This document shows, in pieces, positions 1 through 64,000 of a stretch of DNA of 64,000 nucleotides (positions are counted from its first letter, which is position 1; each line of letters begins with the position of its first letter). The stretch lies in assembly GCF_025755255.1 (NCBI RefSeq), contig NZ_JALIEB010000001.1:1-64000 (forward strand), in the 5' to 3' direction. The notes beneath the pieces were generated by a model. It made no database searches. It was not told where the DNA came from and worked only from the letters and a program-made list of their open reading frames with translations. The position numbers and the translations under genes are program-made. The stretch is from Roseobacter sinensis. GTDB taxonomy: Bacteria > Pseudomonadota > Alphaproteobacteria > Rhodobacterales > Rhodobacteraceae.

Positions 1-407
1 CCCATCCACCAAATCCACTGCTGAATTAATGCACTGTCATTGCCCCAAGCGCCAATACCGCGAGAGCGGTTTCGTCCTTGTCCCGCCAACCGTCTGTTCG
101 CCTAGACCACGACTTTGCGTCCATGGCCAATGTCAGCACGCCGGACCGCGACCGCGACCGCGACCGCGACCTCAATAACAACTGAGGGCTGTCCGCTCAT
201 AGCCAAGACGTACTCAACGGGCTCACGACCGAGATCTAAGCTAGCGAGTGCTTCCAAGTCTCTTCAAAGAAGGTGACCAAAAAACACCACAAAAATAGCC
301 CAGCAACACGAGCCATCATGCATGTGGCAAGCCTTCGTGACGTTTGTGGCAGAAAGCCCGGCAATTGTGGAAGACTCTCGTGACTACTCACAACAAGATC
401 GATGAAG
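1..407. other. gene-poor left edge, 3' flank of tRNA-Lys
   Basis: I see no convincing gene here. The only reading frames are short and lack a ribosome binding site. By eye the part from about 190 to 400 is less GC-rich than the rest of the window. It lies directly behind the 3' end of tRNA-Lys, a usual place for integrative elements to join a chromosome, but no integrase or repeated tRNA end is visible inside the window. Confidence 0.5.
144..171. repeat. GACCGC hexamer tandem repeat
   Basis: Four full copies of GACCGC run head to tail, followed by a partial GACC. Read on the plus strand from the ATG at 123 they would encode alternating Asp-Arg, but that frame is only 20 codons from the ATG and has no ribosome binding site, so I treat this as a short tandem repeat. 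Confidence 0.7.
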
Positions 408-483
408 TGGTGAGCCGTGCAGGATTCGAACCTGCGACCCACTGATTAAAAGTCAGTTGCTCTACCAACTGAGCTAACGGCCC
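408..483 (-). tRNA. tRNA-Lys (anticodon TTT)
   Basis: Read on the minus strand this is a complete 76-nt cloverleaf. The acceptor stem is GGGCCGT paired with ACGGCTC, with one G-T pair. The D arm contains TAGCTCAGTTGGTAGAGC, the anticodon loop is CTTTTAA, and the T arm contains GGTTCGAATCC. CCA is encoded at the 3' end (408-410). The TTT anticodon reads the lysine codons AAA and AAG. The gene is divergent from dapF. Confidence 0.97.
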
Positions 484-494
484 ACTAGGGCGCC

Positions 495-523
495 TAATTA
501 GAAAGGTGGTGGGAGAGGGTCAA
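495..523 (-). promoter_or_regulatory. promoter of tRNA-Lys
   Basis: On the minus strand TTGACC (523-518) is followed after exactly 17 bases by TAATTA (500-495). The tRNA begins 12 bases further on at 483. Both hexamers are close to the sigma-70 consensus with ideal spacing, so this is very probably the tRNA promoter. Confidence 0.7.
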
Positions 524-589
524 GCCCTTAATCGGGCTTTTCGTCAGGACGCACTGGATAGTTTTGACGCAGCAGCTTATATGGCCGCA

Positions 590-1423
590 ATGTGCCGCTC
601 GGACCATATCGGCTTGCCCTTCATGAAGATGCACGGGCTGGGGAACGATTTTGTCGTGCTGGACGCGCGCGCGCACGCCCTCGACGTCGACGCTGCTCTG
701 GCGCGGGCTCTGGGCGACCGGCATCGCGGCGTCGGCTTCGACCAACTGGCGGTGATCTCGAACGGCGCTGACGCTCTGCATCTGACGTTCTTCAACGCAG
801 ACGGATCGCGCGCTGCCGCCTGTGGCAACGCAACGCGCTGCATCGCCCGGCACGTCATGGAGGAAACCGGGCAGACCGAGCTCAGCCTGACCACGGAGCG
901 CGGCGTTCTCATGGCGAAAGATGCGGGCGACGGTCTCACCTCCGTCAATATGGGTCAGCCTCAACTCAACTGGGCGGAGATCCCGCTGGCGCAGGCCGTG
1001 GATACCCTCTCTTTGCCCATTGAGGGTGCGCCTGTCGCAACGGGGATGGGCAACCCGCATTGCACCTTTTTCGTGGACGATATCGACAGCATCGATCTGC
1101 CGACGTTCGGGGCTACGCATGAGAAGCATCCGCTCTACCCCGAGCGCACGAACGTCCAGATCGCACAGATCACCGGAGCAGACCGGATCCGCATGCGGGT
1201 CTGGGAGCGGGGGGCAGGCATCACCCTGGCCTCAGGCTCGTCCAGCTGCGCAACGGCGGTCGCGGCCGCGCGGCGGGGGCTGACCGGACGGGCCGCTCAA
1301 GTCGATCTCGACGGTGGCACGCTCTTTATTGACTGGCGCGACGATGGGGTGTGGATGACCGGCCCCACCGCGCATGTCTTTTCGGGCACACTGACCCCCG
1401 CATTCCTGGCCTCGCTGACATGA
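590..1423 (+). CDS. dapF: diaminopimelate epimerase
   Basis: DapF converts LL- to meso-diaminopimelate in the cytoplasm, for lysine and peptidoglycan synthesis. The protein opens with the family motif [16 protein letters not shown], has the first catalytic Cys in CGNATRC (Cys78), and contains MGNPHCTFF and WERGAGIT. I chose the ATG at 590 (277 aa, the usual family length); the ATGs at 581 and 623 are possible, and none has a strong ribosome binding site. Oddly, the segment that normally reads ACGTGACA reads ASGSSSCA, so the second catalytic Cys position is Ser215 with a Cys at 220. The stop overlaps the mtaB start (ATGA), so the two genes are translationally coupled. Confidence 0.96.
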
Positions 1424-2673
1424 ACGCACCTGTCTTCGCCACAATGGGCTGTCGGCTGAACGCTTATGAAACCGAAGCCATGAAGGATCTGGCCGCCGCC
1501 GCGGGCCTCGGCAACGCAGTTGTCGTCAACACCTGCGCGGTGACCGCCGAGGCCGTACGCAAGGCGCGGCAGGACATTCGACGGCTCCGCCGGACCCATC
1601 CTCACGCCCGGCTGATCGTGACCGGATGCGCGGCCCAGACGGAGCCCGAAACATTCGCCAAGATGCCCGAAGTCGATGCGGTTATCGGCAATACCGAGAA
1701 AATGCAGGCCGCGACGTGGCAAGGCCTCGCCGCGGATTTCATCGGCGAGACCGAAGCGGTGCAGGTTGACGATATCATGTCCGTCACCGAAACGGCCGGC
1801 CATCTCATCGACGGGTTCGGCACCCGAAGCCGCGCCTATGTGCAGGTCCAGAACGGCTGTGATCACCGCTGCACCTTCTGCATCATTCCCTACGGCCGCG
1901 GCAACTCGCGCTCGGTGCCCGCCGGTGTGGTTGTCGATCAGATCAAGCGGCTGGTCGACAAAGGCTTCAACGAGGTGGTGCTCACCGGGGTCGATCTGAC
2001 CAGCTGGGGCGCCGACTTGCCCGCCGCGCCGAAGCTCGGCGATCTGGTCATGCGCATCCTGCGTCTGGTGCCAGACCTGCCGCGGTTGCGGATCAGCTCG
2101 ATCGACAGCATCGAAGTCGACGACAACCTGATGACCGCCATTGCGACCGAACCGCGCCTCATGCCGCATCTCCATCTCTCGCTGCAACACGGCGACAACC
2201 TGATCCTGAAGCGGATGAAGCGCCGGCACCTGCGGGACGACGCCATCCGCTTTGCGCAGGAGGCCCGCAGGCTGCGACCCGAGATGACGTTCGGCGCTGA
2301 CATCATCGCCGGCTTTCCAACCGAAACCGATCCGATGTTCGAGAATTCGCTGGCGCTTGTGAAAGACTGCGATCTGACATGGCTGCATGTCTTTCCCTAT
2401 TCACCGCGGAACGGCACACCCGCGGCACGGATGCCGGCTGTTGATGGCAGGCTCATCAAGGAGCGCGCGGCGCGCTTGCGCGAGGCTGGTACAAGACAGG
2501 TGCAACAACACCTCGCCGCCCAGGTCGGCAAGCGGCACCTGGTGCTGATTGAGAGCCCCACAATGGGCCGCACCGAACAGTTCTGTCCCGTTGCCTTCAG
2601 CCAGCCGCAGCGCGAAGGCAGCATCGTGCCGGCCACGGTCACTGGGCATACGGACGTGACGCTTCTCGCATAA
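1420..2673 (+). CDS. mtaB: tRNA t6A37 methylthiotransferase MtaB
   Basis: This is a radical-SAM methylthiotransferase of about 417 aa that adds a methylthio group to N6-threonylcarbamoyladenosine at position 37 of tRNAs reading ANN codons. The N-terminal MTTase domain carries the three cluster cysteines in GCRLN (Cys11), NTCAVT (Cys39) and VTGCAAQ (Cys70). The radical-SAM cluster is CDHRCTFC (Cys147, 151, 154), and a TRAM-like tail follows. The start ATG at 1420 overlaps the dapF stop by 4 bases. The MtaB branch rather than MiaB is inferred from the GCRLN and NTCAVT motifs. Proximity to tRNA-Lys(TTT), a likely substrate, is suggestive but may be chance. Confidence 0.93.
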
Positions 2674-3241
2674 TCCGCCTGCGCCAGAAATCTCGTGACA
2701 AAGGTTCGGCTTGGTCGCTACGGTGAAGACACCTTGTGGGAGAGGTGTATTGGAAGGTGGGATTGAGCGGATTCTGGACGTGCGCGTCCGGAGCGGTCAA
2801 CAGGGTGCGGTTCAGCGTCTGATCAGCGAGACGGTCCGGGCCGGTGAGTTAGACCAGCCCGGGTCACTGAGGTACGACAACACGTCATCGAACGATCATC
2901 TGCGCGGCGCCGCCGTCAATCGCCATGCCAGCAAAACTGCGTTAACGGCACCGGCCGATACGGCCCGCGCGCTTTTGGCCGCGCAGTGGTTCTCGGCGTT
3001 ACTGCTTGTAGAACGGGCGGTCTACAGATCCGCCGACACACGCGGGCGCGCTCCACTTGCAGGTTTTGGTGCCGCAGAAATTGCCCAGCTTGGCGGGTTT
3101 CGCCGCGCATAACCGCGCCCCCTCTTCCACATCTGGTGTCTTTTGTCGCCCGCGGGCTACCCGCGGTGATTGAAAGGCTGTAAGTGGCACAGTAGGGTAC
3201 CTGTTCCGAGGCGGTGAGTGCCAGGAAGGAAAGAGACAAGG
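2674..3241. other. long intergenic region before the Crp/Fnr gene
   Basis: This 568-base gap holds no gene I can support. A plus-strand frame from about 2711 to 3112 has a TTG start, no ribosome binding site and no recognisable motif. A hairpin with 7-bp arms (CCGCGGG, loop CTA, CCCGCGG) lies at 3150-3166, about 75 bases upstream of the regulator start. The region may be the regulator's promoter and leader. Confidence 0.5.
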
Positions 3242-3916
3242 ATGGACACAGTCACATTGCCGAAAAGCGGGTTTCTGGCGCACGCTTCGCAGGACCTGTC
3301 CGATCTGATGGCCTCGGTCGCAACCGAGGTGTCGCTCGACGAGGGTGAGGTGCTGTTCGAGCAGGGCGATATCGGCGACACGCTTTATGCTATCGTCTCA
3401 GGCTCGCTCGAATTCAGCGTACTGTCGCGCGAAGGGCGCAAGCTGTCGCTCGACGTGATGCGCCCTGGCGCCCTTTTCGGGGAGATCGCACTCTTCGATC
3501 CGGGGACCCGGACGGCGACGGTGACGGCATTAGAGCCGACGCGGCTGCGCGGGGTCAAGAACGCCGACATGCTGCGAGCCATCCGCAAGGCCCCCGATCT
3601 GGGCATCGACATGATCCAGCTCGCCGGCGAGCGGATGCGCTGGATGAGCAGCCAACTCAACGAGCAGGTCTTCCTGCCGATGCCAGCCCGGCTCGCGCGC
3701 AAGATCCTCTATCTGACCGTCGATGGTTCCCGGCAGTTGGCGATCCTGCCGCTCTCGCAATCCGAGCTTGCAGAATTCGTGGGCGCAACGCGAGAGGCGG
3801 TCTCGAAGACATTGTCGCTCTGGAAGCGGGCCGGTGTCATCGAGGCCTCGCGCGGGGGCATCCGGGTGCTCGACCGCGAAGCGCTTCAGGTCATGGCCGA
3901 TCTGCACCAGATATAG
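3242..3916 (+). CDS. Crp/Fnr family transcriptional regulator
   Basis: The protein (224 aa) has an N-terminal cyclic-nucleotide-binding-type beta roll (about 15-130), with GEVLFEQGD and a phosphate-cassette-like FGEIALFDPGTRTATV. A Crp-type winged helix follows (about 150-220), with LSQSELAEFVGATREAVSKT as recognition region. There is no N-terminal Cys cluster, so it is not an Fe-S oxygen sensor of the FNR type; it could bind a cyclic nucleotide or another ligand. The ATG at 3242 follows a purine-rich AAGGAAAGAGACAAGG and is preferred to the one at 3218. It stands alone between two long non-coding regions, so its targets cannot be read from context. Confidence 0.9.
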   Translation: MDTVTLPKSGFLAHASQDLSDLMASVATEVSLDEGEVLFEQGDIGDTLYAIVSGSLEFSVLSREGRKLSLDVMRPGALFGEIALFDPGTRTATVTALEPTRLRGVKNADMLRAIRKAPDLGIDMIQLAGERMRWMSSQLNEQVFLPMPARLARKILYLTVDGSRQLAILPLSQSELAEFVGATREAVSKTLSLWKRAGVIEASRGGIRVLDREALQVMADLHQI

Positions 3917-3974
3917 CGCGCGGGTGTGACCCGTTTCACAGACCCGGATTCGCTCTTGCTGTAGATTGCTCCAC

Positions 3975-4002
3975 GATCAGGACAGAATGTTCTGAGCTGA
4001 TC
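3975..4002. promoter_or_regulatory. nested palindrome downstream of the Crp/Fnr gene
   Basis: Outer arms GATCAG and CTGATC enclose inner arms CAGAA and TTCTG around a central TG; only two base pairs in the 28-bp structure fail. No T-run follows, so it is a weak terminator candidate. It could be an operator for the small ORFs downstream, which start at 4049. A second hairpin (CGCCTCGG, loop CGATTA, CCGAGGCG) lies at 4003-4024. Confidence 0.4.
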
Positions 4003-4048
4003 CGCCTCGGCGATTACCGAGGCGATACGGCAAAGAAGGGGCTACAAC

Positions 4049-4198
4049 ATGAAACGCCGCGGCGATAAGGCGACCGATCCGGCGAGGGTGACACCCTCGG
4101 CCTCGACGGTGCGGACAATCCTGACATGGCTGGTGGAGGCGGATCGCGAGTTCCGCGTTGCGCAATCCATGGTCGAAAAATTTCACCGTCGATTTTGA
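4049..4198 (+). CDS. hypothetical microprotein, 49 aa (first of tandem pair)
   Basis: I do not recognise this protein. The ATG is preceded at good distance by AAAGAAGGGG (4032-4041). The product is basic at both ends, starting MKRRGDK and ending KFHRRF, with a helix-prone middle (TVRTILTWLVEADREF). No signal peptide or Cys is present. The stop is followed after 9 bases by the start of a second small ORF that has its own ribosome binding site. Coding status rests on this arrangement only; conservation would have to confirm it. Confidence 0.4.
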   Translation: MKRRGDKATDPARVTPSASTVRTILTWLVEADREFRVAQSMVEKFHRRF

Positions 4199-4207
4199 GA
4201 GGTGGAA

Positions 4208-4360
4208 ATGGCTGTTACGTTAACGATTATTGCGGGGTCTTCCGTGGCGCAGGCCAGATTGGCAGCATTTGACAGAGCCAAACAGGCCAAACCGTCCACA
4301 GAAAAGTCGTCGAATGTGATCCAGTTCACATACGCCGCTTCTGCTTTAACCTATTGTTAA
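4208..4360 (+). CDS. hypothetical microprotein, 50 aa (second of tandem pair)
   Basis: I do not recognise this protein. It starts at an ATG 9 bases after the preceding small ORF, with GAGAGGTGGA just upstream as ribosome binding site. The product begins MAVTLTIIAGSSVAQARLAA, a short hydrophobic segment followed by a polar stretch, and ends in a single Cys before TAA. The hydrophobic start is too short for a clear membrane anchor. The stop codon lies inside a perfect TTAA-N7-TTAAC box, so the 3' end of this ORF and a regulatory site overlap. Confidence 0.38.
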   Translation: MAVTLTIIAGSSVAQARLAAFDRAKQAKPSTEKSSNVIQFTYAASALTYC

Positions 4361-4361
4361 C
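4346..4361 (+). promoter_or_regulatory. CtrA-like box TTAA-N7-TTAAC
   Basis: TTAA, seven bases, then TTAAC is a perfect match to the binding site known for the alphaproteobacterial response regulator CtrA. It sits at the end of the second small ORF and about 200 bases before a strong plus-strand terminator. A short transcript between the two is plausible. A frame starting TTG at about 4434 and ending at 4536 (about 35 codons) lies in that stretch, but I cannot support it as a gene. Confidence 0.5.
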
Positions 4362-4564
4362 TTATTGGTGGTGACCGGTAGCGAGTATCTGCCTTGATTT
4401 ACAAGGCCAACAAGATGGTAACGGAAGAATTTGAGTAAGGGACAGGACTGGGATCACGGCAAAAGACGCATTGCGCTGCCGACTAACCGTGACACCTCGG
4501 ACCATCCAATTCTGACTCTCCCCAGGGTCTGTGATTAGCCTTCCTCGAGAAGGTGCAGACGGAA

Positions 4565-4596
4565 ACCCCCCGCGCCCTTCGGCACGGGGGGTTTTT
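4565..4596. terminator. strong GC hairpin terminator, T-run on plus strand
   Basis: ACCCCCCG and CGGGGGGT form a long stem closed by a CTTC loop (4565-4592), followed on the plus strand by TTTTT. On the minus strand the same stem lies about 20 bases after the petC stop and is followed by TTTCC, so it can also end the petABC transcript. The better T-run on the plus strand implies a plus-strand transcript arriving from 4360-4560. Confidence 0.75.
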
Positions 4597-4616
4597 CGAT
4601 GACTTCTAGGGGGAGA

Positions 4617-5405
4617 TCAGGCGGTCTCTTTGCCCTTCACAGGCGCCCAGAGCCGCTTGTTCGTCAGATAGAGAAGCACTGACAATAGCGTCAGGAATAC
4701 AACGCCCACGAAGCCCGCTTGTTTGCGCGCCATCATCTTCGGCTCTGCAGTCCACATCAGGAAGGCCGACACGTCCTCAGAGATGCTGTGCAGGTCATTC
4801 TCGTGCCCGTCCGCATACTCCACATCCTCGCCCCAAAGCGGGGGCGCCATGGAGATCCAGCCACCCGGGAAGGCGGTGTTCTCATAGAGCGTAACACCGG
4901 CCTCTTCCTTCTCTTCGCCGGTATAGCCGGTCAGAAGCGAGGCGATGTACTCTGGCCCACCAATCCCCTTGAAGAACTGGTTGATCCCGAGACCATAAGG
5001 CCCGTGGAACCCGGCCCGCGCCTTTGCCATCAGGCTGAGGTCGGGTGCGTTCTCAAGGCCGGATTCCGGGAAATGATCCGACGGGCGTGCCGGACGGAAA
5101 TCGTCGATTTCGGGGTCGAAAACTTCAAATTGCTCGGCATAGGCCCGCACCTGATCTTCCGGCATCGCGGGCCCGCCCTCTTCGGACAGCGACCGGATCG
5201 GCACGAACTTCAGCCCGTGGCAGGCGGCACAGATCTCGGTGTAGACCTGCAAGCCGCGTTGAAGCTGGTTCTGATCGTAGGTGCCGAAAGGTCCTTCGAA
5301 GGAGAAGTCGAAGTCCTCGATATGCGTGTCGTAAGCACCTGCGGCATGACCGGCCGTGGCCAGACCAACGGCCGCCACAGCGCTGAGTGTGAGTGTTCTG
5401 ATCAT
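4617..5405 (-). CDS. petC: cytochrome c1 of the bc1 complex
   Basis: Cytochrome c1 (262 aa) takes electrons from the Rieske protein and passes them to cytochrome c in the periplasm. A Sec signal peptide (about 1-22, ending GHA) precedes the haem site CAACH (Cys59, Cys62, His63). The sixth ligand is probably the Met in [15 protein letters not shown]-terminal membrane anchor ([17 protein letters not shown]) comes before a basic tail. I start at the ATG at 5405, because the open frame further upstream runs antisense-like into petB and lacks a signal peptide. It is the last gene of petABC, 14 bases after petB. Confidence 0.97.
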
Positions 5406-5419
5406 GAGTTTGCGTTCCC

Positions 5420-6772
5420 TTATTCCGCAGGCGTCGCTTGCGCTTGACCGCCCGCAGCCTCTTTCGACGCTTTCGGGTAATGCGCGGCAAAGTCGTCTTC
5501 GATGGTCTCCGGCTGCGCCAGCGGCTTCTCGATCACACCCAGCAACGGCAGGATGATCAGGAAGTAGGCGAACCAGTAGGCCGAACCGATCAGCGCGATC
5601 ACCGGATAGATGCCTTCTGCCGGCATCGCACCGACCCACATCAGAACGAAGAAGTTCACGACGAAGAGCCAGAACCACCACTTCAACATCGGACGGTAGC
5701 GTGCCGAGCGCACCGACGAGGTGTCGAGCCACGGTGCCAGCGCCATCACTGCGATAGAGCCGAACATCGCGAGCACGCCAAAGAATTTCGCATCGATGAT
5801 GCCGCCCGTGATGAAGGACGCAATCTGCACGACCCAGACCGTGTCATCGAAAGCCCGCAGGATGGCGTAGAAAGGCAGGAAGTACCATTCCGGCACGATG
5901 TGCGCAGGCGTCGCCAGCGGGTTTGCCTCGATGTAGTTGTCGGGGTGGCCGAGGTAGTTCGGCATGAAGCCGACCACGGCGAAGAACACCGCAAGGATTA
6001 CCGCAAGCGCGAAGAGGTCCTTGATCACGAAATAGGGCCAGAACGGCAGCGTATCTTTCTCGGCTTCCTCCTTCGAGGTCCGACGCACTTCAACACCCGT
6101 GGGGTTGTTGTTGCCGGTCGTGTGGAAGGCCCAGATGTGCACGATCACCAGACCGAGGATCACGAAGGGCAGCAGGTAGTGCAGCGAAAAAAAGCGGTTC
6201 AACGTGGCATTGTCCACAGCCGGCCCGCCCAACAGCCAGGTCTGCAGCGCCTCACCCACGAAGGGAATCGCGCCGAAGAGGCCGGTGATCACGGTCGCGC
6301 CCCAGAAGGACATCTGGCCCCAGGGCAGCACGTAACCCATGAAAGCAGTGCCCATCATCAGCACGTAAATCAGCATGCCGATGATCCAGGTGATCTCGCG
6401 CGGCGCCTTGTAGGAGCCGTAGTAAAGTCCCCGCAGGATGTGCGCGTAGACGGCAACGAAGAACAGCGAGGCGCCGTTCTGGTGGATATACCGCAGCATG
6501 TGTCCACCGTTGACGTTGCGCATGATATGCTCGACCGAGGCAAACGCCATGTCCACATGGGGCGTATAGTGCATCACCAGCACGATGCCGGTCACGATCT
6601 GCAGCACCAGAACGAATGTCAGAACGATACCCCAGATCCACATCCAGTTGAGGTTCTTGGGTGTCGGGATCATCAGGGTGTCGTACATCAGGCCGATGAT
6701 CGGCAACCGCTTGGAAAGGCTCTTTTCCCAGGCCGCCTTCGGTTCGTAATGGTCGTGAGGAATTCCAGCCAT
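5420..6772 (-). CDS. petB: cytochrome b of the bc1 complex
   Basis: This integral membrane subunit (450 aa) carries haems bL and bH and both quinone sites. The Qo motif PEWYF is present in [15 protein letters not shown]. Haem-ligand His residues lie in [13 protein letters not shown] and [14 protein letters not shown]. Eight hydrophobic membrane spans are expected and visible. The C-terminal tail ends in a polar, Ala/Glu-rich extension. It follows petA by 12 bases and has a GGGAGAAACC ribosome binding site before ATG 6772. Length and motifs match the Rhodobacter proteins. Confidence 0.98.
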
Positions 6773-6784
6773 CAGGTTTCTCCC

Positions 6785-7345
6785 TTAACCGAGTTTGATC
6801 GTGGTTTCATCCACGAATTCTGCAACGGGCACCGGCAAGTTGGTTGGCGCGGGGCCTCTCCGGATCCGGCCGGAGGTGTCATAATGCGACCCGTGGCAGG
6901 GGCAGAACCAGCCATCGAAGTCTCCTGCATCGCCCAGCGGCACGCAGCCGAGATGTGTACAGACCCCCATCATCACCAGCCATTCGCCCGCTTCGTCCAG
7001 CGCGCGGTTCTCGTCCGAAGCATCTGTTCCTGAAGGAAGATTCGCGTTCTCTGCGCTCTGATCCGGAAGATCGGACAGCGCCACCTCGCGTGCCGCGGTG
7101 ATCTCTTCCTCGGTACGGCGGCGAATGAACACAGGCTTGCCCAGCCACTTCACGGTCAGCTGCGTGCCGGGTTCGACACCGCTTACATCGACGCGGATCG
7201 AAGACAGCGCGAGCACGTCTGCCGAGGGATTCATCTGGTTAACCAGCGGCCAGATTGCGGCACCAGCCGTCACGGCGCCCGCACCTGCGGTCGCGTAGTA
7301 GAGGAAATCCCTGCGGCTGCCGTCGTGATCATCTGCGTGGGACAC
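6785..7345 (-). CDS. petA: ubiquinol-cytochrome c reductase Rieske Fe-S subunit
   Basis: The Rieske subunit (186 aa) oxidises ubiquinol at the Qo site. The twin-arginine segment [16 protein letters not shown] is at the N terminus, and the 2Fe-2S ligands lie in CTHLGC and CPCHGSHY. The insertion before CTHLGC ([18 protein letters not shown]) is typical of Rhodobacter-type proteins. I chose the GTG at 7345, giving [14 protein letters not shown], because a GGAG box sits six bases upstream and the family starts MSHAED or similar. An ATG at 7357 is the alternative. petA leads the petABC operon. Confidence 0.96.
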
Positions 7346-7545
7346 GGGTTTCTCCATTTCCTGAGCCGGGAACCGGCAAAAACAATGCTGGCCGCGCCGG
7401 AGCGCAGCCTTTCTCCAGCGGGTATTTAGCGCCGTGCTTCCCTCACGTCTAGTAACCAAACAGGCGCAAAGGGTCGCAGGCACTCATCAAATTGGCGGTT
7501 TCTTAGCCCCGAGGGCCGTGCAAATCGTTAATTGCGCCGCGTTTC

Positions 7546-8157
7546 TCACGAAGCGGGCGGTTTCGTCGCACCCATGGAGCCCCGCGAATCAAACTCCGCG
7601 TGCCATTTCGCCAGTGCATCATGGCCCGCACGCCAATTGCGCGCACCATGGCGAAAGTCGACATAGGACAGTGCGCAGGCGACCGAGATATGCCCCATGT
7701 CCATGGGGCCCGACAGATGGCTCATCCAGCGCGCGTTCAACACGGAGATTGCGCGCGCGACCTTCTCCCACTGCGCCTCGATCCAGGCGCCGTACTGCAT
7801 CTCTTCGGGCCGCAGCCGCATTTCATAAGCCATCGAGACGGCACAATCCATGATCCCGTCTCCCGTCGCCTCAAGGGTCAGCGTTTCCCAGCGCGCAGTG
7901 CCCGTACGATACATCTTGCCGCCGTATAGGTCGTCCAGAAATGCCGTGATCACCCGGCTGTCATAGAGTGTCGTGCCGTTGTCGCGCACCAAAGACGGCA
8001 GCTTCGCCAAGGGGTTACTTGCTGCAAGACCTGCGTCCGAGGCAAAGGCGGTCGACTGCACGTCGATCAGCTCGACCTCATCGGCCTTGCCCAACTCGTG
8101 CAGCAGCACGACGACCTTGCGCACAAAGGGCGAGGCGGGAGAGTGATAGAGCTTCAT
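7546..8157 (-). CDS. glutathione S-transferase family protein
   Basis: A cytosolic GST-fold protein of 203 aa. The thioredoxin-like N-terminal domain (about 1-80) starts MKLYHSPASPFVRKVVVLLHE, with SPFVRK as the glutathione-site segment: Ser or the nearby residues rather than Cys would act. A helical C-terminal domain follows. An AAGGAGGA box precedes the ATG at 8157; the upstream ATG at 8196 lacks one. Substrate is unknown. It stands alone on the minus strand, upstream of petA in the transcription direction but separated by 200 bases. Confidence 0.88.
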   Translation of the reverse strand: MKLYHSPASPFVRKVVVLLHELGKADEVELIDVQSTAFASDAGLAASNPLAKLPSLVRDNGTTLYDSRVITAFLDDLYGGKMYRTGTARWETLTLEATGDGIMDCAVSMAYEMRLRPEEMQYGAWIEAQWEKVARAISVLNARWMSHLSGPMDMGHISVACALSYVDFRHGARNWRAGHDALAKWHAEFDSRGSMGATKPPAS

Positions 8158-8198
8158 CGAGCGGTCCTCCTTGCGATTCCAGGAGGACCCTATCAAAG

Positions 8199-8831
8199 CT
8201 AGGGTCGCTGTCCATTGGCTCCGCGCATCAGCGCGGCCAGAACGGCAAGCTCCGTACCCTGGCCAAAGGCTTCCACGTGATCGGCCGCCTGCTGCCGGAC
8301 GGCATCGGGCTTGTTCTGGTTCAATTTCCAGGTGCCGTCGACCTCGGTCACCTGCATCCGGCAGGGCACAATCGCGCGCATCATGCGCGCCATCACGCCG
8401 TCAGACATCTTCCCGGTCACCCAGGGTGTCTTGGGCAGCAGCCGCTCCTCAAAGACTGCCGACTGACGATCCAGCAGATCGTGCAACTCCGCTTGCGGGC
8501 GCAGCTCGAGCGTTCCGGTCAGATGCACGGCGATGTAGTTCCAGGTCGGCACCTCGTCATCCACACCGTACCAGTCCGGCGAGACGTAACTGTCGGGTCC
8601 CGACACGGCGAGGCGTGCGGGCCGCCGCCGCTCCGTCAGCGCCCGCGCAATCGGGTTGGAGCGCAGCAGGTGCAGCCCCAGCGATGCGCCATCCTCGTCG
8701 AGCAGGAACGGCACATGCGACAGCCACGGCGCCTCGGATCCGCTGACCGCCAGCACGCCGAACGCCCGCTCGCGCGCGAAGGCGAGGTTTTGATCCTCGG
8801 TCTGGGTATGAAACACCGGGTTGGGATGCAT
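8199..8831 (-). CDS. PaiB-type FMN-binding protein
   Basis: The protein (210 aa) matches the FMN-binding negative transcriptional regulator family typified by Bacillus PaiB. It starts MHPNPVFHTQTEDQNLAFA and contains a split-barrel flavin fold with WLSHVPFLLDE and PTWNYIAVHLTG. PaiB proteins of this family bind FMN; a regulatory role is known only for a few. It lies head to head with an FMN riboswitch only 66 bases away, so a flavin link is suggested by both family and position. I chose the ATG at 8831, since homologues start close to H-P-N-P. Confidence 0.88.
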   Translation of the reverse strand: MHPNPVFHTQTEDQNLAFARERAFGVLAVSGSEAPWLSHVPFLLDEDGASLGLHLLRSNPIARALTERRRPARLAVSGPDSYVSPDWYGVDDEVPTWNYIAVHLTGTLELRPQAELHDLLDRQSAVFEERLLPKTPWVTGKMSDGVMARMMRAIVPCRMQVTEVDGTWKLNQNKPDAVRQQAADHVEAFGQGTELAVLAALMRGANGQRP

Positions 8832-8897
8832 GAGCCTGCCTCGATCATACGATGGCTTTCCTCTTGCAGGCTTTGCCCTGCCTTGGCAAGCTGCGCA

Positions 8898-9050
8898 CAT
8901 TCTCAGGGCGGGGTGGAAGTCCCCACCGGCGGTATGGAGGCGCCTGCTTCCGAGCCCGCGAGCGCAACGGGTTTCTTGCAGAAATCCCTTGGTCCAGCAG
9001 ATCTGGTGAAAGGCCAGAGCCGACGGTCACAGTCCGGATGAAAGAGAATG
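8898..9050 (+). promoter_or_regulatory. FMN riboswitch (RFN element)
   Basis: The conserved RFN blocks appear in order: TCTCAGGGCGGGGTGGAAGT, CCCCACCGGCGGTA, GAGCCCGCGAGCG, CAGCAGATCTGGTGAAA, CCAGAGCCGACGGT and AGTCCGGATGAAAGAGA. Helix P1 is CATTCTC (8898-8904) with GAGAATG (9044-9050). It lies 79 bases upstream of ribH, the only downstream gene. When FMN is bound it is expected to lower lumazine synthase production. Confidence 0.97.
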
Positions 9051-9083
9051 CGTATGACGCGGGTCTTCGGCCCGTGCGCAGCC

Positions 9084-9127
9084 GTGATCGCCTTGGGTGG
9101 ACGTGTCGGACCACGAAAGGAGATCAC
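9084..9127 (+). promoter_or_regulatory. hairpin masking the ribH Shine-Dalgarno
   Basis: GTGATCGCCTT (9084-9094) can pair with AAGGAGATCAC (9117-9127), 10 of 11 bases matched. The second arm contains the AAGGAG ribosome binding site of ribH (start 9130). No T-run is present, so translational rather than transcriptional control by the FMN riboswitch is inferred. Confidence 0.7.
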
Positions 9128-9129
9128 AT

Positions 9130-9573
9130 ATGACACACACCCGTTTCGCCTTCGTCAAAGCGCAGTGGCACGCTGATATCGTGGACCGCGCCTTGGAAGG
9201 CTTCACTGAAATCATCCCGGAAGCACAGGTTGACGTGATCGATGTGCCCGGCGCCTTCGAGCTGCCCCTGATGGCGCGCGATCTGGCCCGCTCAGGCCGC
9301 TATGCCGCCATCGCCTGCGCCGCCTTCGTCGTGGACGGCGGCATCTACCGCCATGATTTCGTGGCCCAGGCTGTAGTCGATGGCCTCATGCAGGTCGGAC
9401 TGGAGACTGGTGTCCCGGTGCTCTCCGTCTCGCTCACCCCGCATCACTATCAGGAGACCGAGCATCACACCGCGATCTACCGCGCGCATTTCGTCCAGAA
9501 AGGCCGCGAAGCCGCCCAGGCGGCGCTTGGGATCCTGAAGACGCGTGAGGCGCTGCGGTCTGCGGCGGCTTAA
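9130..9573 (+). CDS. ribH: 6,7-dimethyl-8-ribityllumazine synthase, type II
   Basis: RibH (147 aa) joins 5-amino-6-ribitylaminouracil and dihydroxybutanone phosphate in riboflavin synthesis. The core motifs are DVPGAFELPLMA and VDGGIYRHDFV. The latter matches the RibH2 type known from Brucella and Mesorhizobium, where a riboswitch-controlled stand-alone gene coexists with a second ribH in the main rib operon; whether a second copy exists here cannot be seen. The AAGGAGATCACAT site decides the start at 9130. The gene is convergent with thiQ. Confidence 0.95.
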   Translation: MTHTRFAFVKAQWHADIVDRALEGFTEIIPEAQVDVIDVPGAFELPLMARDLARSGRYAAIACAAFVVDGGIYRHDFVAQAVVDGLMQVGLETGVPVLSVSLTPHHYQETEHHTAIYRAHFVQKGREAAQAALGILKTREALRSAAA

Positions 9574-9593
9574 CAAAGATTGCAACAATGTCC

Positions 9594-9660
9594 TGCCCGG
9601 CTGATAAGCCGGGCATCGCCCGACCTCCCCCCTGAGGGCAATGCCCTCGGCACCCGAACG
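9594..9660. repeat. dispersed hairpin repeat, copy A
   Basis: A perfect hairpin (TGCCCGGCT, loop GATA, AGCCGGGCA, 9594-9615) is followed by CGCCCGACCT and a second hairpin GAGGGC-AAT-GCCCTC. The same arrangement recurs at 14230-14298, with CGGCTGACAAGCCGGGCAG in place of the first hairpin. It lies between the convergent genes ribH and thiQ and could act as a terminator for either, though no T-run follows. Confidence 0.65.
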
Positions 9661-9662
9661 GG

Positions 9663-10358
9663 TCACACTCCCAGATACGCCCTCAACGCAGGAGGCGGAT
9701 CCTCGAGCAGCGCCTGCGCGGGCTGCGGCGCCGCCGCCCGCCCGCCCTCGACAAAGATGACGTCCTCGGCCATCCGCCGCACATCCTGCGGATCATGCGT
9801 AACCATCAGCAAAGTCGCACCCGTTTCCTCGACAAGCGACCGCACCAGATCCAGCATCTCCCGCCGCAACGCGGGCCCCAGCGCCGCGAAGGGCTCATCG
9901 AGCAAGACAACGGGCCGGTCCTGCACCAGCACCCGCGCCAGCGCCGCGCGGCTCTGCTGCCCGCCGGACAGCTCCCCCGGTTTGCGCCCCTCCAGCCCCT
10001 CCAGCCCGACACGCGCCAGCGCCTGCGCCACCCGCGCGCTGTCCTCCGCGCTCAGCTTCAGATCCGGGCGGACCCCCAGCCCCGCATTCTGCGCGATGCT
10101 CAAATGAGGAAAGAGGTTGTTGTCCTGAAACAGCATCGCCATCGGGCGCGCGCCAGGCGCGTCATGCGTGATGTCGCGCGCGTTCCAGAGCACCCGGCCG
10201 GCGCGCAGCGGCACGAACCCGCCAAGCGCCCCCAGCAGCGTCGACTTCCCCGCCCCCGAGGGTCCGATCACCGCAGTCCTGCGCCCCGGCGTGACGTCGA
10301 AGTCGGCGGCGAGGGCAAAGTCGCCCTGCGCGATCTCCACGCCTTCAAGCCTCAACAC
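9663..10358 (-). CDS. thiQ: thiamine ABC transporter ATPase
   Basis: This ATPase (231 aa) powers thiamine import. It has Walker A GPSGAGKST (about 33-41), Q-loop MLFQDNNLFPHLS, signature LSGGQQ and Walker B VVLLDEPFAALG. ThiQ is shorter than most importer ATPases because it lacks the C-terminal regulatory domain, and this one fits. It starts with GTG at 10358 inside the 3' end of thiP, overlapping it by 14 bases, so translation is probably coupled. Its identity rests largely on the thiBPQ order behind a TPP riboswitch. Confidence 0.94.
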   Translation of the reverse strand: MLRLEGVEIAQGDFALAADFDVTPGRRTAVIGPSGAGKSTLLGALGGFVPLRAGRVLWNARDITHDAPGARPMAMLFQDNNLFPHLSIAQNAGLGVRPDLKLSAEDSARVAQALARVGLEGLEGRKPGELSGGQQSRAALARVLVQDRPVVLLDEPFAALGPALRREMLDLVRSLVEETGATLLMVTHDPQDVRRMAEDVIFVEGGRAAAPQPAQALLEDPPPALRAYLGV

Positions 10359-11901
10359 GCCAGCGCCCTCCCTTGTCGCAGAGCCAGAAGAGCCCGAGCG
10401 CCATCGCCAGCAGCACCAGCGCCGCGCCCGCCGCCGCCTCCGTCCTGTAGGCGCCCATCAGGCGATACATCTGCAAGGGCAAAGTCGCCCGGTCCGGGTC
10501 GGCAAAGAGCGCGATCACCCCGAGGTCTCCCACCGAAAGAGCGCCCGTGAGCCCGGCGGCAAAGCCGACCTGCGCCCTGAGCCGCGGCAGCACCAGCCAG
10601 CGCCAAGCCGCCCAGCCACGCAACCCCAGCGACCGGGCGAGCCGGTCATAGGCCCCCAGCACATCGCGCATCGGCGGCACCAGGATTCGCAAGGCGAAGG
10701 GCAGCGCCATCAGCGCGTTGATCAGCGCGGTGACTGGCAGCGCGAGCGGCACCGGGTCGGCAATCGGGTTGATCAGGATGAACCACCCCGTCCCGATCAT
10801 CAGCGGCGAGGCGGAAAGCCCAATGAGCCCGATGGCCTCGGCACTGCCGCGCTGGCGGGTGCTGATCCAGCCTGCCATCGGCAGGGCGATGAGCAGCAGC
10901 ACCGCGATGCTCAGGATCGCAACCCAGAGCGAATTGCCCGCTGTCTGCCAGACCACCGGCGGCATCAGCGGCAGCCCCTGCAACCCGGCGAGGAGGATTG
11001 CAAAGAGCGGGAGCAGCAGGAACGCACTTCCGAATGTAATGATCGCGGCGTCCGCCCAGGCCTGCCCGCCCCCGCGCGCATCCCAGCGCGTCAGCGCCCG
11101 GTCCAACCCTGCGCTGAGCGGAAAGTTGGGGATCACCCAAAGTGCCAGCAGCGCGGCGCCACCTGCCAATCCCAATTGGATCAGCGACAGCAAGGACGCC
11201 CGCGCCAAATCGAAATCGAACCGGAACGCCTGATAGATCGCGAGCTCGATGGTGGTCGCCCGCGGCCCGCCGCCGAGGGTCAGCGCCACCGCGAAGCTGG
11301 TGAGGCAAATCACGAAGATGAGCGCCGCCGCCCCCGGTGCCACCTGCTTCAACAGCGGCCATTCCAGCGTCCGGAACACCATGCGCGGCGGCAGGTTCAG
11401 CTGCGCCGCGAGGCGAAACCGCTCCGCCGGAATGCTCTGCCAGCCTTGCAGCAGGAGTCGCGTAGCCAGCGGCAGGTTGAAGAACACATGCGCCAGCACC
11501 ACCCCATGCAGCCCGTATATCGACAGCTCCGGCAGCCCCAGCGCCCCGAGCCCCGTATTCAGCCACCCCGTCCGGCCAAAGACGGCCAGCAGCCCCAGCA
11601 CCGCGACGATGACCGGCAGGATGAACGGCGCGCCCAGCAGCGTGATCAGGACCCCGCGCCCGGGAAAGCGCCGCCGCGCCAGAGCACGCGCCAACGGAAT
11701 GGCAAAGGCCACCGACAACAATGCCGAGAGCACCGCCTGCACCACCGTGAAACGGATTGCCGCCCATTCCGCCGGGCCGATGCCGCGCCCGACCTCAGCC
11801 TTCAGTCCCAGCCCCACGAAGGAAGCCAGGACCACCGCGACAACACAGCCGCCCGCGGCGACCCCGCCTGCGCCGATTATTGGCTGAGCGCGCGGCGCCA
11901 T
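10345..11901 (-). CDS. thiP: thiamine ABC transporter permease
   Basis: ThiP (518 aa) forms the membrane channel of the thiamine importer. It is a fused permease with two BPD_transp_1 halves and about a dozen hydrophobic spans; each half has an EAA-type loop (for example QSIPAERFRLAAQL near 195). The start ATG 11901 lies inside the 3' end of thiB with a 25-base overlap, as is common for this operon. The product also carries thiamine phosphates in studied relatives. Confidence 0.94.
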   Translation of the reverse strand: MAPRAQPIIGAGGVAAGGCVVAVVLASFVGLGLKAEVGRGIGPAEWAAIRFTVVQAVLSALLSVAFAIPLARALARRRFPGRGVLITLLGAPFILPVIVAVLGLLAVFGRTGWLNTGLGALGLPELSIYGLHGVVLAHVFFNLPLATRLLLQGWQSIPAERFRLAAQLNLPPRMVFRTLEWPLLKQVAPGAAALIFVICLTSFAVALTLGGGPRATTIELAIYQAFRFDFDLARASLLSLIQLGLAGGAALLALWVIPNFPLSAGLDRALTRWDARGGGQAWADAAIITFGSAFLLLPLFAILLAGLQGLPLMPPVVWQTAGNSLWVAILSIAVLLLIALPMAGWISTRQRGSAEAIGLIGLSASPLMIGTGWFILINPIADPVPLALPVTALINALMALPFALRILVPPMRDVLGAYDRLARSLGLRGWAAWRWLVLPRLRAQVGFAAGLTGALSVGDLGVIALFADPDRATLPLQMYRLMGAYRTEAAAGAALVLLAMALGLFWLCDKGGRWRVEA

Positions 11902-12857
11902 GTCTCTATGGCCTGCGCCTTCCGCGCTTCCGCCTCATCCTCGGAGTAGAAGAGCACCTTCTCCGGCAGCGGCAGCTCGGCCCAGCCTTCGGGCCACTGA
12001 TCCTCGGGCAGTGCCGAGGGGAGCGACCAGTTGGCCATGGGTATCATCCGCTGGAAATCCGCGCTCAGCACATAGGCCATGAAGGCATCGGCCAGCTCGG
12101 GCTGATCCGTGCCCGCAACCTTGGCCACGGTTTCGACCATGAAGTAGTGGCCTTCCGGGAAGATCGCCGCCTTCTTGGTGAAGTCCTCTTCGGCAAACAT
12201 GTGATAGGCGGGCGACGTGGTGTAGCTCAGCACCATGTCCACCTCCCCATCGGTGAACATGCCATAACTCGCCGACCAATCCTTGGTCACGGTCAGGATC
12301 TTCGGCGCCAGAGCCTCCCAGACCGCGCCCGCTTTCTCACCATAGACCGCCTCGACCCAGAGCACGAGCGCCAGGCCCGAGATCGAGGTGCGCGGGTCCT
12401 GGATGACCAGCTTCACATCGTCGTCCATCTCCAGCAGCGCATCAAAGCTCGCGGGCGGCGCATCCATCGTGGTCTCGTTGTAGATGAAGGCGGTGTGGCC
12501 ATAGTTGAAGGGCAGGAAGGTGTCGTCGGTCCACTCAATCGGCAGCGTCAGTGTGGAGTTGTCCTGCCCATGCGGTGCAAACAGCCCCGTCTCCCGCGCC
12601 CGCGCGGTCACGTCCGACGTAAGGCCGATCACCACATCCGCCTTGGTCCGCTCGCCTTCCAGCAGCAGACGCGGCAGCAGATCGCCAGTGGAAAACTGCA
12701 GATCGCACTTGCAGGTGGCCTCGAACCCCTCCTCGATCTTGGGGCCCGGACCCCATTCGGAGGTGAAGTAGTCGCCCGCATAGACGGTCAGCACGGGCGT
12801 CTCTGCGCCCGCCTGCGTGGCCAGCAGCAGCGGGAGTGCAAGGAAAGTTCTTCGCAT
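11877..12857 (-). CDS. thiB: thiamine ABC transporter substrate-binding protein
   Basis: ThiB (326 aa) is the periplasmic thiamine receptor. A short Sec signal peptide (MRRTFLALPLLLATQAGA) is followed by PVLTVYAGDYFTSEWGPGP and GDLLPRLLLEGERTKADVVIG, typical of this solute-binding family. It is first in thiBPQ, behind a TPP riboswitch. Its ribosome binding site AAAGAGGA is six bases from ATG 12857 and can be masked by an upstream complementary octamer, so its translation should fall when thiamine pyrophosphate is plentiful. Confidence 0.95.
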   Translation of the reverse strand: MRRTFLALPLLLATQAGAETPVLTVYAGDYFTSEWGPGPKIEEGFEATCKCDLQFSTGDLLPRLLLEGERTKADVVIGLTSDVTARARETGLFAPHGQDNSTLTLPIEWTDDTFLPFNYGHTAFIYNETTMDAPPASFDALLEMDDDVKLVIQDPRTSISGLALVLWVEAVYGEKAGAVWEALAPKILTVTKDWSASYGMFTDGEVDMVLSYTTSPAYHMFAEEDFTKKAAIFPEGHYFMVETVAKVAGTDQPELADAFMAYVLSADFQRMIPMANWSLPSALPEDQWPEGWAELPLPEKVLFYSEDEAEARKAQAIETWRRALSQ

Positions 12858-12863
12858 GATGTA

Positions 12864-12896
12864 TCCTCTTTATCTGCGTCGAACGGCGAAAGAGGA
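12864..12896 (-). promoter_or_regulatory. hairpin masking the thiB Shine-Dalgarno
   Basis: On the minus strand TCCTCTTT (12896-12889) is perfectly complementary to AAAGAGGA (12871-12864), the ribosome binding site of thiB. The hairpin begins 7 bases after the TPP element and has a 17-base loop. This is a simple translational expression platform. Confidence 0.75.
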
Positions 12897-12903
12897 CGAT
12901 GTG

Positions 12904-12991
12904 ACCACCTTCCCTCCGCCGGTCTTAACCGGTTCAGGTTCTACGGGTCCGCGCGTGCGCGCATCTCAGCCGGATTGGCCCCCCGAGGTGG
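12904..12991 (-). promoter_or_regulatory. TPP riboswitch (thi element)
   Basis: Read on the minus strand the element has the conserved GGCTGAGAT, then GGACCCGTAGAACCTGA and CCGGTTAAGACCGGCGGAGG. The closing helix P1 is CCACCT (12991-12986) with AGGTGG (12909-12904). It lies 47 bases upstream of the thiB start and controls thiBPQ. It is divergent from aroC. Confidence 0.96.
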
Positions 12992-13087
12992 GTCCAGAGG
13001 TATCGCCGTGCTGCGGGATTGGCAAGCGATAAGCTCTTGAGGCGCGGCACGCGCGCCGCTAAGCACGCCGGACAAAGGAGCGTTTGC

Positions 13088-14200
13088 ATGTCGATCAACA
13101 GCTTTGGCCATCTTTTTCGCGTGACCACCTGGGGCGAGAGTCACGGGCCAGCTTTGGGCGCGACCGTCGATGGCTGCCCGCCCGGCGTGGCGATTGACGA
13201 GGCGACGCTGCAGCACTGGCTCGACAAGCGCAAACCGGGGCAGAACAAGTTCACCACCCAGCGGCGCGAGGCTGACGCGGTGAAGATCCTCTCGGGCGTC
13301 TTCGAAGGGCAGACCACGGGCACGCCGGTGCAGCTGATGATCGAGAATACCGACCAGCGCTCGAAGGACTACAGCGAGATCAAGGACAAGTTCCGTCCCG
13401 GCCACGCCGATATTACCTATTTCCAGAAGTACGGCATCCGAGATTACCGGGGTGGCGGACGGTCAAGCGCGCGAGAAACCGCGGCGCGTGTGGCCGCTGG
13501 CGGGCTCGCGCGCGCTGCCATCGCCTCGCTTGTGGCGGGGGTGGAGATCACCGGCTACATGGTCCAGATGGGTCCGCACAAGATCGACCGCGACAGGTTC
13601 GACTGGGACGAGATCGTCCGCAACCCCTTCTGGGTGCCCGACGCGCGGGCGGCAGACGAGTGGGCGAGCTACCTCGACGGGTTGCGCAAATCCGGCAGCT
13701 CCGTAGGCGCTGTGATCGAGGTCGTCGCGCGCGGCGTGCCTGCGGGCCTCGGCGCGCCGGTCTATGGCAAGCTGGATACGGATCTGGCCGCCGCGATGAT
13801 GAGCATCAACGCCGTGAAGGGCGTTGAGATCGGTGAGGGCATGTCGGCGGCGATGCTCACGGGTGAGCTCAATGCCGACGAGATCACCATGGGCCCGGAC
13901 GGCCCCGTCTATTCCTCGAACCACGCGGGCGGCATCCTCGGCGGCATCAGCACCGGGCAAGATATCGTGCTGCGCTTCGCGGTCAAACCCACCTCCTCGA
14001 TCCTGACCGCCCGGCGCACGATCACAAAGACGGGCGAGGAGACCGAGATCGTGACAAAGGGCCGCCATGACCCCTGCGTCGGCATTCGCGCGGTGCCTGT
14101 AGGCGAGGCGATGATGGCCTGCGTGCTGCTCGACCATCTGCTGCTGCACCGCGGCCAGGTGGGGGAGAACCGCGGCCACATCGGCGAGAGCCCGGCCTGA
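13088..14200 (+). CDS. aroC: chorismate synthase
   Basis: AroC (370 aa) converts EPSP to chorismate with reduced FMN, the last step of the shikimate pathway. Family motifs visible are [18 protein letters not shown] near the N terminus, [17 protein letters not shown], and [17 protein letters not shown] in the C-terminal half. An AAAGGAGC box precedes the ATG at 13088; an open frame upstream to 13019 has no ribosome binding site. The gene is divergent from the TPP riboswitch of thiBPQ. Only about 100 bases remain for its promoter. Confidence 0.97.
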
Positions 14201-14229
14201 ACACCTGAAGCAGCGGTTCAACCGGCGCC

Positions 14230-14298
14230 CCCGGCTGACAAGCCGGGCAGCGCCCGACCCTCCTCGATGGAGGTGAGGGCGCTTCGCGCGTCCCTCGG
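14230..14298. repeat. dispersed hairpin repeat, copy B
   Basis: CCCGGCT, loop GACA, AGCCGGG (14230-14247) is followed by CAGCGCCCGACC and a GAGGGCG...CGTCCCTC hairpin. The order and spacing match copy A at 9594. It lies just after the aroC stop and before the convergent TetR gene. It may terminate aroC transcription, though no T-run follows. Confidence 0.65.
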
Positions 14299-14355
14299 AC
14301 CAAACGCCGCACTCGATGCGATGTGTAGGCCCCGGCGCGGTTTCTGGCTCAGGCT

Positions 14356-14943
14356 CTAGGACATCTCCAGCAGCCGCGCGACACCCGCGACGCCGTGCTC
14401 CACGATCCCCAGTGAGAGCTGCGAGCGTGCCAGCACGCGCAGCCCGATGTATTGGGTCAGCAGCACATTCGCCAAAGCGCGGATCGCCGCCTCCTCCTGC
14501 GCCCCATGCACGGGCGACGCCCGCAGCGCGGTCTCCAGACCCTCCCGGATGCCCTGAAGCCCCCGCTGCACCGCTGCCGCAATCTCCGGGTCTGACATCT
14601 CGGCCCCGGCCGCCGCCGTGCAGAGCAGACAGCCGCGATGATCGCCGGAGGTTGCCGCGGCCACCGACGCCTGAAACAGGCTGAGGATACGGTCGCGCCC
14701 ATCGGCGACACCCGGGTCCGACAGCCGCGCCTGTGCAGCGGCGACCGCCCTGTCCTCGTAGTGTTCCAACACCAGCAGGAACAGCGTCTTCTTGTCCGTG
14801 AACGCCTTGTAGAGGCTGCCCCGGGTCAGCCCCATGCCCTCCAACAGATCGGGCAGCGAGGCCTCCTGATAGCCCTTAGTCCAGAACACCTCCGTGGCCT
14901 TGCCGATTGCATCGTCGATATTGAATTCTCTGGGCCGGGCCAT
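14356..14943 (-). CDS. TetR family transcriptional regulator
   Basis: The protein (195 aa) starts MARPREFNIDDAIGKATEVF and has a TetR helix-turn-helix at about 8-54 (SLPDLLEGMGLTRGSLYKAF). The ligand domain contains GCLLCTA with Cys105 and Cys108. A reactive Cys at this place senses electrophiles in the E. coli relative NemR; whether it does so here is inference. A GGAGGTACCC site decides the start at 14943. It is divergent from a DM13 protein, and both promoters contain near-identical palindromes, so it probably represses itself and that gene. Confidence 0.9.
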   Translation of the reverse strand: MARPREFNIDDAIGKATEVFWTKGYQEASLPDLLEGMGLTRGSLYKAFTDKKTLFLLVLEHYEDRAVAAAQARLSDPGVADGRDRILSLFQASVAAATSGDHRGCLLCTAAAGAEMSDPEIAAAVQRGLQGIREGLETALRASPVHGAQEEAAIRALANVLLTQYIGLRVLARSQLSLGIVEHGVAGVARLLEMS

Positions 14944-14967
14944 GGGTACCTCCTGTGGTCGCACATC

Positions 14968-15041
14968 AACATAGTTCGGAACCGCTTGTTACACAACTCA
15001 CGCAGACGTGTATTGTACCAATCAGTTCCGAACTGTAAATC
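14968..15041. promoter_or_regulatory. divergent TetR/DM13 promoters with twin operators
   Basis: Minus strand: -35 TTGTGT (14996-14991), 17 bases, -10 TATGTT (14973-14968). Plus strand: -35 TTGTAC (15013-15018), 17 bases, -10 TAAATC (15036-15041). Each 17-base spacer ends in GTTCCGAAC: the plus copy is the perfect palindrome CAGTTCCGAACTG (15023-15035), the minus copy GGTTCCGAACT differs in one base. This is a classical layout for a TetR repressor. Confidence 0.65.
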
Positions 15042-15078
15042 AAGGCCACACGCCCCACACAGCACAGAAAGCGATTTC

Positions 15079-15465
15079 ATGAAACACCTCCTCTCCGCCC
15101 TCCTCGTCATCGCCCTCACCACGCTCGCCACGCTCGGCGCCATGGCGGGCGGCAGCACCTCCGGCACCTTCACCGGCAAGAGCAACCACATCACCACCGG
15201 CGGCGTCACCATCGAGACACATGCCGATGGCACCGCCACTGTCACGCTCGACGACGACTTCTCGCTCGACGGCGCGCCCGACCCGCGCGTCGCCTTCGGC
15301 AAGGACGGCGCCTATGTGCCCGCAGGCGATCTGGGTGAGCTGAAAATGCTCAACGGCAAGCAGACCTACACCGTGCCCGCCTCGATCAACGTGGATGACT
15401 TCAACGAAATCTACATCTGGTGCCTAAAGTTCTCGGTCCCCTTGGGCGTCGCCAAACTCGGTTGA
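15079..15465 (+). CDS. exported DM13 domain protein
   Basis: The protein (128 aa) has a Sec signal peptide (about 1-23, ending GAMA) and then a single DM13 domain (about 28-128), recognised by GTFTGKSNHITTGGVTI, GDLGELKMLNGKQTYTVP and IYIWCLKFSVPLGVAKL. The IWC Cys (Cys115) is the conserved, proposed redox-active residue of DM13 domains. The open frame extends far upstream in the TetR gene, but only the ATG at 15079 gives a signal peptide. It shares a divergent control region with the TetR gene. Function is otherwise unknown. Confidence 0.85.
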   Translation: MKHLLSALLVIALTTLATLGAMAGGSTSGTFTGKSNHITTGGVTIETHADGTATVTLDDDFSLDGAPDPRVAFGKDGAYVPAGDLGELKMLNGKQTYTVPASINVDDFNEIYIWCLKFSVPLGVAKLG

Positions 15466-15496
15466 TCTTTCCGGATCAGAGGCGCATCAGGGCCCC

Positions 15497-16471
15497 ATGG
15501 CCCAGGACCTCACGGAACACAAACCCGGCCGCGCAATTGCTCTGAAGCTCTGCGCGGTCTTTCTGTTCATGGTGATGGCCGCGATCATCAAGGGCGTCTC
15601 CGGTCAGGTCCCGCCGGGCCAAGCCGTCTTCTTCCGCTCGCTCTTTGCCCTGCCGATCATCGCGCTCTGGCTCGCCCAGCGCGGGCAGTTGCGCCAAGGG
15701 CTGATCCCCTCGAACCTCATGGGCCACGTCTGGCGCGGCGTCTTCGGCACCTCGGCCATGGCGCTCACCTTCGCGGGCCTCGGACTGCTGCCCCTGCCCG
15801 AGGTGACCGCCATCGGCTATGCGACGCCGCTCTTCGCGGTGATCTTCGCCGCGCTCTTTCTGGGCGAGCGTATCCGCCTCATCCGGATGTCCGCCGTGGC
15901 CCTCGGCCTTGTTGGGGTGATGATCGTGATCGCGCCTCGCTTGAGCGTCGGCGCCGACGAGATCTCGCGCGCGGCGACCCTAGGGGCGGTGATGGTGCTG
16001 ATCGCGGCGATCCTGCGCGCGCTGGTGCAGATCCACGTGCGCCGGCTGGTGCAGACCGATCACACCGCGGCCATCGTTTTCTACTTCTCGGTCACCGCAA
16101 GCTGCCTCGCGCTGCTCTCGGCGCCGCTGGGCTGGGTCGTCGAGCATCCCGGTTTCATCTGGGTGTGGCCGGAACGGGCGGTTGTGCTCTGGCTGATCAC
16201 CGCCGGTCTGATCGGTGGCGTTGCGCAGATCATGGTCACCTCCTCCTACCGCTTCGGTGCGGCCTCGATGCTTGCGCCCTTCGACTACGCGTCGATGATC
16301 TTTGCCGCCCTGATCGGCTATCTCGCCTTCAACGAGCTGCCCACCGGCCCCATCATCCTCGGTGCCAGCCTCGTGATCGCCGGCGGCATCCTGATCATCT
16401 GGCGCGAGCACCAATTGGGGGTTGACCGCAGCCGCTCGAAACCCAATCAATCGCCCCCGGGCACACCGTGA
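15497..16471 (+). CDS. DMT superfamily transporter (EamA type)
   Basis: This inner-membrane protein (324 aa) has ten hydrophobic segments arranged as two EamA repeats (about 15-150 and 160-300). Motifs such as GQAVFFRSLFALPIIALWLA and FDYASMIFAALIGYLAFNE are typical. The family exports metabolites, often amino acids or other small molecules; the substrate cannot be read. The start has the weak site TCAGGGCCCC. It is 31 bases behind the DM13 gene and 14 bases before cobO, so the three may share a transcript. Confidence 0.88.
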   Translation: MAQDLTEHKPGRAIALKLCAVFLFMVMAAIIKGVSGQVPPGQAVFFRSLFALPIIALWLAQRGQLRQGLIPSNLMGHVWRGVFGTSAMALTFAGLGLLPLPEVTAIGYATPLFAVIFAALFLGERIRLIRMSAVALGLVGVMIVIAPRLSVGADEISRAATLGAVMVLIAAILRALVQIHVRRLVQTDHTAAIVFYFSVTASCLALLSAPLGWVVEHPGFIWVWPERAVVLWLITAGLIGGVAQIMVTSSYRFGAASMLAPFDYASMIFAALIGYLAFNELPTGPIILGASLVIAGGILIIWREHQLGVDRSRSKPNQSPPGTP

Positions 16472-16485
16472 GGGGAGCAAAAGCG

Positions 16486-17085
16486 ATGAGCGACGCAGAG
16501 ACCCACAAGGAAGAAATGAAAAAGGTGCAGGCCAAGCACCGCGCCAAGGTGGCCGAGACCGAAGACCCCGGGCGTGGCCTCGTGCTGGTGCATACCGGCA
16601 AGGGCAAGGGCAAATCCTCCAGCGCCTTCGGCGTGGTGATCCGCGCGCTCGGCTGGAAGCAAAAGGTCGGCGTGGTCCAGTTCATCAAGGGCAAGTGGAT
16701 CACGGGCGAGAAACGCTTCTTCGACCGACTCGGCGATGTGACCTGGCACACCATGGGCGAAGGTTTCACCTGGGACACACAGGACCGCGACCGCGACATC
16801 GCCGCCGCCGAGGCCGCCTTCGCCAAAGGCGTCGAGATGATGCAGAGCGGCGATTATGACCTTGTGGTGCTCGACGAGATCAACATCGCGCTGCGCTATG
16901 ACTACCTCGACATCCATGCGGTGATCGACAGCCTGAAGGCCCGCGACGACCGCACCGGGGTGATCCTCACGGGCCGCGATGCCAAGCCCGAGCTGATGGA
17001 CTACGCCGATCTCGTGACCGAGATGACCGAGGTCAAGCACCCCTACCAATCCGGCATCAAGGCCCAGCGCGGAGTGGATTTTTAG
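16486..17085 (+). CDS. cobO: cob(I)yrinic acid a,c-diamide adenosyltransferase
   Basis: CobO (199 aa) attaches the 5'-deoxyadenosyl group to the corrin cobalt in B12 synthesis or salvage. It has a P-loop HTGKGKGKSSSAFG (about 36-50), VQFIKGKW, and the Walker B-like VVLDEINIALRYDYL. An AGGGGAGC box decides the ATG at 16486. It sits alone, not in a cobalamin cluster, which is common for salvage or scattered B12 genes. No cobalamin riboswitch is visible upstream. Confidence 0.96.
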   Translation: MSDAETHKEEMKKVQAKHRAKVAETEDPGRGLVLVHTGKGKGKSSSAFGVVIRALGWKQKVGVVQFIKGKWITGEKRFFDRLGDVTWHTMGEGFTWDTQDRDRDIAAAEAAFAKGVEMMQSGDYDLVVLDEINIALRYDYLDIHAVIDSLKARDDRTGVILTGRDAKPELMDYADLVTEMTEVKHPYQSGIKAQRGVDF

Positions 17086-17125
17086 AGCCTGCGGATCATC
17101 TTGCGCCTCAAAGAGAGGTCCTGCG

Positions 17126-17737
17126 ATGCCGAAAAACCGCGATGGCCGCCCCGCGATCGCCAGCATCCCCACCGGTGCCGAGCTGCGCCGCTGGTACTGG
17201 CTAAAGTCCGAGCTGGAGGCGCAGGCGAAAGCGGTTGGCGTGCGGGCCACGGGCGGCAAGTTCGCCATCCTCGACCGCCTCGCGCATCACCTCGACACAG
17301 GCGAGACCCAATGGCCTGGAGATGTCCGCAGCCAACCCCGCTCCAAATTCGACTGGCACAGCGCCGAGCTGACGCCGGAGACCGTGATCACCGACAGCTA
17401 TCGCAACAGCCAGAACGTCCGGCGGTTCTTCAAGGCGCATGCAGGCGAAGGCTTCAAATTCAACATCGCCTTCATGGCCTGGATGAAGGCCAACGCGGGC
17501 AAGACGCTGGCGGATGCAGTTGCCGAATACCACCGGCTCAAGGCTGAAGAGGTCAAACCCGGCTTTCAAAGCAAGATCGCGGATCACAACCAGTTCAACC
17601 AGTACACGCGTGATTTTCTCGCCGACAATCCGGGTCGCGGGATGGACGACGTGCGCAAGTACTGGGCGCTCAAGCGCGAGACGCCCTCCGAAGACGGGCG
17701 CCACGTCTACCACTCCTCCGACCTCGACCTCGGCTAG
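17126..17737 (+). CDS. SAP-like/DUF6434 domain protein
   Basis: A protein of 203 aa. The N-terminal part (about 14-58) resembles a SAP helix-turn-helix (TGAELRRWYWLKSELEAQAK and FAILDRLAHHLD). The middle (about 70-130) matches DUF6434, with FDWHSAELTPETVITDSYRN and NVRRFFKAHAGEGFKFNI. The C-terminal part is polar. SAP motifs often contact nucleic acids, so binding to DNA or RNA is possible, but no activity is known to me. GAGAGGTC precedes the ATG. It follows cobO by 40 bases on the same strand. Confidence 0.8.
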   Translation: MPKNRDGRPAIASIPTGAELRRWYWLKSELEAQAKAVGVRATGGKFAILDRLAHHLDTGETQWPGDVRSQPRSKFDWHSAELTPETVITDSYRNSQNVRRFFKAHAGEGFKFNIAFMAWMKANAGKTLADAVAEYHRLKAEEVKPGFQSKIADHNQFNQYTRDFLADNPGRGMDDVRKYWALKRETPSEDGRHVYHSSDLDLG

Positions 17738-17785
17738 GGCGGCGTCCAGAAAAAGCTAGGACGCTTCCACTCAAGCACAGAGGTC

Positions 17786-17857
17786 AGCCCCCGACCCTGG
17801 GTGGGGGTGAAGCCCCCTCCCGTGGGGAGGGTCGGGGGCTGGCCGGCGGTGCCGGCC
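17786..17857. repeat. two adjacent strong hairpins
   Basis: AGCCCCCGACCCT (17786-17798) pairs perfectly with AGGGTCGGGGGCT (17828-17840), and the intervening bases can pair further (GGGGG with CCCCC). Immediately after, GGCCGGC-GGT-GCCGGCC forms a second hairpin (17841-17857). No T-run follows. The structures may be a terminator or a REP-like element. Confidence 0.6.
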
Positions 17858-17971
17858 GGGCGTGAGGTTTGATGCCGCGGCTCAGATTTCCTCGGCCGCA
17901 CGATCACCGCACGCGCGGGTCGTCCTCTGTTCAGAAAGCTGGGCTCAGGCGCCAAAAAACCGCCCCAACAC

Positions 17972-17995
17972 CGATATCACACCGACGTGATATCG
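17972..17995. promoter_or_regulatory. palindrome CGATATCAC-N6-GTGATATCG
   Basis: Two perfect 9-base arms flank ACCGAC. The shape fits a dimeric regulator binding site better than a terminator, since the arms are AT-balanced and there is no T-run. It lies between two gene 3' ends, so its target is unclear. Confidence 0.4.
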
Positions 17996-18119
17996 ACGTT
18001 GAGAAATCGCCCCTTATCAGGCGTTTAGCCGCAACAAACGGCAAGCGGCTGTCCCCGCCGGGACAACCGTTGCACGTACGGTCCCTCAAGCCCCCGGCAA
18101 GGCTTTGGGGCGCGGGGCC

Positions 18120-19688
18120 TCAGAGGCGCGTGCCCTGCGGGTCGAGCGTCACGGAGTAAAGCTCGGTATCCGCCCGATCCATCAGCCGCACGGTCATCTG
18201 TTGCGTTTGCGCGTCGATGTCGACCAACCCAAAGAACTGCAAGCCAGCGGAGGGCGGCAGGTTGACGCCCTGCTCCTCCGTCGGAGCTTTGGCGTATTTC
18301 ACCTCGGCGCCAAAGGTCATGTCCATCGCATTCGGCCCGAAGGTGCCTGCGTGCAGCGGGCCCGACACGAACTCCCAGAAGGGCTCGAAATCCTGAAACT
18401 GCGCGTTGTCGGGGTTGTAGTAGTGCGCCGCGGTGTAATGCACATCGGCCGTGAACCAGACGGTGTTGTCGATGCGCGCGTTCTTGATGAACCGCAAAAG
18501 CTCCGCGACCTCGACCTCGCGCCCCATGGCCGGGCCGCTCACGCCGTCCGCGATCCCTTCAGAGCCCGACTGTTCACGGAAATTGTCCCAGACAATGAGG
18601 CCAATGGGCTGATCCGAGGCGATCACCTTCCAGGTCGCCTGGCTGTTGGCCAACTCGCGCTTGAGCCAGGCCATCTGCTCGGCCCCCAGCACGCGCTGCT
18701 CATCCGTCAGTTCGGCGGTCATCTCAGCCGTGTTCGGCCCGCGATAGCTGCGCAGATCAAGGAAGAACACATCCAGCATCGGGCCGTAGTTGATCTTGCG
18801 ATAGACCCGGTTCGGCTCCTCCGGAGTGATGCGCAGCGGCGTCATCTCGTGGAACGCCCGCGTCGCCCGCGCCTGCAACAGGTGCACCGACTTCTCGGTG
18901 TAGCGGTCATCGGCCATCATATCCTTGCTGTCGGACCAGTTGTTCACGACCTCGTGGTCGTCCCATTGCATGAAGGTGGGCACGCTCGCGTTCATGGCCC
19001 GTACATGCTCGTCCAGCAGGTTGTACTTCCACTGGGCACGGAACTCATCGAGCGTTTCCGCCACCTTACGCTTCTCGTCCGGCAGCAGAACGTTGCGCCA
19101 GATCACCTCGCCATCTTTCTCAACCTCATCCTCCATTGGACCGTCGGCGTAGACCGTGTCGCCCGAATGGATGAAGAAATCCGGCTGATGCTGGGCCATG
19201 GTCGCGTAGGTCGCCATGCCGGTCTCGTCGATACCCCAGCCCTGCCCGGCTGTATCGCCGGACCAGGCAAAGCGGATGTTCCGTCGTGCGGTTGGCGCCG
19301 TACGGAAGCGCCCGACAAGGGGGGCCGAGGTGGCGTTCACATCGCTCAGATCAGCAGCGGTAAAGCGGTAGAAGATATCCTGATCCGACGGCAGGTCGGA
19401 CACCAGACGTTTGATCGCCAGGTCCCCCGACGGGATCGCATCCATCGGCGCGAGGCGGCGCGCATTGGCAAAGCTCTCGGTGGTCGAGACCTCCATCTGG
19501 ATGCGCGCCGGACGGTCCACGCGCGTCCAGATCATGCCCGAAGAGGTATCCACATCCCCCGACTGCACCCCATGGGTGAAGACAGGGCGCGCGCTTGCAC
19601 GGCTGAGGCTGGGCATGGCGAGGCTGGCGGCAAAGGCGGTCGAGCCGGCCAGAACGGCACGGCGGGTGGGACGGATGAGCTGTGTCAC
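18120..19688 (-). CDS. phoD: PhoD-like alkaline phosphatase
   Basis: A secreted phosphodiesterase/phosphatase of the PhoD family (522 aa), which frees phosphate from organic esters. The N terminus has a twin-arginine-like signal (RPTRRAVLAGSTAFAASLA). A PhoD N-terminal beta domain (about 33-130) is followed by the metallophosphatase domain, with FAWSGDTAGQGWG, HSGDTVYADGP, MQWDDHEVVNNWSD and WFTADVHYTAAHYY carrying metal ligands. The start is GTG at 19688 behind GGAGATCTCTC. PhoD genes are often phosphate-regulated. Upstream I find only one half of a Pho-box-like sequence (TGTCAT), so that is unproven. Confidence 0.93.
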   Translation of the reverse strand: MTQLIRPTRRAVLAGSTAFAASLAMPSLSRASARPVFTHGVQSGDVDTSSGMIWTRVDRPARIQMEVSTTESFANARRLAPMDAIPSGDLAIKRLVSDLPSDQDIFYRFTAADLSDVNATSAPLVGRFRTAPTARRNIRFAWSGDTAGQGWGIDETGMATYATMAQHQPDFFIHSGDTVYADGPMEDEVEKDGEVIWRNVLLPDEKRKVAETLDEFRAQWKYNLLDEHVRAMNASVPTFMQWDDHEVVNNWSDSKDMMADDRYTEKSVHLLQARATRAFHEMTPLRITPEEPNRVYRKINYGPMLDVFFLDLRSYRGPNTAEMTAELTDEQRVLGAEQMAWLKRELANSQATWKVIASDQPIGLIVWDNFREQSGSEGIADGVSGPAMGREVEVAELLRFIKNARIDNTVWFTADVHYTAAHYYNPDNAQFQDFEPFWEFVSGPLHAGTFGPNAMDMTFGAEVKYAKAPTEEQGVNLPPSAGLQFFGLVDIDAQTQQMTVRLMDRADTELYSVTLDPQGTRL

Positions 19689-19794
19689 GAGAGATCTCCA
19701 TTTGGCGGTTGGCTACTGCGCGATAGGACCCTCAGAACGTAACGCTCAAGGTACACACGTGTAACGGGAAGATCAAAGATTCATGACACCAGGT

Positions 19795-20136
19795 TCAGTT
19801 CTTGTGGCAGGCTGAGGCTTCGACCACCAGGCCGTCCGGACCAAACCGAAGCGTTTCCGCTGCCAGCACATCGCGTTGATTGCGATAGAGACTCACCACC
19901 ATTCCGTGACCGCGCAGCACATCGACCACGATGAACGACAGGTCAGGCTGCTGCGCCAGTGCCTTCGCCCAGTAGTCGCGTAGCGCCGCGCGGCCATGTA
20001 TCTCGCCCCGACCGGTCAGCCGCATCGCCTTTTGCGACCGAAAGACCACATCCGCGCTGTAATGCGCGAGTATGCGGTCCAGATCATGGGCGTTCCAGGC
20101 GGCTTCCCAGTCTTCGGCGAAAGCGGTGTAGTCCAA
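19795..20136 (-). CDS. NTF2-like (SnoaL-type) protein
   Basis: A small single-domain protein (113 aa) with the cone-shaped NTF2 fold. Recognisable parts are WEAAWNAHDLDRILAHYSADVVFRS and LRDYWAKALAQQPDLSF. Members include enzymes, isomerases and binding proteins, so the function is open. The start appears to be TTG at 20136, with GAGG just upstream overlapping the ilvE stop region; no ATG occurs early. It follows ilvE by 4 bases and is probably co-transcribed with it. Confidence 0.78.
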   Translation of the reverse strand: MDYTAFAEDWEAAWNAHDLDRILAHYSADVVFRSQKAMRLTGRGEIHGRAALRDYWAKALAQQPDLSFIVVDVLRGHGMVVSLYRNQRDVLAAETLRFGPDGLVVEASACHKN

Positions 20137-20140
20137 CGCC

Positions 20141-21010
20141 TCAGCTGCGCACGAGCTTTTCGTAGTCTTCGGCGACGGCGCGCGTCATGGCGCCCACCTC
20201 GAAGGTGTAGTCGCCAATCTGACCCACCGGCGTGACCTCGGCGGCGGTGCCAGTCAGCCAGCACTGCTCGAACCCTTCCAGCTCTTCAGGCATAATCACC
20301 CGCTCATGCACCTTGATCTGTCGGTCCTTCAGCATGCCGATCACGGTCTGCCGCGTCAGCCCGTTCAGGAAGCTGTCCGGGTCGGGCGTATGCACTTCTC
20401 CGTCCTTCACGAAGAAGACATTCGCGCTCGTCGCCTCGGCCACATAGCCGCGATAGTCCATGAAGAGCGCGTCCGAGCAGCCCTTTGCCTCGGCGGCGTG
20501 CTTCGAAGTGGTGCAGATCATGTAGAGCCCGGCGGCCTTGGCATGGACCGGAATTGTCTCCGGGCTGGGGCGCTTCCACTTCGCAATGTCGAGCTTGGCC
20601 CCCTTGGACTTCGCATCGCCATAGTAGCTGCCCCACTCCCAGGCGGCGATGGCCAGATGCACCGGGTTGCGCGCAGCGGCAACACCCATGTCCTCGCCCG
20701 CACCGCGCCAGGCCACCGCGCGCACATAGGCATCGGTGAAGCCATTTGCGGTCAGCACCTGCTGTTTGGCCGCCTCAATCTCGTCAACGGTATAGGGGAT
20801 CTCGAAGTCCAGCTCGCTTGCGGAGAAGTGCAACCGCTCGGAATGCTTTCGGCTGAGGAAGATCTTGCCGTTGTAGGCGCGCTCCCCTTCGAAGACCGAA
20901 GAGGCATAGTGCATAGCGTGCGTCAGAATGTGGACATTCGCCGCGCGCCAGTCGACCATCTGGCCGTCCATCCAAATTTTCCCGTCGCGATCGTCGTAAG
21001 CGCCTGCCAT
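20141..21010 (-). CDS. ilvE: branched-chain amino acid aminotransferase
   Basis: IlvE (289 aa) catalyses the final transamination to valine, leucine and isoleucine and the reverse step in catabolism. It is a fold-type IV PLP enzyme, with the PLP Lys in IPVHAKAAGLYM (Lys158) and conserved SSVFEGERAYNG and LTRQTVIGML. I start at ATG 21010 (MAGAYDDRDGKIWMDG), which matches relatives; the ATG at 21025 adds five residues. It is divergent from petP, with repeated TTGCGCAA motifs in between. Confidence 0.95.
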   Translation of the reverse strand: MAGAYDDRDGKIWMDGQMVDWRAANVHILTHAMHYASSVFEGERAYNGKIFLSRKHSERLHFSASELDFEIPYTVDEIEAAKQQVLTANGFTDAYVRAVAWRGAGEDMGVAAARNPVHLAIAAWEWGSYYGDAKSKGAKLDIAKWKRPSPETIPVHAKAAGLYMICTTSKHAAEAKGCSDALFMDYRGYVAEATSANVFFVKDGEVHTPDPDSFLNGLTRQTVIGMLKDRQIKVHERVIMPEELEGFEQCWLTGTAAEVTPVGQIGDYTFEVGAMTRAVAEDYEKLVRS

Positions 21011-21045
21011 TGTCTGTCCTTCCACGCTTGGCCAATAGATTTCCG

Positions 21046-21091
21046 AATATTGCGCAAAATATGGCCGACATGGACATAATATTGCGCAAAA
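21046..21091. promoter_or_regulatory. direct repeat AATATTGCGCAAAA, twice
   Basis: The 14-base sequence AATATTGCGCAAAA occurs at 21046-21059 and 21078-21091, 32 bases apart, about three helix turns. Each copy contains the perfect palindrome TTGCGCAA. Both lie within 85 bases of the ilvE start. A related TATGCTGCGCATA palindrome occurs at 21140-21152. They look like regulator sites shared by ilvE and petP. Confidence 0.55.
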
Positions 21092-21116
21092 GATGCGATT
21101 CGATAGCCCTTAAGCC

Positions 21117-21145
21117 TTGGAATGTCAACAACACTGACATATGCT
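21117..21145 (+). promoter_or_regulatory. petP promoter enclosing a palindrome
   Basis: TTGGAA (21117-21122), 17 bases, TATGCT (21140-21145) form a plausible sigma-70 promoter, 35 bases before the petP start. ATGTCA-N7-TGACAT (21122-21140) fills the spacer, a position suited to repression, perhaps by PetP itself. Confidence 0.45.
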
Positions 21146-21180
21146 GCGCATAAAGGACCAGGGACGGTTTGAGGCACGTA

Positions 21181-21693
21181 ATGGCGGACGGGCGCAGTTC
21201 TTCGGCGCAAAGCGGTGAAAACCTTCTGTTTTTGACCGACGAGCAATTGCGCCAGGGCATTGAGGCGATGTTTTTCGCCTACCGTGGCTTTACGGCCGAT
21301 CCTGATCGCATCCTCTCCGACATGGCTTACGGGCGGGCGCACCACCGCGCGGTGCATTTCATCAACCGCGCGCCCGGCACCACCGTCAACAATCTCCTGA
21401 ACATCCTCGGGGTCACAAAACAATCGCTGAACCGTGTCTTGCGCACGCTGATCGAGGATGGTCTGGTCGAGAGCAGGATCGGAAAGGCGGACAAACGCGA
21501 GCGTCACCTGTTTTTGACCGAGGCCGGACGGGCGCTGGAACAGAAGCTGTCGGACGCGCAGCGCGCGCGGATGCGGATGGCGTTCCGCGACGCGGGCCCT
21601 GAAGCCGTGGCTGGATTCCGAACCGTGCTGGAGGCGATGATGGATCGGGAAATGCGCTCTGCTTATTCGCGGCTGAAGGACAGTGGTACATGA
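21181..21693 (+). CDS. petP: MarR family regulator PetP
   Basis: A winged-helix MarR protein (170 aa). The DNA-binding part is TTVNNLLNILGVTKQSLNRV followed by the wing VESRIGKADKRERHLFLT. The gene order MarR then OmpR-type response regulator, with a 4-base ATGA overlap, matches the petP-petR pair of Rhodobacter capsulatus, where the partner is required for normal growth. Gene naming is therefore by family and order. ATG 21181 follows TTGAGGCACGTA. Unlike in R. capsulatus the pair is 14 kb from petABC. Confidence 0.82.
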   Translation: MADGRSSSAQSGENLLFLTDEQLRQGIEAMFFAYRGFTADPDRILSDMAYGRAHHRAVHFINRAPGTTVNNLLNILGVTKQSLNRVLRTLIEDGLVESRIGKADKRERHLFLTEAGRALEQKLSDAQRARMRMAFRDAGPEAVAGFRTVLEAMMDREMRSAYSRLKDSGT

Positions 21694-22391
21694 GTGAAAT
21701 GGACGCCCACCTGCTGATCGTCGATGACGATGAACGGATCAGGACGTTGTTGCAGAAATTCCTGATGCGCAACGGGTTTCTCGTCACCGCAGCGCGCGAC
21801 GCGGCCCACGCCCGGCGCATTCTGTCGGGGCTGGATTTCGATCTGATCGTGCTCGACGTGATGATGCCGGGGGAAGATGGTCTGTCGCTGACGAAGGCGC
21901 TGCGCGAGGACCGTAGCGTCCCGATCCTGCTGCTGACCGCGAAGGGCGAGACCGGCAACCGCATCGAGGGGCTGGAAGCCGGTGCCGACGACTACCTTGC
22001 CAAACCTTTTGAGCCGAAGGAGTTGCTGCTGCGCATCAACGCGATCCTGCGCCGTATGCCTGAGGCGCCCGCCGATCAGACCGCGCCCAAGGTGCTGAGC
22101 CTCGGCGGCATCCGCTACGATATGGAACGCGGCGAGATGTGGCAGGGCGAGGAATTGATCCGCCTGACCGCGACCGAGATGCAGCTGATGAAGATTTTCT
22201 CGGCCAGCTGCAACGAGCCGATCAGCCGCGCCAAGCTGGTCGAGGAGCTCGGCCGCGACCGTGGGCAGGCACAAGAGCGGGCTGTCGACGTCCAGATCAC
22301 ACGCCTGCGCCGGAAGATCGAAGAAGACCCCAAGCAGCCGCGCTATCTTCAAACGGTGCGCGGGGCCGGCTACATGCTTGCGCCGGAGTAG
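21690..22391 (+). CDS. petR: OmpR-type response regulator PetR
   Basis: A two-domain response regulator (233 aa). The receiver has acidic residues at 12-14, phosphorylation Asp56 in IVLDVMMPG, Thr83 and Lys105. The winged-helix output domain (about 135-230) ends in RYLQTVRGAGYMLAPE. No histidine kinase is adjacent: the partner gene is a MarR regulator instead, so its phosphate source is unknown. The stop codon forms the first bases of a perfect 21-bp inverted repeat. Confidence 0.88.
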   Translation: MSEMDAHLLIVDDDERIRTLLQKFLMRNGFLVTAARDAAHARRILSGLDFDLIVLDVMMPGEDGLSLTKALREDRSVPILLLTAKGETGNRIEGLEAGADDYLAKPFEPKELLLRINAILRRMPEAPADQTAPKVLSLGGIRYDMERGEMWQGEELIRLTATEMQLMKIFSASCNEPISRAKLVEELGRDRGQAQERAVDVQITRLRRKIEEDPKQPRYLQTVRGAGYMLAPE

Positions 22392-22434
22392 CCCGACCGG
22401 GCCGGTGGGCCAAGGCCCACCGGCCCGGTCGGGC
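22391..22434. repeat. perfect 21-bp inverted repeat, 2-base centre
   Basis: The arm 22391-22411 (starting GCCCGACCGGGCC) is the exact reverse complement of 22414-22434, separated only by AA. In RNA it would form an extremely stable hairpin right after the petR stop codon. No T-run follows. It may shield the petPR mRNA or slow transcription. Confidence 0.75.
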
Positions 22435-22523
22435 GCGCCACCGCACAAACGTCGCGCAAGCCGGTCTGGCGCCCTGCCCGGAAACGCTCTAGAACGGGTC
22501 CGAAACAAGGACAGCGAGCCCGT

Positions 22524-22766
22524 ATGACCGACACCCCCGTAGACGAGATGAGTTTCGAGCAAGCCATGGCCGAGCTTGAGAAAGTGCTGGGGCAGCTGGA
22601 ACGCGGCGACGTGGCCTTGGATGAGAGCATCGCGCTCTACGAGCGGGGTGCAGCACTAAAGGCCCGCTGCGAGACCAAGTTGAAGGAAGCCGAGGAAAAG
22701 GTTGCGGCCATCACGCTCGACGGGGATGGCGCGCCCACCGGGACAAAACCGGTCGAAGGGCTCTGA
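22524..22766 (+). CDS. xseB: exodeoxyribonuclease VII small subunit
   Basis: XseB (80 aa) is the small helical subunit that joins XseA to make exonuclease VII, which degrades single-stranded DNA. The family pattern is FEQAMAELEKVLGQLERGDVALDESIALYERG, a helical hairpin. Length is typical. It precedes ispA by three bases, an order common in Gram-negative bacteria (xseB-ispA-dxs). Confidence 0.95.
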   Translation: MTDTPVDEMSFEQAMAELEKVLGQLERGDVALDESIALYERGAALKARCETKLKEAEEKVAAITLDGDGAPTGTKPVEGL

Positions 22767-22769
22767 GCC

Positions 22770-23639
22770 ATGTTTTCCGACCGTCTGGGCGCTACGGCCC
22801 GGGCCATTCAAGCGCACTTCGATCTCATCTTGGGGAAGCTCGACGATCTGCCCGTGGTTCATGCGATGCGGCATGCGACCAACGGCGGCAAGCGGTTGCG
22901 CGGCTTTCTCGTGATGGAAGGTGCGCGGCTGCACGGTGTCGCGCCAGAGCGGGCCATCTGGCCTGCCACGGCCATCGAGGCCCTGCATGCTTACTCGTTG
23001 GTACATGATGATCTGCCCTGCATGGATAACGACGACATGCGGCGCGGGCAGCCCACGGTCCACCGCAAATGGGACGAGGCGACCGCAGTGCTTGCCGGAG
23101 ATGCGCTGCAGACACTCGCCTTCGAACTTGTCACCTGCCCCGAGGCAAGTCCCGAGCCGTGGGTGCGCGCTGATCTTGCCCTGCGCCTCGCCCAAGCCAG
23201 CGGGGCGCAGGGCATGGTCTTGGGCCAAGCGCTCGACATCGCGGCGGAAACTGCCGAACGCCCGCTGTCGCTCGATGACATCGCCCGCCTGCAGCAGGGA
23301 AAGACCGGCGCGCTGATCGAATGGGCCGCGACCGCGGGTGCCGTTCTCGGCCAGAGCGATCCCGCGCCGCTACAGCGATACGCGCGCGCCCTCGGCCTTG
23401 CCTTCCAGATCGCCGACGACCTGCTGGACGTCACCGGCGACAGCGCTATGGTTGGCAAAGCCGTCGGCAAGGACGCTCATGCGGGCAAGGCCACCTTCGT
23501 GTCCCTTCTCGGGCTCGAGGCCGCTCAGCACCGCGCGGCAGGGCTGGTCGAGGAGGCCTGCGACAGCCTGGCCGGTTACGGCGCCGAGGCGGAGACGCTA
23601 AAAGAAGCCGCGCGTTTCGTTGTGACGCGCGCGCATTGA
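22770..23639 (+). CDS. ispA: farnesyl/geranyl diphosphate synthase
   Basis: A trans-prenyl diphosphate synthase (289 aa) that builds C10/C15 isoprenoid chains from IPP and DMAPP. The first aspartate-rich motif is DDLPCMDND (from Asp80) and the second DDLLD (Asp216-Asp220). The chain-length region before the first motif has AYSLVHDD with an aromatic residue, as in short-chain synthases. It lies between xseB and dxs in one operon, linking precursor supply and use. Confidence 0.94.
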   Translation: MFSDRLGATARAIQAHFDLILGKLDDLPVVHAMRHATNGGKRLRGFLVMEGARLHGVAPERAIWPATAIEALHAYSLVHDDLPCMDNDDMRRGQPTVHRKWDEATAVLAGDALQTLAFELVTCPEASPEPWVRADLALRLAQASGAQGMVLGQALDIAAETAERPLSLDDIARLQQGKTGALIEWAATAGAVLGQSDPAPLQRYARALGLAFQIADDLLDVTGDSAMVGKAVGKDAHAGKATFVSLLGLEAAQHRAAGLVEEACDSLAGYGAEAETLKEAARFVVTRAH

Positions 23640-23648
23640 GAGGAGCCC

Positions 23649-25580
23649 ATGAGCTCAGATCGACCCCACACCCCGCTGCTCGACACCATCCGACGCCCGG
23701 CCGACATGAAATCGCTGTCCGACCGGCAATTGACCCAACTGGCCCGCGAACTCCGGGCCGAGACGATCTCGGCGGTGTCGGTCACGGGTGGCCACTTGGG
23801 CGCGGGGCTCGGGGTTGTGGAACTGACCGTGGCATTGCACGCGGTGTTCGACACGCCCCGCGACAAGCTGATCTGGGATGTCGGTCACCAATGCTACCCG
23901 CACAAGATCCTGACCGAGCGTCGCGACCGCATTCGCACCTTGCGCATGAAGGATGGGCTCAGCGGGTTCACCAAACGCAAGGAGTCCCCGTACGACCCTT
24001 TCGGTGCAGCCCATAGCTCGACGTCAATCTCGGCGGCCCTGGGCTTCGCCGTCGCCCGCGATCTGGGTGGGGTGGTGCCCGAAGGCCTCGGCGATGCGAT
24101 TGCGGTCATCGGCGATGGTGCGATGAGCGCCGGTATGGCTTATGAGGCTATGAACAACGCGGGTCACCTCGGCAAGCGACTGATCGTGATCCTGAACGAC
24201 AACGAGATGTCCATTGCCCCGCCGACCGGGGCGATGTCGAGCTACCTCAGCCGCCTCTATGCCGAAGAACCCTTCCAGGACTTGAAGGCCGCCGCCAAAG
24301 GCGCGGTGAGCCTGCTGCCCGAGCCCTTCCGTGAAGGTGCCAAACGCGCCAAGGACATGCTGAAGGGCATGGCCGTCGGCGGCACGCTCTTCGAAGAGCT
24401 CGGGTTTTCCTATCTCGGGCCGATCGACGGCCACGATATGGACCAATTGCTGCCCGTGCTGCGCACCGTGAAAGCGCGTGCGACGGGGCCCATCCTGATC
24501 CATGTGCTGACCAAGAAGGGCAAGGGCTACGCGCCCGCCGAGACGGCGCGCGACAAGGGTCATGCCACCGCGAAATTCGATGTGGTCACGGGCGAGCAGA
24601 AGAAGGCGCCCTCCAACGCGCCGAGCTATACCCGCGTCTTCGCCGACAGCCTGCTGCAAGAGGCGGCCGAGGACGACAAGATCTGCGCAGTCACTGCCGC
24701 CATGCCGGACGGCACCGGGCTGAACCTCTTCGCCGAGCGCTATCCGAGCCGCTGCTTCGACGTCGGCATCGCCGAGCAGCACGGCGTGACCTTCTGCGCC
24801 GGGCTGGCGGCGGGCGGGATGAAGCCCTTCTGCGCGATATATTCGACCTTCCTGCAGCGCGGCTACGATCAGGTTGTCCACGATGTGGCGATCCAGCGGC
24901 TGCCCGTGCGCTTCGCCATCGACCGCGCGGGGCTCGTCGGCGCGGATGGGGCCACACATGCAGGCGCCTTCGACATTGCCTACCTCGCCAACCTGCCCGG
25001 CTTTGTGGTCATGGCCGCCGCCGATGAAGCCGAGCTGAAGCATATGGTCGCCACGGCCGCAGCTTATGAGGACGGTCCCATCGCCTTCCGCTTTCCGCGG
25101 GGCGAAGGGCAGGGGGTCGAGATGCCGGACCGCGGCGAGGTGCTGGAGATCGGCAAGGGGCGCGTCATCGCGCAGGGCGCGCGTGTTGCGTTGCTGTCCT
25201 TCGGGACACGTCTTGCCGAGGTGGAAAAGGCGGGTGAAGCGCTGCGCGCCCGCGGGCTTGCGCCGACCATCGCGGATGCGCGCTTCGCCAAGCCGCTCGA
25301 CCGCGATCTGATCCTGCAGCTGGCCGCCGAGCACGAGGCGCTCATCACCATCGAGGAGGGGGCCGTCGGCGGCTTCGGCAGCCATGTGGCCCAGCTTCTG
25401 GCCGAGGAAGGCATCTTCGACCGGGGGCTCAAGTACCGCTCGATGGTGCTGCCCGACATCTTCATCGACCAGGCAAGCCCGGCGGATATGTACGCGGTCG
25501 CAGGCATGAACGCCGCGCAGATCGAGGGCAGGGTTCTCGACGTCCTCGATATCGCGCAAATCGGCGAGGCGCGGGCCTGA
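23649..25580 (+). CDS. dxs: 1-deoxy-D-xylulose-5-phosphate synthase
   Basis: DXS (643 aa) condenses pyruvate and glyceraldehyde 3-phosphate, the entry step of the MEP isoprenoid pathway, and also feeds thiamine and pyridoxal synthesis. It is a transketolase-like enzyme: [16 protein letters not shown] at the N terminus, thiamine-diphosphate motif [33 protein letters not shown], and the C-terminal transketolase domain. An AGGAGCCC box precedes ATG 23649. Its stop is only three bases from the stop of the convergent ExoD-like gene, with no room for a separate terminator. Confidence 0.97.
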
Positions 25581-25583
25581 TCG

Positions 25584-26183
25584 CTACAGCACCGCGACGT
25601 TGAGCAGCGCCAGCGCTCCGGCGGGCACAGCGACCATGCCGATGTAGCCCGCAATCACGAAGTAGCCGTCGCGGGCGAACAATCCGAAGGCAAAGAGGCC
25701 CACGGTCGCCGCGGCGAGCGAGGTCACGCCGGGCAGAAGCTCTAGCGCGGGCCAGCCCAGCGGGATCACCGCGCACTGCGCGAGGATCAGCAGACGCATG
25801 GGACCGCGCGTCAAGGCTTGCAGACGCGGGTGAGAGTTCCGATCGATCCAGTCCGCGGGCCTGCGCAACCAGCCCACGGCCTGTTGCAGCCGCGCGCCCT
25901 TCACTTCGGCGCGCATCATCCAGCGCGGCAGCCACAGCCTGCTCCCGGTCAACCCTTGCAGCGACAGCATGATGATGATCGCCGCGCAGATCGTCGGCAT
26001 GCCCGGCACGCCCGACAGCGGCGAGACGAGCAATAGGGCGACCACGAGGATCACCGGCGTGATCGTCCGGTCGCCGATTTCCGAGAGAACGTCGCGCAGC
26101 TCGACCGTGTCGTCCTCGGCAGCCCGGTCGACGGCGTCCAGCAGGCGTGTCAAGGGCCAGTCCTCATACGTCTGGCGCGTCAT
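25584..26183 (-). CDS. ExoD family membrane protein
   Basis: A membrane protein of 199 aa resembling ExoD, which is linked to exopolysaccharide production in Rhizobium. Visible are TPVILVVALLLVSPLSGVPG, a characteristic ExoD segment, then LPRWMMRAEV and about four hydrophobic spans. The biochemical role is not established. GAGGACC precedes ATG 26183, which overlaps the 3' end of the SDR gene by 20 bases, so the two are coupled. It is convergent with dxs. Confidence 0.85.
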   Translation of the reverse strand: MTRQTYEDWPLTRLLDAVDRAAEDDTVELRDVLSEIGDRTITPVILVVALLLVSPLSGVPGMPTICAAIIIMLSLQGLTGSRLWLPRWMMRAEVKGARLQQAVGWLRRPADWIDRNSHPRLQALTRGPMRLLILAQCAVIPLGWPALELLPGVTSLAAATVGLFAFGLFARDGYFVIAGYIGMVAVPAGALALLNVAVL

Positions 26184-27042
26184 GGTCCTCGCGTTCGTCA
26201 CGCAGCAAAGCCTCCAGTCCGGTCCGATAGTCGGGGTACAATAGCTGCACTCCCAACTCCTGCTTGATGCGATCGTTCCGAACTTTCTTGCTCTCAGCGT
26301 AGAAACTGCGCGCCATCGGTGTCATCTCGGCGGTGTCGAAATCGACGGCGGGCGGCAGCGGCAGGCCCAGCAGCTCTGCAGCATAAGCGATAACATCCTG
26401 GGGCGGGGCCGGATCGTCATCGCAGAGGTTGTAGACAGCACCCGGATTGGGCTGCGCCAGCGAGGCCTCCAGGACTTGCGCGATGTCTTCCACATGGATC
26501 CGCGAGAAGACCTGCCCCCTCTTGATGATCCGCCGCGCGGTGCCGTTCCGCACCTTGGCGAAAGGGCCACGCCCTGGCCCGTAGATACCCGCAAGCCGGA
26601 AGATATGCAGCTTCAGATCCGGGATCGCCTGCCATGCAGCCTCGGCGTCCACCCGCGCCTGGCCCCGCCTTGTTGAGGGTGCCAGAGCCGTGCTCTCATC
26701 TACCCAATCCCCGCCGTGATCACCGTACACGCCCGTGGTGGAGAGATACCCAACCCATGCGAACCGCGGGGCCGCAGCCGCGATGTCCGCGCGCAGCTCG
26801 GCCAGCACCGGGTCACCGTCCGGGCCCGGCCCCGCCGAGATCAAAAGCGCATCCGCTTCCGAAAGGGTTGCCGAGATATCCGTGCCAGGCCAGACCATCG
26901 GCTCTGCGCCGCTCGCCGTGATGGCCTGGGCTTTCTCGGCGCTGCGGGTGGTGCCAATCACGCGCCACCCTTTGGCCGTCAGCCGCGGCGTCAGGGCCCT
27001 GGCGCTGAACCCGTGGCCGAAGGACAGAAGTGTCTTGCTCAT
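26164..27042 (-). CDS. NAD(P)-dependent SDR/epimerase-like protein
   Basis: An atypical short-chain dehydrogenase (292 aa) with a Rossmann fold. The nucleotide loop is FGHGFSARALTPRL near the N terminus. YLSTTGVYGDHGGDWVDE resembles the catalytic Thr/Tyr area of extended SDRs, and FRLAGIYGPGRGPF is a further family mark. Related to the YeeZ/NAD-dependent epimerase branch; substrate unknown. Followed by the ExoD-like gene with overlapping ends. Confidence 0.85.
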   Translation of the reverse strand: MSKTLLSFGHGFSARALTPRLTAKGWRVIGTTRSAEKAQAITASGAEPMVWPGTDISATLSEADALLISAGPGPDGDPVLAELRADIAAAAPRFAWVGYLSTTGVYGDHGGDWVDESTALAPSTRRGQARVDAEAAWQAIPDLKLHIFRLAGIYGPGRGPFAKVRNGTARRIIKRGQVFSRIHVEDIAQVLEASLAQPNPGAVYNLCDDDPAPPQDVIAYAAELLGLPLPPAVDFDTAEMTPMARSFYAESKKVRNDRIKQELGVQLLYPDYRTGLEALLRDEREDHDAPDV

Positions 27043-27082
27043 CGCCGCAGAGTGGACCGCGACGGACCCGGGTGCAAGACGC

Positions 27083-28336
27083 TCAACGCGGGATCTCGAT
27101 CTGCCGAGAGGCCGGGACCAATGCGTTGATCCGGCGCAGATGCTCGGGCAGACAGCACGTCAGGAAATCGTGGTGCGCGACGATATGGGCCCGCGCCGCC
27201 GGACCCAGATGCGCAAAGGCACCCGGGCCAGTGACCACCTCGATGACCTGTCGTGCCAGCGCGTCGGAGTCGTGAAAATCGACCAGCAGCCCGGTCTCAC
27301 CATGGGTGATCACCTCGCGCACCGGCGCCACATCGGAAGCCACGACAGTCGCCTGCATCGCCATCGCCTCCATCAGCGACCAGGAGAGCACGAAGGGCAT
27401 CGTCAGATAGATGTGACAGCGGCTGATCTGCACCAGCGTCTGGAAATCCGGATAGGGTATCCGGCCAAGGACATGCACGCGGCTCCAGTCGATGTCCTGG
27501 CCGACCTCCTTCTCCATCTCCGCGCGCAGCCCGCCGGGAGCCTGCGATCGCCCGCCGTAGGAGACCTCGTTGCCGCCGATGATCAACACACGCGCCTGCG
27601 GACGCTCCCGCAGGATGCGCGGCAGTGCACGCATCAAGACGTGGAAGCCGCGGGCCCGTTCGAGGTTGCGCGCGACATAGGTGATCACCTCATCGTCCCG
27701 CGTGAGCGGTCGGTCCAGACGCCCCAGAGACAGCGAGGCCGCCGCATCGGGTCGCAGACTGTCTGTCCGAATGCCGTCGTGGCACACATACATGCGGTCA
27801 TGAAAACTCTGTGGAAAGCGGTCGCGCTGCCAGAGCGTCGGGCATTGGCCCAGATCGACCGTCTCGATGTTCGCCAGCGGTACCGCGTTGCGCGCCTGTA
27901 TCAGGAACGGCGCGTGCTCCGAGACGGGCTCTTCCGGATCGAACCCGACAAGCCCGCCGTGCAGATTGTAGTAGTATTCGAAATACCCGATGATCGGCAC
28001 ATCGGGCCAGATCTGCTTGAAGAAGGTCAGCTCGCCCCACCCGACGTGGCCGACAACGATATCGGGCTTGAACCCTTCCTCCTGTTCCAGCCGGCGCGCC
28101 GCCATGGCTGCGCCGAAGCCTGCGCCGACCGCTTCTTCCCAGACCTTAGACAGCCCGTAGGCATCCTTGCCCGGCGCATGGTGCGGTTTGTAGATCACCG
28201 TGCGCAGCCGGTCGAACTGGAGCGGTGTGCGCCGCTGGGTCAGAAAGGCGATCTCGTGCTCACCGGCGGCCAAGAGCCACCGCACGATCTCGCGGTACTG
28301 GCCGGGCATGTTCTGATGCACAAAGAGCAGTTTCAT
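27083..28336 (-). CDS. glycosyltransferase, GT4 family
   Basis: A GT-B fold glycosyltransferase (417 aa). The C-terminal nucleotide-sugar domain has VTYVARNLERARGFHVLMRALP-like sequence, VLIIGGNEVSYGG, and LVQISRCHIYLTMPFVLSWS followed by EAMAMQATVVASDVAPVRE with the usual E-x7-E region. The N-terminal half begins MKLLFVHQNMPGQYREI. The acceptor is unknown, possibly an exopolysaccharide given the nearby ExoD-like gene. The ATG at 28336 is preferred to GTG 28342. It is 40 bases from the SDR gene. Confidence 0.87.
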   Translation of the reverse strand: MKLLFVHQNMPGQYREIVRWLLAAGEHEIAFLTQRRTPLQFDRLRTVIYKPHHAPGKDAYGLSKVWEEAVGAGFGAAMAARRLEQEEGFKPDIVVGHVGWGELTFFKQIWPDVPIIGYFEYYYNLHGGLVGFDPEEPVSEHAPFLIQARNAVPLANIETVDLGQCPTLWQRDRFPQSFHDRMYVCHDGIRTDSLRPDAAASLSLGRLDRPLTRDDEVITYVARNLERARGFHVLMRALPRILRERPQARVLIIGGNEVSYGGRSQAPGGLRAEMEKEVGQDIDWSRVHVLGRIPYPDFQTLVQISRCHIYLTMPFVLSWSLMEAMAMQATVVASDVAPVREVITHGETGLLVDFHDSDALARQVIEVVTGPGAFAHLGPAARAHIVAHHDFLTCCLPEHLRRINALVPASRQIEIPR

Positions 28337-28387
28337 CGACACTCACACATGATCTTCATCCGCAGCTTCGGGCAGCGGCACCTGACG

Positions 28388-29167
28388 TCAGCGGCCCTTC
28401 CACACGGGATCGCGCTTTTCCGCAAACGCCCGCGCCCCCTCCAGCTGGTCCTCCGAGGAATAGAGCCGGTCCACGGTCTCGAGCTGGCGTTGGGTGATCC
28501 GATTCATCGCGTCCTGAAATTTCGCATCCTCCGCATCCCGCACGATCTCCTTGATCGCCGCATAGACCAGCGGCGGCCCCGAGGCCAGCAGCTCGGCCAG
28601 AGCCCAGGCCCGCGGCATCAGCGCCTCGGCCGGCAGCACCTCGTTGACCAGCCCCCAGCGGTGCGCCTCTTCGGCATCGAACCAGCGCCCGGTGAGCAGA
28701 AGCTCCATCGCGATGTGGTAGGGGATGCGCTTGGGCAGCTTGACCGAAGCCGCATCCGCCACGGTGCCCGAACGGATCTCAGGCAGCGCGAAGGTGGCGT
28801 GATTGGCGGCAAGGATCAGATCTGCGCTCAGGGCAAGCTCCAGCCCGCCGCCGCAGGCGATACCGTTGACCGCTGCAATCACCGGCTTGTTCAGCCCGCG
28901 CAACTCCTGCAACCCGCCGAAACCGCCCACACCATAGTCACCATCGACGGCATCGCCGTCTGCCGCCGCCTTGAGGTCCCAGCCCAGGCAAAAGAACTTC
29001 TCGCCTGCCCCGGTCAGGATCGCCACGCGCAGCGCTGGATCGTCGCGAAAGCCGGCGAAGACCTCGCCCATCGCGCGCGAGGTCACAAGATCGATCGCAT
29101 TGGCCTTGGGCCGGTCCAGCGTAACCTGCAGGATCGGGCCCTTGCGGGTGGTCTTGATCGGCTCCAT
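28388..29167 (-). CDS. caiD: carnitinyl/crotonobetainyl-CoA hydratase-type enzyme
   Basis: An enoyl-CoA hydratase family protein (259 aa) strikingly like E. coli CaiD: TLDRPKANAIDLVTSRAMGE, LRVAILTGAGEKFFCLGWDL, and the ending AFAEKRDPVWKGR. The two catalytic glutamates are at 110 (GGGLELALSAD) and 130 (FALPEIRSG), the places used in CaiD. It would interconvert crotonobetainyl-CoA and carnitinyl-CoA. The start ATG directly abuts the ligase stop codon (TGAATG), with AGGAGACC upstream, so it is coupled to the CoA ligase. Substrate is inferred from similarity, not proven. Confidence 0.85.
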   Translation of the reverse strand: MEPIKTTRKGPILQVTLDRPKANAIDLVTSRAMGEVFAGFRDDPALRVAILTGAGEKFFCLGWDLKAAADGDAVDGDYGVGGFGGLQELRGLNKPVIAAVNGIACGGGLELALSADLILAANHATFALPEIRSGTVADAASVKLPKRIPYHIAMELLLTGRWFDAEEAHRWGLVNEVLPAEALMPRAWALAELLASGPPLVYAAIKEIVRDAEDAKFQDAMNRITQRQLETVDRLYSSEDQLEGARAFAEKRDPVWKGR

Positions 29168-31201
29168 TCAGGTCTCCTCCGGCTTGCTTGCGCATGACAT
29201 CGATATCAGCGCGTCCACCGCGATCGCCGTGTCGGTGGTACAGATCAGCGGGTTGATCTCAACCTCGCTGATCGCGTCGCCCTGCGCAATCACGCAGTCC
29301 TGCAGCGCCATGACCGCGGCGACAATAGCCGACAGGTTCGCCGCGGGCCGCCCTCGATAGCCGCCCAAAACCGGAAAGAGCCGCAGCTGCCCCAGCGCAT
29401 CCGTGACATCGTCCTCGGTCACCGGCAGCAGCCGCGAGACGCTGTCCTGCCAGATCTCGGTCAGAACCCCACCCGCGCCCAGCGTCAGCACCGCGCCATG
29501 CGCCGGATCGCGCGCCATACCCACCAGAAGCTCCACCACGGCGCCCTGCACCATCTCCTCGACCAGGTAGCGGCTCGCCTCGATCTGCTCAGCCGCAGCC
29601 GCAAGGTCGGCATGGCTGAGGCCCAGACGAACGGCCCCGGCATCTGACTTGTGCGCCAGACCCAGAGCCTTGAGCGCAAGTGGCGCCTCGAGATCAGAAG
29701 CAGCGGCGAGACCGATCCGCTCCAGAACCACGTGCCTCGGCGTGCGCAGGCCGTGGCTGCTTAACAGCACCTTCGCCGCCGCCTCATCCATCACCCAAGC
29801 AGGGGCCTCAGGGATCGGCAGGATCGGGGGCAGCGGATGCGGAGCGCCGCTGTGCGACGCCGCCTCCGCCGCGACCAGCGCCTCGCGTAACCCGCAAAGC
29901 GGCGTCACACCTGCGGCCATGAGTGCAGTGGCCGCGGCTTCTGGCATGAGCTCCGGCAGGGTCGCGGCCACTGCAACGGGCCGTCCGGTTTCGCGGCGCA
30001 CCGAGATCGCCGCCTCGGTCGCGCTCACCCAGTCGCCGGCATCGGTGTGCGGATAGTCGACCACCAGCAACAACAGCCCGATATGTGCCGCCGCCATCGG
30101 TCGCCAGGCCGCCGCCATCTTCGACGCGTCTCCCCAGACATAGGTGTGATAATCCAGCGGGTTGGAGAGCGCGACCATCGGCCCCAACACCTGCCCCAGC
30201 GCGGTTTTCTGATCCGCCGTCAACTCCGGAAAGGACAGATCGAACGGTTTGGCCATATCCGCTGCCAGACTGGCCTCGCCGCCGGAACAGCTCACGCAGG
30301 AGAGCGCATTGCTCTCCAGGCGCCCGTTGCAATGCAAAAGCTTCAGCGTCTCCAGAAAGCCGGGCAAGTCGTGCACCCGGGCCAGCCCCAGTCGGCTCAG
30401 CAAAGCCTCCGCCCCGGCGTCGCTGCCGGCCAGCGAGGCGGTGTGCGAGATCGTCGCCCGCTGCGCCTGATCCGACGCCCCGACTTTGAGCACCACCAGC
30501 GGCACATCCTTCGCATAGGCCTTGCGTGCCAAGGCGACCCACTCTGCCACATCCGCGAAGCCTTCCACGTGCAGCCCAATGGCCGTCACCCGCGGATCGT
30601 CCAGCAGCGCATCAGCGATTTGCGCCTGCCGGATCTGCGCCATGTTTCCGCACGTCACCATGTACGCGATCGGAAGCGCGCGCCGCTGCATGGTGAGGTT
30701 GATCGCGATGTTCGAGCTCTGCGTCAGGATCGCAACGCCTCTCTCCAGAGGCACACAGCCATGTTGATCCGGCCACAGCAGCGCCCCATCCAACGCATTG
30801 ATGAATCCATAGCAATTGGGCCCAAGGATCGGCATGTCGTCAGCCGCCGCCGCCAAGGCGCGTTGCAGATCGGCGGCCCCTGCGTCTTCGCCGCTCGCCT
30901 CCGAGAAGCCCGAGGCGAAGCAGACGGCACCGCCAGCGCCCATGCGCGAGAGCGCCGCAACGCTCTCCACCGTGCGATGCCGATTAACCCCAAGGAATGT
31001 CGCATCCGGCACACCAGGCAGGTCAGCGAGAGTGGGCACAGCGGCCACGGTTTCGACAGGCGCCGGATCCGGATGCACCCGCCAGATCGGACCCGAAAAT
31101 CCCATGCGCTGCACCTGCCGCACCACCTGCCGGCACCACGCACCACCCCCCACCACCGCGACCGACCGGGGCCGCAACAGCCGCGACAGATTCGGGCTCA
31201 A
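29168..31201 (-). CDS. ADP-forming acyl-CoA synthetase (acetate-CoA ligase family)
   Basis: A large CoA ligase (677 aa) of the ADP-forming type: an N-terminal CoA-binding Rossmann domain (LRPRSVAVVGGGAWC), a succinyl-CoA ligase-like middle (DMPILGPNCYGFINALDGA, then VAILTQSSNIAINL), and a C-terminal ATP-grasp domain ending EVEINPLICTTD. It would activate a carboxylic acid to its CoA thioester. The start looks like TTG at 31201, since the next residues match the family N terminus, but no good ribosome binding site is present. The frame is open back to the acyl-CoA dehydrogenase stop (19 codons), in the same frame. Confidence 0.85.
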   Translation of the reverse strand: MSPNLSRLLRPRSVAVVGGGAWCRQVVRQVQRMGFSGPIWRVHPDPAPVETVAAVPTLADLPGVPDATFLGVNRHRTVESVAALSRMGAGGAVCFASGFSEASGEDAGAADLQRALAAAADDMPILGPNCYGFINALDGALLWPDQHGCVPLERGVAILTQSSNIAINLTMQRRALPIAYMVTCGNMAQIRQAQIADALLDDPRVTAIGLHVEGFADVAEWVALARKAYAKDVPLVVLKVGASDQAQRATISHTASLAGSDAGAEALLSRLGLARVHDLPGFLETLKLLHCNGRLESNALSCVSCSGGEASLAADMAKPFDLSFPELTADQKTALGQVLGPMVALSNPLDYHTYVWGDASKMAAAWRPMAAAHIGLLLLVVDYPHTDAGDWVSATEAAISVRRETGRPVAVAATLPELMPEAAATALMAAGVTPLCGLREALVAAEAASHSGAPHPLPPILPIPEAPAWVMDEAAAKVLLSSHGLRTPRHVVLERIGLAAASDLEAPLALKALGLAHKSDAGAVRLGLSHADLAAAAEQIEASRYLVEEMVQGAVVELLVGMARDPAHGAVLTLGAGGVLTEIWQDSVSRLLPVTEDDVTDALGQLRLFPVLGGYRGRPAANLSAIVAAVMALQDCVIAQGDAISEVEINPLICTTDTAIAVDALISMSCASKPEET

Positions 31202-31217
31202 GCGCGCACCGCCCGGC

Positions 31218-31244
31218 TTCTTCTGGCCAAAAATATCCTCGCCG
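31218..31244 (-). repeat. pre-start motif, copy 1 (GAGGATATTTTTGG...)
   Basis: Read on the minus strand the sequence GGCGAGGATATTTTTGGCC is followed by AGAAGAAG. A similar motif (TGAGTATTTCTGGACGG, then GTGAAG) lies just upstream of queG at 55513-55535. The shared pattern is GAG-(2-3 bases)-ATTT-N-TGG, ending AAG shortly before a start codon. Confidence 0.5.
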
Positions 31245-31258
31245 AAGGCATGAAACCC

Positions 31259-32422
31259 TCAGGCTCCCAACGCGCGCAGAAGATCGCGGCTGATGATGTG
31301 GCGCTGGATCTCGGAGGTTCCATCCCAGATCCGCTCCACCCGCGCATCGCGCCAGAAGCGCTCGAGCGGGTAATCCGCCATGAGCCCCATGCCACCATGC
31401 ACCTGGATCGCGGCATCCGTGACCCGCGCCAGCATCTCCGAGGCGTAGAGCTTCGCACTGGCGATCTCACGGTTGGCGGGCAGGGCCCGGTCCAGGCGGT
31501 CGGCACTCGCCAGCGTCAGCAGATCGGCGGCATCGATCTCGGTGATCATATCCGCCAGCTGGAAGCTTACCCCCTGAAACTTCCCGATCTTCTGGCCGAA
31601 TTGCTCCCGCTCAGCGGCGTAACGCACTGCATAGTCGAACACGCGCCGCGCACGGCCCACAGACATCGCGGCAACCGTGATCCGCGTGGCGTAGAGCCAG
31701 GTGTTCATCACCTCGAACCCACCATCGACCGCGCCCAACACCTGCGCATCCGGCAACCGGCAATCATCGAACTCGAGGATCATGTTCTTGTAGCCGCGAT
31801 GGCTGACGGACCGATACCCGTCCCGAACGGTGAACCCCGGCGTGCCGCGATCCACCAGAAACGCGGTGATCCGCTTCTTCGGTCCCTTGTCGGTCTGATC
31901 CTCCCCCGTCGCCACAAAGACAATCACGAAGTCGGCGTGCTCCGCGCCAGAGATGAAATGCTTTGTTCCGTTCACGACCCAATCGCCACCATCGCGGACC
32001 GCCGCACAGGTCATACTGCGCACGTCCGAGCCCGCGCCTGGTTCGGTCATCGCCAGCGCATCCATCTTCTCGCCGCGCACCGCGGGCATCAGATAGCGCT
32101 GCACCTGCTCCCCCTCGCAGGCCATCAGGATGTTCTGCGGCCGCCCGAAGAAATGCGTCAGCGCCATGGCGCCGCGGCCCAGCTCGCGCTCGACCAGCGC
32201 GAATTCGAGGTGGGTCAGCCCTGCACAGCCGACGCTTTCAGGAAAGTTGCAGGCGTAAAACCCGAGTTCCAGCGCCTTGCGCTTGATCTCCAGCGCAATC
32301 TCGACGGGCACCTCGCCGCTGCGCTCGACCAGCTCTTCATGCGGATAGATCTCGTTTTCGACAAAGCTGCGGACGGTCTCCGCAATCATCCGGTGTTCGT
32401 CGGTCAGGCCATAGGTCGTCAT
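31259..32422 (-). CDS. acyl-CoA dehydrogenase
   Basis: An FAD flavoprotein (387 aa) of the acyl-CoA dehydrogenase family that introduces an alpha-beta double bond into a CoA ester. Visible are AMTEPGAGSDVRSM (FAD/substrate loop), NGTKHFISGAEHADFVIV, YAAEREQFGQKIGKFQG and MGLMADYPLERFWRDARVERI. The position usually held by the catalytic Glu (YEGTS in MCAD) reads WDGTSEIQ, so an Asp may act as base or the base lies elsewhere. It would supply the enoyl-CoA for CaiD. It is upstream of the ADP-forming ligase by 57 bases. Confidence 0.9.
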   Translation of the reverse strand: MTTYGLTDEHRMIAETVRSFVENEIYPHEELVERSGEVPVEIALEIKRKALELGFYACNFPESVGCAGLTHLEFALVERELGRGAMALTHFFGRPQNILMACEGEQVQRYLMPAVRGEKMDALAMTEPGAGSDVRSMTCAAVRDGGDWVVNGTKHFISGAEHADFVIVFVATGEDQTDKGPKKRITAFLVDRGTPGFTVRDGYRSVSHRGYKNMILEFDDCRLPDAQVLGAVDGGFEVMNTWLYATRITVAAMSVGRARRVFDYAVRYAAEREQFGQKIGKFQGVSFQLADMITEIDAADLLTLASADRLDRALPANREIASAKLYASEMLARVTDAAIQVHGGMGLMADYPLERFWRDARVERIWDGTSEIQRHIISRDLLRALGA

Positions 32423-32543
32423 CGGGCGGGCTCTTTTGGGAATGCAGAACGGGCAGGATCGGGCGCGGCCAGATCAGGCCCGCGCAGCCAGGCGCCGTGT
32501 ACTTGTCCACCGCTTTGCATCGTCCACCGGGCTGACCCAACCA

Positions 32544-33299
32544 TCAGCTCGCATAGCTGCTGCCGTCCTCATCGAGGATCGCCTTCAACTCCGCCAGATG
32601 CCGCGCATCCTGCTCGGGGTAGCTCTCGATCTCTTGCGCCGTCTTCTCAGCCACCTCGTGCGACAGCACGCGCAGCGGCTTCCCGGTCTGCAGGGCGAGG
32701 ATATAGGTCATGCAGGCCCGTTCGAAGTAGTAGAGCCGGTTGAACGTGTCGGCGACCGTGTCACCGATGACCATGACCCCGTGGTTGCCCATGACCATGA
32801 CCTTCTTCTTCGGATCGTCGAAAAGCTGCGCGCAGCGCTCGCCTTCGTCCTCGAAAGCCAGCCCGCCATAGTCCTCGTCAATCACGATCCGGTTGAAAAA
32901 CATACAGGCGTTCTGATCCACCGGCGGCAGACGGCTGTCGGCCAAGGCGGCCAGCGCCGTGGCATAGGGCGAATGCACATGCATCGCACACCGCGCGTGC
33001 GGGCAGTGCCGATGCAGCCCGCCATGCAGCCCCCAGGCCGTGGGGTCCGGCGCGTCCGGACCTTCCATGCTTGCCGGGTCATTCGCATCCACGACGATCA
33101 GGTCCGACGCCCGGATGCGCGCAAAGTGCATCTGGTTCGGGTTCATCAGAAACCGCGTGCCATCGTCGTTGATCGCCAGGCTGAAGTGGTTGGCCACCGC
33201 CTCGTGCATGTTCAGCCGCACCGTCCAGCGGAAGGCCGCAGCGAGATCCACACGCTCCTGCCAGTGGTCCATATTGGGGCGAACATGTGAAACGGACAT
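32544..33299 (-). CDS. class II aldolase/adducin family protein
   Basis: A zinc-dependent aldolase-fold protein (251 aa). The metal site is in MHVHSPYATALAA and GNHGVMVIGDTV, and the family start NHFSLAINDDGTRFLMNP is present. Members are sugar-phosphate aldolases or decarboxylases, and many roseobacter members are uncharacterised. The catalytic Glu usual in fuculose aldolase is not obvious. It lies 121 bases upstream of the acyl-CoA dehydrogenase on the same strand; the role in the CoA pathway is unclear. Confidence 0.88.
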   Translation of the reverse strand: MSVSHVRPNMDHWQERVDLAAAFRWTVRLNMHEAVANHFSLAINDDGTRFLMNPNQMHFARIRASDLIVVDANDPASMEGPDAPDPTAWGLHGGLHRHCPHARCAMHVHSPYATALAALADSRLPPVDQNACMFFNRIVIDEDYGGLAFEDEGERCAQLFDDPKKKVMVMGNHGVMVIGDTVADTFNRLYYFERACMTYILALQTGKPLRVLSHEVAEKTAQEIESYPEQDARHLAELKAILDEDGSSYAS

Positions 33300-33375
33300 C
33301 GGGCACCTCCTCGCATTTGTCCAAGTTGAACCATGCCGGAACGCGACTGGCTAGCCGAAATGCGACAGACGCGGG

Positions 33376-33798
33376 CTAGTCCAGCGGACGACTTGGCACC
33401 CAGGCATAGCCGTCACCGCAAAGGATATAGGCCTCGCGCAGCCCATGCGGCTTGTCGGTTGGCGCCTGAAGGATGACAGCACCTGCCGCTTCGGCCCGCG
33501 CCACGGCCGCCTCCGGGTCCGTATCGTAGAGCCGGATTTCGATCCCCGCCCCGCGCGGCGGGTTTTCCGGCAGCAGGCCCAGCAGAGGGTTCGACCCATA
33601 GGTCCCATCGCTGTGCAGCTGAAACAGCTGCACCCCGTAGGTGAGGATGGCGAAATCTTCGCTCAGCCGATGCACCCCCATCCCGAACACGTGCTCCAGA
33701 AATGTCGCGGTCTCGCGCACGTCACGCACCAGCAGGTTCAGCCCGATCCCGCGCAGGCTCTTGCCGAAATCCTCCGCCGACACGGTTTCATAGTCCAT
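33376..33798 (-). CDS. VOC family (glyoxalase/dioxygenase fold) protein
   Basis: A small protein of 140 aa with the VOC beta-alpha-beta-beta-beta fold: LRGIGLNLLVRDVRETATFLEHVFGM, then IEIRLYDTDPEAAVARAEAAGA. Metal-binding His/Glu residues are possible but not sure (for example the His after VFGMGVHR). GGAGGCGCGCTG decides the start at 33798; the ATG at 33840 lies too close to the ade promoter. It is the first gene of the minus-strand cluster and is divergent from ade. Confidence 0.83.
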   Translation of the reverse strand: MDYETVSAEDFGKSLRGIGLNLLVRDVRETATFLEHVFGMGVHRLSEDFAILTYGVQLFQLHSDGTYGSNPLLGLLPENPPRGAGIEIRLYDTDPEAAVARAEAAGAVILQAPTDKPHGLREAYILCGDGYAWVPSRPLD

Positions 33799-33848
33799 CA
33801 GCGCGCCTCCCCGCTTGAACATCCCCAAAACCCGTGGCACCTAGGGAC

Positions 33849-35651
33849 ATGACGCACGCAGCTTTCCCCTCATGGCCAGACACCGCTCCGCAGCTCATTG
33901 CCGTGGCAACCGGCCGCAGCCCTGCGGATACGGTCATTCGCGCAGGCAAATGGGTCAATGTCCATACGCGCGAAGTGCTCGATGGCCATGACATCGCCAT
34001 TGCGCGTGGCCGCATCGCCTGCGTGGTGCCGGACGCCTCCCACTGTATCGGGCATGAGACGCAGGTCATCGAAGCGGACGGCCGCTACATGATCCCCGGG
34101 CTCTGTGACGGGCATATGCATATCGAAAGCGGGATGCTGACGCCCGCAGAGTTCGCCCGCGCCGTGATTCCCCATGGCACCACCTCGATGTTCACCGACC
34201 CGCATGAGATCGCGAATGTGCTGGGCCTCGAAGGCGTGCGCATGATGCACGACGAGGCGCTCATGCAGCCCGTCAACATCTTCACTCAGATGCCCTCCTG
34301 CGCACCCTCCGCGCCGGGGATGGAGACGACGGGCTACGAGATCACCCCCGAAGACGTGGCCGAAGCGATGACCTGGCCTGGCATCATCGGTCTGGGCGAG
34401 ATGATGAACTTCCCCGGCGTGTCGAACGCCGACCCGAAGATGCTGGCCGAGATCGCCGCGACGCAAATGGCGGGCAAGACAGTGGGCGGCCATTACGCCT
34501 CGCCCGACCTGGGCCCCGCCTTCGCGGGCTATGTCGCGGGCGGCCCGGCGGACGATCACGAGGGCACCTGTGAAGCCGACGCCATCGCCCGGATGCGGCA
34601 GGGCATGCGGTCGATGATCCGGCTGGGCTCCGCCTGGTATGACGTGGAAAACCAGATCACCGCGGTGACCGAAAAGGGCCTCGATCCGCGCAACATGATC
34701 CTCTGTACCGACGATTGCCATTCCGGCACGCTGGTGAATGACGGGCATATGAACCGCGTGGTGCGCCACGCCATCGACTGCGGCTGCGACCCGCTCATCG
34801 CACTGCAAATGGCGACGGTCAACACCGCCACGCACTTCGGGCTGGAGCGCGAGATCGGGTCACTCACCCCCGGCAGGCGCGCCGATGTGATCCTGACCTC
34901 TGACCTCATCACCCTGCCCAGCGAGACCGTGATCGCGCGTGGCCAGATCGTCGCCGAGAACGGGCAATGCCTCGTCGACTGCCCGCATTACGACTGGCCC
35001 GCCAAGGCCCGGCAGACCGTGCATCTGGGCAAGACGCTGACCGCGGAGGATTTCACGATCCCCGCCCCCAAAGGTGCCAATGCCGTGCGCGCCAATGTGA
35101 TCGGCGTCGTCGAGAACCAAGCGCCCACCAAGGCGCTGCAATTCGAACTGCCCGTCACCGAAGGCCGCGTGCAGGCCACCGGAGACGTCGCGCAAATCGC
35201 ACTGGTCGAACGGCATCGCGGCACCGGGCAGGTCACCAACGCCTTTGTTTCGGGCTTTGGCTACGAGGGGCCCATGGCGATGGCCTCCACCGTCGCCCAT
35301 GACAGTCACCACATGATCGTCGTCGGCACCGATGCCGACCACATGGCCATGGCCGCGAACCGTCTGGGCGAGATCGGCGGCGGTATCGTCATCTTCAAAG
35401 ACGGTGCCGAGCTGGCGCTGGTCGAACTGCCGATCGCCGGGCTGATGTCCGACCGCCCCGCGGCAGAGGTCGCGGCAAAAGCGGACGCGATGATGGCCGC
35501 CATGTGCGCCTGCGGCTGTACGCTGAACAACGCCTACATGCAGCATTCGCTGCTGGCCCTCGTCGTCATCCCCGAGCTGCGCATCTCCGATCTCGGCCTG
35601 GTCGACGTGCGCAGATTTGATTTCATTCCCGTTGTAGAACCCCTCTCATGA
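33849..35651 (+). CDS. ade: adenine deaminase
   Basis: Ade (600 aa) hydrolyses adenine to hypoxanthine and ammonia. It is a metal-dependent amidohydrolase: PGLCDGHMHIESGMLTP supplies metal His residues, followed by HGTTSMFTDPHEIANVLG, TDDCHSGTL and the C-terminal FVSGFGYEGPMAMASTVAHD of the Ade family. The ATG at 33849 lies in GGACATGAC with a weak upstream site. Its stop overlaps the amn start by 4 bases (ATGA). Together the two turn AMP into hypoxanthine. Confidence 0.95.
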   Translation: MTHAAFPSWPDTAPQLIAVATGRSPADTVIRAGKWVNVHTREVLDGHDIAIARGRIACVVPDASHCIGHETQVIEADGRYMIPGLCDGHMHIESGMLTPAEFARAVIPHGTTSMFTDPHEIANVLGLEGVRMMHDEALMQPVNIFTQMPSCAPSAPGMETTGYEITPEDVAEAMTWPGIIGLGEMMNFPGVSNADPKMLAEIAATQMAGKTVGGHYASPDLGPAFAGYVAGGPADDHEGTCEADAIARMRQGMRSMIRLGSAWYDVENQITAVTEKGLDPRNMILCTDDCHSGTLVNDGHMNRVVRHAIDCGCDPLIALQMATVNTATHFGLEREIGSLTPGRRADVILTSDLITLPSETVIARGQIVAENGQCLVDCPHYDWPAKARQTVHLGKTLTAEDFTIPAPKGANAVRANVIGVVENQAPTKALQFELPVTEGRVQATGDVAQIALVERHRGTGQVTNAFVSGFGYEGPMAMASTVAHDSHHMIVVGTDADHMAMAANRLGEIGGGIVIFKDGAELALVELPIAGLMSDRPAAEVAAKADAMMAAMCACGCTLNNAYMQHSLLALVVIPELRISDLGLVDVRRFDFIPVVEPLS

Positions 35652-37111
35652 CCAAGATCCTGACCCCCGACGCTCGCCCCGCCGAAGACTTCATGGATGC
35701 CGAAGCCGCCGTCGCACGGCTGGAAGAGCTTTATGCGCAAGCCACCGAGTTTCTCTGCGCTCATTTCAGCACGGCGATGAGCGAGGGCGCGCCGCAAAGC
35801 CGCATCCGCGCCTTCTACCCGGAGGTGATGTTCAAGACCTCCACCTTCGCGCAAGTCGACACGCGGCTCAGCTTCGGCCATGTCTCGGCACCCGGCAGCT
35901 TTCGTGCGACGATCACGCGCCCCGATCTCTTCCGCAGCTACCTCACGCAGCAGATCGGCCTTCTGATCGAAAACCACGATCAGCCGGTGATCATCGGCGC
36001 CTCCGATACACCGATTCCGGTGCATTTTGCCGTGGCCAACGACGCGAGCATCACCGTGCCACAGGAAGGGGCCGCCGACTTCACCCTACGCGACGTCTTC
36101 GACGTACCGGACCTGTCCACCACCAACGATGACATCGTCAATGGCACCTATACGCCAGCGGATGGTGTGGGCGCCTTGGCGCCCTTTACGGCGCAGCGGG
36201 TCGACTACTCGCTGGCGCGGCTCGCGCATTACACGGCCACGGATCCGGTGCATTTCCAGAACCACGTGCTCTTCACGAACTACCAGTTCTACGTGTCGGA
36301 ATTCGAAGCCTATGCCCGTCAGCAGCTGGATGACCCGGCCTCGGGCTACACCGCTTTTGTCTCAACCGACAACGCGATCATCACCACCGGCGATGAGCCG
36401 CTGGCCGAGGCGATCAAAATCCCGCAGATGCCGACCTATCACCTCAAGCGCGCCGATGGCTCCGGCATCACGCTGGTCAACATCGGCGTCGGCCCCTCGA
36501 ACGCCAAGACAGCGACGGACCACATCGCGGTGTTGCGCCCGCATGCCTGGCTGATGGTCGGGCATTGCGCCGGGCTGCGGAACTCTCAGGCGCTCGGGGA
36601 TTTCGTGCTGGCGCATGCCTATCTGCGCGAAGACCACGTGCTCGATGACGACCTTCCCGTCTGGGTCCCGATCCCGGCGCTGGCGGAAATCCAGATCGCG
36701 CTGGAACAGGCGGTGGCCGAGGTCACCGCGCTGGAAGGCTACGAGCTCAAACGCATCATGCGCACCGGCACCGTCGCCACGATCGACAACCGCAACTGGG
36801 AGCTGCGCGACCAATCGGGGCCGGTGCAGCGGCTCAGCCAGTCCCGCGCCGTCGCTCTGGACATGGAAAGCGCCACAATCGCCGCCAACGGCTACCGGTT
36901 CCGGGTCCCCTACGGCACCTTGCTCTGCGTCTCCGACAAGCCGCTGCACGGCGAATTGAAGCTGCCCGGCATGGCCTCGGACTTCTACAAAACGCAGGTC
37001 ACACGGCATCTGCTCATCGGCATTCAGGCGATGGAACGGTTGCGGACAATGCCGCTGGAGCGTATCCACAGCCGGAAATTGCGCTCCTTCGAAGAGACTG
37101 CCTTCCTCTGA
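35648..37111 (+). CDS. amn: AMP nucleosidase
   Basis: Amn (487 aa) cleaves AMP to adenine and ribose 5-phosphate. It has an N-terminal AMN domain and a C-terminal purine phosphorylase-like domain, with HIAVLRPHAWLMVGHCAGLRN and AVALDMESATIAANGYRF as visible core motifs. It overlaps ade by 4 bases, so adenine made here can be deaminated at once. Such enzymes help balance the adenylate pool and recover ribose under stress. Confidence 0.95.
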   Translation: MTKILTPDARPAEDFMDAEAAVARLEELYAQATEFLCAHFSTAMSEGAPQSRIRAFYPEVMFKTSTFAQVDTRLSFGHVSAPGSFRATITRPDLFRSYLTQQIGLLIENHDQPVIIGASDTPIPVHFAVANDASITVPQEGAADFTLRDVFDVPDLSTTNDDIVNGTYTPADGVGALAPFTAQRVDYSLARLAHYTATDPVHFQNHVLFTNYQFYVSEFEAYARQQLDDPASGYTAFVSTDNAIITTGDEPLAEAIKIPQMPTYHLKRADGSGITLVNIGVGPSNAKTATDHIAVLRPHAWLMVGHCAGLRNSQALGDFVLAHAYLREDHVLDDDLPVWVPIPALAEIQIALEQAVAEVTALEGYELKRIMRTGTVATIDNRNWELRDQSGPVQRLSQSRAVALDMESATIAANGYRFRVPYGTLLCVSDKPLHGELKLPGMASDFYKTQVTRHLLIGIQAMERLRTMPLERIHSRKLRSFEETAFL

Positions 37112-37174
37112 GGGCCGAAAACCTCGGAAAATAGGTTAATTTTGCACGTTTTTTCTTGCATTGCTCTACTAATC

Positions 37175-37192
37175 GTTGTGTTCATACACAAC
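37175..37192. promoter_or_regulatory. palindrome GTTGTGT-TCAT-ACACAAC upstream of HU gene
   Basis: Two perfect 7-base arms flank TCAT, 60 bases upstream of the HU-like gene. TTGCAC (37142-37147) and CTACTA (37166-37171), 18 bases apart, form a possible promoter just before it, which would put the palindrome close to the transcription start. Confidence 0.4.
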
Positions 37193-37251
37193 ATCCGGGT
37201 AGATTTCGGTTATGAGGCCCAACTGTTCGGGCAGCGAAGGAGAACAAGAGC

Positions 37252-37539
37252 ATGGCGAAACCAATGACAAAGACCCAACTGGTCGCGGCCCTGGCCGACG
37301 AAATGGGGTCCGACAAGAAATCCGCAGGCGCAGCACTGGAAGCCGTTTGCAACCTGATCACACGCGAAGTGTCGGGTGGCGGCGCCGTGACCCTGCCCGG
37401 CGTCGGCAAGATCTATTGCCGGGAGCGGCCCGAGCGCATGGTGCGCAACCCGGCCACCGGTGAGCAATTCAAGAAAGACGCGGACAAGGTGGTCAAGATG
37501 ACCATCGCCAAAGCGCTCAAGGACAGCGTGAACGGCTGA
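37252..37539 (+). CDS. HU/IHF family DNA-binding protein
   Basis: A histone-like protein (95 aa), about the usual length. It starts MAKPMTKTQLVAALADEMG and has the dimer core and the DNA-binding arm region LPGVGKIYCRERPERMVRNP. The arm sequence differs from the classic HU GRNPATGE only slightly (RNPATGEQF is present). It compacts and bends DNA. GAAGGAGAACAAGAGC precedes ATG 37252. The gene is monocistronic, ended by a strong terminator at 37565. Confidence 0.93.
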   Translation: MAKPMTKTQLVAALADEMGSDKKSAGAALEAVCNLITREVSGGGAVTLPGVGKIYCRERPERMVRNPATGEQFKKDADKVVKMTIAKALKDSVNG

Positions 37540-37564
37540 AGACCCGATCACCTGAGACTTTTCA

Positions 37565-37592
37565 GGGTCGCCTTCGGGCGGCCCCTTTTTTA
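37565..37592 (+). terminator. terminator of the HU gene
   Basis: GGGTCGCC, loop TTCG, GGCGGCCC forms an 8-bp stem with one T-G pair (37565-37584), followed by a run of T at 37586-37592. It lies 25 bases after the stop codon and is a clear Rho-independent terminator. Confidence 0.88.
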
Positions 37593-37629
37593 TTGGTTCG
37601 ACGCTGGAGCGCTCCCCTGACGCCGCGCC

Positions 37630-38517
37630 TCAGGCGAGCATCCGCAGGAACCGCGCAAGCACGTCGTCCTTGTCACGGCTGGAATGCCAGAATGCGTAGA
37701 TGCTGACCGCGTCGTGATCGAAGGGAAAGGGGTGCACCCGGACCGGCCAGCGCGCTGCGATCTGACGGGCTGCGCGCGCGGGCACTGTCGCGATGAGCCC
37801 CTTGCCGCAGATCAGATCTGGAACAAGCGAATAGGACCAGACGGAAAGCTTGCGCCGTCGGCTCTGCCCCGCGCGGCGCAGGACTTCCTCGTCATCGAAC
37901 AGCGTCTGATGCCGGCTGTATCGGACAACCACATGGTCGCGCTCGAGATAGGCCGATGACGTGAGCGCACCGGCCTCGGGGCCGCACTCGGCACAGGACA
38001 GACAGACAAAGCTGTCGGTGAAGACACGCGCTTTCGGCGGCAGGCCCACATCCAGCGACTGCCCGGCCAGAAGCAGATCGACCTCGCCGGTCTGGAGCTG
38101 CCGGGCAGAGCCGCCGGACAACGGCAGAAGGTCAAAGCGCAGTCCAGGCATCTCGGTCGCAGCCCGCTCGATTGCCGGAACCACAGAGCTCCGCATCACG
38201 TAGTCCGACGCAACGACAGAGAGGTCCCGCGCGATGCCCGACACACCTGCGCCCGGTCGCAGCGCCGCGAAGGACTGCGCCTGCGACAGAAGCGCGTTCA
38301 TCGGGGCGATCAGTCCTTCCGCAAACGGGGTCCGGACCATGGTTCGGCCCGAGCGGACGAGAAGCTCATCGCGAAAGTGATCGCGCAGCTGCGCCAGAAC
38401 GGCGCTCATGGCGGATTGGCTCAGATGAACCCGCTGCGCCGCACGGGTGACGTTGCATTCAACCAGCAGCGCTTCGAGATAGGTCAGCTGATTGAGGTTG
38501 AAACCCGAGAGGCGCAT
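37630..38517 (-). CDS. LysR family transcriptional regulator
   Basis: A LysR-type regulator (295 aa). The N-terminal winged helix is NLNQLTYLEALLVECNVTRAAQRVHLSQSA and VLAQLRDHF, and the ligand domain has a NodD-like arrangement (about 90-290). It is divergent from the PhyH-family gene, and a 14-bp inverted repeat in between begins eight bases upstream of its start, so it probably controls both genes. Ligand unknown. Confidence 0.92.
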   Translation of the reverse strand: MRLSGFNLNQLTYLEALLVECNVTRAAQRVHLSQSAMSAVLAQLRDHFRDELLVRSGRTMVRTPFAEGLIAPMNALLSQAQSFAALRPGAGVSGIARDLSVVASDYVMRSSVVPAIERAATEMPGLRFDLLPLSGGSARQLQTGEVDLLLAGQSLDVGLPPKARVFTDSFVCLSCAECGPEAGALTSSAYLERDHVVVRYSRHQTLFDDEEVLRRAGQSRRRKLSVWSYSLVPDLICGKGLIATVPARAARQIAARWPVRVHPFPFDHDAVSIYAFWHSSRDKDDVLARFLRMLA

Positions 38518-38524
38518 GACATAT

Positions 38525-38567
38525 CCGAAAAATCGATTGCAAACTCATTGTTAAATCAATTTTTCGG
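38525..38567. promoter_or_regulatory. 14-bp inverted repeat in the LysR-PhyH gap
   Basis: CCGAAAAATCGATT (38525-38538) and AATCAATTTTTCGG (38554-38567) are inverted copies with one mismatch, 15 bases apart. The AT-rich arms and position next to the LysR start suit a LysR autoregulatory site. Confidence 0.6.
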
Positions 38568-38623
38568 GCGGTCAAACCCGTGCCAGACTGGTGTCGACAA
38601 GACATGTGCCGGAGACCCGAAGG

Positions 38624-39451
38624 ATGATGACCACACCCGCCCCCGCCAGAACACCGGCCAGCATCGCCGAGACCTACGAGCGCGACGGGTTCGCCCTGCC
38701 CATCGATGTGCTGACTGAAGGCGACGCCAGAGCGCTCCGCGATGACCTCGAGGCCGCCGAGGCGGAGCTGGCAGACGATGCCGAGCGTCTGGGCCTGCTG
38801 CGCACCTACCCGGATCGGCTGTTGCCAAGCTTCGATGCCCTGATCAGGCACCGGGGGATCCTCCGCGCTGTCACCTCGATCCTCGGCCCGGATCTGCTGG
38901 TCTACAGCGCCGCGCTCTTCATCAAGCCCGCCCGGTCCGACAAGATCGTCTCCTGGCACCAGGATCTCACCTACTGGGGTCTCGACGATGCCGAGGAGGT
39001 GACCTGCTGGGTCGCGCTTTCGCCGGCCACGCGTGAAAGCGGCTGCATGCGGTTTGTGCCGGGCAGTCACAAGACGCGGATCGTGCCGCATGTCGACACC
39101 TACGCCGACGACAACCTGCTGTCCCGCGGTCAGGAAATCGCCGTTGCCGTCGATGAGGCCGACGCCGTCCTGTGCGAGTTGCAGCCGGGTCAGGCGTCGC
39201 TGCACCACGGGCACCTGTTCCATGCCTCGGGGCCGAACACCACCGAGGATCGGCGCATCGGTGTGGCGATCCGCTATATCCGTCCGTCGATGAAGCAGGA
39301 CAGCGGGGACCGCCCGCTTGTGGCGCTGGCCAGCGGGGTTGACCGTTTCCGCCACTTCAGCATCGCGGCCTCTCCGCAGGGCCGCCTGCTCGAGCGTGAC
39401 ATCAAGATCTGCCGGCAGGAGGCCGCCTTGCGGCGCAAGCTCTTCCTCTGA
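38624..39451 (+). CDS. phytanoyl-CoA dioxygenase (PhyH) family protein
   Basis: An Fe(II)/2-oxoglutarate-type oxygenase (275 aa). A facial triad fits SWHQDLTYWG (His and Asp) and the distal His in HHGHLFHAS; the 2-oxoglutarate-contacting Arg is probably in DRRIGVAIRYI. The family hydroxylates very varied small molecules, so no substrate is claimed. It starts at ATG 38624 (or 38627) after CGGAGACCCGAAGG. It is divergent from a LysR gene and convergent with the sugar operon at 39467, 15 bases apart. Confidence 0.87.
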   Translation: MMTTPAPARTPASIAETYERDGFALPIDVLTEGDARALRDDLEAAEAELADDAERLGLLRTYPDRLLPSFDALIRHRGILRAVTSILGPDLLVYSAALFIKPARSDKIVSWHQDLTYWGLDDAEEVTCWVALSPATRESGCMRFVPGSHKTRIVPHVDTYADDNLLSRGQEIAVAVDEADAVLCELQPGQASLHHGHLFHASGPNTTEDRRIGVAIRYIRPSMKQDSGDRPLVALASGVDRFRHFSIAASPQGRLLERDIKICRQEAALRRKLFL

Positions 39452-39466
39452 GCGGCGACCGCGCTG

Positions 39467-40522
39467 TCACCGGGGTTTCATGGCCAGCGGCGTTGCGGGC
39501 CGCGCGCTGCTCTCATAGGCCGCTTCGACCAGCGCCATCGTGGTCCAGGCATCTTCGACACCGCCCAACAGGGTGGTTTCCTCGCCCGTCGCAAAGCGCT
39601 GAAGCTGGCTCATCCGGCTGGCGAAGGCATCGGGAAACCATGCCCCCTTCAGGTCGACAGCGCGCCAGCCGTCCCCGGTGTTGAGCTCGAGGATATCGGG
39701 CTCGCCCCGCGGATAGTCGAGGTTGACGCCCAATTGCAGATAGGCGGCCCCTTTCGTCCCACAGATGCGGAATTCGCAGGCCTGATGCCGACGTCCGAAC
39801 CCGTGATTGTGATTGATCGACAGCGCGCAACGGACTTCCTCGCCATAGTCGAGAATGGCTGCGGTACGGGTCTGCGCGATCTTTGATGATGGATGCCCCA
39901 GCGTTTTGGCGTGAACCCCCAGCGGATCGCCCAGCAGCCCGCGGATCATGTCGAGGTAGTGGATCGAGTGCAGGCTGATCTCGACGCGGGGCAGCGGCTC
40001 GAGAAACTTCCACAGACCCCAGGGCGTGTCCAGCGCCAGCCAGGCATCGACATCCACGATACGGCCGAGCAGCCCCCGGTCGACCGCATCGTAGAGGGCA
40101 AGGATCAGCGGGGCAAAGCGCAGCTGGAAGTTCACGGCTGCCTTCAGGTGTCGCGCGCGGCAGATCTTCAGGATCTCGGAAGCCCCAGCCAGATCGCTGC
40201 CCATCGGTTTCTGGATCAGGACCGCCGCGCCCTCCGGAAGCCCCCGCAGGATGTCCGCATGGGCATCCGGCGGCGTGGCAAGATCGAAAACCACGTCTCC
40301 GACGTTCGCCGCCTCCGCGGGCGTGGTGAAGGCCTCGAAACCCTGCGCCTGCGCGAGCGCGTGTGCCTTAGCGAGGTCGGGATCAAAGACGCCGAGCACC
40401 TCGTAGCCAGCCTTTTTGTAGGCGGGCAGATGTGCGTCCGTCACGATGGACCCGGCCCCAAAGAGCACAATCGGTTTGGGACGGGTGGCGCGGGGCCAGG
40501 CCTGCTTCAGTTCGTCATACAT
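39467..40522 (-). CDS. Gfo/Idh/MocA family oxidoreductase
   Basis: An NAD(P)-dependent dehydrogenase (351 aa). The Rossmann start is KPIVLFGAGSIVTDAHLPAY, the usual EKP motif is QKP (IQKPMGSDLAGA), and the C-terminal domain has VEISLHSIHYLDMIRG with a His-type active site. It likely oxidises a sugar or sugar derivative. It is the last gene of the importer operon, three bases after the mutarotase-like gene. The Q in place of E in the QKP motif is seen in many family members. Confidence 0.88.
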   Translation of the reverse strand: MYDELKQAWPRATRPKPIVLFGAGSIVTDAHLPAYKKAGYEVLGVFDPDLAKAHALAQAQGFEAFTTPAEAANVGDVVFDLATPPDAHADILRGLPEGAAVLIQKPMGSDLAGASEILKICRARHLKAAVNFQLRFAPLILALYDAVDRGLLGRIVDVDAWLALDTPWGLWKFLEPLPRVEISLHSIHYLDMIRGLLGDPLGVHAKTLGHPSSKIAQTRTAAILDYGEEVRCALSINHNHGFGRRHQACEFRICGTKGAAYLQLGVNLDYPRGEPDILELNTGDGWRAVDLKGAWFPDAFASRMSQLQRFATGEETTLLGGVEDAWTTMALVEAAYESSARPATPLAMKPR

Positions 40523-40525
40523 CGC

Positions 40526-40855
40526 TCAATCCAGATGAAAGACTTCGTCCATCATCGCCCACCATTCCCCAGCCTTGCGCGCCTCCAGCGGCCGCTGACA
40601 GGGCATGCACACATCCCACCACCGCTGCGTTTCCGGGTCTGCAGCCATTTTCGCTGCATCGGCGTCGAAGTCCGTACCGTGATACTCCCAATAGCCGAAA
40701 AGCAGGTTCTCGGGCTCCTTGAGGTAGATCGAATAATTCCGGATGTTGCAGGCTGTGATCATCTTCAGAACACCCGGCCAGACCTCGGCATGCAGACGTT
40801 TGTACTCCGCCACCCGGTCCGCTTCGAGGCCGATCACCATTCCCATACGCTGCAT
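40526..40855 (-). CDS. L-rhamnose mutarotase-like protein (RhaM/YiiL family)
   Basis: A dimeric alpha-beta-barrel protein (109 aa) of the RhaM family, which interconverts sugar anomers. Typical parts are LEADRVAEYKRLHAEVWPGVL and NYSIYLKEPENLLFGYWEYHG, and the C-terminal tail resembles RhaM. GAGGAGGACGC precedes the ATG at 40855. Its place in a sugar cluster supports a mutarotase role, though the sugar is open: rhamnose, fucose or another deoxy or pentose sugar. Confidence 0.9.
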   Translation of the reverse strand: MQRMGMVIGLEADRVAEYKRLHAEVWPGVLKMITACNIRNYSIYLKEPENLLFGYWEYHGTDFDADAAKMAADPETQRWWDVCMPCQRPLEARKAGEWWAMMDEVFHLD

Positions 40856-40876
40856 GCGTCCTCCTCCTCCCTGCCC

Positions 40877-41989
40877 CTAGGGCGTGAATGTCTCCGACAG
40901 GCCTTCGATCCGGGAAGCACGCAGGCGGTCCATGTCCCAGTCGATGCCGAGGCCCGGCGCCTCGGACGGATAGGCCCGCCCGCCCTCCATCCGCATCGGC
41001 GATGCGGTTAGGCTGTCGAGCTGCGGGATATACTCCAGCCAGGGCGCATTGGGGATCGCGCAAACGAGGCTCACGTGAAGCTCCATCAGAAAATGCGGGC
41101 AGACCGGCGCATTATGCGCCTCGGCCAGATGCGCGACCTTCATCCACGGCGTGATACCACCGATCCGTGCCACATCGACCTGAACGATGCTTGCCCCGCT
41201 TGCCACCAGATAGTCCTTGAACTGCGAGAGCGAATACATGCTCTCGCCCACCGCAACCGGGACGGACGTGGATGCGGCCAGCCGCGCGTGCTCCATCACA
41301 TCGTCGGCCGGCATCGGCTCCTCGAACCAGGCGATGCCCAGCTCTTCCAGCATATGGGCGCGCCGCGTCGCTTCGGCGCGGGTGAAACACTGGTTCGCAT
41401 CCACCATGATCTCGTAGTCCGGTCCCACCGCCTCGCGGACCGCTGCGAGGCGCGACCTGTCCTGGCTGAGATGCGGCTGACCGATCTTGATCTTGCTGCC
41501 CGAGAAGCCGGAGGCCTTGGCCGCAAGCGCGTCCGAGACCAGATCCTCCGCCGGGATGTGCAGCCAGCCGCCTTCGGTCGTATACATCGGCACCGATGCC
41601 TTGGCCCCGCCGAGCATCCGCCACAACGGCAACCCGGCGCGCTTGCAGCGCAGATCCCAAAGCGCGGTGTCGATTGCGGCCAAGGCCAGCGAGGTGATGG
41701 CGCCGACGCTGGTGGCGTGGGTCGAGAACAGCAGATCCCGCCAGATCCGGCCGATCTCCTCGGCCTCGCGACCGATCAGCTGCGGCACGAGCGTGGCCCG
41801 CAACAGCGACATGATCGCCGGGCCGCCCTGTCCGATGGTATAGCTGTAGCCAAGCCCGCTTTGCCCGTCGGTGTCGGTGATGCTGACGAACGGGGTCTCC
41901 TGGCTTTCGAAACTCTGGATGGCATCGGTGCGTTTGACCTTGGGCTTCAGGTCAGCCATGAAAATCTCGACATGTTCGATCCGGGCCAT
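40877..41989 (-). CDS. mandelate racemase/muconate lactonizing family dehydratase
   Basis: An enolase-superfamily enzyme (370 aa) of the mandelate racemase subgroup. The general-base pair is KIK (Lys166, Lys168) and the His299 (CPHF)/Asp272 dyad is present. Metal ligands are Asp197 (VDAN), Glu223 (WFEEP) and Glu249 (VGES). In a sugar operon these residues fit an acid-sugar dehydratase. The precise acid cannot be told. It follows the importer ATPase after only two bases. Confidence 0.9.
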   Translation of the reverse strand: MARIEHVEIFMADLKPKVKRTDAIQSFESQETPFVSITDTDGQSGLGYSYTIGQGGPAIMSLLRATLVPQLIGREAEEIGRIWRDLLFSTHATSVGAITSLALAAIDTALWDLRCKRAGLPLWRMLGGAKASVPMYTTEGGWLHIPAEDLVSDALAAKASGFSGSKIKIGQPHLSQDRSRLAAVREAVGPDYEIMVDANQCFTRAEATRRAHMLEELGIAWFEEPMPADDVMEHARLAASTSVPVAVGESMYSLSQFKDYLVASGASIVQVDVARIGGITPWMKVAHLAEAHNAPVCPHFLMELHVSLVCAIPNAPWLEYIPQLDSLTASPMRMEGGRAYPSEAPGLGIDWDMDRLRASRIEGLSETFTP

Positions 41990-41991
41990 GA

Positions 41992-43080
41992 CTACCTCAA
42001 GCTCTGCCGGCTCTGGGCGTCAAAGAGGTGGCACCGGGTCAGATCCAGCTGAAAGCGCAGTTGCTCGCCCGACGCGACCGGGCGGGGATTCAGCATCTTC
42101 GCCTGAACCTCCTCGCCGGCAAGTGTGGCGAAGAGCAGCGTTTCGGTGCCAAGCGGCTCGGACAGGTTGACCGTCATGTCGAACGCCGCATGCGCCCCTT
42201 CCATCGGCATTGCGTGCCCCACTGGCATCAGATTGTCGGCCCGAACGCCGAGGATCACCTCCTGGCCGTCGGTGACATGCGCGCGGAACGCCTCCGGCAC
42301 CGGCACCGTGATGCCATTGGCCAGGGCAACGGCATCCTGCGCGACCCGCCCCTCCAGCAGGTTCATGGGCGGCGAGCCGATGAAGGTCGCGACAAAGGTG
42401 TTGGTAGGCGCTTCAAACACCTCCAGCGGCGTACCGATCTGTTCGATGTGCCCGTCGCGCATGATCACGATGCGGTCGGCAAGCGTCATCGCCTCAACCT
42501 GATCATGGGTCACGTAGACGATGGTGGATTTCACCTTCTGATGCAGCTTCTTGATCTCGGTCCGCATCTGCGTGCGCAGCTTCGCGTCGAGGTTCGACAA
42601 CGGCTCGTCGAAGAGGAAGACATCCGGATGGCGCACGATGGCGCGCCCCATGGCGACACGCTGGCGCTGACCGCCGGACAAGGCACCTGGCTTGCGATCC
42701 AGGTACTCGGTCAGGCTGAGGATCTCGGCGGCCTCATCGACCGCCCTGTCGATCTCGCCCTGGGCGCGCTTCGCGATCTTCAGCGAGAAGCCAAGGTTCT
42801 CGCGAACGGTCATATGCGGATAAAGCGCGTAATTCTGGAACACCATCGAGATGTTGCGGTGGCGCGGCGGCAGGTCGTTCACCACGCGGTCACCGATGAC
42901 AATCTCGCCGCCGCTGATGGGCTCCAACCCCGCGATCATCCGCAGGGTCGTGGACTTTCCGCAGCCTGACGGGCCCACCAGCACCACGAACTCACTGTCG
43001 TCGATATCCAGATCGATGCCATGCACGACCTGAAGGGCGCCGTATTTCTTCACCACCGTCCTGAGGGTCACCTGTGCCAT
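41992..43080 (-). CDS. sugar ABC transporter ATPase (MalK/UgpC type)
   Basis: An importer ATPase of 362 aa. Walker A GPSGCGKST is at 36-44, Q-loop MVFQNYALYPHMTV, signature LSGGQRQRVAMGRAI, Walker B VFLFDEPLSNLDAK, and a C-terminal OB/TOBE regulatory domain (about 240-362). It powers the carbohydrate importer encoded by the three genes upstream. Start is ATG 43080 (MAQVTLRTVVKKYG); the frame extends further but crosses into the permease gene. Confidence 0.95.
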   Translation of the reverse strand: MAQVTLRTVVKKYGALQVVHGIDLDIDDSEFVVLVGPSGCGKSTTLRMIAGLEPISGGEIVIGDRVVNDLPPRHRNISMVFQNYALYPHMTVRENLGFSLKIAKRAQGEIDRAVDEAAEILSLTEYLDRKPGALSGGQRQRVAMGRAIVRHPDVFLFDEPLSNLDAKLRTQMRTEIKKLHQKVKSTIVYVTHDQVEAMTLADRIVIMRDGHIEQIGTPLEVFEAPTNTFVATFIGSPPMNLLEGRVAQDAVALANGITVPVPEAFRAHVTDGQEVILGVRADNLMPVGHAMPMEGAHAAFDMTVNLSEPLGTETLLFATLAGEEVQAKMLNPRPVASGEQLRFQLDLTRCHLFDAQSRQSLR

Positions 43081-43085
43081 GCTGT

Positions 43086-43952
<867 letters not shown>

Positions 43953-43953
43953 C

Positions 43954-44850
43954 TCACCCTCCCATGCCCAGTTCGGCCCGCGCGGCGTTCAGCTTGCGGA
44001 AGAAGTAGATCGTGAAGGCGATGGCGAGGAAGATCGAGATATAGCCCATGGCATTGGCATATCCCATCTTGGCATCGACATATCCGGTGCGGCCGATAAG
44101 CGTCCAGATCAGCTCGGTGCGGCGCGCCGGCCCGCCATTGGTCATGATCTGGACGATGTCATAGGCGCGCGCGACATCCAGTGACCGGATGGCAAGCGCG
44201 ATGTAGATAAAGGGCATGATGTAGGGCAGCGTGATGTGACGAAAGCTCTGCCAGGGCGTGCACCCGTCCACCTTCGCCGCCTCGATCGGATCGCGGGGCA
44301 CCGCAAAGAGCCCCGCAAGGATCAGAATAGCGAACACGGAGGTGGACGACCACATCTCGGCCACCAGGATCGAGATGAACGCCAGTTGCCCGTCGACCAA
44401 CCAGGGGATCGCGACATTGGTCAGTCCCAGCGACTGGAGCGCGTTGTTCACCAGACCGACATTGTCGTTGAAGATGAACTTGAACTGAAAGCCCACCAAC
44501 AGCGGCGAGAACATCATCGGGAACATCATGATGGTGCGCAGCAGGCGTTGTCCGTAGGTCACCTGGTTGACCAGGAGCGCGAGCCCGAGGCCGAGCAGCA
44601 TCTCCAGATTGAGCGCGATGGTCAGAAGCAGGACCGTTCGTCCGAAAGCCGACCAGAAATGCGCGCTCTGCACCGCCTTTTCGTAATTGAACGTGCCGAT
44701 CCAGTTGTAGAGCGTCTCGGGCCGCGTGAGCCGGTAGGAGGTGAAGCTGGAGTAGAGCGAGAGCAGCAGCGGGATCAGGACAACGGCCGCCAGCACGATG
44801 AACGCGGGCAGCAGAAGGACAAACCACGCAGGAAGGCGGGGGCGCGTCAT
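43954..44850 (-). CDS. sugar ABC transporter permease (MalF type)
   Basis: A permease of 298 aa with six spans and the EAA-like loop IEAAKVDGCTPWQSFRHITL. It pairs with the MalG-type permease. AAGGA, eight bases before the ATG at 44850, decides that start over the ATG at 44859. It follows the binding-protein gene by 85 bases. Confidence 0.93.
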   Translation of the reverse strand: MTRPRLPAWFVLLLPAFIVLAAVVLIPLLLSLYSSFTSYRLTRPETLYNWIGTFNYEKAVQSAHFWSAFGRTVLLLTIALNLEMLLGLGLALLVNQVTYGQRLLRTIMMFPMMFSPLLVGFQFKFIFNDNVGLVNNALQSLGLTNVAIPWLVDGQLAFISILVAEMWSSTSVFAILILAGLFAVPRDPIEAAKVDGCTPWQSFRHITLPYIMPFIYIALAIRSLDVARAYDIVQIMTNGGPARRTELIWTLIGRTGYVDAKMGYANAMGYISIFLAIAFTIYFFRKLNAARAELGMGG

Positions 44851-44935
44851 CGCTTGCATCCTTGATTTGAGGAGAGTACCGGACCGGACGCAGCCACCGG
44901 ACCGCGCACGTGGGGGCCCGGACCGGTGGCGGGGC

Positions 44936-46243
44936 TCAATAGACGCCGTTCTCCTGCATCATCTCGTCCACAGCCTTGGCTGCATCGGCCAGCGCTTCCT
45001 CGACCGACTTGTCCCCCAGGATTGCGGCCTGAAGCTCGGGGTAGATCAGGTTGGTTGCCTCGATCCAATAGGGGGTCTGCGGGGCGGGGAAGGCGTGTTC
45101 CGATCCTTCCTGAAAGGCCGCGATCGCTTCGGCGCGGAACGGGTCTGACTTCGCTGCCTCAAGCACGTGATCCCAGACCGCCGTGCGCGTGGGAAGCGAG
45201 CCGCCCGCGCTCTCCAGCTTCTGGCTCTCCTCATTCGTCAGCCAGGCGACCAGCGATGCGGCAGCCTCCTTGTGCTCGCACGACTCGGTCACCGAAAACC
45301 CGTGGTGGCCCGACCAGCCGGTCCGAATGCCCGCGCTGCCCTGCGGCTGCACGATCACGCCCACATCGCCTGCCGCTTTCGAGGTGTCTTCCCCGTTGAA
45401 GAACCCGGCCCAGCCCGGCCAGTCGAGATTGAGCGCAATGGTCCCCGACGCAAACCCCTGCCCGAGGTCGTCCCAGAGATAGGACGTGGTGCCCGGTGGT
45501 ACGGCCCCGGCCTGATAGAGATCGACAAACCACGACAGCGCCCGCTTGCCGGCGTCGCTGTTGAAGGCCGGCGACCAATCCTCGTTAAAGAGCTGCCCGC
45601 CTTCGGCGATCACCATCTCATAGTAGCGCCCGACGATGGCCTCGTCCTTGCCTGCATATTGCGTGCCATAGAAATTTGGCGCGTCGGTAAAGAAGATCGC
45701 CTGCGCCTTGTATTCTTCCCAGGTGTCGGGCGGCGCCAGATCACGGCCTGTCTCGGCCTTGTAGGCCGCCTGACGCTCCGGATCCTCGTAGATGGATTTC
45801 AGGTAGTAGAGCACCGAAACATCGAACTGCGCGCGGGGCAACATGACCAGGGCGTCACCGATTTTCGAGGCGGCGATGTTGGATGGGACATAGGCCTCGA
45901 TGAACTCCGCCGAGAGATATGGCGTGAGGTCGGTGTAGAGGCTTGGGTATTGCGACGCAAAGGAGGAGTGGTTCGAGCCAACGCACCACCCCAGCGTTCC
46001 GGCCGCGATGTCGGATTTGAACTCCTTGTCCAGCTCGAAGTGGTTCTTCTTCGACAGGATTTCGACCTGTGCGCCGGTCTCGGCCTCCCACTCCGCAATC
46101 CGCGCATAAAGCGCCTCGTACTGCTGTCCTCCAATCAGCTTGGCCTGCAACGTGATGCCGTCGAATTCTCCGGCCACCGCTCCGCCACCAAGCGCGCTCA
46201 GGGCCGACGCGCACAGCAGCGCTCTCAGCTTCGAATGTCCCAT
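44936..46243 (-). CDS. extracellular sugar-binding protein (ABC importer)
   Basis: A periplasmic solute-binding protein of 435 aa, cluster B/CUT1 type. A signal peptide (about 1-24, MGHSKLRALLCASALSALGG) is followed by ITLQAKLIGGQQYEALYARI and motifs of this family such as GWCVGSNHSSFASQYPSLYTDLTPYLS and WAGFFNGEDTSKAAGDVGV. The exact sugar is not readable. It leads the seven-gene operon and is divergent from the lactonase gene. Confidence 0.93.
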   Translation of the reverse strand: MGHSKLRALLCASALSALGGGAVAGEFDGITLQAKLIGGQQYEALYARIAEWEAETGAQVEILSKKNHFELDKEFKSDIAAGTLGWCVGSNHSSFASQYPSLYTDLTPYLSAEFIEAYVPSNIAASKIGDALVMLPRAQFDVSVLYYLKSIYEDPERQAAYKAETGRDLAPPDTWEEYKAQAIFFTDAPNFYGTQYAGKDEAIVGRYYEMVIAEGGQLFNEDWSPAFNSDAGKRALSWFVDLYQAGAVPPGTTSYLWDDLGQGFASGTIALNLDWPGWAGFFNGEDTSKAAGDVGVIVQPQGSAGIRTGWSGHHGFSVTESCEHKEAAASLVAWLTNEESQKLESAGGSLPTRTAVWDHVLEAAKSDPFRAEAIAAFQEGSEHAFPAPQTPYWIEATNLIYPELQAAILGDKSVEEALADAAKAVDEMMQENGVY

Positions 46244-46284
46244 CTGTTCCTCCCAGGTTTTGGGGTGTGAGCCCCATCATTCAC

Positions 46285-46321
46285 ATACAAACTTGACTTT
46301 CATATTTAGTCAACGACTATC
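46285..46321. promoter_or_regulatory. face-to-face divergent promoters sharing a palindrome
   Basis: On the plus strand TTGACT (46293-46298), 17 bases, ACTATC (46316-46321). On the minus strand TTGACT (46313-46308), 17 bases, TTGTAT (46290-46285). The two -35 elements are the arms of the palindrome TTGACT-N9-AGTCAA (46293-46313). A regulator bound here, probably the adjacent IclR protein, would act on the operon and the lactonase at once. Confidence 0.6.
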
Positions 46322-46347
46322 TTCTCGACCAACCGGGAGGCCACCGC

Positions 46348-47184
46348 ATGCTCTTCGACACCCATTTGCACCTGATTTACAAGGACCGGTTGAGCTATCC
46401 CTGGCTGGGCGATTTCGACGCTCTCAATCGCGACAACCCCTTCGAGGCCTATACCCGGGCTGCGGCGCGGCTTGGCATAAGCGGCTGCTTTCACATGGAA
46501 GTGGATGTGGCCGAGGCGCAGATCGAGGAGGAGATCGACGTCATCGCCGCGCTCTCCGACCAGGCGGATGGCCTGCTGCGCGGTATCATCTCGTCCTGCC
46601 GCCCCGAACATGCCGATTTCCCCGCCTTTCTGGAGCGCGTGTCGGAGCAGACGCTTCTGCGCGGGTTCCGGCGGGTCCTGCATGTGGTTCCCGACGACGT
46701 CAGCACCTCGGCCCTGTTCCGCGACAACATCAAGCGGCTGAGCGGGACGGGAAAGACCTTCGATCTCTGCGTACTGCCGCGCCAATTGCACCTGGCCATC
46801 GCGCTGGTCGATCATGCGCCCGAGGTGACGTTCATCCTCGATCACTGCGGGGTACCAGATATCGCCACAGGCGCGCTGGAGCCCTGGCGCACAGATTTGC
46901 GTGCCCTGGCCGAACGCCCGAATGTGCGCGCCAAGATCTCGGGCATCATCGCCTATGGCGACCCCGACCGCTGGACACTGAACGACCTGCGCCCCTTCGT
47001 GGAGGAAACGGTCGACGCCTTCGGGCACGACCGGCTTGTGTGGGGGTCGGACAGCCCGGTCTGCAATCTGGGCGGCGGTCTCGAGACCTGGGTCGCGGCC
47101 ACGCACGCCCTGACGGCGGGGTGGTCCACCGAAGACCGCGCCGCATTTTACAAGACCAACGCGGTTGGTATATGGGGGCTTTGA
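46348..47184 (+). CDS. amidohydrolase-type sugar lactonase (COG3618-like)
   Basis: A TIM-barrel amidohydrolase (278 aa). Metal ligands fit His6 and His8 (FDTHLHL), the His of ILDHCGVPD and the Asp of VWGSDSP. Members include L-fuconolactonase and related sugar lactonases, which open the lactone formed by the dehydrogenase. A GGGAGGCCACCGC site precedes the ATG at 46348. It is divergent from the importer operon and 37 bases before the IclR gene. Confidence 0.85.
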   Translation: MLFDTHLHLIYKDRLSYPWLGDFDALNRDNPFEAYTRAAARLGISGCFHMEVDVAEAQIEEEIDVIAALSDQADGLLRGIISSCRPEHADFPAFLERVSEQTLLRGFRRVLHVVPDDVSTSALFRDNIKRLSGTGKTFDLCVLPRQLHLAIALVDHAPEVTFILDHCGVPDIATGALEPWRTDLRALAERPNVRAKISGIIAYGDPDRWTLNDLRPFVEETVDAFGHDRLVWGSDSPVCNLGGGLETWVAATHALTAGWSTEDRAAFYKTNAVGIWGL

Positions 47185-47221
47185 GGCCTTCGGGCCTGCG
47201 AACGCGACGGACAGGCAGACA

Positions 47222-48040
47222 ATGACGAAGATCGCCAGTGACACCGAGAAGTACAGCGCCCCTGCGTTGTCGAAAGGGCTCGATATTCTCGAGCTTCTGG
47301 CGACACAGCCGAACGGTCTGAAAAAGACCGAGATCGCGCTGGCCCTCAATCGGTCAGTGAACGAGCTTTACCGCATGCTCTTCGTGCTGGCCGCGCGCGG
47401 CTATGTTCTGCTGGACGAGGAGAGCGAGCGCTATTCGCTGTCGATGCGCCTCTTCGAGCTCTCGCATCGCTTTCCACCGACCCGGCGGCTGACGGCCGTG
47501 GCCGGCAGCATCATGGAGAAGACCGCCCAGACCCTGAACCAGTCGCTGCACCTCGCCATCCCCTATGGCAGCCACATTCTGGTCATCGCGCAGGTGGACT
47601 CGCCCGGCAACAACATCACGGTCGTCCGCCTAGGCGCCCAGGTGCCGATGGTCCTGACTTCCTCCGGCGCAAGCCTTCTCTACCGGTTGTCGGTGTCCGA
47701 GCGGCGCGACATCTGCGCCGACAACGAATTCTTCACGCCGGAGGCGATGAAAGTCTTCGAGGACGCCGTGGAACAGGTCGCGGCAACAGGTGTCTGTGAA
47801 AGCCCCTCATCCGTCGTGCAAGGCGTGCTGAACCTGTCGGTGCCGATCATCGGATACGGCGGCGAGGTGGTTGCCGCGCTCACCATCCCGCATGTGCGGC
47901 GCCTTCATGCCAGCGACGATCCCGACGTGGACACCTGCAAGCGCATCCTCGTCGCGGCCGGCAAACAGATCTCGGAGAAAATCGGCGCAGGCGCTGCGGA
48001 AGGTGACGCGTCAGCCAGATCCGAGCGCCAGGCGAGTTAA
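47222..48040 (+). CDS. IclR family transcriptional regulator
   Basis: An IclR regulator (272 aa): N-terminal winged helix (about 14-75, APALSKGLDILELLATQPNG and LKKTEIALALNRSVNELYRM) and a C-terminal effector domain (about 80-260, with QVDSPGNNITVVRLGAQVPM and SVPIIGYGGEVVAALTIP). It is the nearest regulator to the sugar operon and probably controls it from the shared palindrome at 46293. ATG 47222 is preferred; an earlier GTG overlaps the lactonase end. Confidence 0.92.
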   Translation: MTKIASDTEKYSAPALSKGLDILELLATQPNGLKKTEIALALNRSVNELYRMLFVLAARGYVLLDEESERYSLSMRLFELSHRFPPTRRLTAVAGSIMEKTAQTLNQSLHLAIPYGSHILVIAQVDSPGNNITVVRLGAQVPMVLTSSGASLLYRLSVSERRDICADNEFFTPEAMKVFEDAVEQVAATGVCESPSSVVQGVLNLSVPIIGYGGEVVAALTIPHVRRLHASDDPDVDTCKRILVAAGKQISEKIGAGAAEGDASARSERQAS

Positions 48041-48055
48041 TGGCGCCGCCTGATC

Positions 48056-48691
48056 CTAGACAGCGGAGCGCTGCGACAGGAGCAGCCGCAGCGCGAGGCC
48101 CACAAAGACGAGACCGGCCAGGCGATTGATCATCACCTGAGCCTGTGGCGTCCGGCTCAGCCAGCTGCCCAACGATCCGGCCGCCACGGCCACCACACCA
48201 AAGATCAGCAGCGCCGAGATCGCAAAGGCCAGCCCGAACAGAAAGACCTGCACGGTGACCGACCCGCGCGCAGGGTCCGCGAATTGCGGCAGGAAGGCCA
48301 GAAAGAAGATCGCAACCTTGGGGTTCGTGACATTCATCACCACACCGCGCAGAAACAGCGCCTGCGGCCCGAGACGCGCAACGCCACCACCAATCTCGCT
48401 GGCACCTGCGCGGAACGCCTTCCAGGCTAGGTAGAGCAGATAGGCCGCGCCCGCGACCTTGAGCATCGTGAAGGCAAGCGCCGAGGTCTGGAAGATCACT
48501 GCAACCCCCACGGCGACCGCACTGGTGTGCACCATCACCCCAAGGCACAGACCCAGCGTCACGAGGATCCCGGCAAGCCGCCCATGCAGCGCCGACTGCG
48601 TGAGCACAAATATATTGTCCGGCCCCGGCGCAAGGGCCAGCGCGATGGAGGCGGTCAGAAACACCGCCATGACACTCGGATCGATCAGCAT
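48056..48691 (-). CDS. LysE family translocator
   Basis: An exporter of 211 aa with about six hydrophobic spans. The LysE/RhtB mark is ALALAPGPDNIFVLTQSALHG at the N terminus, followed by VVMNVTNPKVAIFFLAFLPQF. Such proteins export amino acids or related compounds. GGGGAGGCTTCT decides the start ATG at 48691. It ends close to the IclR gene (convergent) and lies head to head with an EamA transporter. Confidence 0.92.
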   Translation of the reverse strand: MLIDPSVMAVFLTASIALALAPGPDNIFVLTQSALHGRLAGILVTLGLCLGVMVHTSAVAVGVAVIFQTSALAFTMLKVAGAAYLLYLAWKAFRAGASEIGGGVARLGPQALFLRGVVMNVTNPKVAIFFLAFLPQFADPARGSVTVQVFLFGLAFAISALLIFGVVAVAAGSLGSWLSRTPQAQVMINRLAGLVFVGLALRLLLSQRSAV

Positions 48692-48801
48692 AGAAGCCTC
48701 CCCGCGCCGCTTGATGACACCGATCCGGGGTCCGGACAAGCACGCTTGCCCTCGGCCATGATTTCCGGGATGGTCGCGCTCGGACCGACCTGGGGGGCCT
48801 C

Positions 48802-49671
48802 ATGGACATTCGCGCGATACTTGCGGGCCTCGCCTTTGCCCTCATGTGGTCCTCGGCCTTCACTTCGGCGCGGATCATCGTGGCCGATGCCTCTCCGCTC
48901 GCGGCGCTCACCCTGCGCTATCTCATTTCGGGCCTGCTGGGGGTCGCCATCGCCCGCGCACTGGGACAGTCCTGGCATCTGACGCGGGCGCAGTGGCGCG
49001 CGACGATTGTTTTCGGCATTCTGCAGAACGCAGTCTATCTGGGGCTCAACTTCGTAGCGATGCAAACCATCGAGGCCTCGGTCGCGGCGATCATCGCCTC
49101 GACCATGCCGCTTCTGGTCGCCCTCGCGGGCTGGCTGTTTCTGAAGGAGATGCTGCCGCCGCTCGGCATCGCCGGGCTGATCGCGGGGATCCTCGGCGTC
49201 GGGCTGATCATGGGCACGCGGATCACGGGCGGGGTCGATCTCGACGGGCTGCTGCTCTGCGGCATCGGCGTCGTCGCGCTGACCGTCGCCACGCTGGCGG
49301 TACGCGGCGCCACCTCGGGCGGCAACTTCCTGATGATCGTGGGGCTTCAGATGCTGGTTGGCTGTGCCGCGCTGGCGCTCGCCACCGTTCTCTTCGAGAC
49401 CCCGCACCTCTCTCCCAGCTGGCCGCTGCTGGCCGCCTTCATCTATACCACGTTGGTACCTGGGCTAGCGGCCACCTTCGTGTGGTTCTGGCTGGTGAAC
49501 CGGATCGGCGCGACGCGGGCTGCAACCTTCCACTTTCTCAACCCCTTCCTCGGCGTCGCCATCGCCGCCGTGCTGCTGGGCGAGCAGCTCGGTGCGCTCG
49601 ACATGATCGGTGTCGCCGTGATCGCGCTCGGGATCCTCGCTGTGCAGCTTTCGCGACAAAAAGCGGCGTAA
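48802..49671 (+). CDS. DMT superfamily transporter (EamA type)
   Basis: A ten-span membrane protein (289 aa) with two EamA repeats, marked by MWSSAFTSARIIVADASPLAA and ATRAATFHFLNPFLGVAIA. The family exports metabolites, and the substrate is open. GGGGGGCCTC lies before ATG 48802. It is divergent from the LysE gene, so two efflux genes of different families share a control region. Confidence 0.88.
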   Translation: MDIRAILAGLAFALMWSSAFTSARIIVADASPLAALTLRYLISGLLGVAIARALGQSWHLTRAQWRATIVFGILQNAVYLGLNFVAMQTIEASVAAIIASTMPLLVALAGWLFLKEMLPPLGIAGLIAGILGVGLIMGTRITGGVDLDGLLLCGIGVVALTVATLAVRGATSGGNFLMIVGLQMLVGCAALALATVLFETPHLSPSWPLLAAFIYTTLVPGLAATFVWFWLVNRIGATRAATFHFLNPFLGVAIAAVLLGEQLGALDMIGVAVIALGILAVQLSRQKAA

Positions 49672-49750
49672 ACGGACCACGCGGGCCCACCGACGCGGGA
49701 GTAGGATCGGGGCCAGCCCGCTTTTCCGCCAGCGCCCGGACCCGAACCAG

Positions 49751-50734
49751 ATGACATCGCGCGACGCGCTCCAGCCTTACGCCTTTGTGCTGATCCCCGG
49801 CTTTTCCCAGCTTGGGTTTGCCTGCGCGCTCGAGGCGCTGAGCCTGGCGAACCGGCACCCAGGCGGCGGGCCCTACTACCGCTGGCGGGTGTTGAGCGAG
49901 ACCGGAGGGCCCGTCCCGGCCTATAACGGCGTCACCATTCGGGTCGACGGACCGCTCAGCGAACTGGAACGGACCGAGACCATCGTGATTTGCGCAGGCG
50001 AAGACGTCGGCAAGAACACCAGCAAGGCGCTGATCAACTGGCTGCGGCGCGAGGTCCGGCGCGGCATGGACTTCGGCGCGCTCTCCTCCGGCACCTATGT
50101 GCTGGCACTGGCGGGACTGCTTGCGGGCAAGCGGGTCACGACCCATTGGGAGTACCGCGCGGCGCTGACCGAGATCCTGCCCGATGTGATTATGGAAACG
50201 GCGATCTTCACGATCGACGGGCGCGTCTTCACCACCGCGGGCGGCGCCGCCTCGATGGACATGATGCTGGAGCGGATCAGGGCCGATCATGGGACAGAGC
50301 TTGCCACCTGGGTCGCCGACCAGATGGTCTATACCGACCCGCGCCTGCCCGATCACGCCCAGCGCGCCACGCTGCAAGGCCGCGCGCAGGTGCGCAACGG
50401 CAAGCTCGCCATGGCGCTGCAGATCATGGAGAACAACATCGAGGACCCCCTGACGCCAGATGAGATCTCCACGCTCGTGGAGCTCTCGACGCGCCAGCTC
50501 GAGCGGCTCTTTGCCAAGCATATCGGCGTCTCGCCGAAGCGGTACTATCTGCGGCTGAGGCTGGAGAAGGCGCGCGATCTGCTCCGGCAAACGGATCTGA
50601 AGGTCACGGATGTCTGCGTCGCCTGCGGGTTCAAGTCGCTGTCGCATTTCTCCAAGAGCTACCGGGCCGCCTATGGACTCAGCCCGGGGCTCGAAGGCGG
50701 CAAGGCCCAGCTGGTCTGGCGGGGTGGAATTTAG
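49751..50734 (+). CDS. GlxA family transcriptional regulator (AraC type)
   Basis: A two-domain regulator (327 aa). The N-terminal DJ-1/PfpI-like domain (about 8-185) has PGFSQLGFACALEALSLANR and ICAGEDVGKN. The C-terminal AraC helix-turn-helix (about 215-315) includes LTPDEISTLVELSTRQLERL and DVCVACGFKSLSHFSKSYRA. Relatives control carnitine, choline or glycine betaine catabolism, which may matter with the CaiD-type cluster 20 kb away, but nothing links them directly. Confidence 0.9.
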   Translation: MTSRDALQPYAFVLIPGFSQLGFACALEALSLANRHPGGGPYYRWRVLSETGGPVPAYNGVTIRVDGPLSELERTETIVICAGEDVGKNTSKALINWLRREVRRGMDFGALSSGTYVLALAGLLAGKRVTTHWEYRAALTEILPDVIMETAIFTIDGRVFTTAGGAASMDMMLERIRADHGTELATWVADQMVYTDPRLPDHAQRATLQGRAQVRNGKLAMALQIMENNIEDPLTPDEISTLVELSTRQLERLFAKHIGVSPKRYYLRLRLEKARDLLRQTDLKVTDVCVACGFKSLSHFSKSYRAAYGLSPGLEGGKAQLVWRGGI

Positions 50735-50824
50735 AAACGGCTCCGCACAACGGCTGGTTCGACATTCGGGGCGCGCCCGGTGGCGCTGCCTTCACCGCAT
50801 CATGCGATCGTTCGACAAAATTGC

Positions 50825-51346
50825 TTAGCGCAGCAGGGTCTCGATTGCCTGCGTGATCTGGGATGACTGCGGCTTGGTCGAGCTGCCCCAAGTGCCAACC
50901 ACGTCACCTTCCGGCCCGATCAGCACCTTGTTGAAGTTCCAGCGCGGCACAAAGCCCGTCTCCTCGGCCAGCTCGCGATAGAACGGGTGCGCGCTGGCGC
51001 CTTTCACATGCGTGATATCGGTCATGGGAAGATCCAGCCCGAAATTGATCTCGCAGAACTCCTTGACCTCCTCGGCGCTGGCGAGCTCCTGATTGAAGTC
51101 GTCCGACGGCACGGCCAAGACCACGAGCCCGCGATCGCGATAGGTGTCATAGAGCGCCTGTAGCCCGTCGTACTGACCAGTAAAGCCGCATTGCGAAGCG
51201 GTGTTCACCACCAGCACCGGCTGCCCGGCCCAGTCGCCAGTGTTCAGCGTGCCGCCATCGATCGACGGGAACTCATGCGCTGCCACACCTGCCTGTGCCG
51301 CGGCCCCGGCGAACAGGCTCATGATCACTGCACTGAAGCGTGTCAT
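50825..51346 (-). CDS. exported glutathione peroxidase family protein
   Basis: A glutathione peroxidase-fold protein of 173 aa with a probable Sec signal peptide (MTRFSAVIMSLFAGAAAQAG). The peroxidatic Cys is Cys53 in VNTASQCGFTGQY, and FNKVLIGPEGDVVGTW carries the conserved Trp-Asn region. It reduces peroxides, here outside the cytoplasm. GGAG, eight bases before ATG 51346, decides the start over the ATG at 51358. It is divergent from msrB. Confidence 0.9.
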   Translation of the reverse strand: MTRFSAVIMSLFAGAAAQAGVAAHEFPSIDGGTLNTGDWAGQPVLVVNTASQCGFTGQYDGLQALYDTYRDRGLVVLAVPSDDFNQELASAEEVKEFCEINFGLDLPMTDITHVKGASAHPFYRELAEETGFVPRWNFNKVLIGPEGDVVGTWGSSTKPQSSQITQAIETLLR

Positions 51347-51467
51347 ATCGTGCTCCATCTCTGCTTGCTGCGGATATAGGTCCGCTGCGGCAAATGTCAG
51401 GCACTGACCCCTCTTTAACTCAGCCGCATTTGACCCATCTTATGAGCAAAGCGTTAAAGGAGCCGCC

Positions 51468-51917
51468 ATGCCGACCTATCAGAAGACCCAAGAGGCGATC
51501 TCGAAGCTCTCGCTCGAGGAGTACCGCGTAACGCAGCAGAACGGAACGGAACGCCCCGGAACGGGCAAGCTGCTCCACAACAAGGAGCCGGGCATCTACG
51601 TCGACATCGTCTCGGGCGAGCCGCTCTTTGCCTCTGCCGACAAGTACGAATCGGGATGCGGCTGGCCCAGCTTCACCAAGCCCATAGAGCCCGCCCATGT
51701 GAAAGAGCTCAGCGACACCACCATGGGCATGGTCCGCACCGAAGTGCGCTCGACCCACGGCGACAGCCACCTCGGCCATGTCTTCCCGGACGGCCCCGTC
51801 GATCGCGGCGGGCTGCGCTACTGCATCAATTCCGCCAGCTTGCGCTTTGTGCACCGTGACGACATGGAAGCGGAAGGCTATGGTGACTACATCGATCAGG
51901 TGGAGGAGGTATCATGA
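51468..51917 (+). CDS. msrB: peptide methionine-R-sulfoxide reductase
   Basis: MsrB (149 aa) repairs the R form of methionine sulfoxide. Catalytic Cys119 lies in [11 protein letters not shown], with a probable resolving Cys64 in SGCGWPSF. It has none of the CxxC zinc pairs of the zinc-binding type. AAAGGAGCCGCC precedes ATG 51468. It overlaps msrA by four bases (ATGA), so both stereoisomers are repaired by one transcript. Confidence 0.96.
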
Positions 51918-52426
51918 GCCATCATCGCGCAGTTCTGGCGGGCGGATGTTTCTGGGGCATGCAGGATCTCATCCGCAAACGCCCAGGCGTGATTTCGACC
52001 CGCGTGGGCTACACCGGCGGCGACGTACCACACGCCACCTACCGCAACCACGGCACCCACGCCGAAGGGATCGAGATCATCTTCGACCCGGATGTGATCA
52101 GCTTCCGCGACCTGCTGGAATTCTTCTTCCAGATCCACGATCCCACGACGCTGAACCGCCAGGGCAATGACGTCGGCCTCAGCTATCGCTCGGCGATCTA
52201 CTATGTGGACGAGGCGCAAAAGCAGACAGCGCTCGACACCATCGCCGATGTGGAGGCCTCCGGCCTCTGGCCCGGCAAGGTCGTGACCGAAGTGGAACCG
52301 GTCGGCGCCTTCTGGGAAGCCGAGCCGGAGCACCAGGACTATCTGGAGCGTATCCCGAACGGCTACACCTGCCATTTCCCCCGCGCCGGATGGGTGTTGC
52401 CGAAACGCACCCAGGCCGCCGAATAG
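51914..52426 (+). CDS. msrA: peptide methionine-S-sulfoxide reductase
   Basis: MsrA (170 aa) repairs the S form of methionine sulfoxide. The catalytic motif is GGCFWG with Cys12, followed by [22 protein letters not shown]. The end [11 protein letters not shown] is family-typical. It starts at an ATG overlapping the msrB stop, next to the exported peroxidase gene, together a small oxidative-damage group. Confidence 0.96.
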
Positions 52427-52452
52427 GGTCAGCCGCGAGGCCCGCGGCGACC

Positions 52453-54459
52453 TCAGCCCGCAGCGACGCGGGGGCGGCCGCTCGCCTCGACGGTCACCAC
52501 CGCCTCGACAAAGACGTCGCGTTCCTCGACGGTCGCACAGCGGATGTCGCGCTGTGCCGTCAGTTGCACATCCTCGGCACCGGCTGCCAAAGCCTCGGCG
52601 CGGGCAGCGTCGCGCAGCGTGGTCTCCAGCAGATCGAGGGCCTTGTCCCGATCGGTCAGATCGGTGGGGCCGGTCTCCAGATGCACGCGGAAACGCCCCT
52701 CGCCGACGGAGGTGATTGTACCGCTGCGCCGCATCGTCACGCGGCCCACCACAGCGCCAATCGCATTTGCGACATCGCCATGCTGCGGCAGGATCATCTC
52801 TGCGCCGACGGCCGCGCCAACGGCGGGATAGTAGCTCGCCGCGGAGGCGCCGAGCCCAACGACCGGCAGATTGAGCCCGGCACTTAGCCGCAGCAAGCCG
52901 CGATGCTGTGCCAGCCCCGCGCGCATGAGCCCGTGCCGTGCCAGAACCTGCGGCGCCTCGCCGAAGTCGTGGGCCTCCTCGGCGAACGCCGCCTCCAGCA
53001 ATGCAATCGATGACTGCGCGGTCAACTGATCCACGATCATCTGCGCTAGTTCCGGCGCCGTCGCTGCCACGACCTTGCCGGACCCCAGCCGTTTGCGTGC
53101 CATCAGCCGCAGGGCAGCCTTCGCAGCCGTCGCGTCCCAAGCGCTGGTCAGGCCCAGGACGTGGCTCGCATCCGAAGGCGTCACCCCGGCCGTCTGCACC
53201 AAACCGCGGGCAAGAAGGCGGGCCAGCGCACCATGATCGATCCGAACCCGTATCACCTCACTCAGGGGGCGCACGCTCGTACCGATCCGGTCCAGCAGTG
53301 TCGCTTCCCTGCCGCTCAAGCCCTCGCGGCTCACGCCGGGTACGGAACGGACAAACCGGGCGTCGAACTCCCCGGGCACCGTGGTCCGCAGCTGCGCCTC
53401 AAGCGCATCGTGCAGGACCTCCGGCGCCTCTACGGCCAGGAGCGAGATGGGCAGAACCCGGCGCGGACCCAGCGTCAGACCACCCTTCAGACCCTCTGCC
53501 ACAACCTGCACCTCACTATCACCGCCCAGCCCGGTCGTCCGCATCGCCACCGCCTCGACCATTGTGCGATAGGCACCGACCTGGGCACCCGCAGGATCAA
53601 TGGCCGGCCGGCCGCCGCGCAAAAGCGCGATGTCGGTCGTCGTTCCGCCGATATCGCTGACCAGCGCATCATCCGCGCCGGTGAGCCAGCGCGCGCCCAC
53701 GATCGAGGCCGCCGGGCCACTGAGAATAGTCTCGATCGGCCGCGCCCGCGCCTGTTCCGCCGCGACCAGCGCGCCATCGCCACGAACCACCATGAGCGGG
53801 GCCGAGATATCGAGACGCTTGAGGACCTGTTCTGCCCGTCCGATCAGCCGCTCGATCATACCGATGAGCCGCGCATTCAGTACCGCCGTCACCGCCCGCT
53901 TGGGCCCGTTAAGGCGCGCCGACAGCTGGTGCGAGGCCGAAACGGGCCGCCCTGCGATCTCAGCCGCCAACTCGGCCGCGCGCAGCTCATGCGCCGGGTT
54001 GCGCGTCGCGAAATGCGACGCCACCGCAAAGCCGCTGACCCCGTCCCGATGGGTTTTCAGGAAACTGATAATCGCCGCCTCATCCAGCGGCTGCGCCTCC
54101 TGGCCCGCGTGGTCATGCCCACCCGCGCAGATCAGATGCGGGTCGCCGCCCAAAGCAGCCGCGAGCCCATGGGTCTCCAGATCCCGCGCCCGGAACCCGA
54201 TGTATATCAGCCCAACGCGCCCACCCTGACCTTCCACCAGAGCATTGGTCGCCAGCGTCGTCGACAAGGCGGCGAGCCCGATCTCTCGTGGCGCGGTACC
54301 CGACCGGTCGAGCACTGCGCGGACCGCCTGCTCTACACCTTCGGCAAGATCACCGCGGGTGGTCAATGCCTTGGCCGAGGCGACAACCTCGGCCTCGTCC
54401 CGGACCAGCACCGCATCGGTGTAGGTGCCGCCCGTGTCCACCCCCAGCGACAGCGTCAC
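52453..54459 (-). CDS. hydantoinase/oxoprolinase family protein
   Basis: A large HyuA-like protein (668 aa), ATP-dependent hydantoinase or oxoprolinase type. It opens [18 protein letters not shown], the ASKHA nucleotide-binding start of the family, and has [16 protein letters not shown] and [17 protein letters not shown]. The C-terminal domain is variable. The partner HyuB gene is not adjacent, so the reaction is open. It begins with GTG at 54459, overlapping the queG stop by four bases (GTGA), a coupled pair. Confidence 0.87.
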
Positions 54460-55511
54460 GACGATGCGTCCCCTGCGGCCAGTTGCGCGACAGCCCAGGC
54501 GGCTGCCTCGGCGACGGTCGGGTCCGGGTCGCCCGTGAGCGCGGCGGCGGCGGGTGCGAGGTCTGGCAACCCCGAGTTGCCAATGGCGTAGAGCACGTTG
54601 CGCACAAACCGGTCTCGACCGATGCGCTTGACGGCAGTGCCGGCAAACAGCGCCCGGAAGCCAGCATCGTCAAGGCGTGCCAGCACATCAAGCGACGGCT
54701 CCCGGAGTTCCGGTCGGGCGAGCAGCCGCAGGTCCCGAGCCGCGACCGCGAACTTGTTCCAAGGGCAGACCGCGAGACAATCATCACACCCGTAGATACG
54801 ATTCCCCATACGCCTTCGTATCTCTTCCGGAACCGGCCCTTTGTGTTCGATTGTCAGGTAGGAAATGCAGCGCCGCGCGTCGAGCTGGTAAGGCGCAGGA
54901 AATGCATCCGTCGGACAGACGTCTAGGCAAGCCCGGCAAGAGCCGCAATGATCGACCTCGGGCGCATCAACCGGCAGCTCCAGAGTGGTGAAGATCGCGC
55001 CGAGAAAGGCCCAGTTGCCCCAGTCGCGGCTCAAGAGATTCGTGTGTTTGCCCTGCCAGCCAAGACCGGCTGCCGCGGCCAGCGCCTTTTCCGGCACCGG
55101 CGCTGTATCCACAAACACCTTCACGTCGGCGGGCACCTCAGCCTCGGCCAACAACCACCGCGCCACCCGCTTGAGCCGTTTCTTGACCACGTCATGATAG
55201 TCTCGCCCCTGCGCATATACTGAAATCGCACCGCGCTCGGGCTTTTCAAGAACCTCCATGGGATCATACGGCGGCGTATAGCTCTCCGCCAGCATCACCA
55301 CCGACCGGGCCCCTGGCCAGAGCGCAGCAGGATTACCCCGCCACTGCATCCGCTCGGCCATCCAGGACATCTGGCCGTGATAGCCAGCCTCCACATAAGC
55401 CCGCAGCCGCGCCGCCATTTCCGGCACCGCGTCTGGCCGGCAGACCCGCGCGCTGACAAAGCCCTCCTCCAGCGCTTGCGCAACCAAACGGTCTCTTAGC
55501 GCAGACGCCAT
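54456..55511 (-). CDS. queG: epoxyqueuosine reductase
   Basis: QueG (351 aa) makes queuosine from epoxyqueuosine in tRNA, using cobalamin and two 4Fe-4S clusters. The clusters are [12 protein letters not shown] and CDDCLAVCP in the C-terminal half, plus [21 protein letters not shown] in the cobalamin-binding domain. The tail (about 280-350) is a HEAT-like repeat. cobO in this window could help supply its cofactor, an indirect link. A motif also seen upstream of the CoA ligase lies directly before its ATG (55513-55535). Confidence 0.95.
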
Positions 55512-55512
55512 G

Positions 55513-55535
55513 CTTCACCCGTCCAGAAATACTCA
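55513..55535 (-). repeat. pre-start motif, copy 2 (GAGTATTTCTGG...)
   Basis: Minus-strand sequence TGAGTATTTCTGGACGGGTG, then AAG, ends one base before the queG ATG. It shares GAG, ATTT, TGG and a final AAG with the sequence at 31218-31244. From memory such sequences recur in Rhodobacteraceae intergenic regions; I could not check. Confidence 0.5.
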
Positions 55536-55551
55536 CTGTCCGACAACGGCC

Positions 55552-56217
55552 TCAAAAATCGAGGTCATTGTAGTGGCGCGGCGGCGGGAAGCCGGGCACC
55601 TGATCCGCGAGGATCGACCGGAACGCGGGCCGTGACTTGATCTTCGCATACCAGTCCTTGACCGCATCCGAGCGGTTCCAATCCACATCCGATATGTAGT
55701 CCAGGGCACTCAGATGGGCGGCAGCGGCAAAATCCGCCAGCGTCATGACGTCGCCTGCCAGCCAGCGCCGGTGATCGAGCAGCCAAGTCATGTAGTCGAG
55801 GTGATACTTGATCGCCTTCGCGCCCGCCTTCACGTTCGAACTGTCGGGGTAGCCCTGTTTCATCACCTTCTTGTTCACCCGCTCATAGAGCAGTTTCGAG
55901 GTGACCTCGCGGTGGAACTTGTCATCGAACCAACCCACGAGGCGGCGCACCTCCTGCCGGGCGACGGGGTCTTTCGGCATCAAAGCAGGATCGGGCCGGG
56001 TCTCCTCGATGTACTCGCAGATCGCGCCGCTTTCGGCCATCATGATCCCGTCGAGGCGTAGCACCGGCACCTGCCCCGCGGGATTGCGCCGCATGAAGTC
56101 CGGGTCCTGTTCCCAATACTTCTCCTCGACCAGCTCGACCTCGATCTTCTTTTCCGCAAGACTCAGGCGCACCTTCCGGCAAAAGGGCGAGAGGGGGACG
56201 TGAAAGAGACGGGCCAT
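55552..56217 (-). CDS. glutathione S-transferase family protein
   Basis: A GST-fold protein of 221 aa: N-terminal thioredoxin-like domain (RLFHVPLSPFCRKVRLSLAEK, with Cys in SPFCRK, omega/beta-like), then QVPVLRLDGIMMAESGAICEY, and a helical C-terminal domain with MTLADFAAAAHLSALDYI. The CxxK-like active site suggests disulfide or dehalogenase-type chemistry rather than conjugation. It lies between queG and mtgA on the same strand. Substrate unknown. Confidence 0.9.
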   Translation of the reverse strand: MARLFHVPLSPFCRKVRLSLAEKKIEVELVEEKYWEQDPDFMRRNPAGQVPVLRLDGIMMAESGAICEYIEETRPDPALMPKDPVARQEVRRLVGWFDDKFHREVTSKLLYERVNKKVMKQGYPDSSNVKAGAKAIKYHLDYMTWLLDHRRWLAGDVMTLADFAAAAHLSALDYISDVDWNRSDAVKDWYAKIKSRPAFRSILADQVPGFPPPRHYNDLDF

Positions 56218-56272
56218 GGGATCTTCCGGTCAGAAAATGCTCTGCCCTCAATGCCCCGTGCGGCCTTCGGTT

Positions 56273-57001
56273 TCAACTCTCGAAACAGTCCGCGCGACCA
56301 TCTTTGCGGATTGTTGCAGCCCCGGACCGTATTGCGCGGGCACGTTTGGACACGAAATCTGACGGGTTGCGCGCCGATCGCGCCTTCGGGTTCGGCAGGA
56401 TTGCAGCCAGCCGCGCGGCTTGCTCCGCCGAGAGATCGCCGGGCGCGACCCCAAAGTAATGCCGCGCGGCCGCCTTCACGCCAAAGACACCTTCGTCGAA
56501 CTCGGCCACATTGAGATAGACCTCGACGATGCGTTCTTTCGACCAGATCGCCTCCAGCGCCGGGGTCAGGAGCGCCTCCAGCGCTTTCCGCGTGTAGTTG
56601 CGGCCATGCCAGAGGTACACGTTTTTTACGGTCTGCTGGCTGAGCGTTGAGGCTCCCCGATTGCCACCATCGGCAATTGCATCTTTGATCGCAGCCAGAT
56701 CAAACCCCCAATGCAGGCAGAAATTCGCATCCTCCGCCGCCACGACCGAACGCGCCATCACTGGCGCGACATCATCGAGCCGGACCCAATCCTGCGTGAC
56801 GCCCCCGAGCCGCCGGGATTCCGCGAACATATACGGGGTCGTCGGCGGGTTCACCACCGCCCCGAGGGCAATCAGCCCCAGCACGATCCCCGCCACGAGC
56901 AGCCCGGCGCGCAGCACATAGCGCGCTGCCCGCCGCAGCGGGTTGGGACGTCTCGAAGTCTTGCGGGAGCGCCTGCTCTTTTTTGTCGCCCGTTTCGCCA
57001 T
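56273..57001 (-). CDS. mtgA: monofunctional peptidoglycan glycosyltransferase
   Basis: MtgA (242 aa) polymerises lipid II into glycan strands at the inner membrane. A basic N terminus precedes one membrane anchor (VLRAGLLVAGIVLGLIALGA), then the GT51 domain with catalytic Glu in VVAAEDANFCLHWGFD, and GASTLSQQTVKNVYLW and KERIVEVYLNVAEF. There is no transpeptidase domain, so it is the monofunctional type. It lies between the GST and gltB genes, with only a short gap of about 50 bases after gltB. Confidence 0.95.
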   Translation of the reverse strand: MAKRATKKSRRSRKTSRRPNPLRRAARYVLRAGLLVAGIVLGLIALGAVVNPPTTPYMFAESRRLGGVTQDWVRLDDVAPVMARSVVAAEDANFCLHWGFDLAAIKDAIADGGNRGASTLSQQTVKNVYLWHGRNYTRKALEALLTPALEAIWSKERIVEVYLNVAEFDEGVFGVKAAARHYFGVAPGDLSAEQAARLAAILPNPKARSARNPSDFVSKRARAIRSGAATIRKDGRADCFES

Positions 57002-57052
57002 GGCCCAGCTATAGGGCCGCGCGGCGGTGTTGTGAACCGCCGCGCGTCTCGA

Positions 57053-60000
57053 TTACTCGGCTGGTATGGCTTCGTCTTCAATTCCCAAGGGTGCGGGCAA
57101 CTTGTCGAGCATCTCTTTCGGACAGACCTGCAGGAAGTTTGCCTTCTCTGCCTCCCAATGCTGCAGGATGTCCGCCGTCCGGCGACTTCCCGTCTCTCGC
57201 AGATGCATCTCCAGCAGCTCCTCCAGCTGCCCTAGCCAGTGATCAACCGTCACCGGGCAGGTCACCAGCGTTTCCATGTTCATCAGTGCCGGTGCCTTGC
57301 CCTCGGGATCATAGAGGTAGGCCATCCCACCGGTCATGCCGGCGCCAAAGTTGGCGCCAATGTCACCGAGGATCACGGCGACACCGCCTGTCATATACTC
57401 GCAACCGTTCGACCCGCAGCCTTCGATCACCACTTTGGCGCCAGAGTTCCGAACCGCGAACCGCTCACCGGCGCGCCCCGCGGCAAAGAGATACCCATCG
57501 GTCGCGCCATACAGAACCGTATTGCCGATGATCGTGTTCTTCGCGGCCTCGATGGGCGAGGCCATGGGTGGGCGCACGACGATCATGCCGCCCGAGAGGC
57601 CCTTGCCCACATAGTCATTGGCGTCCCCCGAGACCTCCAGCTTCAGCCCGGGTGCGGCGAAGGCACCCAGCGACTGCCCCGCGGAGCCCGACAGTTTCAC
57701 CGTCAGATGGTCCGGCTGCAGCGTGTTTCGCATGCCGAATTTCTGCACAATGTGGCTCGAGGTGCGTGTGCCCACCGTCCGATGCGTGTTCTGCACCGCG
57801 TAAGAAAGCTGCATCTTCTCGCCATCCTCGAGGAACCGCTTGGCATCGCGTACAATCTCCGCATCCAGCGTCGCGGGCACCTTGTTGCGCTTGCGGCTGC
57901 GGTCATAGACGATATCCGCCGCGCCATCGACGGTGATCAGCAGCGGGTTCAGATCCAGATCGTCCAGATGCGCCGACCCGCGCGAGACCTGTGCCAACAG
58001 ATCCGCCCGCCCGATCACATCGTCGAGCGACCGCGCGCCGATAGACGCCAGGATTTCCCGGACTTCAGTGGCGTAGAAGGTGATCAGGTTGACCACCTTA
58101 TCCGCATTGCCGGTGAACTTCTCGCGCAACCGCTCATCCTGCGTGCAGACGCCGACAGGGCAGGTGTTCGACTGGCACTGCCGCACCATGATGCAGCCCA
58201 TGGCGATCAACGCCGCCGTGCCGATGCCGTATTCCTCGGCCCCCAGCATCGCCGCCATGACGATATCACGGCCCGTGCGCAGACCGCCATCTGTACGCAG
58301 CGTCACTCGCTCGCGCAGGTTGTTCATGCTCAGCACCTGATGCGCCTCGGTCAGCCCCATCTCCCAGGGCAAACCTGCGTACTTGATCGAGGTCGCGGGC
58401 GAGGCGCCGGTGCCGCCATTGTGCCCGGAGATCAGGATGATATCCGCCTTGGCCTTCGCCACGCCGGCGGCAATCGTGCCGACACCGGAGGACGCTACCA
58501 GCTTCACCGTCACCTTGCAGCGAGGGTTGATCTGTTTCAGATCATAGATCAGCTGCGCCAGATCCTCGATGGAATAGATATCGTGGTGCGGTGGCGGCGA
58601 GATCAGCGTCACCCCCTTGGTCGAGTGCCGCAACCGCGCAATCAGGTCGGTGACCTTCATGCCGGGCAGCTGCCCGCCCTCACCGGGTTTCGCGCCCTGC
58701 GCCACCTTGATCTCCAGCTCTTCGCACTGGTTCAGGTATTCCGCCGTAACGCCGAAGCGCCCAGAGGCCACCTGCTTGATCTTCGCCGAGGGGTTGTCGC
58801 CATTGGGCTCCGGCACGAAATGCGCCGGGTCTTCGCCCCCCTCGCCGGAATCGGATTTCGCACCAATCCGGTTCATCGCCACGTTCAGGGTTTTGTGCGC
58901 CTCGGGCGAAAGCGCCCCGAGGCTCATGCCCGGTGTGACAAAACGCTTGCGTATGGAGGTGATGCTTTCGACCTCCTCGATCGGGACCGGCTTACCCAGC
59001 GGTTTGATGTCGAGCAGATCGCGCAAGTGGATCGGCGGGTTCGACTTCATCTTGGCCGAGTACTGCTTCCACATCTCGTAGGACGCCTTGTTGCAGGCCA
59101 TCTGCATCATGTGCATGGAACTGGCTTCCCAGGCATGCGTCTCGCCCGATTTGCGCGCCTTGTAGAAGCCGCCGATGGGCAGCACCGAGGCCGGACCGCC
59201 CCAGGCCTTGGCGTGCACCTCTTCCGCCTTGTGCTGGATGCCATTGATGCCGATGCCGGAAATCCGGCTGGTCATGCCGGGGAAATACTCCGCACACATG
59301 GCCCGCGACAGCCCCACCGCCTCGAAGTTCAGCCCCCCGCGATAAGACGAGATCACCGAGATCCCCATTTTCGCCATGATCTTCAGGAGTCCCTGGTCAA
59401 TGGCAATCCGGTAACGATCAATCGCGGTGGTGAGGCTCATGTCGAGCAGCCCGCGCTCGATCCGGTCAGCCAGTGAGTCCTCGGCGAGATAAGCGTTTAC
59501 CGTGGTGGCGCCCGCGCCGATCAGCACCGCGAAGTAATGCGGGTCGACACATTCGGCGGACCGGATGTTCAATGAGGTGAAGGTCCGCAACCCTTTGCGC
59601 ACCAGATGGCTGTGCACGGCGGAGGTGGCGAGAATCATCGGCATGCCGACCTTCTCGGGCCCGCTCTCCTGATCGGTCAGGATAATGTGCCCCGCGCCCG
59701 AGCGCACGGCATCTTCGGCCTCGGCCCGGATGCGTGCGAGGCCCGCGCTCAGGTTGCCGCGGCCCGGCGCGAAGGTGCAATCGATGCTGACCACATCAGC
59801 ATTGAAGTGCCGTATCAGCTCATCGAATTGCGCATTGCCGAGGAAGGGGCTGTCGAGCGTGAAGATCTCGGTCTGGCTGCTGTCTTCGTCAAGCACGTTC
59901 TTGAGGTTGCCGAACCGCGTCTTCAGGCTCATCACCCGGTATTCGCGCAATGAATCAATCGGCGGGTTGGTCACCTGGCTGAAATTCTGCCGGAAGAAAT

Positions 60001-61585
60001 GGCTGAGCGGCCGGTACTGGCCGGAGAGCACGGCAGAGGGCGTGTCATCGCCCATTGAGGCCAGCGTTTCCTTCGCGTCCTCGGCCATGGGTGCCAAGAT
60101 CTGCTCCAGTTCTTCAATGGTATAGCCGGCCGCGACCTGACGGCGCCGCAGCTCCGCGCCGGTAAAGAGCGGCTGTTCGACCACATCGTCGAGCGCCTCT
60201 TCGATGTCGTTGATCTTGCCGACCCAGTCGCCGAAGGGTTGCGAGGACGCCAGGGCATCCTTGATCGCTCGATCATGGTAGAGCTTGCCCTCATCCATAT
60301 CGACAGCCAACAGCTGACCCGGCCCCAGCGCGCCCTTCTCGACCACATTGGCCTCGTCGAGCGGCACCATCCCGGTCTCGGACCCCGCGATCACCATCCC
60401 GTCATTCGTGACCACGTAGCGCATGGGCCGCAACCCGTTCCGGTCGAGCCCCGCACACACCCAGCGCCCGTCCGTCATCGCCAGGGCGGCAGGCCCATCC
60501 CAGGGTTCCATCACCGAGTTGCAGTAGGAATACATATCGCGCCAGCTTTGAGGCAGCTCCACCGCCTGCTTCGACCACGATTCAGGCACCAGCATGGTCT
60601 TGGCCATGGGCGCATTGCGGCCCGCGCGCACCAGCACCTCGAACACCGCGTCCAGCGCCGCTGAATCAGACGACCCGGAAGCGACAATCGGCTTGATATC
60701 CTCTGCCATCTCGCCGAAGGCACCGGAGGCCATGCGGATCTCGTGGCTCTTCATCCAGTTGAGGTTGCCCTTCAGCGTGTTGATCTCGCCGTTATGCGCC
60801 AGCATGCGGAACGGCTGCGCCAGCCACCACTGCGGGAAGGTGTTGGTGGAATAGCGCTGGTGATAGATCGCAAAGGCGCTCTCGAAGCGCTCATCCATCA
60901 GATCGGGGTAGAACTCCGCCACCTGCTCGGCCAGCATCATCCCCTTGTAGATGATCGACCGGCAGGACAACGACGCAATGTAGAGCCCATTGATCCCCGC
61001 GGCCGCAGCGGCCTTTTCAATACGCCGCCGTATGACGTAAAGCTCACGCTCAAAGGTTTCCTCGTCCACACCCTTGATATTGCTGAGCAAGATCTGCTCG
61101 ATCTCGGGCCGGGTCGCATTCGCCTTTTCGCCCAGCACATCGATATTCACCGGCACATGGCGCCAGCCATAGATGTAATAGCCCATGCGCAGGATCTCGG
61201 TCTCGACGATGGTCCGGCAGGTCTCCTGCGCGCCGAAATCCGTGCGCGGCAGAAACACCTGACCCACCGCCATCATCAGATCGGTCTTTGGGTGATGCCC
61301 GGTCCGACGCACCTGGTCGTAGAAGAAATTCGCGGGGATCTGCACGTGAATGCCCGCACCGTCACCGGTCTTGCCATCCGCATCCACGGCGCCGCGATGC
61401 CAGATTGCCTTGAGCGCCTTGATGCCATTCTCGACCACGCTTCGGCTCTTGGTCCCATCGACGGACACGACCAGACCCACCCCGCAGGAGGAATGCTCCT
61501 CGCTCGGGTCATAGAGCCCATGCTCGGCCATATGGGCCCGCTTGGCCTCCTCGCGGGCCACCCAGGCGTCATCATAGATGGTCAT
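57053..61585 (-). CDS. gltB: glutamate synthase large subunit
   Basis: GltB (1510 aa) makes glutamate from glutamine and 2-oxoglutarate with GltD. A propeptide ends before Cys34 (SSCGVGLVVS), the expected mature N-terminal nucleophile of the class II glutaminase domain. The FMN-binding synthase domain follows, with GQLPGMKVTDLIA and the Cys-rich CIMVRQCQSNTCPVGVC for the 3Fe-4S cluster, and the C-terminal GXGXG-repeat domain. AAGGAGACAACTG precedes ATG 61585, overlapping the GFA stop by one base. gltD is separated from it by three genes. Confidence 0.97.
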   Translation of the reverse strand: MTIYDDAWVAREEAKRAHMAEHGLYDPSEEHSSCGVGLVVSVDGTKSRSVVENGIKALKAIWHRGAVDADGKTGDGAGIHVQIPANFFYDQVRRTGHHPKTDLMMAVGQVFLPRTDFGAQETCRTIVETEILRMGYYIYGWRHVPVNIDVLGEKANATRPEIEQILLSNIKGVDEETFERELYVIRRRIEKAAAAAGINGLYIASLSCRSIIYKGMMLAEQVAEFYPDLMDERFESAFAIYHQRYSTNTFPQWWLAQPFRMLAHNGEINTLKGNLNWMKSHEIRMASGAFGEMAEDIKPIVASGSSDSAALDAVFEVLVRAGRNAPMAKTMLVPESWSKQAVELPQSWRDMYSYCNSVMEPWDGPAALAMTDGRWVCAGLDRNGLRPMRYVVTNDGMVIAGSETGMVPLDEANVVEKGALGPGQLLAVDMDEGKLYHDRAIKDALASSQPFGDWVGKINDIEEALDDVVEQPLFTGAELRRRQVAAGYTIEELEQILAPMAEDAKETLASMGDDTPSAVLSGQYRPLSHFFRQNFSQVTNPPIDSLREYRVMSLKTRFGNLKNVLDEDSSQTEIFTLDSPFLGNAQFDELIRHFNADVVSIDCTFAPGRGNLSAGLARIRAEAEDAVRSGAGHIILTDQESGPEKVGMPMILATSAVHSHLVRKGLRTFTSLNIRSAECVDPHYFAVLIGAGATTVNAYLAEDSLADRIERGLLDMSLTTAIDRYRIAIDQGLLKIMAKMGISVISSYRGGLNFEAVGLSRAMCAEYFPGMTSRISGIGINGIQHKAEEVHAKAWGGPASVLPIGGFYKARKSGETHAWEASSMHMMQMACNKASYEMWKQYSAKMKSNPPIHLRDLLDIKPLGKPVPIEEVESITSIRKRFVTPGMSLGALSPEAHKTLNVAMNRIGAKSDSGEGGEDPAHFVPEPNGDNPSAKIKQVASGRFGVTAEYLNQCEELEIKVAQGAKPGEGGQLPGMKVTDLIARLRHSTKGVTLISPPPHHDIYSIEDLAQLIYDLKQINPRCKVTVKLVASSGVGTIAAGVAKAKADIILISGHNGGTGASPATSIKYAGLPWEMGLTEAHQVLSMNNLRERVTLRTDGGLRTGRDIVMAAMLGAEEYGIGTAALIAMGCIMVRQCQSNTCPVGVCTQDERLREKFTGNADKVVNLITFYATEVREILASIGARSLDDVIGRADLLAQVSRGSAHLDDLDLNPLLITVDGAADIVYDRSRKRNKVPATLDAEIVRDAKRFLEDGEKMQLSYAVQNTHRTVGTRTSSHIVQKFGMRNTLQPDHLTVKLSGSAGQSLGAFAAPGLKLEVSGDANDYVGKGLSGGMIVVRPPMASPIEAAKNTIIGNTVLYGATDGYLFAAGRAGERFAVRNSGAKVVIEGCGSNGCEYMTGGVAVILGDIGANFGAGMTGGMAYLYDPEGKAPALMNMETLVTCPVTVDHWLGQLEELLEMHLRETGSRRTADILQHWEAEKANFLQVCPKEMLDKLPAPLGIEDEAIPAE

Positions 61586-62064
61586 CAGTTGTCTCCTTCA
61601 ACGAATGGGTGTTCGGCCTGCACCTCGGCCCGTGTCTTGCGGCGGTGATCGCCCTTGAGGCACGCATACGTCGGCGCCAGGTCCGTGTAGATTTCTGACA
61701 GCAGCACGAAGTCCGCCGCCTCCTTGAAAAGCCCCGGAAACAGCTCGATCTCGGGCTCATCCGGGTCGGTAGCTCTGAGCCAGACCGAACTTCCGCATGT
61801 CTCGCAGAAGCCCCGCTCCGAGAAGGACGATGACGCGTAACTTCTGACCGGCCCCGTGACCGAGACCGCCTTCGTCTCGGCAACAAAGGAGCCAAACAGC
61901 ATGCCCGCCCACCGCTGACACATGACGCAGTGGCAGGCGCCAACGGCCGCAACGTAATTGCCGTCGATGTCGATCTTCACCTCACCACAGAGGCATCGGC
62001 CCGACATCCGACCGGTGCGTCTGTGTGGCGCGACCAGCGCGTCTCTTGCCGCCGCATCCGTCAT
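61585..62064 (-). CDS. GFA family protein (first of a pair)
   Basis: A zinc-binding GFA/CENP-V-fold protein (159 aa). Cys ligands lie in GRCLCGEV, ACHCVMCQRW and CETCGSSVWL. GFA means glutathione-dependent formaldehyde-activating, though most members have other or unknown roles. It starts ATG 62064 overlapping the stop of the second GFA gene (ATGA) and ends one base into the gltB start, so it is coupled on both sides. Confidence 0.87.
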   Translation of the reverse strand: MTDAAARDALVAPHRRTGRMSGRCLCGEVKIDIDGNYVAAVGACHCVMCQRWAGMLFGSFVAETKAVSVTGPVRSYASSSFSERGFCETCGSSVWLRATDPDEPEIELFPGLFKEAADFVLLSEIYTDLAPTYACLKGDHRRKTRAEVQAEHPFVEGDN

Positions 62065-62498
62065 GCGTCACCCCCGCTAAACATGGCGATGGTTTCGGCA
62101 GTGCTCAGCTTGCGGTGATTGCCCGCCAGCGCATACCCCTGCGGGCACTCGTCGGCAAAGAACTCCAACGTCATCTCACCAAGTGCCGCGCCGTCGAACA
62201 GCCCCGCCGCCGGGTGGCGCGCCCCATCCTCGATGGTGCCGTACCAGAGCGTCGAGCCGCAGGTGCCGCAAAACCCGCGCTCGGCCCACTCTGACGACTG
62301 GAAACTCTGCGCGGGCCCGCTCACCTCCAGCGTCCCCGGCACCGTATCAACCGAGATGAACATGCCGGAGGTATGTTGGCGGCACATATTGCAGTGGCAC
62401 GCCCGCAAGCGCGGGGTGTCGGTTTGCACGGTCAGCGTCACCGCACCGCAGAGGCATCGACCGCTCAGCTGCGACTCAGTCATGGTCATGTCCGCCAT
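62061..62498 (-). CDS. GFA family protein (second of a pair)
   Basis: A GFA-fold protein (145 aa) with the same zinc Cys pattern: GRCLCGAVTL, ACHCNMCRQH and CGTCGSTLWY. It is a neighbour and relative of the gene at 61585, differing over much of its length, so the pair may come from an old duplication. The ATG at 62498 gives the longest form; 62489 and 62483 are also possible, and none has a clear ribosome binding site. It overlaps the Spy-like gene end by 23 bases. Confidence 0.85.
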   Translation of the reverse strand: MADMTMTESQLSGRCLCGAVTLTVQTDTPRLRACHCNMCRQHTSGMFISVDTVPGTLEVSGPAQSFQSSEWAERGFCGTCGSTLWYGTIEDGARHPAAGLFDGAALGEMTLEFFADECPQGYALAGNHRKLSTAETIAMFSGGDA

Positions 62499-63021
62499 GT
62501 CCGCCGCCGCGATAGCCGCGTGCCTGATTGTAGAGCATCACCTGATGGCGACTCATCAGCGGCTTCGTTTCCAGATGCGCGGCCAGATGCACGGCGCGCA
62601 GATCCGCCTCGATGCGACCCGCCTCCGCCACCAGTGCCGTCAGTACCGCAGAATCGACTTTGTCTTCGGCGAAGCTTGCCCCGAGCGCCGCCTCAGCGGC
62701 CACGAGTTCGGCGCCCAGGCGGCGTGCATCAGCATTCATGCGCGCGAAGATATCCTCCACCGCTGCCCGCTGCTCAGCCGTGAGAGCGAGCGCATCGGCC
62801 AATTCCAGCACGTGGGTCGGACCCGGGTATCCATTGAGCTCGGCGGCCAGTGCAAAACCCCACCCGCGGCCGGCCAGCAAATCATCTACGTCCTGGGCGG
62901 AGAGGGTCGCAATGGCGCGCGTGTCCTGACCGGCGTATGGGGCCGCGTCATGCGCGGTGTCCGCCACAAGGCCGGTCGCTACCAATGCTGCAACAAAGCT
63001 CCACTTCACGGCGGATGTCAT
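62476..63021 (-). CDS. Spy/CpxP-like periplasmic protein
   Basis: A small helical exported protein (181 aa) with a Sec signal peptide (MTSAVKWSFVAALVATGLVA). ADALALTAEQRAAVEDIFAR carries the LTxxQ-like signature of the Spy/CpxP periplasmic chaperones and metal-resistance proteins. A C-terminal tail GGGHGGHDHD is His-rich and could bind metal. GAAAGGAGAACGCAG precedes ATG 63021. It is the first gene after gltD, in the same direction as the GFA pair and gltB. Function is inferred only. Confidence 0.8.
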   Translation of the reverse strand: MTSAVKWSFVAALVATGLVADTAHDAAPYAGQDTRAIATLSAQDVDDLLAGRGWGFALAAELNGYPGPTHVLELADALALTAEQRAAVEDIFARMNADARRLGAELVAAEAALGASFAEDKVDSAVLTALVAEAGRIEADLRAVHLAAHLETKPLMSRHQVMLYNQARGYRGGGHGGHDHD

Positions 63022-63121
63022 CTGCGTTCTCCTTTCAGGCTGCTTTGGTCAGCCCTTCTGTCCTTAACAAAGTCTCACGGTACACTGCGCGTGCCGCAGC
63101 ACCGACGCGGCGCGAGCGGTG

Positions 63122-64000
63122 CTATTCCGCGGCCATCACAGCGCCGTCGCCAATCCGTTCCAGAATCGCCTGGGCACAGTCGCGGCCGTCGCGGATGGCC
63201 CAGACCACGAGGCTTGCACCGCGCACGATGTCGCCCACCGCATAGACCCCGTCGAGCGCTGTCGCCCCTGTCGTGAACTCCGCCTTGATGGTCCCCCAGC
63301 GCGTGACCGGCAGCTCAGGCTGGTCCCAGAGCGTGGGCAGCGCCTCCGGCTCGAATCCCAGCGCCATGATCACCAGATCGGCGTCTTCCACATAATCTGC
63401 GCCTTCGATCACCTCCGGTGCCTGCCGTCCGGTCGCATCCGGCGCGCCGAGGCGCATCTTCTGCACCATCACACCGCTCACCGGATCGCCGACGAAGCCT
63501 TTGGGGGCCGAGAGCCACTCGAAGATCACGCCTTCTTCCTCGGCGTTCTGCACCTCGCGCTGCGAGCCCGGCATGTTGGCGCGGTCGCGGCGGTAGAGGC
63601 ACTTGACGCTCGTCGCGCCCTGCCGCACCGAGGTGCGCACACAGTCCATCGCGGTATCGCCACCACCGATCACCACGACCCGCTTGCCTTCGGCATTCAG
63701 CGCCCCGGAATCGAATTCCGGCACCGCATCGCCAAAGCTCTTGCGGTTGCTCGCCGTCAGGAAATCGATCGCCCGCACGAGGCCTTGTGCACCGACCCCC
63801 GGCGCCTCGATTTCCCTTGATTTATAAACACCTGTGGCAATGATCACCGCGTCGTGGCGCGACCGGAGGTCTTCGAAAGAGATATCTTCGCCCACGTTGG
63901 TATTGAGCTCGAAAGTGACGCCACCCTGCTCCAGTTGGTCGTTGCGGCGCATCACCACATCCTTCTCCAGCTTGAAGCCCGGGATGCCATAGGTCAGCAG
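63122..64000 (-). CDS. gltD: glutamate synthase small subunit, partial (N terminus beyond window)
   Basis: GltD is the NADPH-oxidising subunit that feeds electrons to GltB. The window holds only the C-terminal part (about 290 residues): YGIPGFKLEK near the edge, FELNTNVGEDI, the NADPH site VVVIGGGDTAMDCVRT and the final FAD motif YAVGDIVRGASLVVWAIRDG. The frame is still open at the right edge. The 3Fe-4S/4Fe-4S N-terminal part lies outside. It is separated from gltB by a Spy-like and two GFA genes. Confidence 0.95.
   Translation of the reverse strand: MLTYGIPGFKLEKDVVMRRNDQLEQGGVTFELNTNVGEDISFEDLRSRHDAVIIATGVYKSREIEAPGVGAQGLVRAIDFLTASNRKSFGDAVPEFDSGALNAEGKRVVVIGGGDTAMDCVRTSVRQGATSVKCLYRRDRANMPGSQREVQNAEEEGVIFEWLSAPKGFVGDPVSGVMVQKMRLGAPDATGRQAPEVIEGADYVEDADLVIMALGFEPEALPTLWDQPELPVTRWGTIKAEFTTGATALDGVYAVGDIVRGASLVVWAIRDGRDCAQAILERIGDGAVMAAE

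Follow-up and report, generated by a model that had tools for sequence, protein, structure and literature searches.

The minus strand of the window, meaning the whole 64,000-nucleotide stretch analyzed here (positions 1-64,000 of contig NZ_JALIEB010000001.1, assembly GCF_025755255.1, Roseobacter sinensis, Rhodobacteraceae), carries genes for an acyl-CoA ligase, an acyl-CoA dehydrogenase (ACAD) and a hydratase. This arrangement raises the question of which acid is processed by these enzymes and whether the route is new. Judging from sequence comparison, the operon very probably accounts for the upper half of a gamma-butyrobetaine (GBB) pathway that is aerobic and of the Sinorhizobium meliloti type, with the two halves unlinked. 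The route is not new, as it matches the pathway already known from the soil bacterium S. meliloti. What the sequences show is gene content, alignment of catalytic residues, homology, gene order and co-occurrence, and every substrate and reaction named below is inferred from these.

Gene Layout

The genes are ordered on the minus strand as VOC, class II aldolase, ACAD, ligase and hydratase (Table 1), and a glycosyltransferase gene comes next after the hydratase. Open reading frames and Pfam domains confirm the gene set proposed in the first-pass annotation, namely a ligase, an ACAD and a CaiD-like hydratase with aldolase and VOC genes upstream. The ligase gene starts with TTG, and its stop codon is directly followed by the ATG of the hydratase. 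Queries with the ligase were started from codon 4, at position 31192. For the VOC gene, an alternative GTG start at 33840 is possible. Among the five cluster genes, no CaiB, CaiT or Fix protein was identified by Pfam. Likewise, no transporter was found among the ten window proteins scanned (26164-28342, 28388-33798 and 37630-40522), and the earlier statement that none is adjacent holds for these ten.

Table 1. Features of the cluster and the evidence for each assignment.
Feature	Position	Strand	Evidence
CaiD-like hydratase, candidate crotonobetainyl-CoA hydratase	28388..29167	-	259 aa; CaiD identity
Glu110 codon (= CaiD Glu111)	28838..28840	-	Alignment
Glu130 codon (= CaiD Glu131)	28778..28780	-	Alignment
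Fused alpha-beta ADP-forming acyl-CoA ligase, probable GBB-CoA ligase	29168..31201	-	Pfam, DddX alignment, relatives
Conserved His, SHTASLAG motif (His250, counted from codon 31192)	30443..30445	-	Alignments
Conserved His, AHKSDAG motif (His514, counted from codon 31192)	29651..29653	-	Alignments
Acyl-CoA dehydrogenase (ACAD), probable GBB-CoA dehydrogenase	31259..32422	-	Pfam, relatives
Class II aldolase/adducin family protein, NF005689/PRK07490	32544..33299	-	Profile score, co-occurrence
VOC (glyoxalase-fold) protein	33376..33798	-	Glyoxalase, 27.1 bits (Pfam)

Enzymes of the Proposed Upper Half

In the proposed sequence of steps, the ADP-forming ligase would convert GBB to GBB-CoA, the ACAD would turn GBB-CoA into crotonobetainyl-CoA, and the CaiD-like hydratase would add water to give L-carnitinyl-CoA. 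The ligase is a single chain with CoA_binding_2, Succ_CoA_lig and ATP-grasp_5 domains (Pfam), and these three domains together with both conserved His residues place it in the ADP-forming acyl-CoA synthetase superfamily. The His of the SHTASLAG motif is invariant in six aligned sequences and lines up with a His in DddX and in the ADP ligases for 3-hydroxypropionate and 4-hydroxybutyrate. The His of the AHKSDAG motif is conserved in the same two alignments, and both residues are presumably catalytic. The ligase is 51-63% identical to ligases from loci in Ruegeria, Sulfitobacter and Rhizobium. It gives no BLASTP match at 1e-5 to E. coli CaiC, which is an AMP-forming carnitine-CoA ligase.

The ACAD contains the N, M and C domains of Acyl-CoA_dh (Pfam) and is 73-85% identical to the ACADs of R. 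pomeroyi, Sulfitobacter and Rhizobium loci. Its best NCBIfam match is the acryloyl-CoA reductase AcrC, at 289.6 bits and below the cut-off of 640. This match, and the fact that DddX (7cm9) is the best solved-structure match of the ligase, aligned in one stretch over residues 7-669 with both conserved His, bring to mind DMSP/acrylate metabolism, in which the ligase would act as a DMSP lyase/ligase like DddX and the ACAD would reduce acryloyl-CoA. DMSP is, moreover, a common marine substrate. This explanation is nevertheless extremely unlikely. The similarity to DddX is modest (190 bits, compared with 847.6 bits for the best match of the ligase in another genome of the family), the gene company differs, the Rhizobium orthologues are located in carnitine loci, and a DddX-type lyase would presumably not need a CaiD-like hydratase.

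Over 259 aa, the hydratase (ECH_1 in Pfam, 212.5 bits) and E. coli CaiD share 57% identity (BLASTP), and the two Glu residues named in the first-pass annotation, Glu110 and Glu130, are indeed aligned with the catalytic Glu111 and Glu131 of CaiD. When CaiD is used as a query on the R. sinensis genome, the hydratase scores 291 bits, and the next match reaches 142 bits and 36% identity. The best of 73 NCBIfam families is CaiD (NF002936, 327.9 bits), followed by a model at 232.4 bits. Because the equivalog cut-off of 500 bits is missed, the protein is filed as CaiD-like and not as a CaiD equivalog; a Rhizobium hydratase from a carnitine 3-dehydrogenase (CDH) locus likewise falls under this cut-off, with 308.5 bits.

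The resemblance to CaiD also calls for a comparison with the E. coli cai operon (CaiA, CaiB, CaiC, CaiD, CaiT), in the style of which carnitine would be reduced to GBB. Such chemistry is reversible in principle, and the hydratase with both catalytic Glu would suit it. However, a fused ADP-forming ligase replaces CaiC, and the ACAD is only distantly related to CaiA (28% identity). At 1e-12, CaiB-like genes occur in 1 of 80 related loci and CaiC-like genes in 7 of 80, the latter being 24-30% identical, and the lineage is aerobic. The reverse direction is thus very unlikely.

The Lower Half of the Proposed Pathway

For carnitinyl-CoA to be processed further, the thioesterase domain fused to CDH would release carnitine, CDH would convert carnitine to 3-dehydrocarnitine, and BKACE would combine the latter with acetyl-CoA to give betainyl-CoA, hence glycine betaine. 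Both genes are present in the R. sinensis genome at C38:395455-398428, that is, on another contig than the upper-half cluster (C16), so the two halves do not form one locus. The CDH scores 782.8 bits against a cut-off of 592 and carries a 4HBT_2 (thioesterase) domain, and BKACE scores 335.8 bits. Ligase and CDH also lie on different contigs in two further genomes (G022 and G252) and more than 800 kb apart in a third (G154), and CDH and BKACE are absent from the stretch shown in the three Ruegeria records opened. The separation of the halves is treated as a difference of layout that does not define the S. meliloti-type pathway. A gamma-butyrobetaine dioxygenase route would likewise turn GBB into carnitine overall, but by an oxygenase and without CoA dependence; as a weak negative, no GBB-dioxygenase-like gene was matched in the R. 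sinensis genome at E 1e-10. In R. pomeroyi, CdhABC belong to the proteins that increase on N-osmolytes, with carnitine among the conditions (PMC12478193).

Comparison with Sinorhizobium meliloti

The likeness to the S. meliloti type is seen in Sinorhizobium B11 and Rhizobium loci, which contain BKACE, CDH-thioesterase, ACAD, fused ADP-forming ligase and CaiD-like hydratase. A GBB-to-glycine-betaine pathway was reportedly described for S. meliloti by Bazire in 2019 (J Bacteriol). The S. meliloti locus numbering fits the gene order: the product of SMc01638 acts on carnitine, that of SMc01639 is an ACAD, and that of SMc01642 is the periplasmic binding protein PrbA. R. sinensis differs in that its hydratase is followed by the glycosyltransferase gene instead of an ABC transporter, and in that the class II aldolase and VOC genes precede the ACAD, in addition to the location of its CDH and BKACE.

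The first-pass annotation regarded an ADP-forming ligase in a butyrobetaine route as a departure from the known CaiC-type ligase. This is correct with respect to E. coli CaiC, but the case for a new kind of route is weak, since the S. meliloti GBB:CoA ligase BcoAB has already been used to make GBB-CoA (PMC8364193). BcoAB is probably the ortholog of the R. sinensis ligase, as indicated by gene order, from the S. meliloti locus numbers and from Sinorhizobium sp. B11 and M103. Split BcoA and BcoB genes beside CDH were considered and rejected: of 20 CDH loci, 5 contain the whole trio of ligase, ACAD and hydratase, and in these the two ligase halves adjoin on one strand, with an uninterrupted open frame in four of the five genomes. 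It is also a single open frame in all three plasmid records checked. At another locus (L154), inspection by eye showed only a C-terminal remnant of the ligase, fused to an ACAD-like start.

Recurrence and Co-occurrence

The set of ACAD, ligase and hydratase recurs in related genomes more than by chance: of 80 related loci, 79 contain the hydratase and 76 contain the ACAD. The trio was found with CDH in 5 of 20 sampled CDH loci, and it shares a locus with CDH and BKACE in four plasmid records (Rhizobium ruizarguesonis, Sulfitobacter W027, Sinorhizobium B11 and Paracoccus methylovorus). Co-occurrence was evaluated in 198 genomes of the family, one per genus, with statistics that ignore kinship. 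Of the 122 genomes in this sample that have the ligase, 118 also have CDH (no match in the other four), compared with 27 of the 76 that lack the ligase. The control gene adeC (adenine deaminase) shows no link, with odds ratios of 0.9 for the ligase, 0.9 for CDH and 1.0 for the aldolase. The shared loci and the CDH counts support the reading of the first-pass annotation, in which GBB would be converted to carnitinyl-CoA.

The same observations weigh against the degradation of another short acid, such as hydroxycinnamates or crotonate/butyrate, by CoA-dependent beta-oxidation, with the likeness to CaiD reflecting family resemblance. ADP-forming ligases do serve several acids, the 3-hydroxypropionate and 4-hydroxybutyrate ligases are among the structure matches, and the hydratase scores under the CaiD cut-off. 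Yet this hydratase is far closer to CaiD than the other crotonases found in its own genome, and the trio shares loci with CDH and BKACE, which makes another acid improbable. FerA and FerB belong to the hydroxycinnamate pathway, FerB-type enzymes being hydratase/lyases, and the gene company in the opened loci argues against this version.

Because the ligase is present in 122 of the 198 genomes, conversion of GBB through carnitine to glycine betaine is indicated as common in the Roseobacter family, for which GBB would be a likely substrate. The family is largely marine. Genes of R. pomeroyi and its relatives annotated as 'acetate--CoA ligase family protein' would gain a testable function.

Class II Aldolase and VOC Genes

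The class II aldolase (Aldolase_II in Pfam) scores 421 bits with NF005689/PRK07490, against a cut-off of 260, and represents an uncharacterized enzyme family that tracks the pathway. With kinship ignored, 93 of the 107 genomes that have the aldolase also have the ligase, compared with 29 of the 91 that lack the aldolase; the two genes lie within 10 kb of each other in 26 of the 93, some of the remainder being affected by contig breaks. Of 10 plasmid records opened, 7 have relatives of the aldolase beside quaternary-amine-type genes (TmpA/GBB-dioxygenase-like oxygenases, choline genes, or CDH with BKACE). Adjacency was rejected as evidence of an operon partnership. It follows chromosome position, because 42 of the 46 related loci containing adeC, amn or dxs also carry the aldolase, compared with 0 of the 34 loci in which these genes are missing. 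Even among 20 chosen loci with an unlinked aldolase, amn or adeC still adjoins it in 15. Genome-wide co-occurrence is better evidence for the link than adjacency, and the adeC control does not co-occur in this way.

Aldolase and CDH occur together in 0 of 80 related loci. Replacement of CDH by the aldolase is unsupported, since 99 of 107 genomes with the aldolase also have CDH somewhere. Only tentatively can it be suggested that the PRK07490-group aldolase is an unrecognized enzyme of GBB/carnitine metabolism in Roseobacters, which may free an aldehyde or decarboxylate 3-dehydrocarnitine. The aldehyde may be betaine aldehyde, or 4-trimethylaminobutyraldehyde en route to GBB. If so, the aldolase would give the known route a side entry or a side exit. 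The VOC gene is present in 18 of 80 related loci.

Gene cluster and enzyme families

The VOC, class II aldolase, acyl-CoA dehydrogenase (ACAD), ligase and hydratase genes were all found on one strand, at the positions proposed in the first-pass annotation or just upstream. Only 121 bases separate the aldolase and ACAD genes, and the ligase stop codon directly abuts the hydratase start codon. A sigma-70 consensus scan, which is weakly informative here, found no promoter-like site in 28200-34000.

Coordinates of the window genes and of oxygenase-aldolase pairs in other loci (L-numbers, local coordinates)
Feature	Locus	Position	Strand
VOC gene	window	33376-33798	minus
Class II aldolase gene	window	32544-33299	minus
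ACAD gene	window	31259-32422	minus
Ligase gene	window	29168-31201	minus
Hydratase gene	window	28388-29167	minus
TauD-family oxygenase + class II aldolase pair	L173	6013-7928	
TauD-family oxygenase + class II aldolase pair	L175	6001-7933	
TauD-family oxygenase + class II aldolase pair	L178	4811-6702	
TauD-family oxygenase + class II aldolase pair	L179	4817-6684	
TauD-family oxygenase + class II aldolase pair	L180	4823-6708	
TauD-family oxygenase + class II aldolase pair	L031	15882-17737	

The ligase is of the proposed ADP-forming type, with the Pfam domains CoA_binding_2, Succ_CoA_lig and ATP-grasp_5 in one chain. Alignment also places in it both conserved histidines, which have a catalytic role in ADP-forming ligases. 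In the hydratase, Glu110 and Glu130 align with Glu111 and Glu131 of CaiD. A search of this genome with E. coli (MG1655) CaiD gave 291 bits and 57% identity for this protein, the next of 13 matches reaching 142 bits and 36%. Among 73 NCBIfam models, the CaiD model ranked first (327.9 bits; second model, 232.4), below its cut-off of 500, as is a Rhizobium hydratase from a carnitine dehydrogenase locus (308.5). By sequence, the hydratase is CaiD-like.

Proposed pathway

Enzyme families and gene order indicate that the cluster is most likely the upper half of an aerobic gamma-butyrobetaine (GBB) route. The ligase would convert GBB, ATP and CoA to GBB-CoA, the ACAD would dehydrogenate this to crotonobetainyl-CoA, and the hydratase would yield carnitinyl-CoA; on that basis, the earlier functional reading from GBB to carnitinyl-CoA stands. 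The lower half would be provided by a carnitine 3-dehydrogenase (CDH)-thioesterase and a '3-keto-5-aminohexanoate cleavage protein' family enzyme (BKACE), whose genes lie near each other on contig C38 of R. sinensis. This CDH is 51% identical to the Rhizobium enzyme (NF005716, 782.8 bits; cut-off 592) and carries a C-terminal 4HBT_2 thioesterase domain; the BKACE is 74% identical to its Rhizobium counterpart (PF05853, 335.8 bits). A homology search found no GBB-dioxygenase-like gene in the R. sinensis genome. An MTTB-family methyltransferase gene lies about 6 kb from the CDH gene (L119:1882-3513).

Relation to known systems

Bazire et al. (2019) reportedly described L-carnitine metabolism in S. 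meliloti, in which five enzymes carry GBB through seven steps to glycine betaine. According to excerpts of the cited papers, SM2011_c01638 converts carnitine to 3-dehydrocarnitine and betainyl-CoA to glycine betaine (PMC12482172), GBB-CoA was made with GBB:CoA ligase 'S. meliloti BcoAB', ATP and CoA (PMC8364193), SMc01639 is a putative acyl-CoA dehydrogenase (PMC12542648), and SMc01642 is PrbA and belongs to a proline-betaine transporter (PMC3596328, PMC4941405). The gene order in Sinorhizobium B11 is BKACE, CDH, ACAD, ligase, hydratase and ABC binding protein. From this order and the S. meliloti annotations, SMc01640 and SMc01641 are predicted to encode the ligase and hydratase; a GBB ligase of the ADP-forming type has therefore very probably been characterised already. 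Excerpts also describe the R. pomeroyi carnitine transporter cntTUVW (PMC10130141), the increase of R. pomeroyi CdhABC among N-osmolyte conditions including carnitine, and anaerobic GBB demethylases (both PMC12478193). Another paper mentions the GBB dioxygenase in Thalassobius. A literature search covering few subscription journals found, in the text portions available, no report on this cluster in Roseobacters.

Gene company in related loci

The cluster is one member of an already known kind of pathway, and its genes are scattered. The ligase matched 159 plasmid records, with 51-63% identity among the 40 matches listed. In Rhizobium ruizarguesonis, Sulfitobacter W027, Sinorhizobium B11 and Paracoccus methylovorus, the ACAD-ligase-hydratase trio shares its locus with genes annotated as BKACE and CDH; in 8-12 kb inspected in three Ruegeria records, neither adjoined the trio. 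Among the best 80 of 567 loci from a genome scan, hydratase occurred in 79, ACAD in 76, aldolase in 42, VOC in 18, CDH in 9, BKACE in 10, and aldolase together with CDH in 0. The 57 of these 80 longer than 20 kb gave 57, 56, 33, 16, 8, 9 and 0, respectively. A CDH search matched 68 of 385 genomes; among 20 loci examined of 30 returned, five held the whole trio and three others a TauD-family gene.

Several local variants were seen. In R. pomeroyi, a DJ-1/PfpI gene lies between ligase and hydratase (L028:14008-14613; L044:12007-12615), and DJ-1 genes occur in 3 of the best 80 of 567 loci. By eye, the short ORF at L154:10245-10643, which neighbours CDH and BKACE genes, seems to begin like an ACAD and to end as a ligase C-terminus; it is apparently what a deletion has left of the upper pathway.

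Co-occurrence was counted across the family in 198 genomes, each from a different genus; fragmented assemblies among them lead to missed genes and hidden linkage. Ligase was present in 122, CDH in 145, aldolase in 107 and the control, adenine deaminase, in 106. Ligase and CDH occurred together in 118 (ligase only 4, CDH only 27, neither 49), and ligase and aldolase in 93 (29, 14 and 62, likewise). Of these 93 genomes, 26 have ligase and aldolase no more than 10 kb apart and 30 no more than 20 kb. The ligase-aldolase link persists inside the 145 CDH-positive genomes (both 89, ligase only 29, aldolase only 10, neither 17). Fisher p-values for co-occurrence are small and ignore kinship among genomes. 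The control was unlinked to all three genes (odds ratios: ligase 0.9, CDH 0.9, aldolase 1.0).

The class II aldolase

The aldolase is assigned to NF005689, scoring 421 bits against a cut-off of 260, and since its top solved-structure matches span the decarboxylase NovR (84 bits), class II aldolases, adducins and TqaM, no particular reaction is fixed. Relatives occur in 31 plasmid records, of which ten were opened, plus Sulfitobacter W027 as an eleventh. Quaternary-amine-type genes adjoin the relative in seven of the ten: a TauD-family gene in five (L173, L175, L178, L179, L180), choline genes in L174, and CDH-like, BKACE and acetate--CoA ligase family genes in L176. None adjoined it in the other three (L177, L181, L182). 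These neighbours make the aldolase a candidate pathway enzyme.

The TauD genes of L173, L178, L179 and L180 are 48-71% identical to that of L175, annotated as GBB dioxygenase; for the L031 and L175 proteins, the TmpA and GBB-dioxygenase models score about equally, both below cut-off. The recurrent oxygenase-aldolase pairs, whose aldolases are related to the one in the window, may represent an undescribed quaternary-amine catabolic module. A HIBADH-like dehydrogenase and an aldehyde dehydrogenase accompany the L173 and L175 pairs. A gene of the PF04116 fatty-acid-hydroxylase family separates aldolase from ACAD at L033:7623-8660. Members of this family were present in 18 of the best 80 of 567 loci, and all 18 loci also contain the aldolase.
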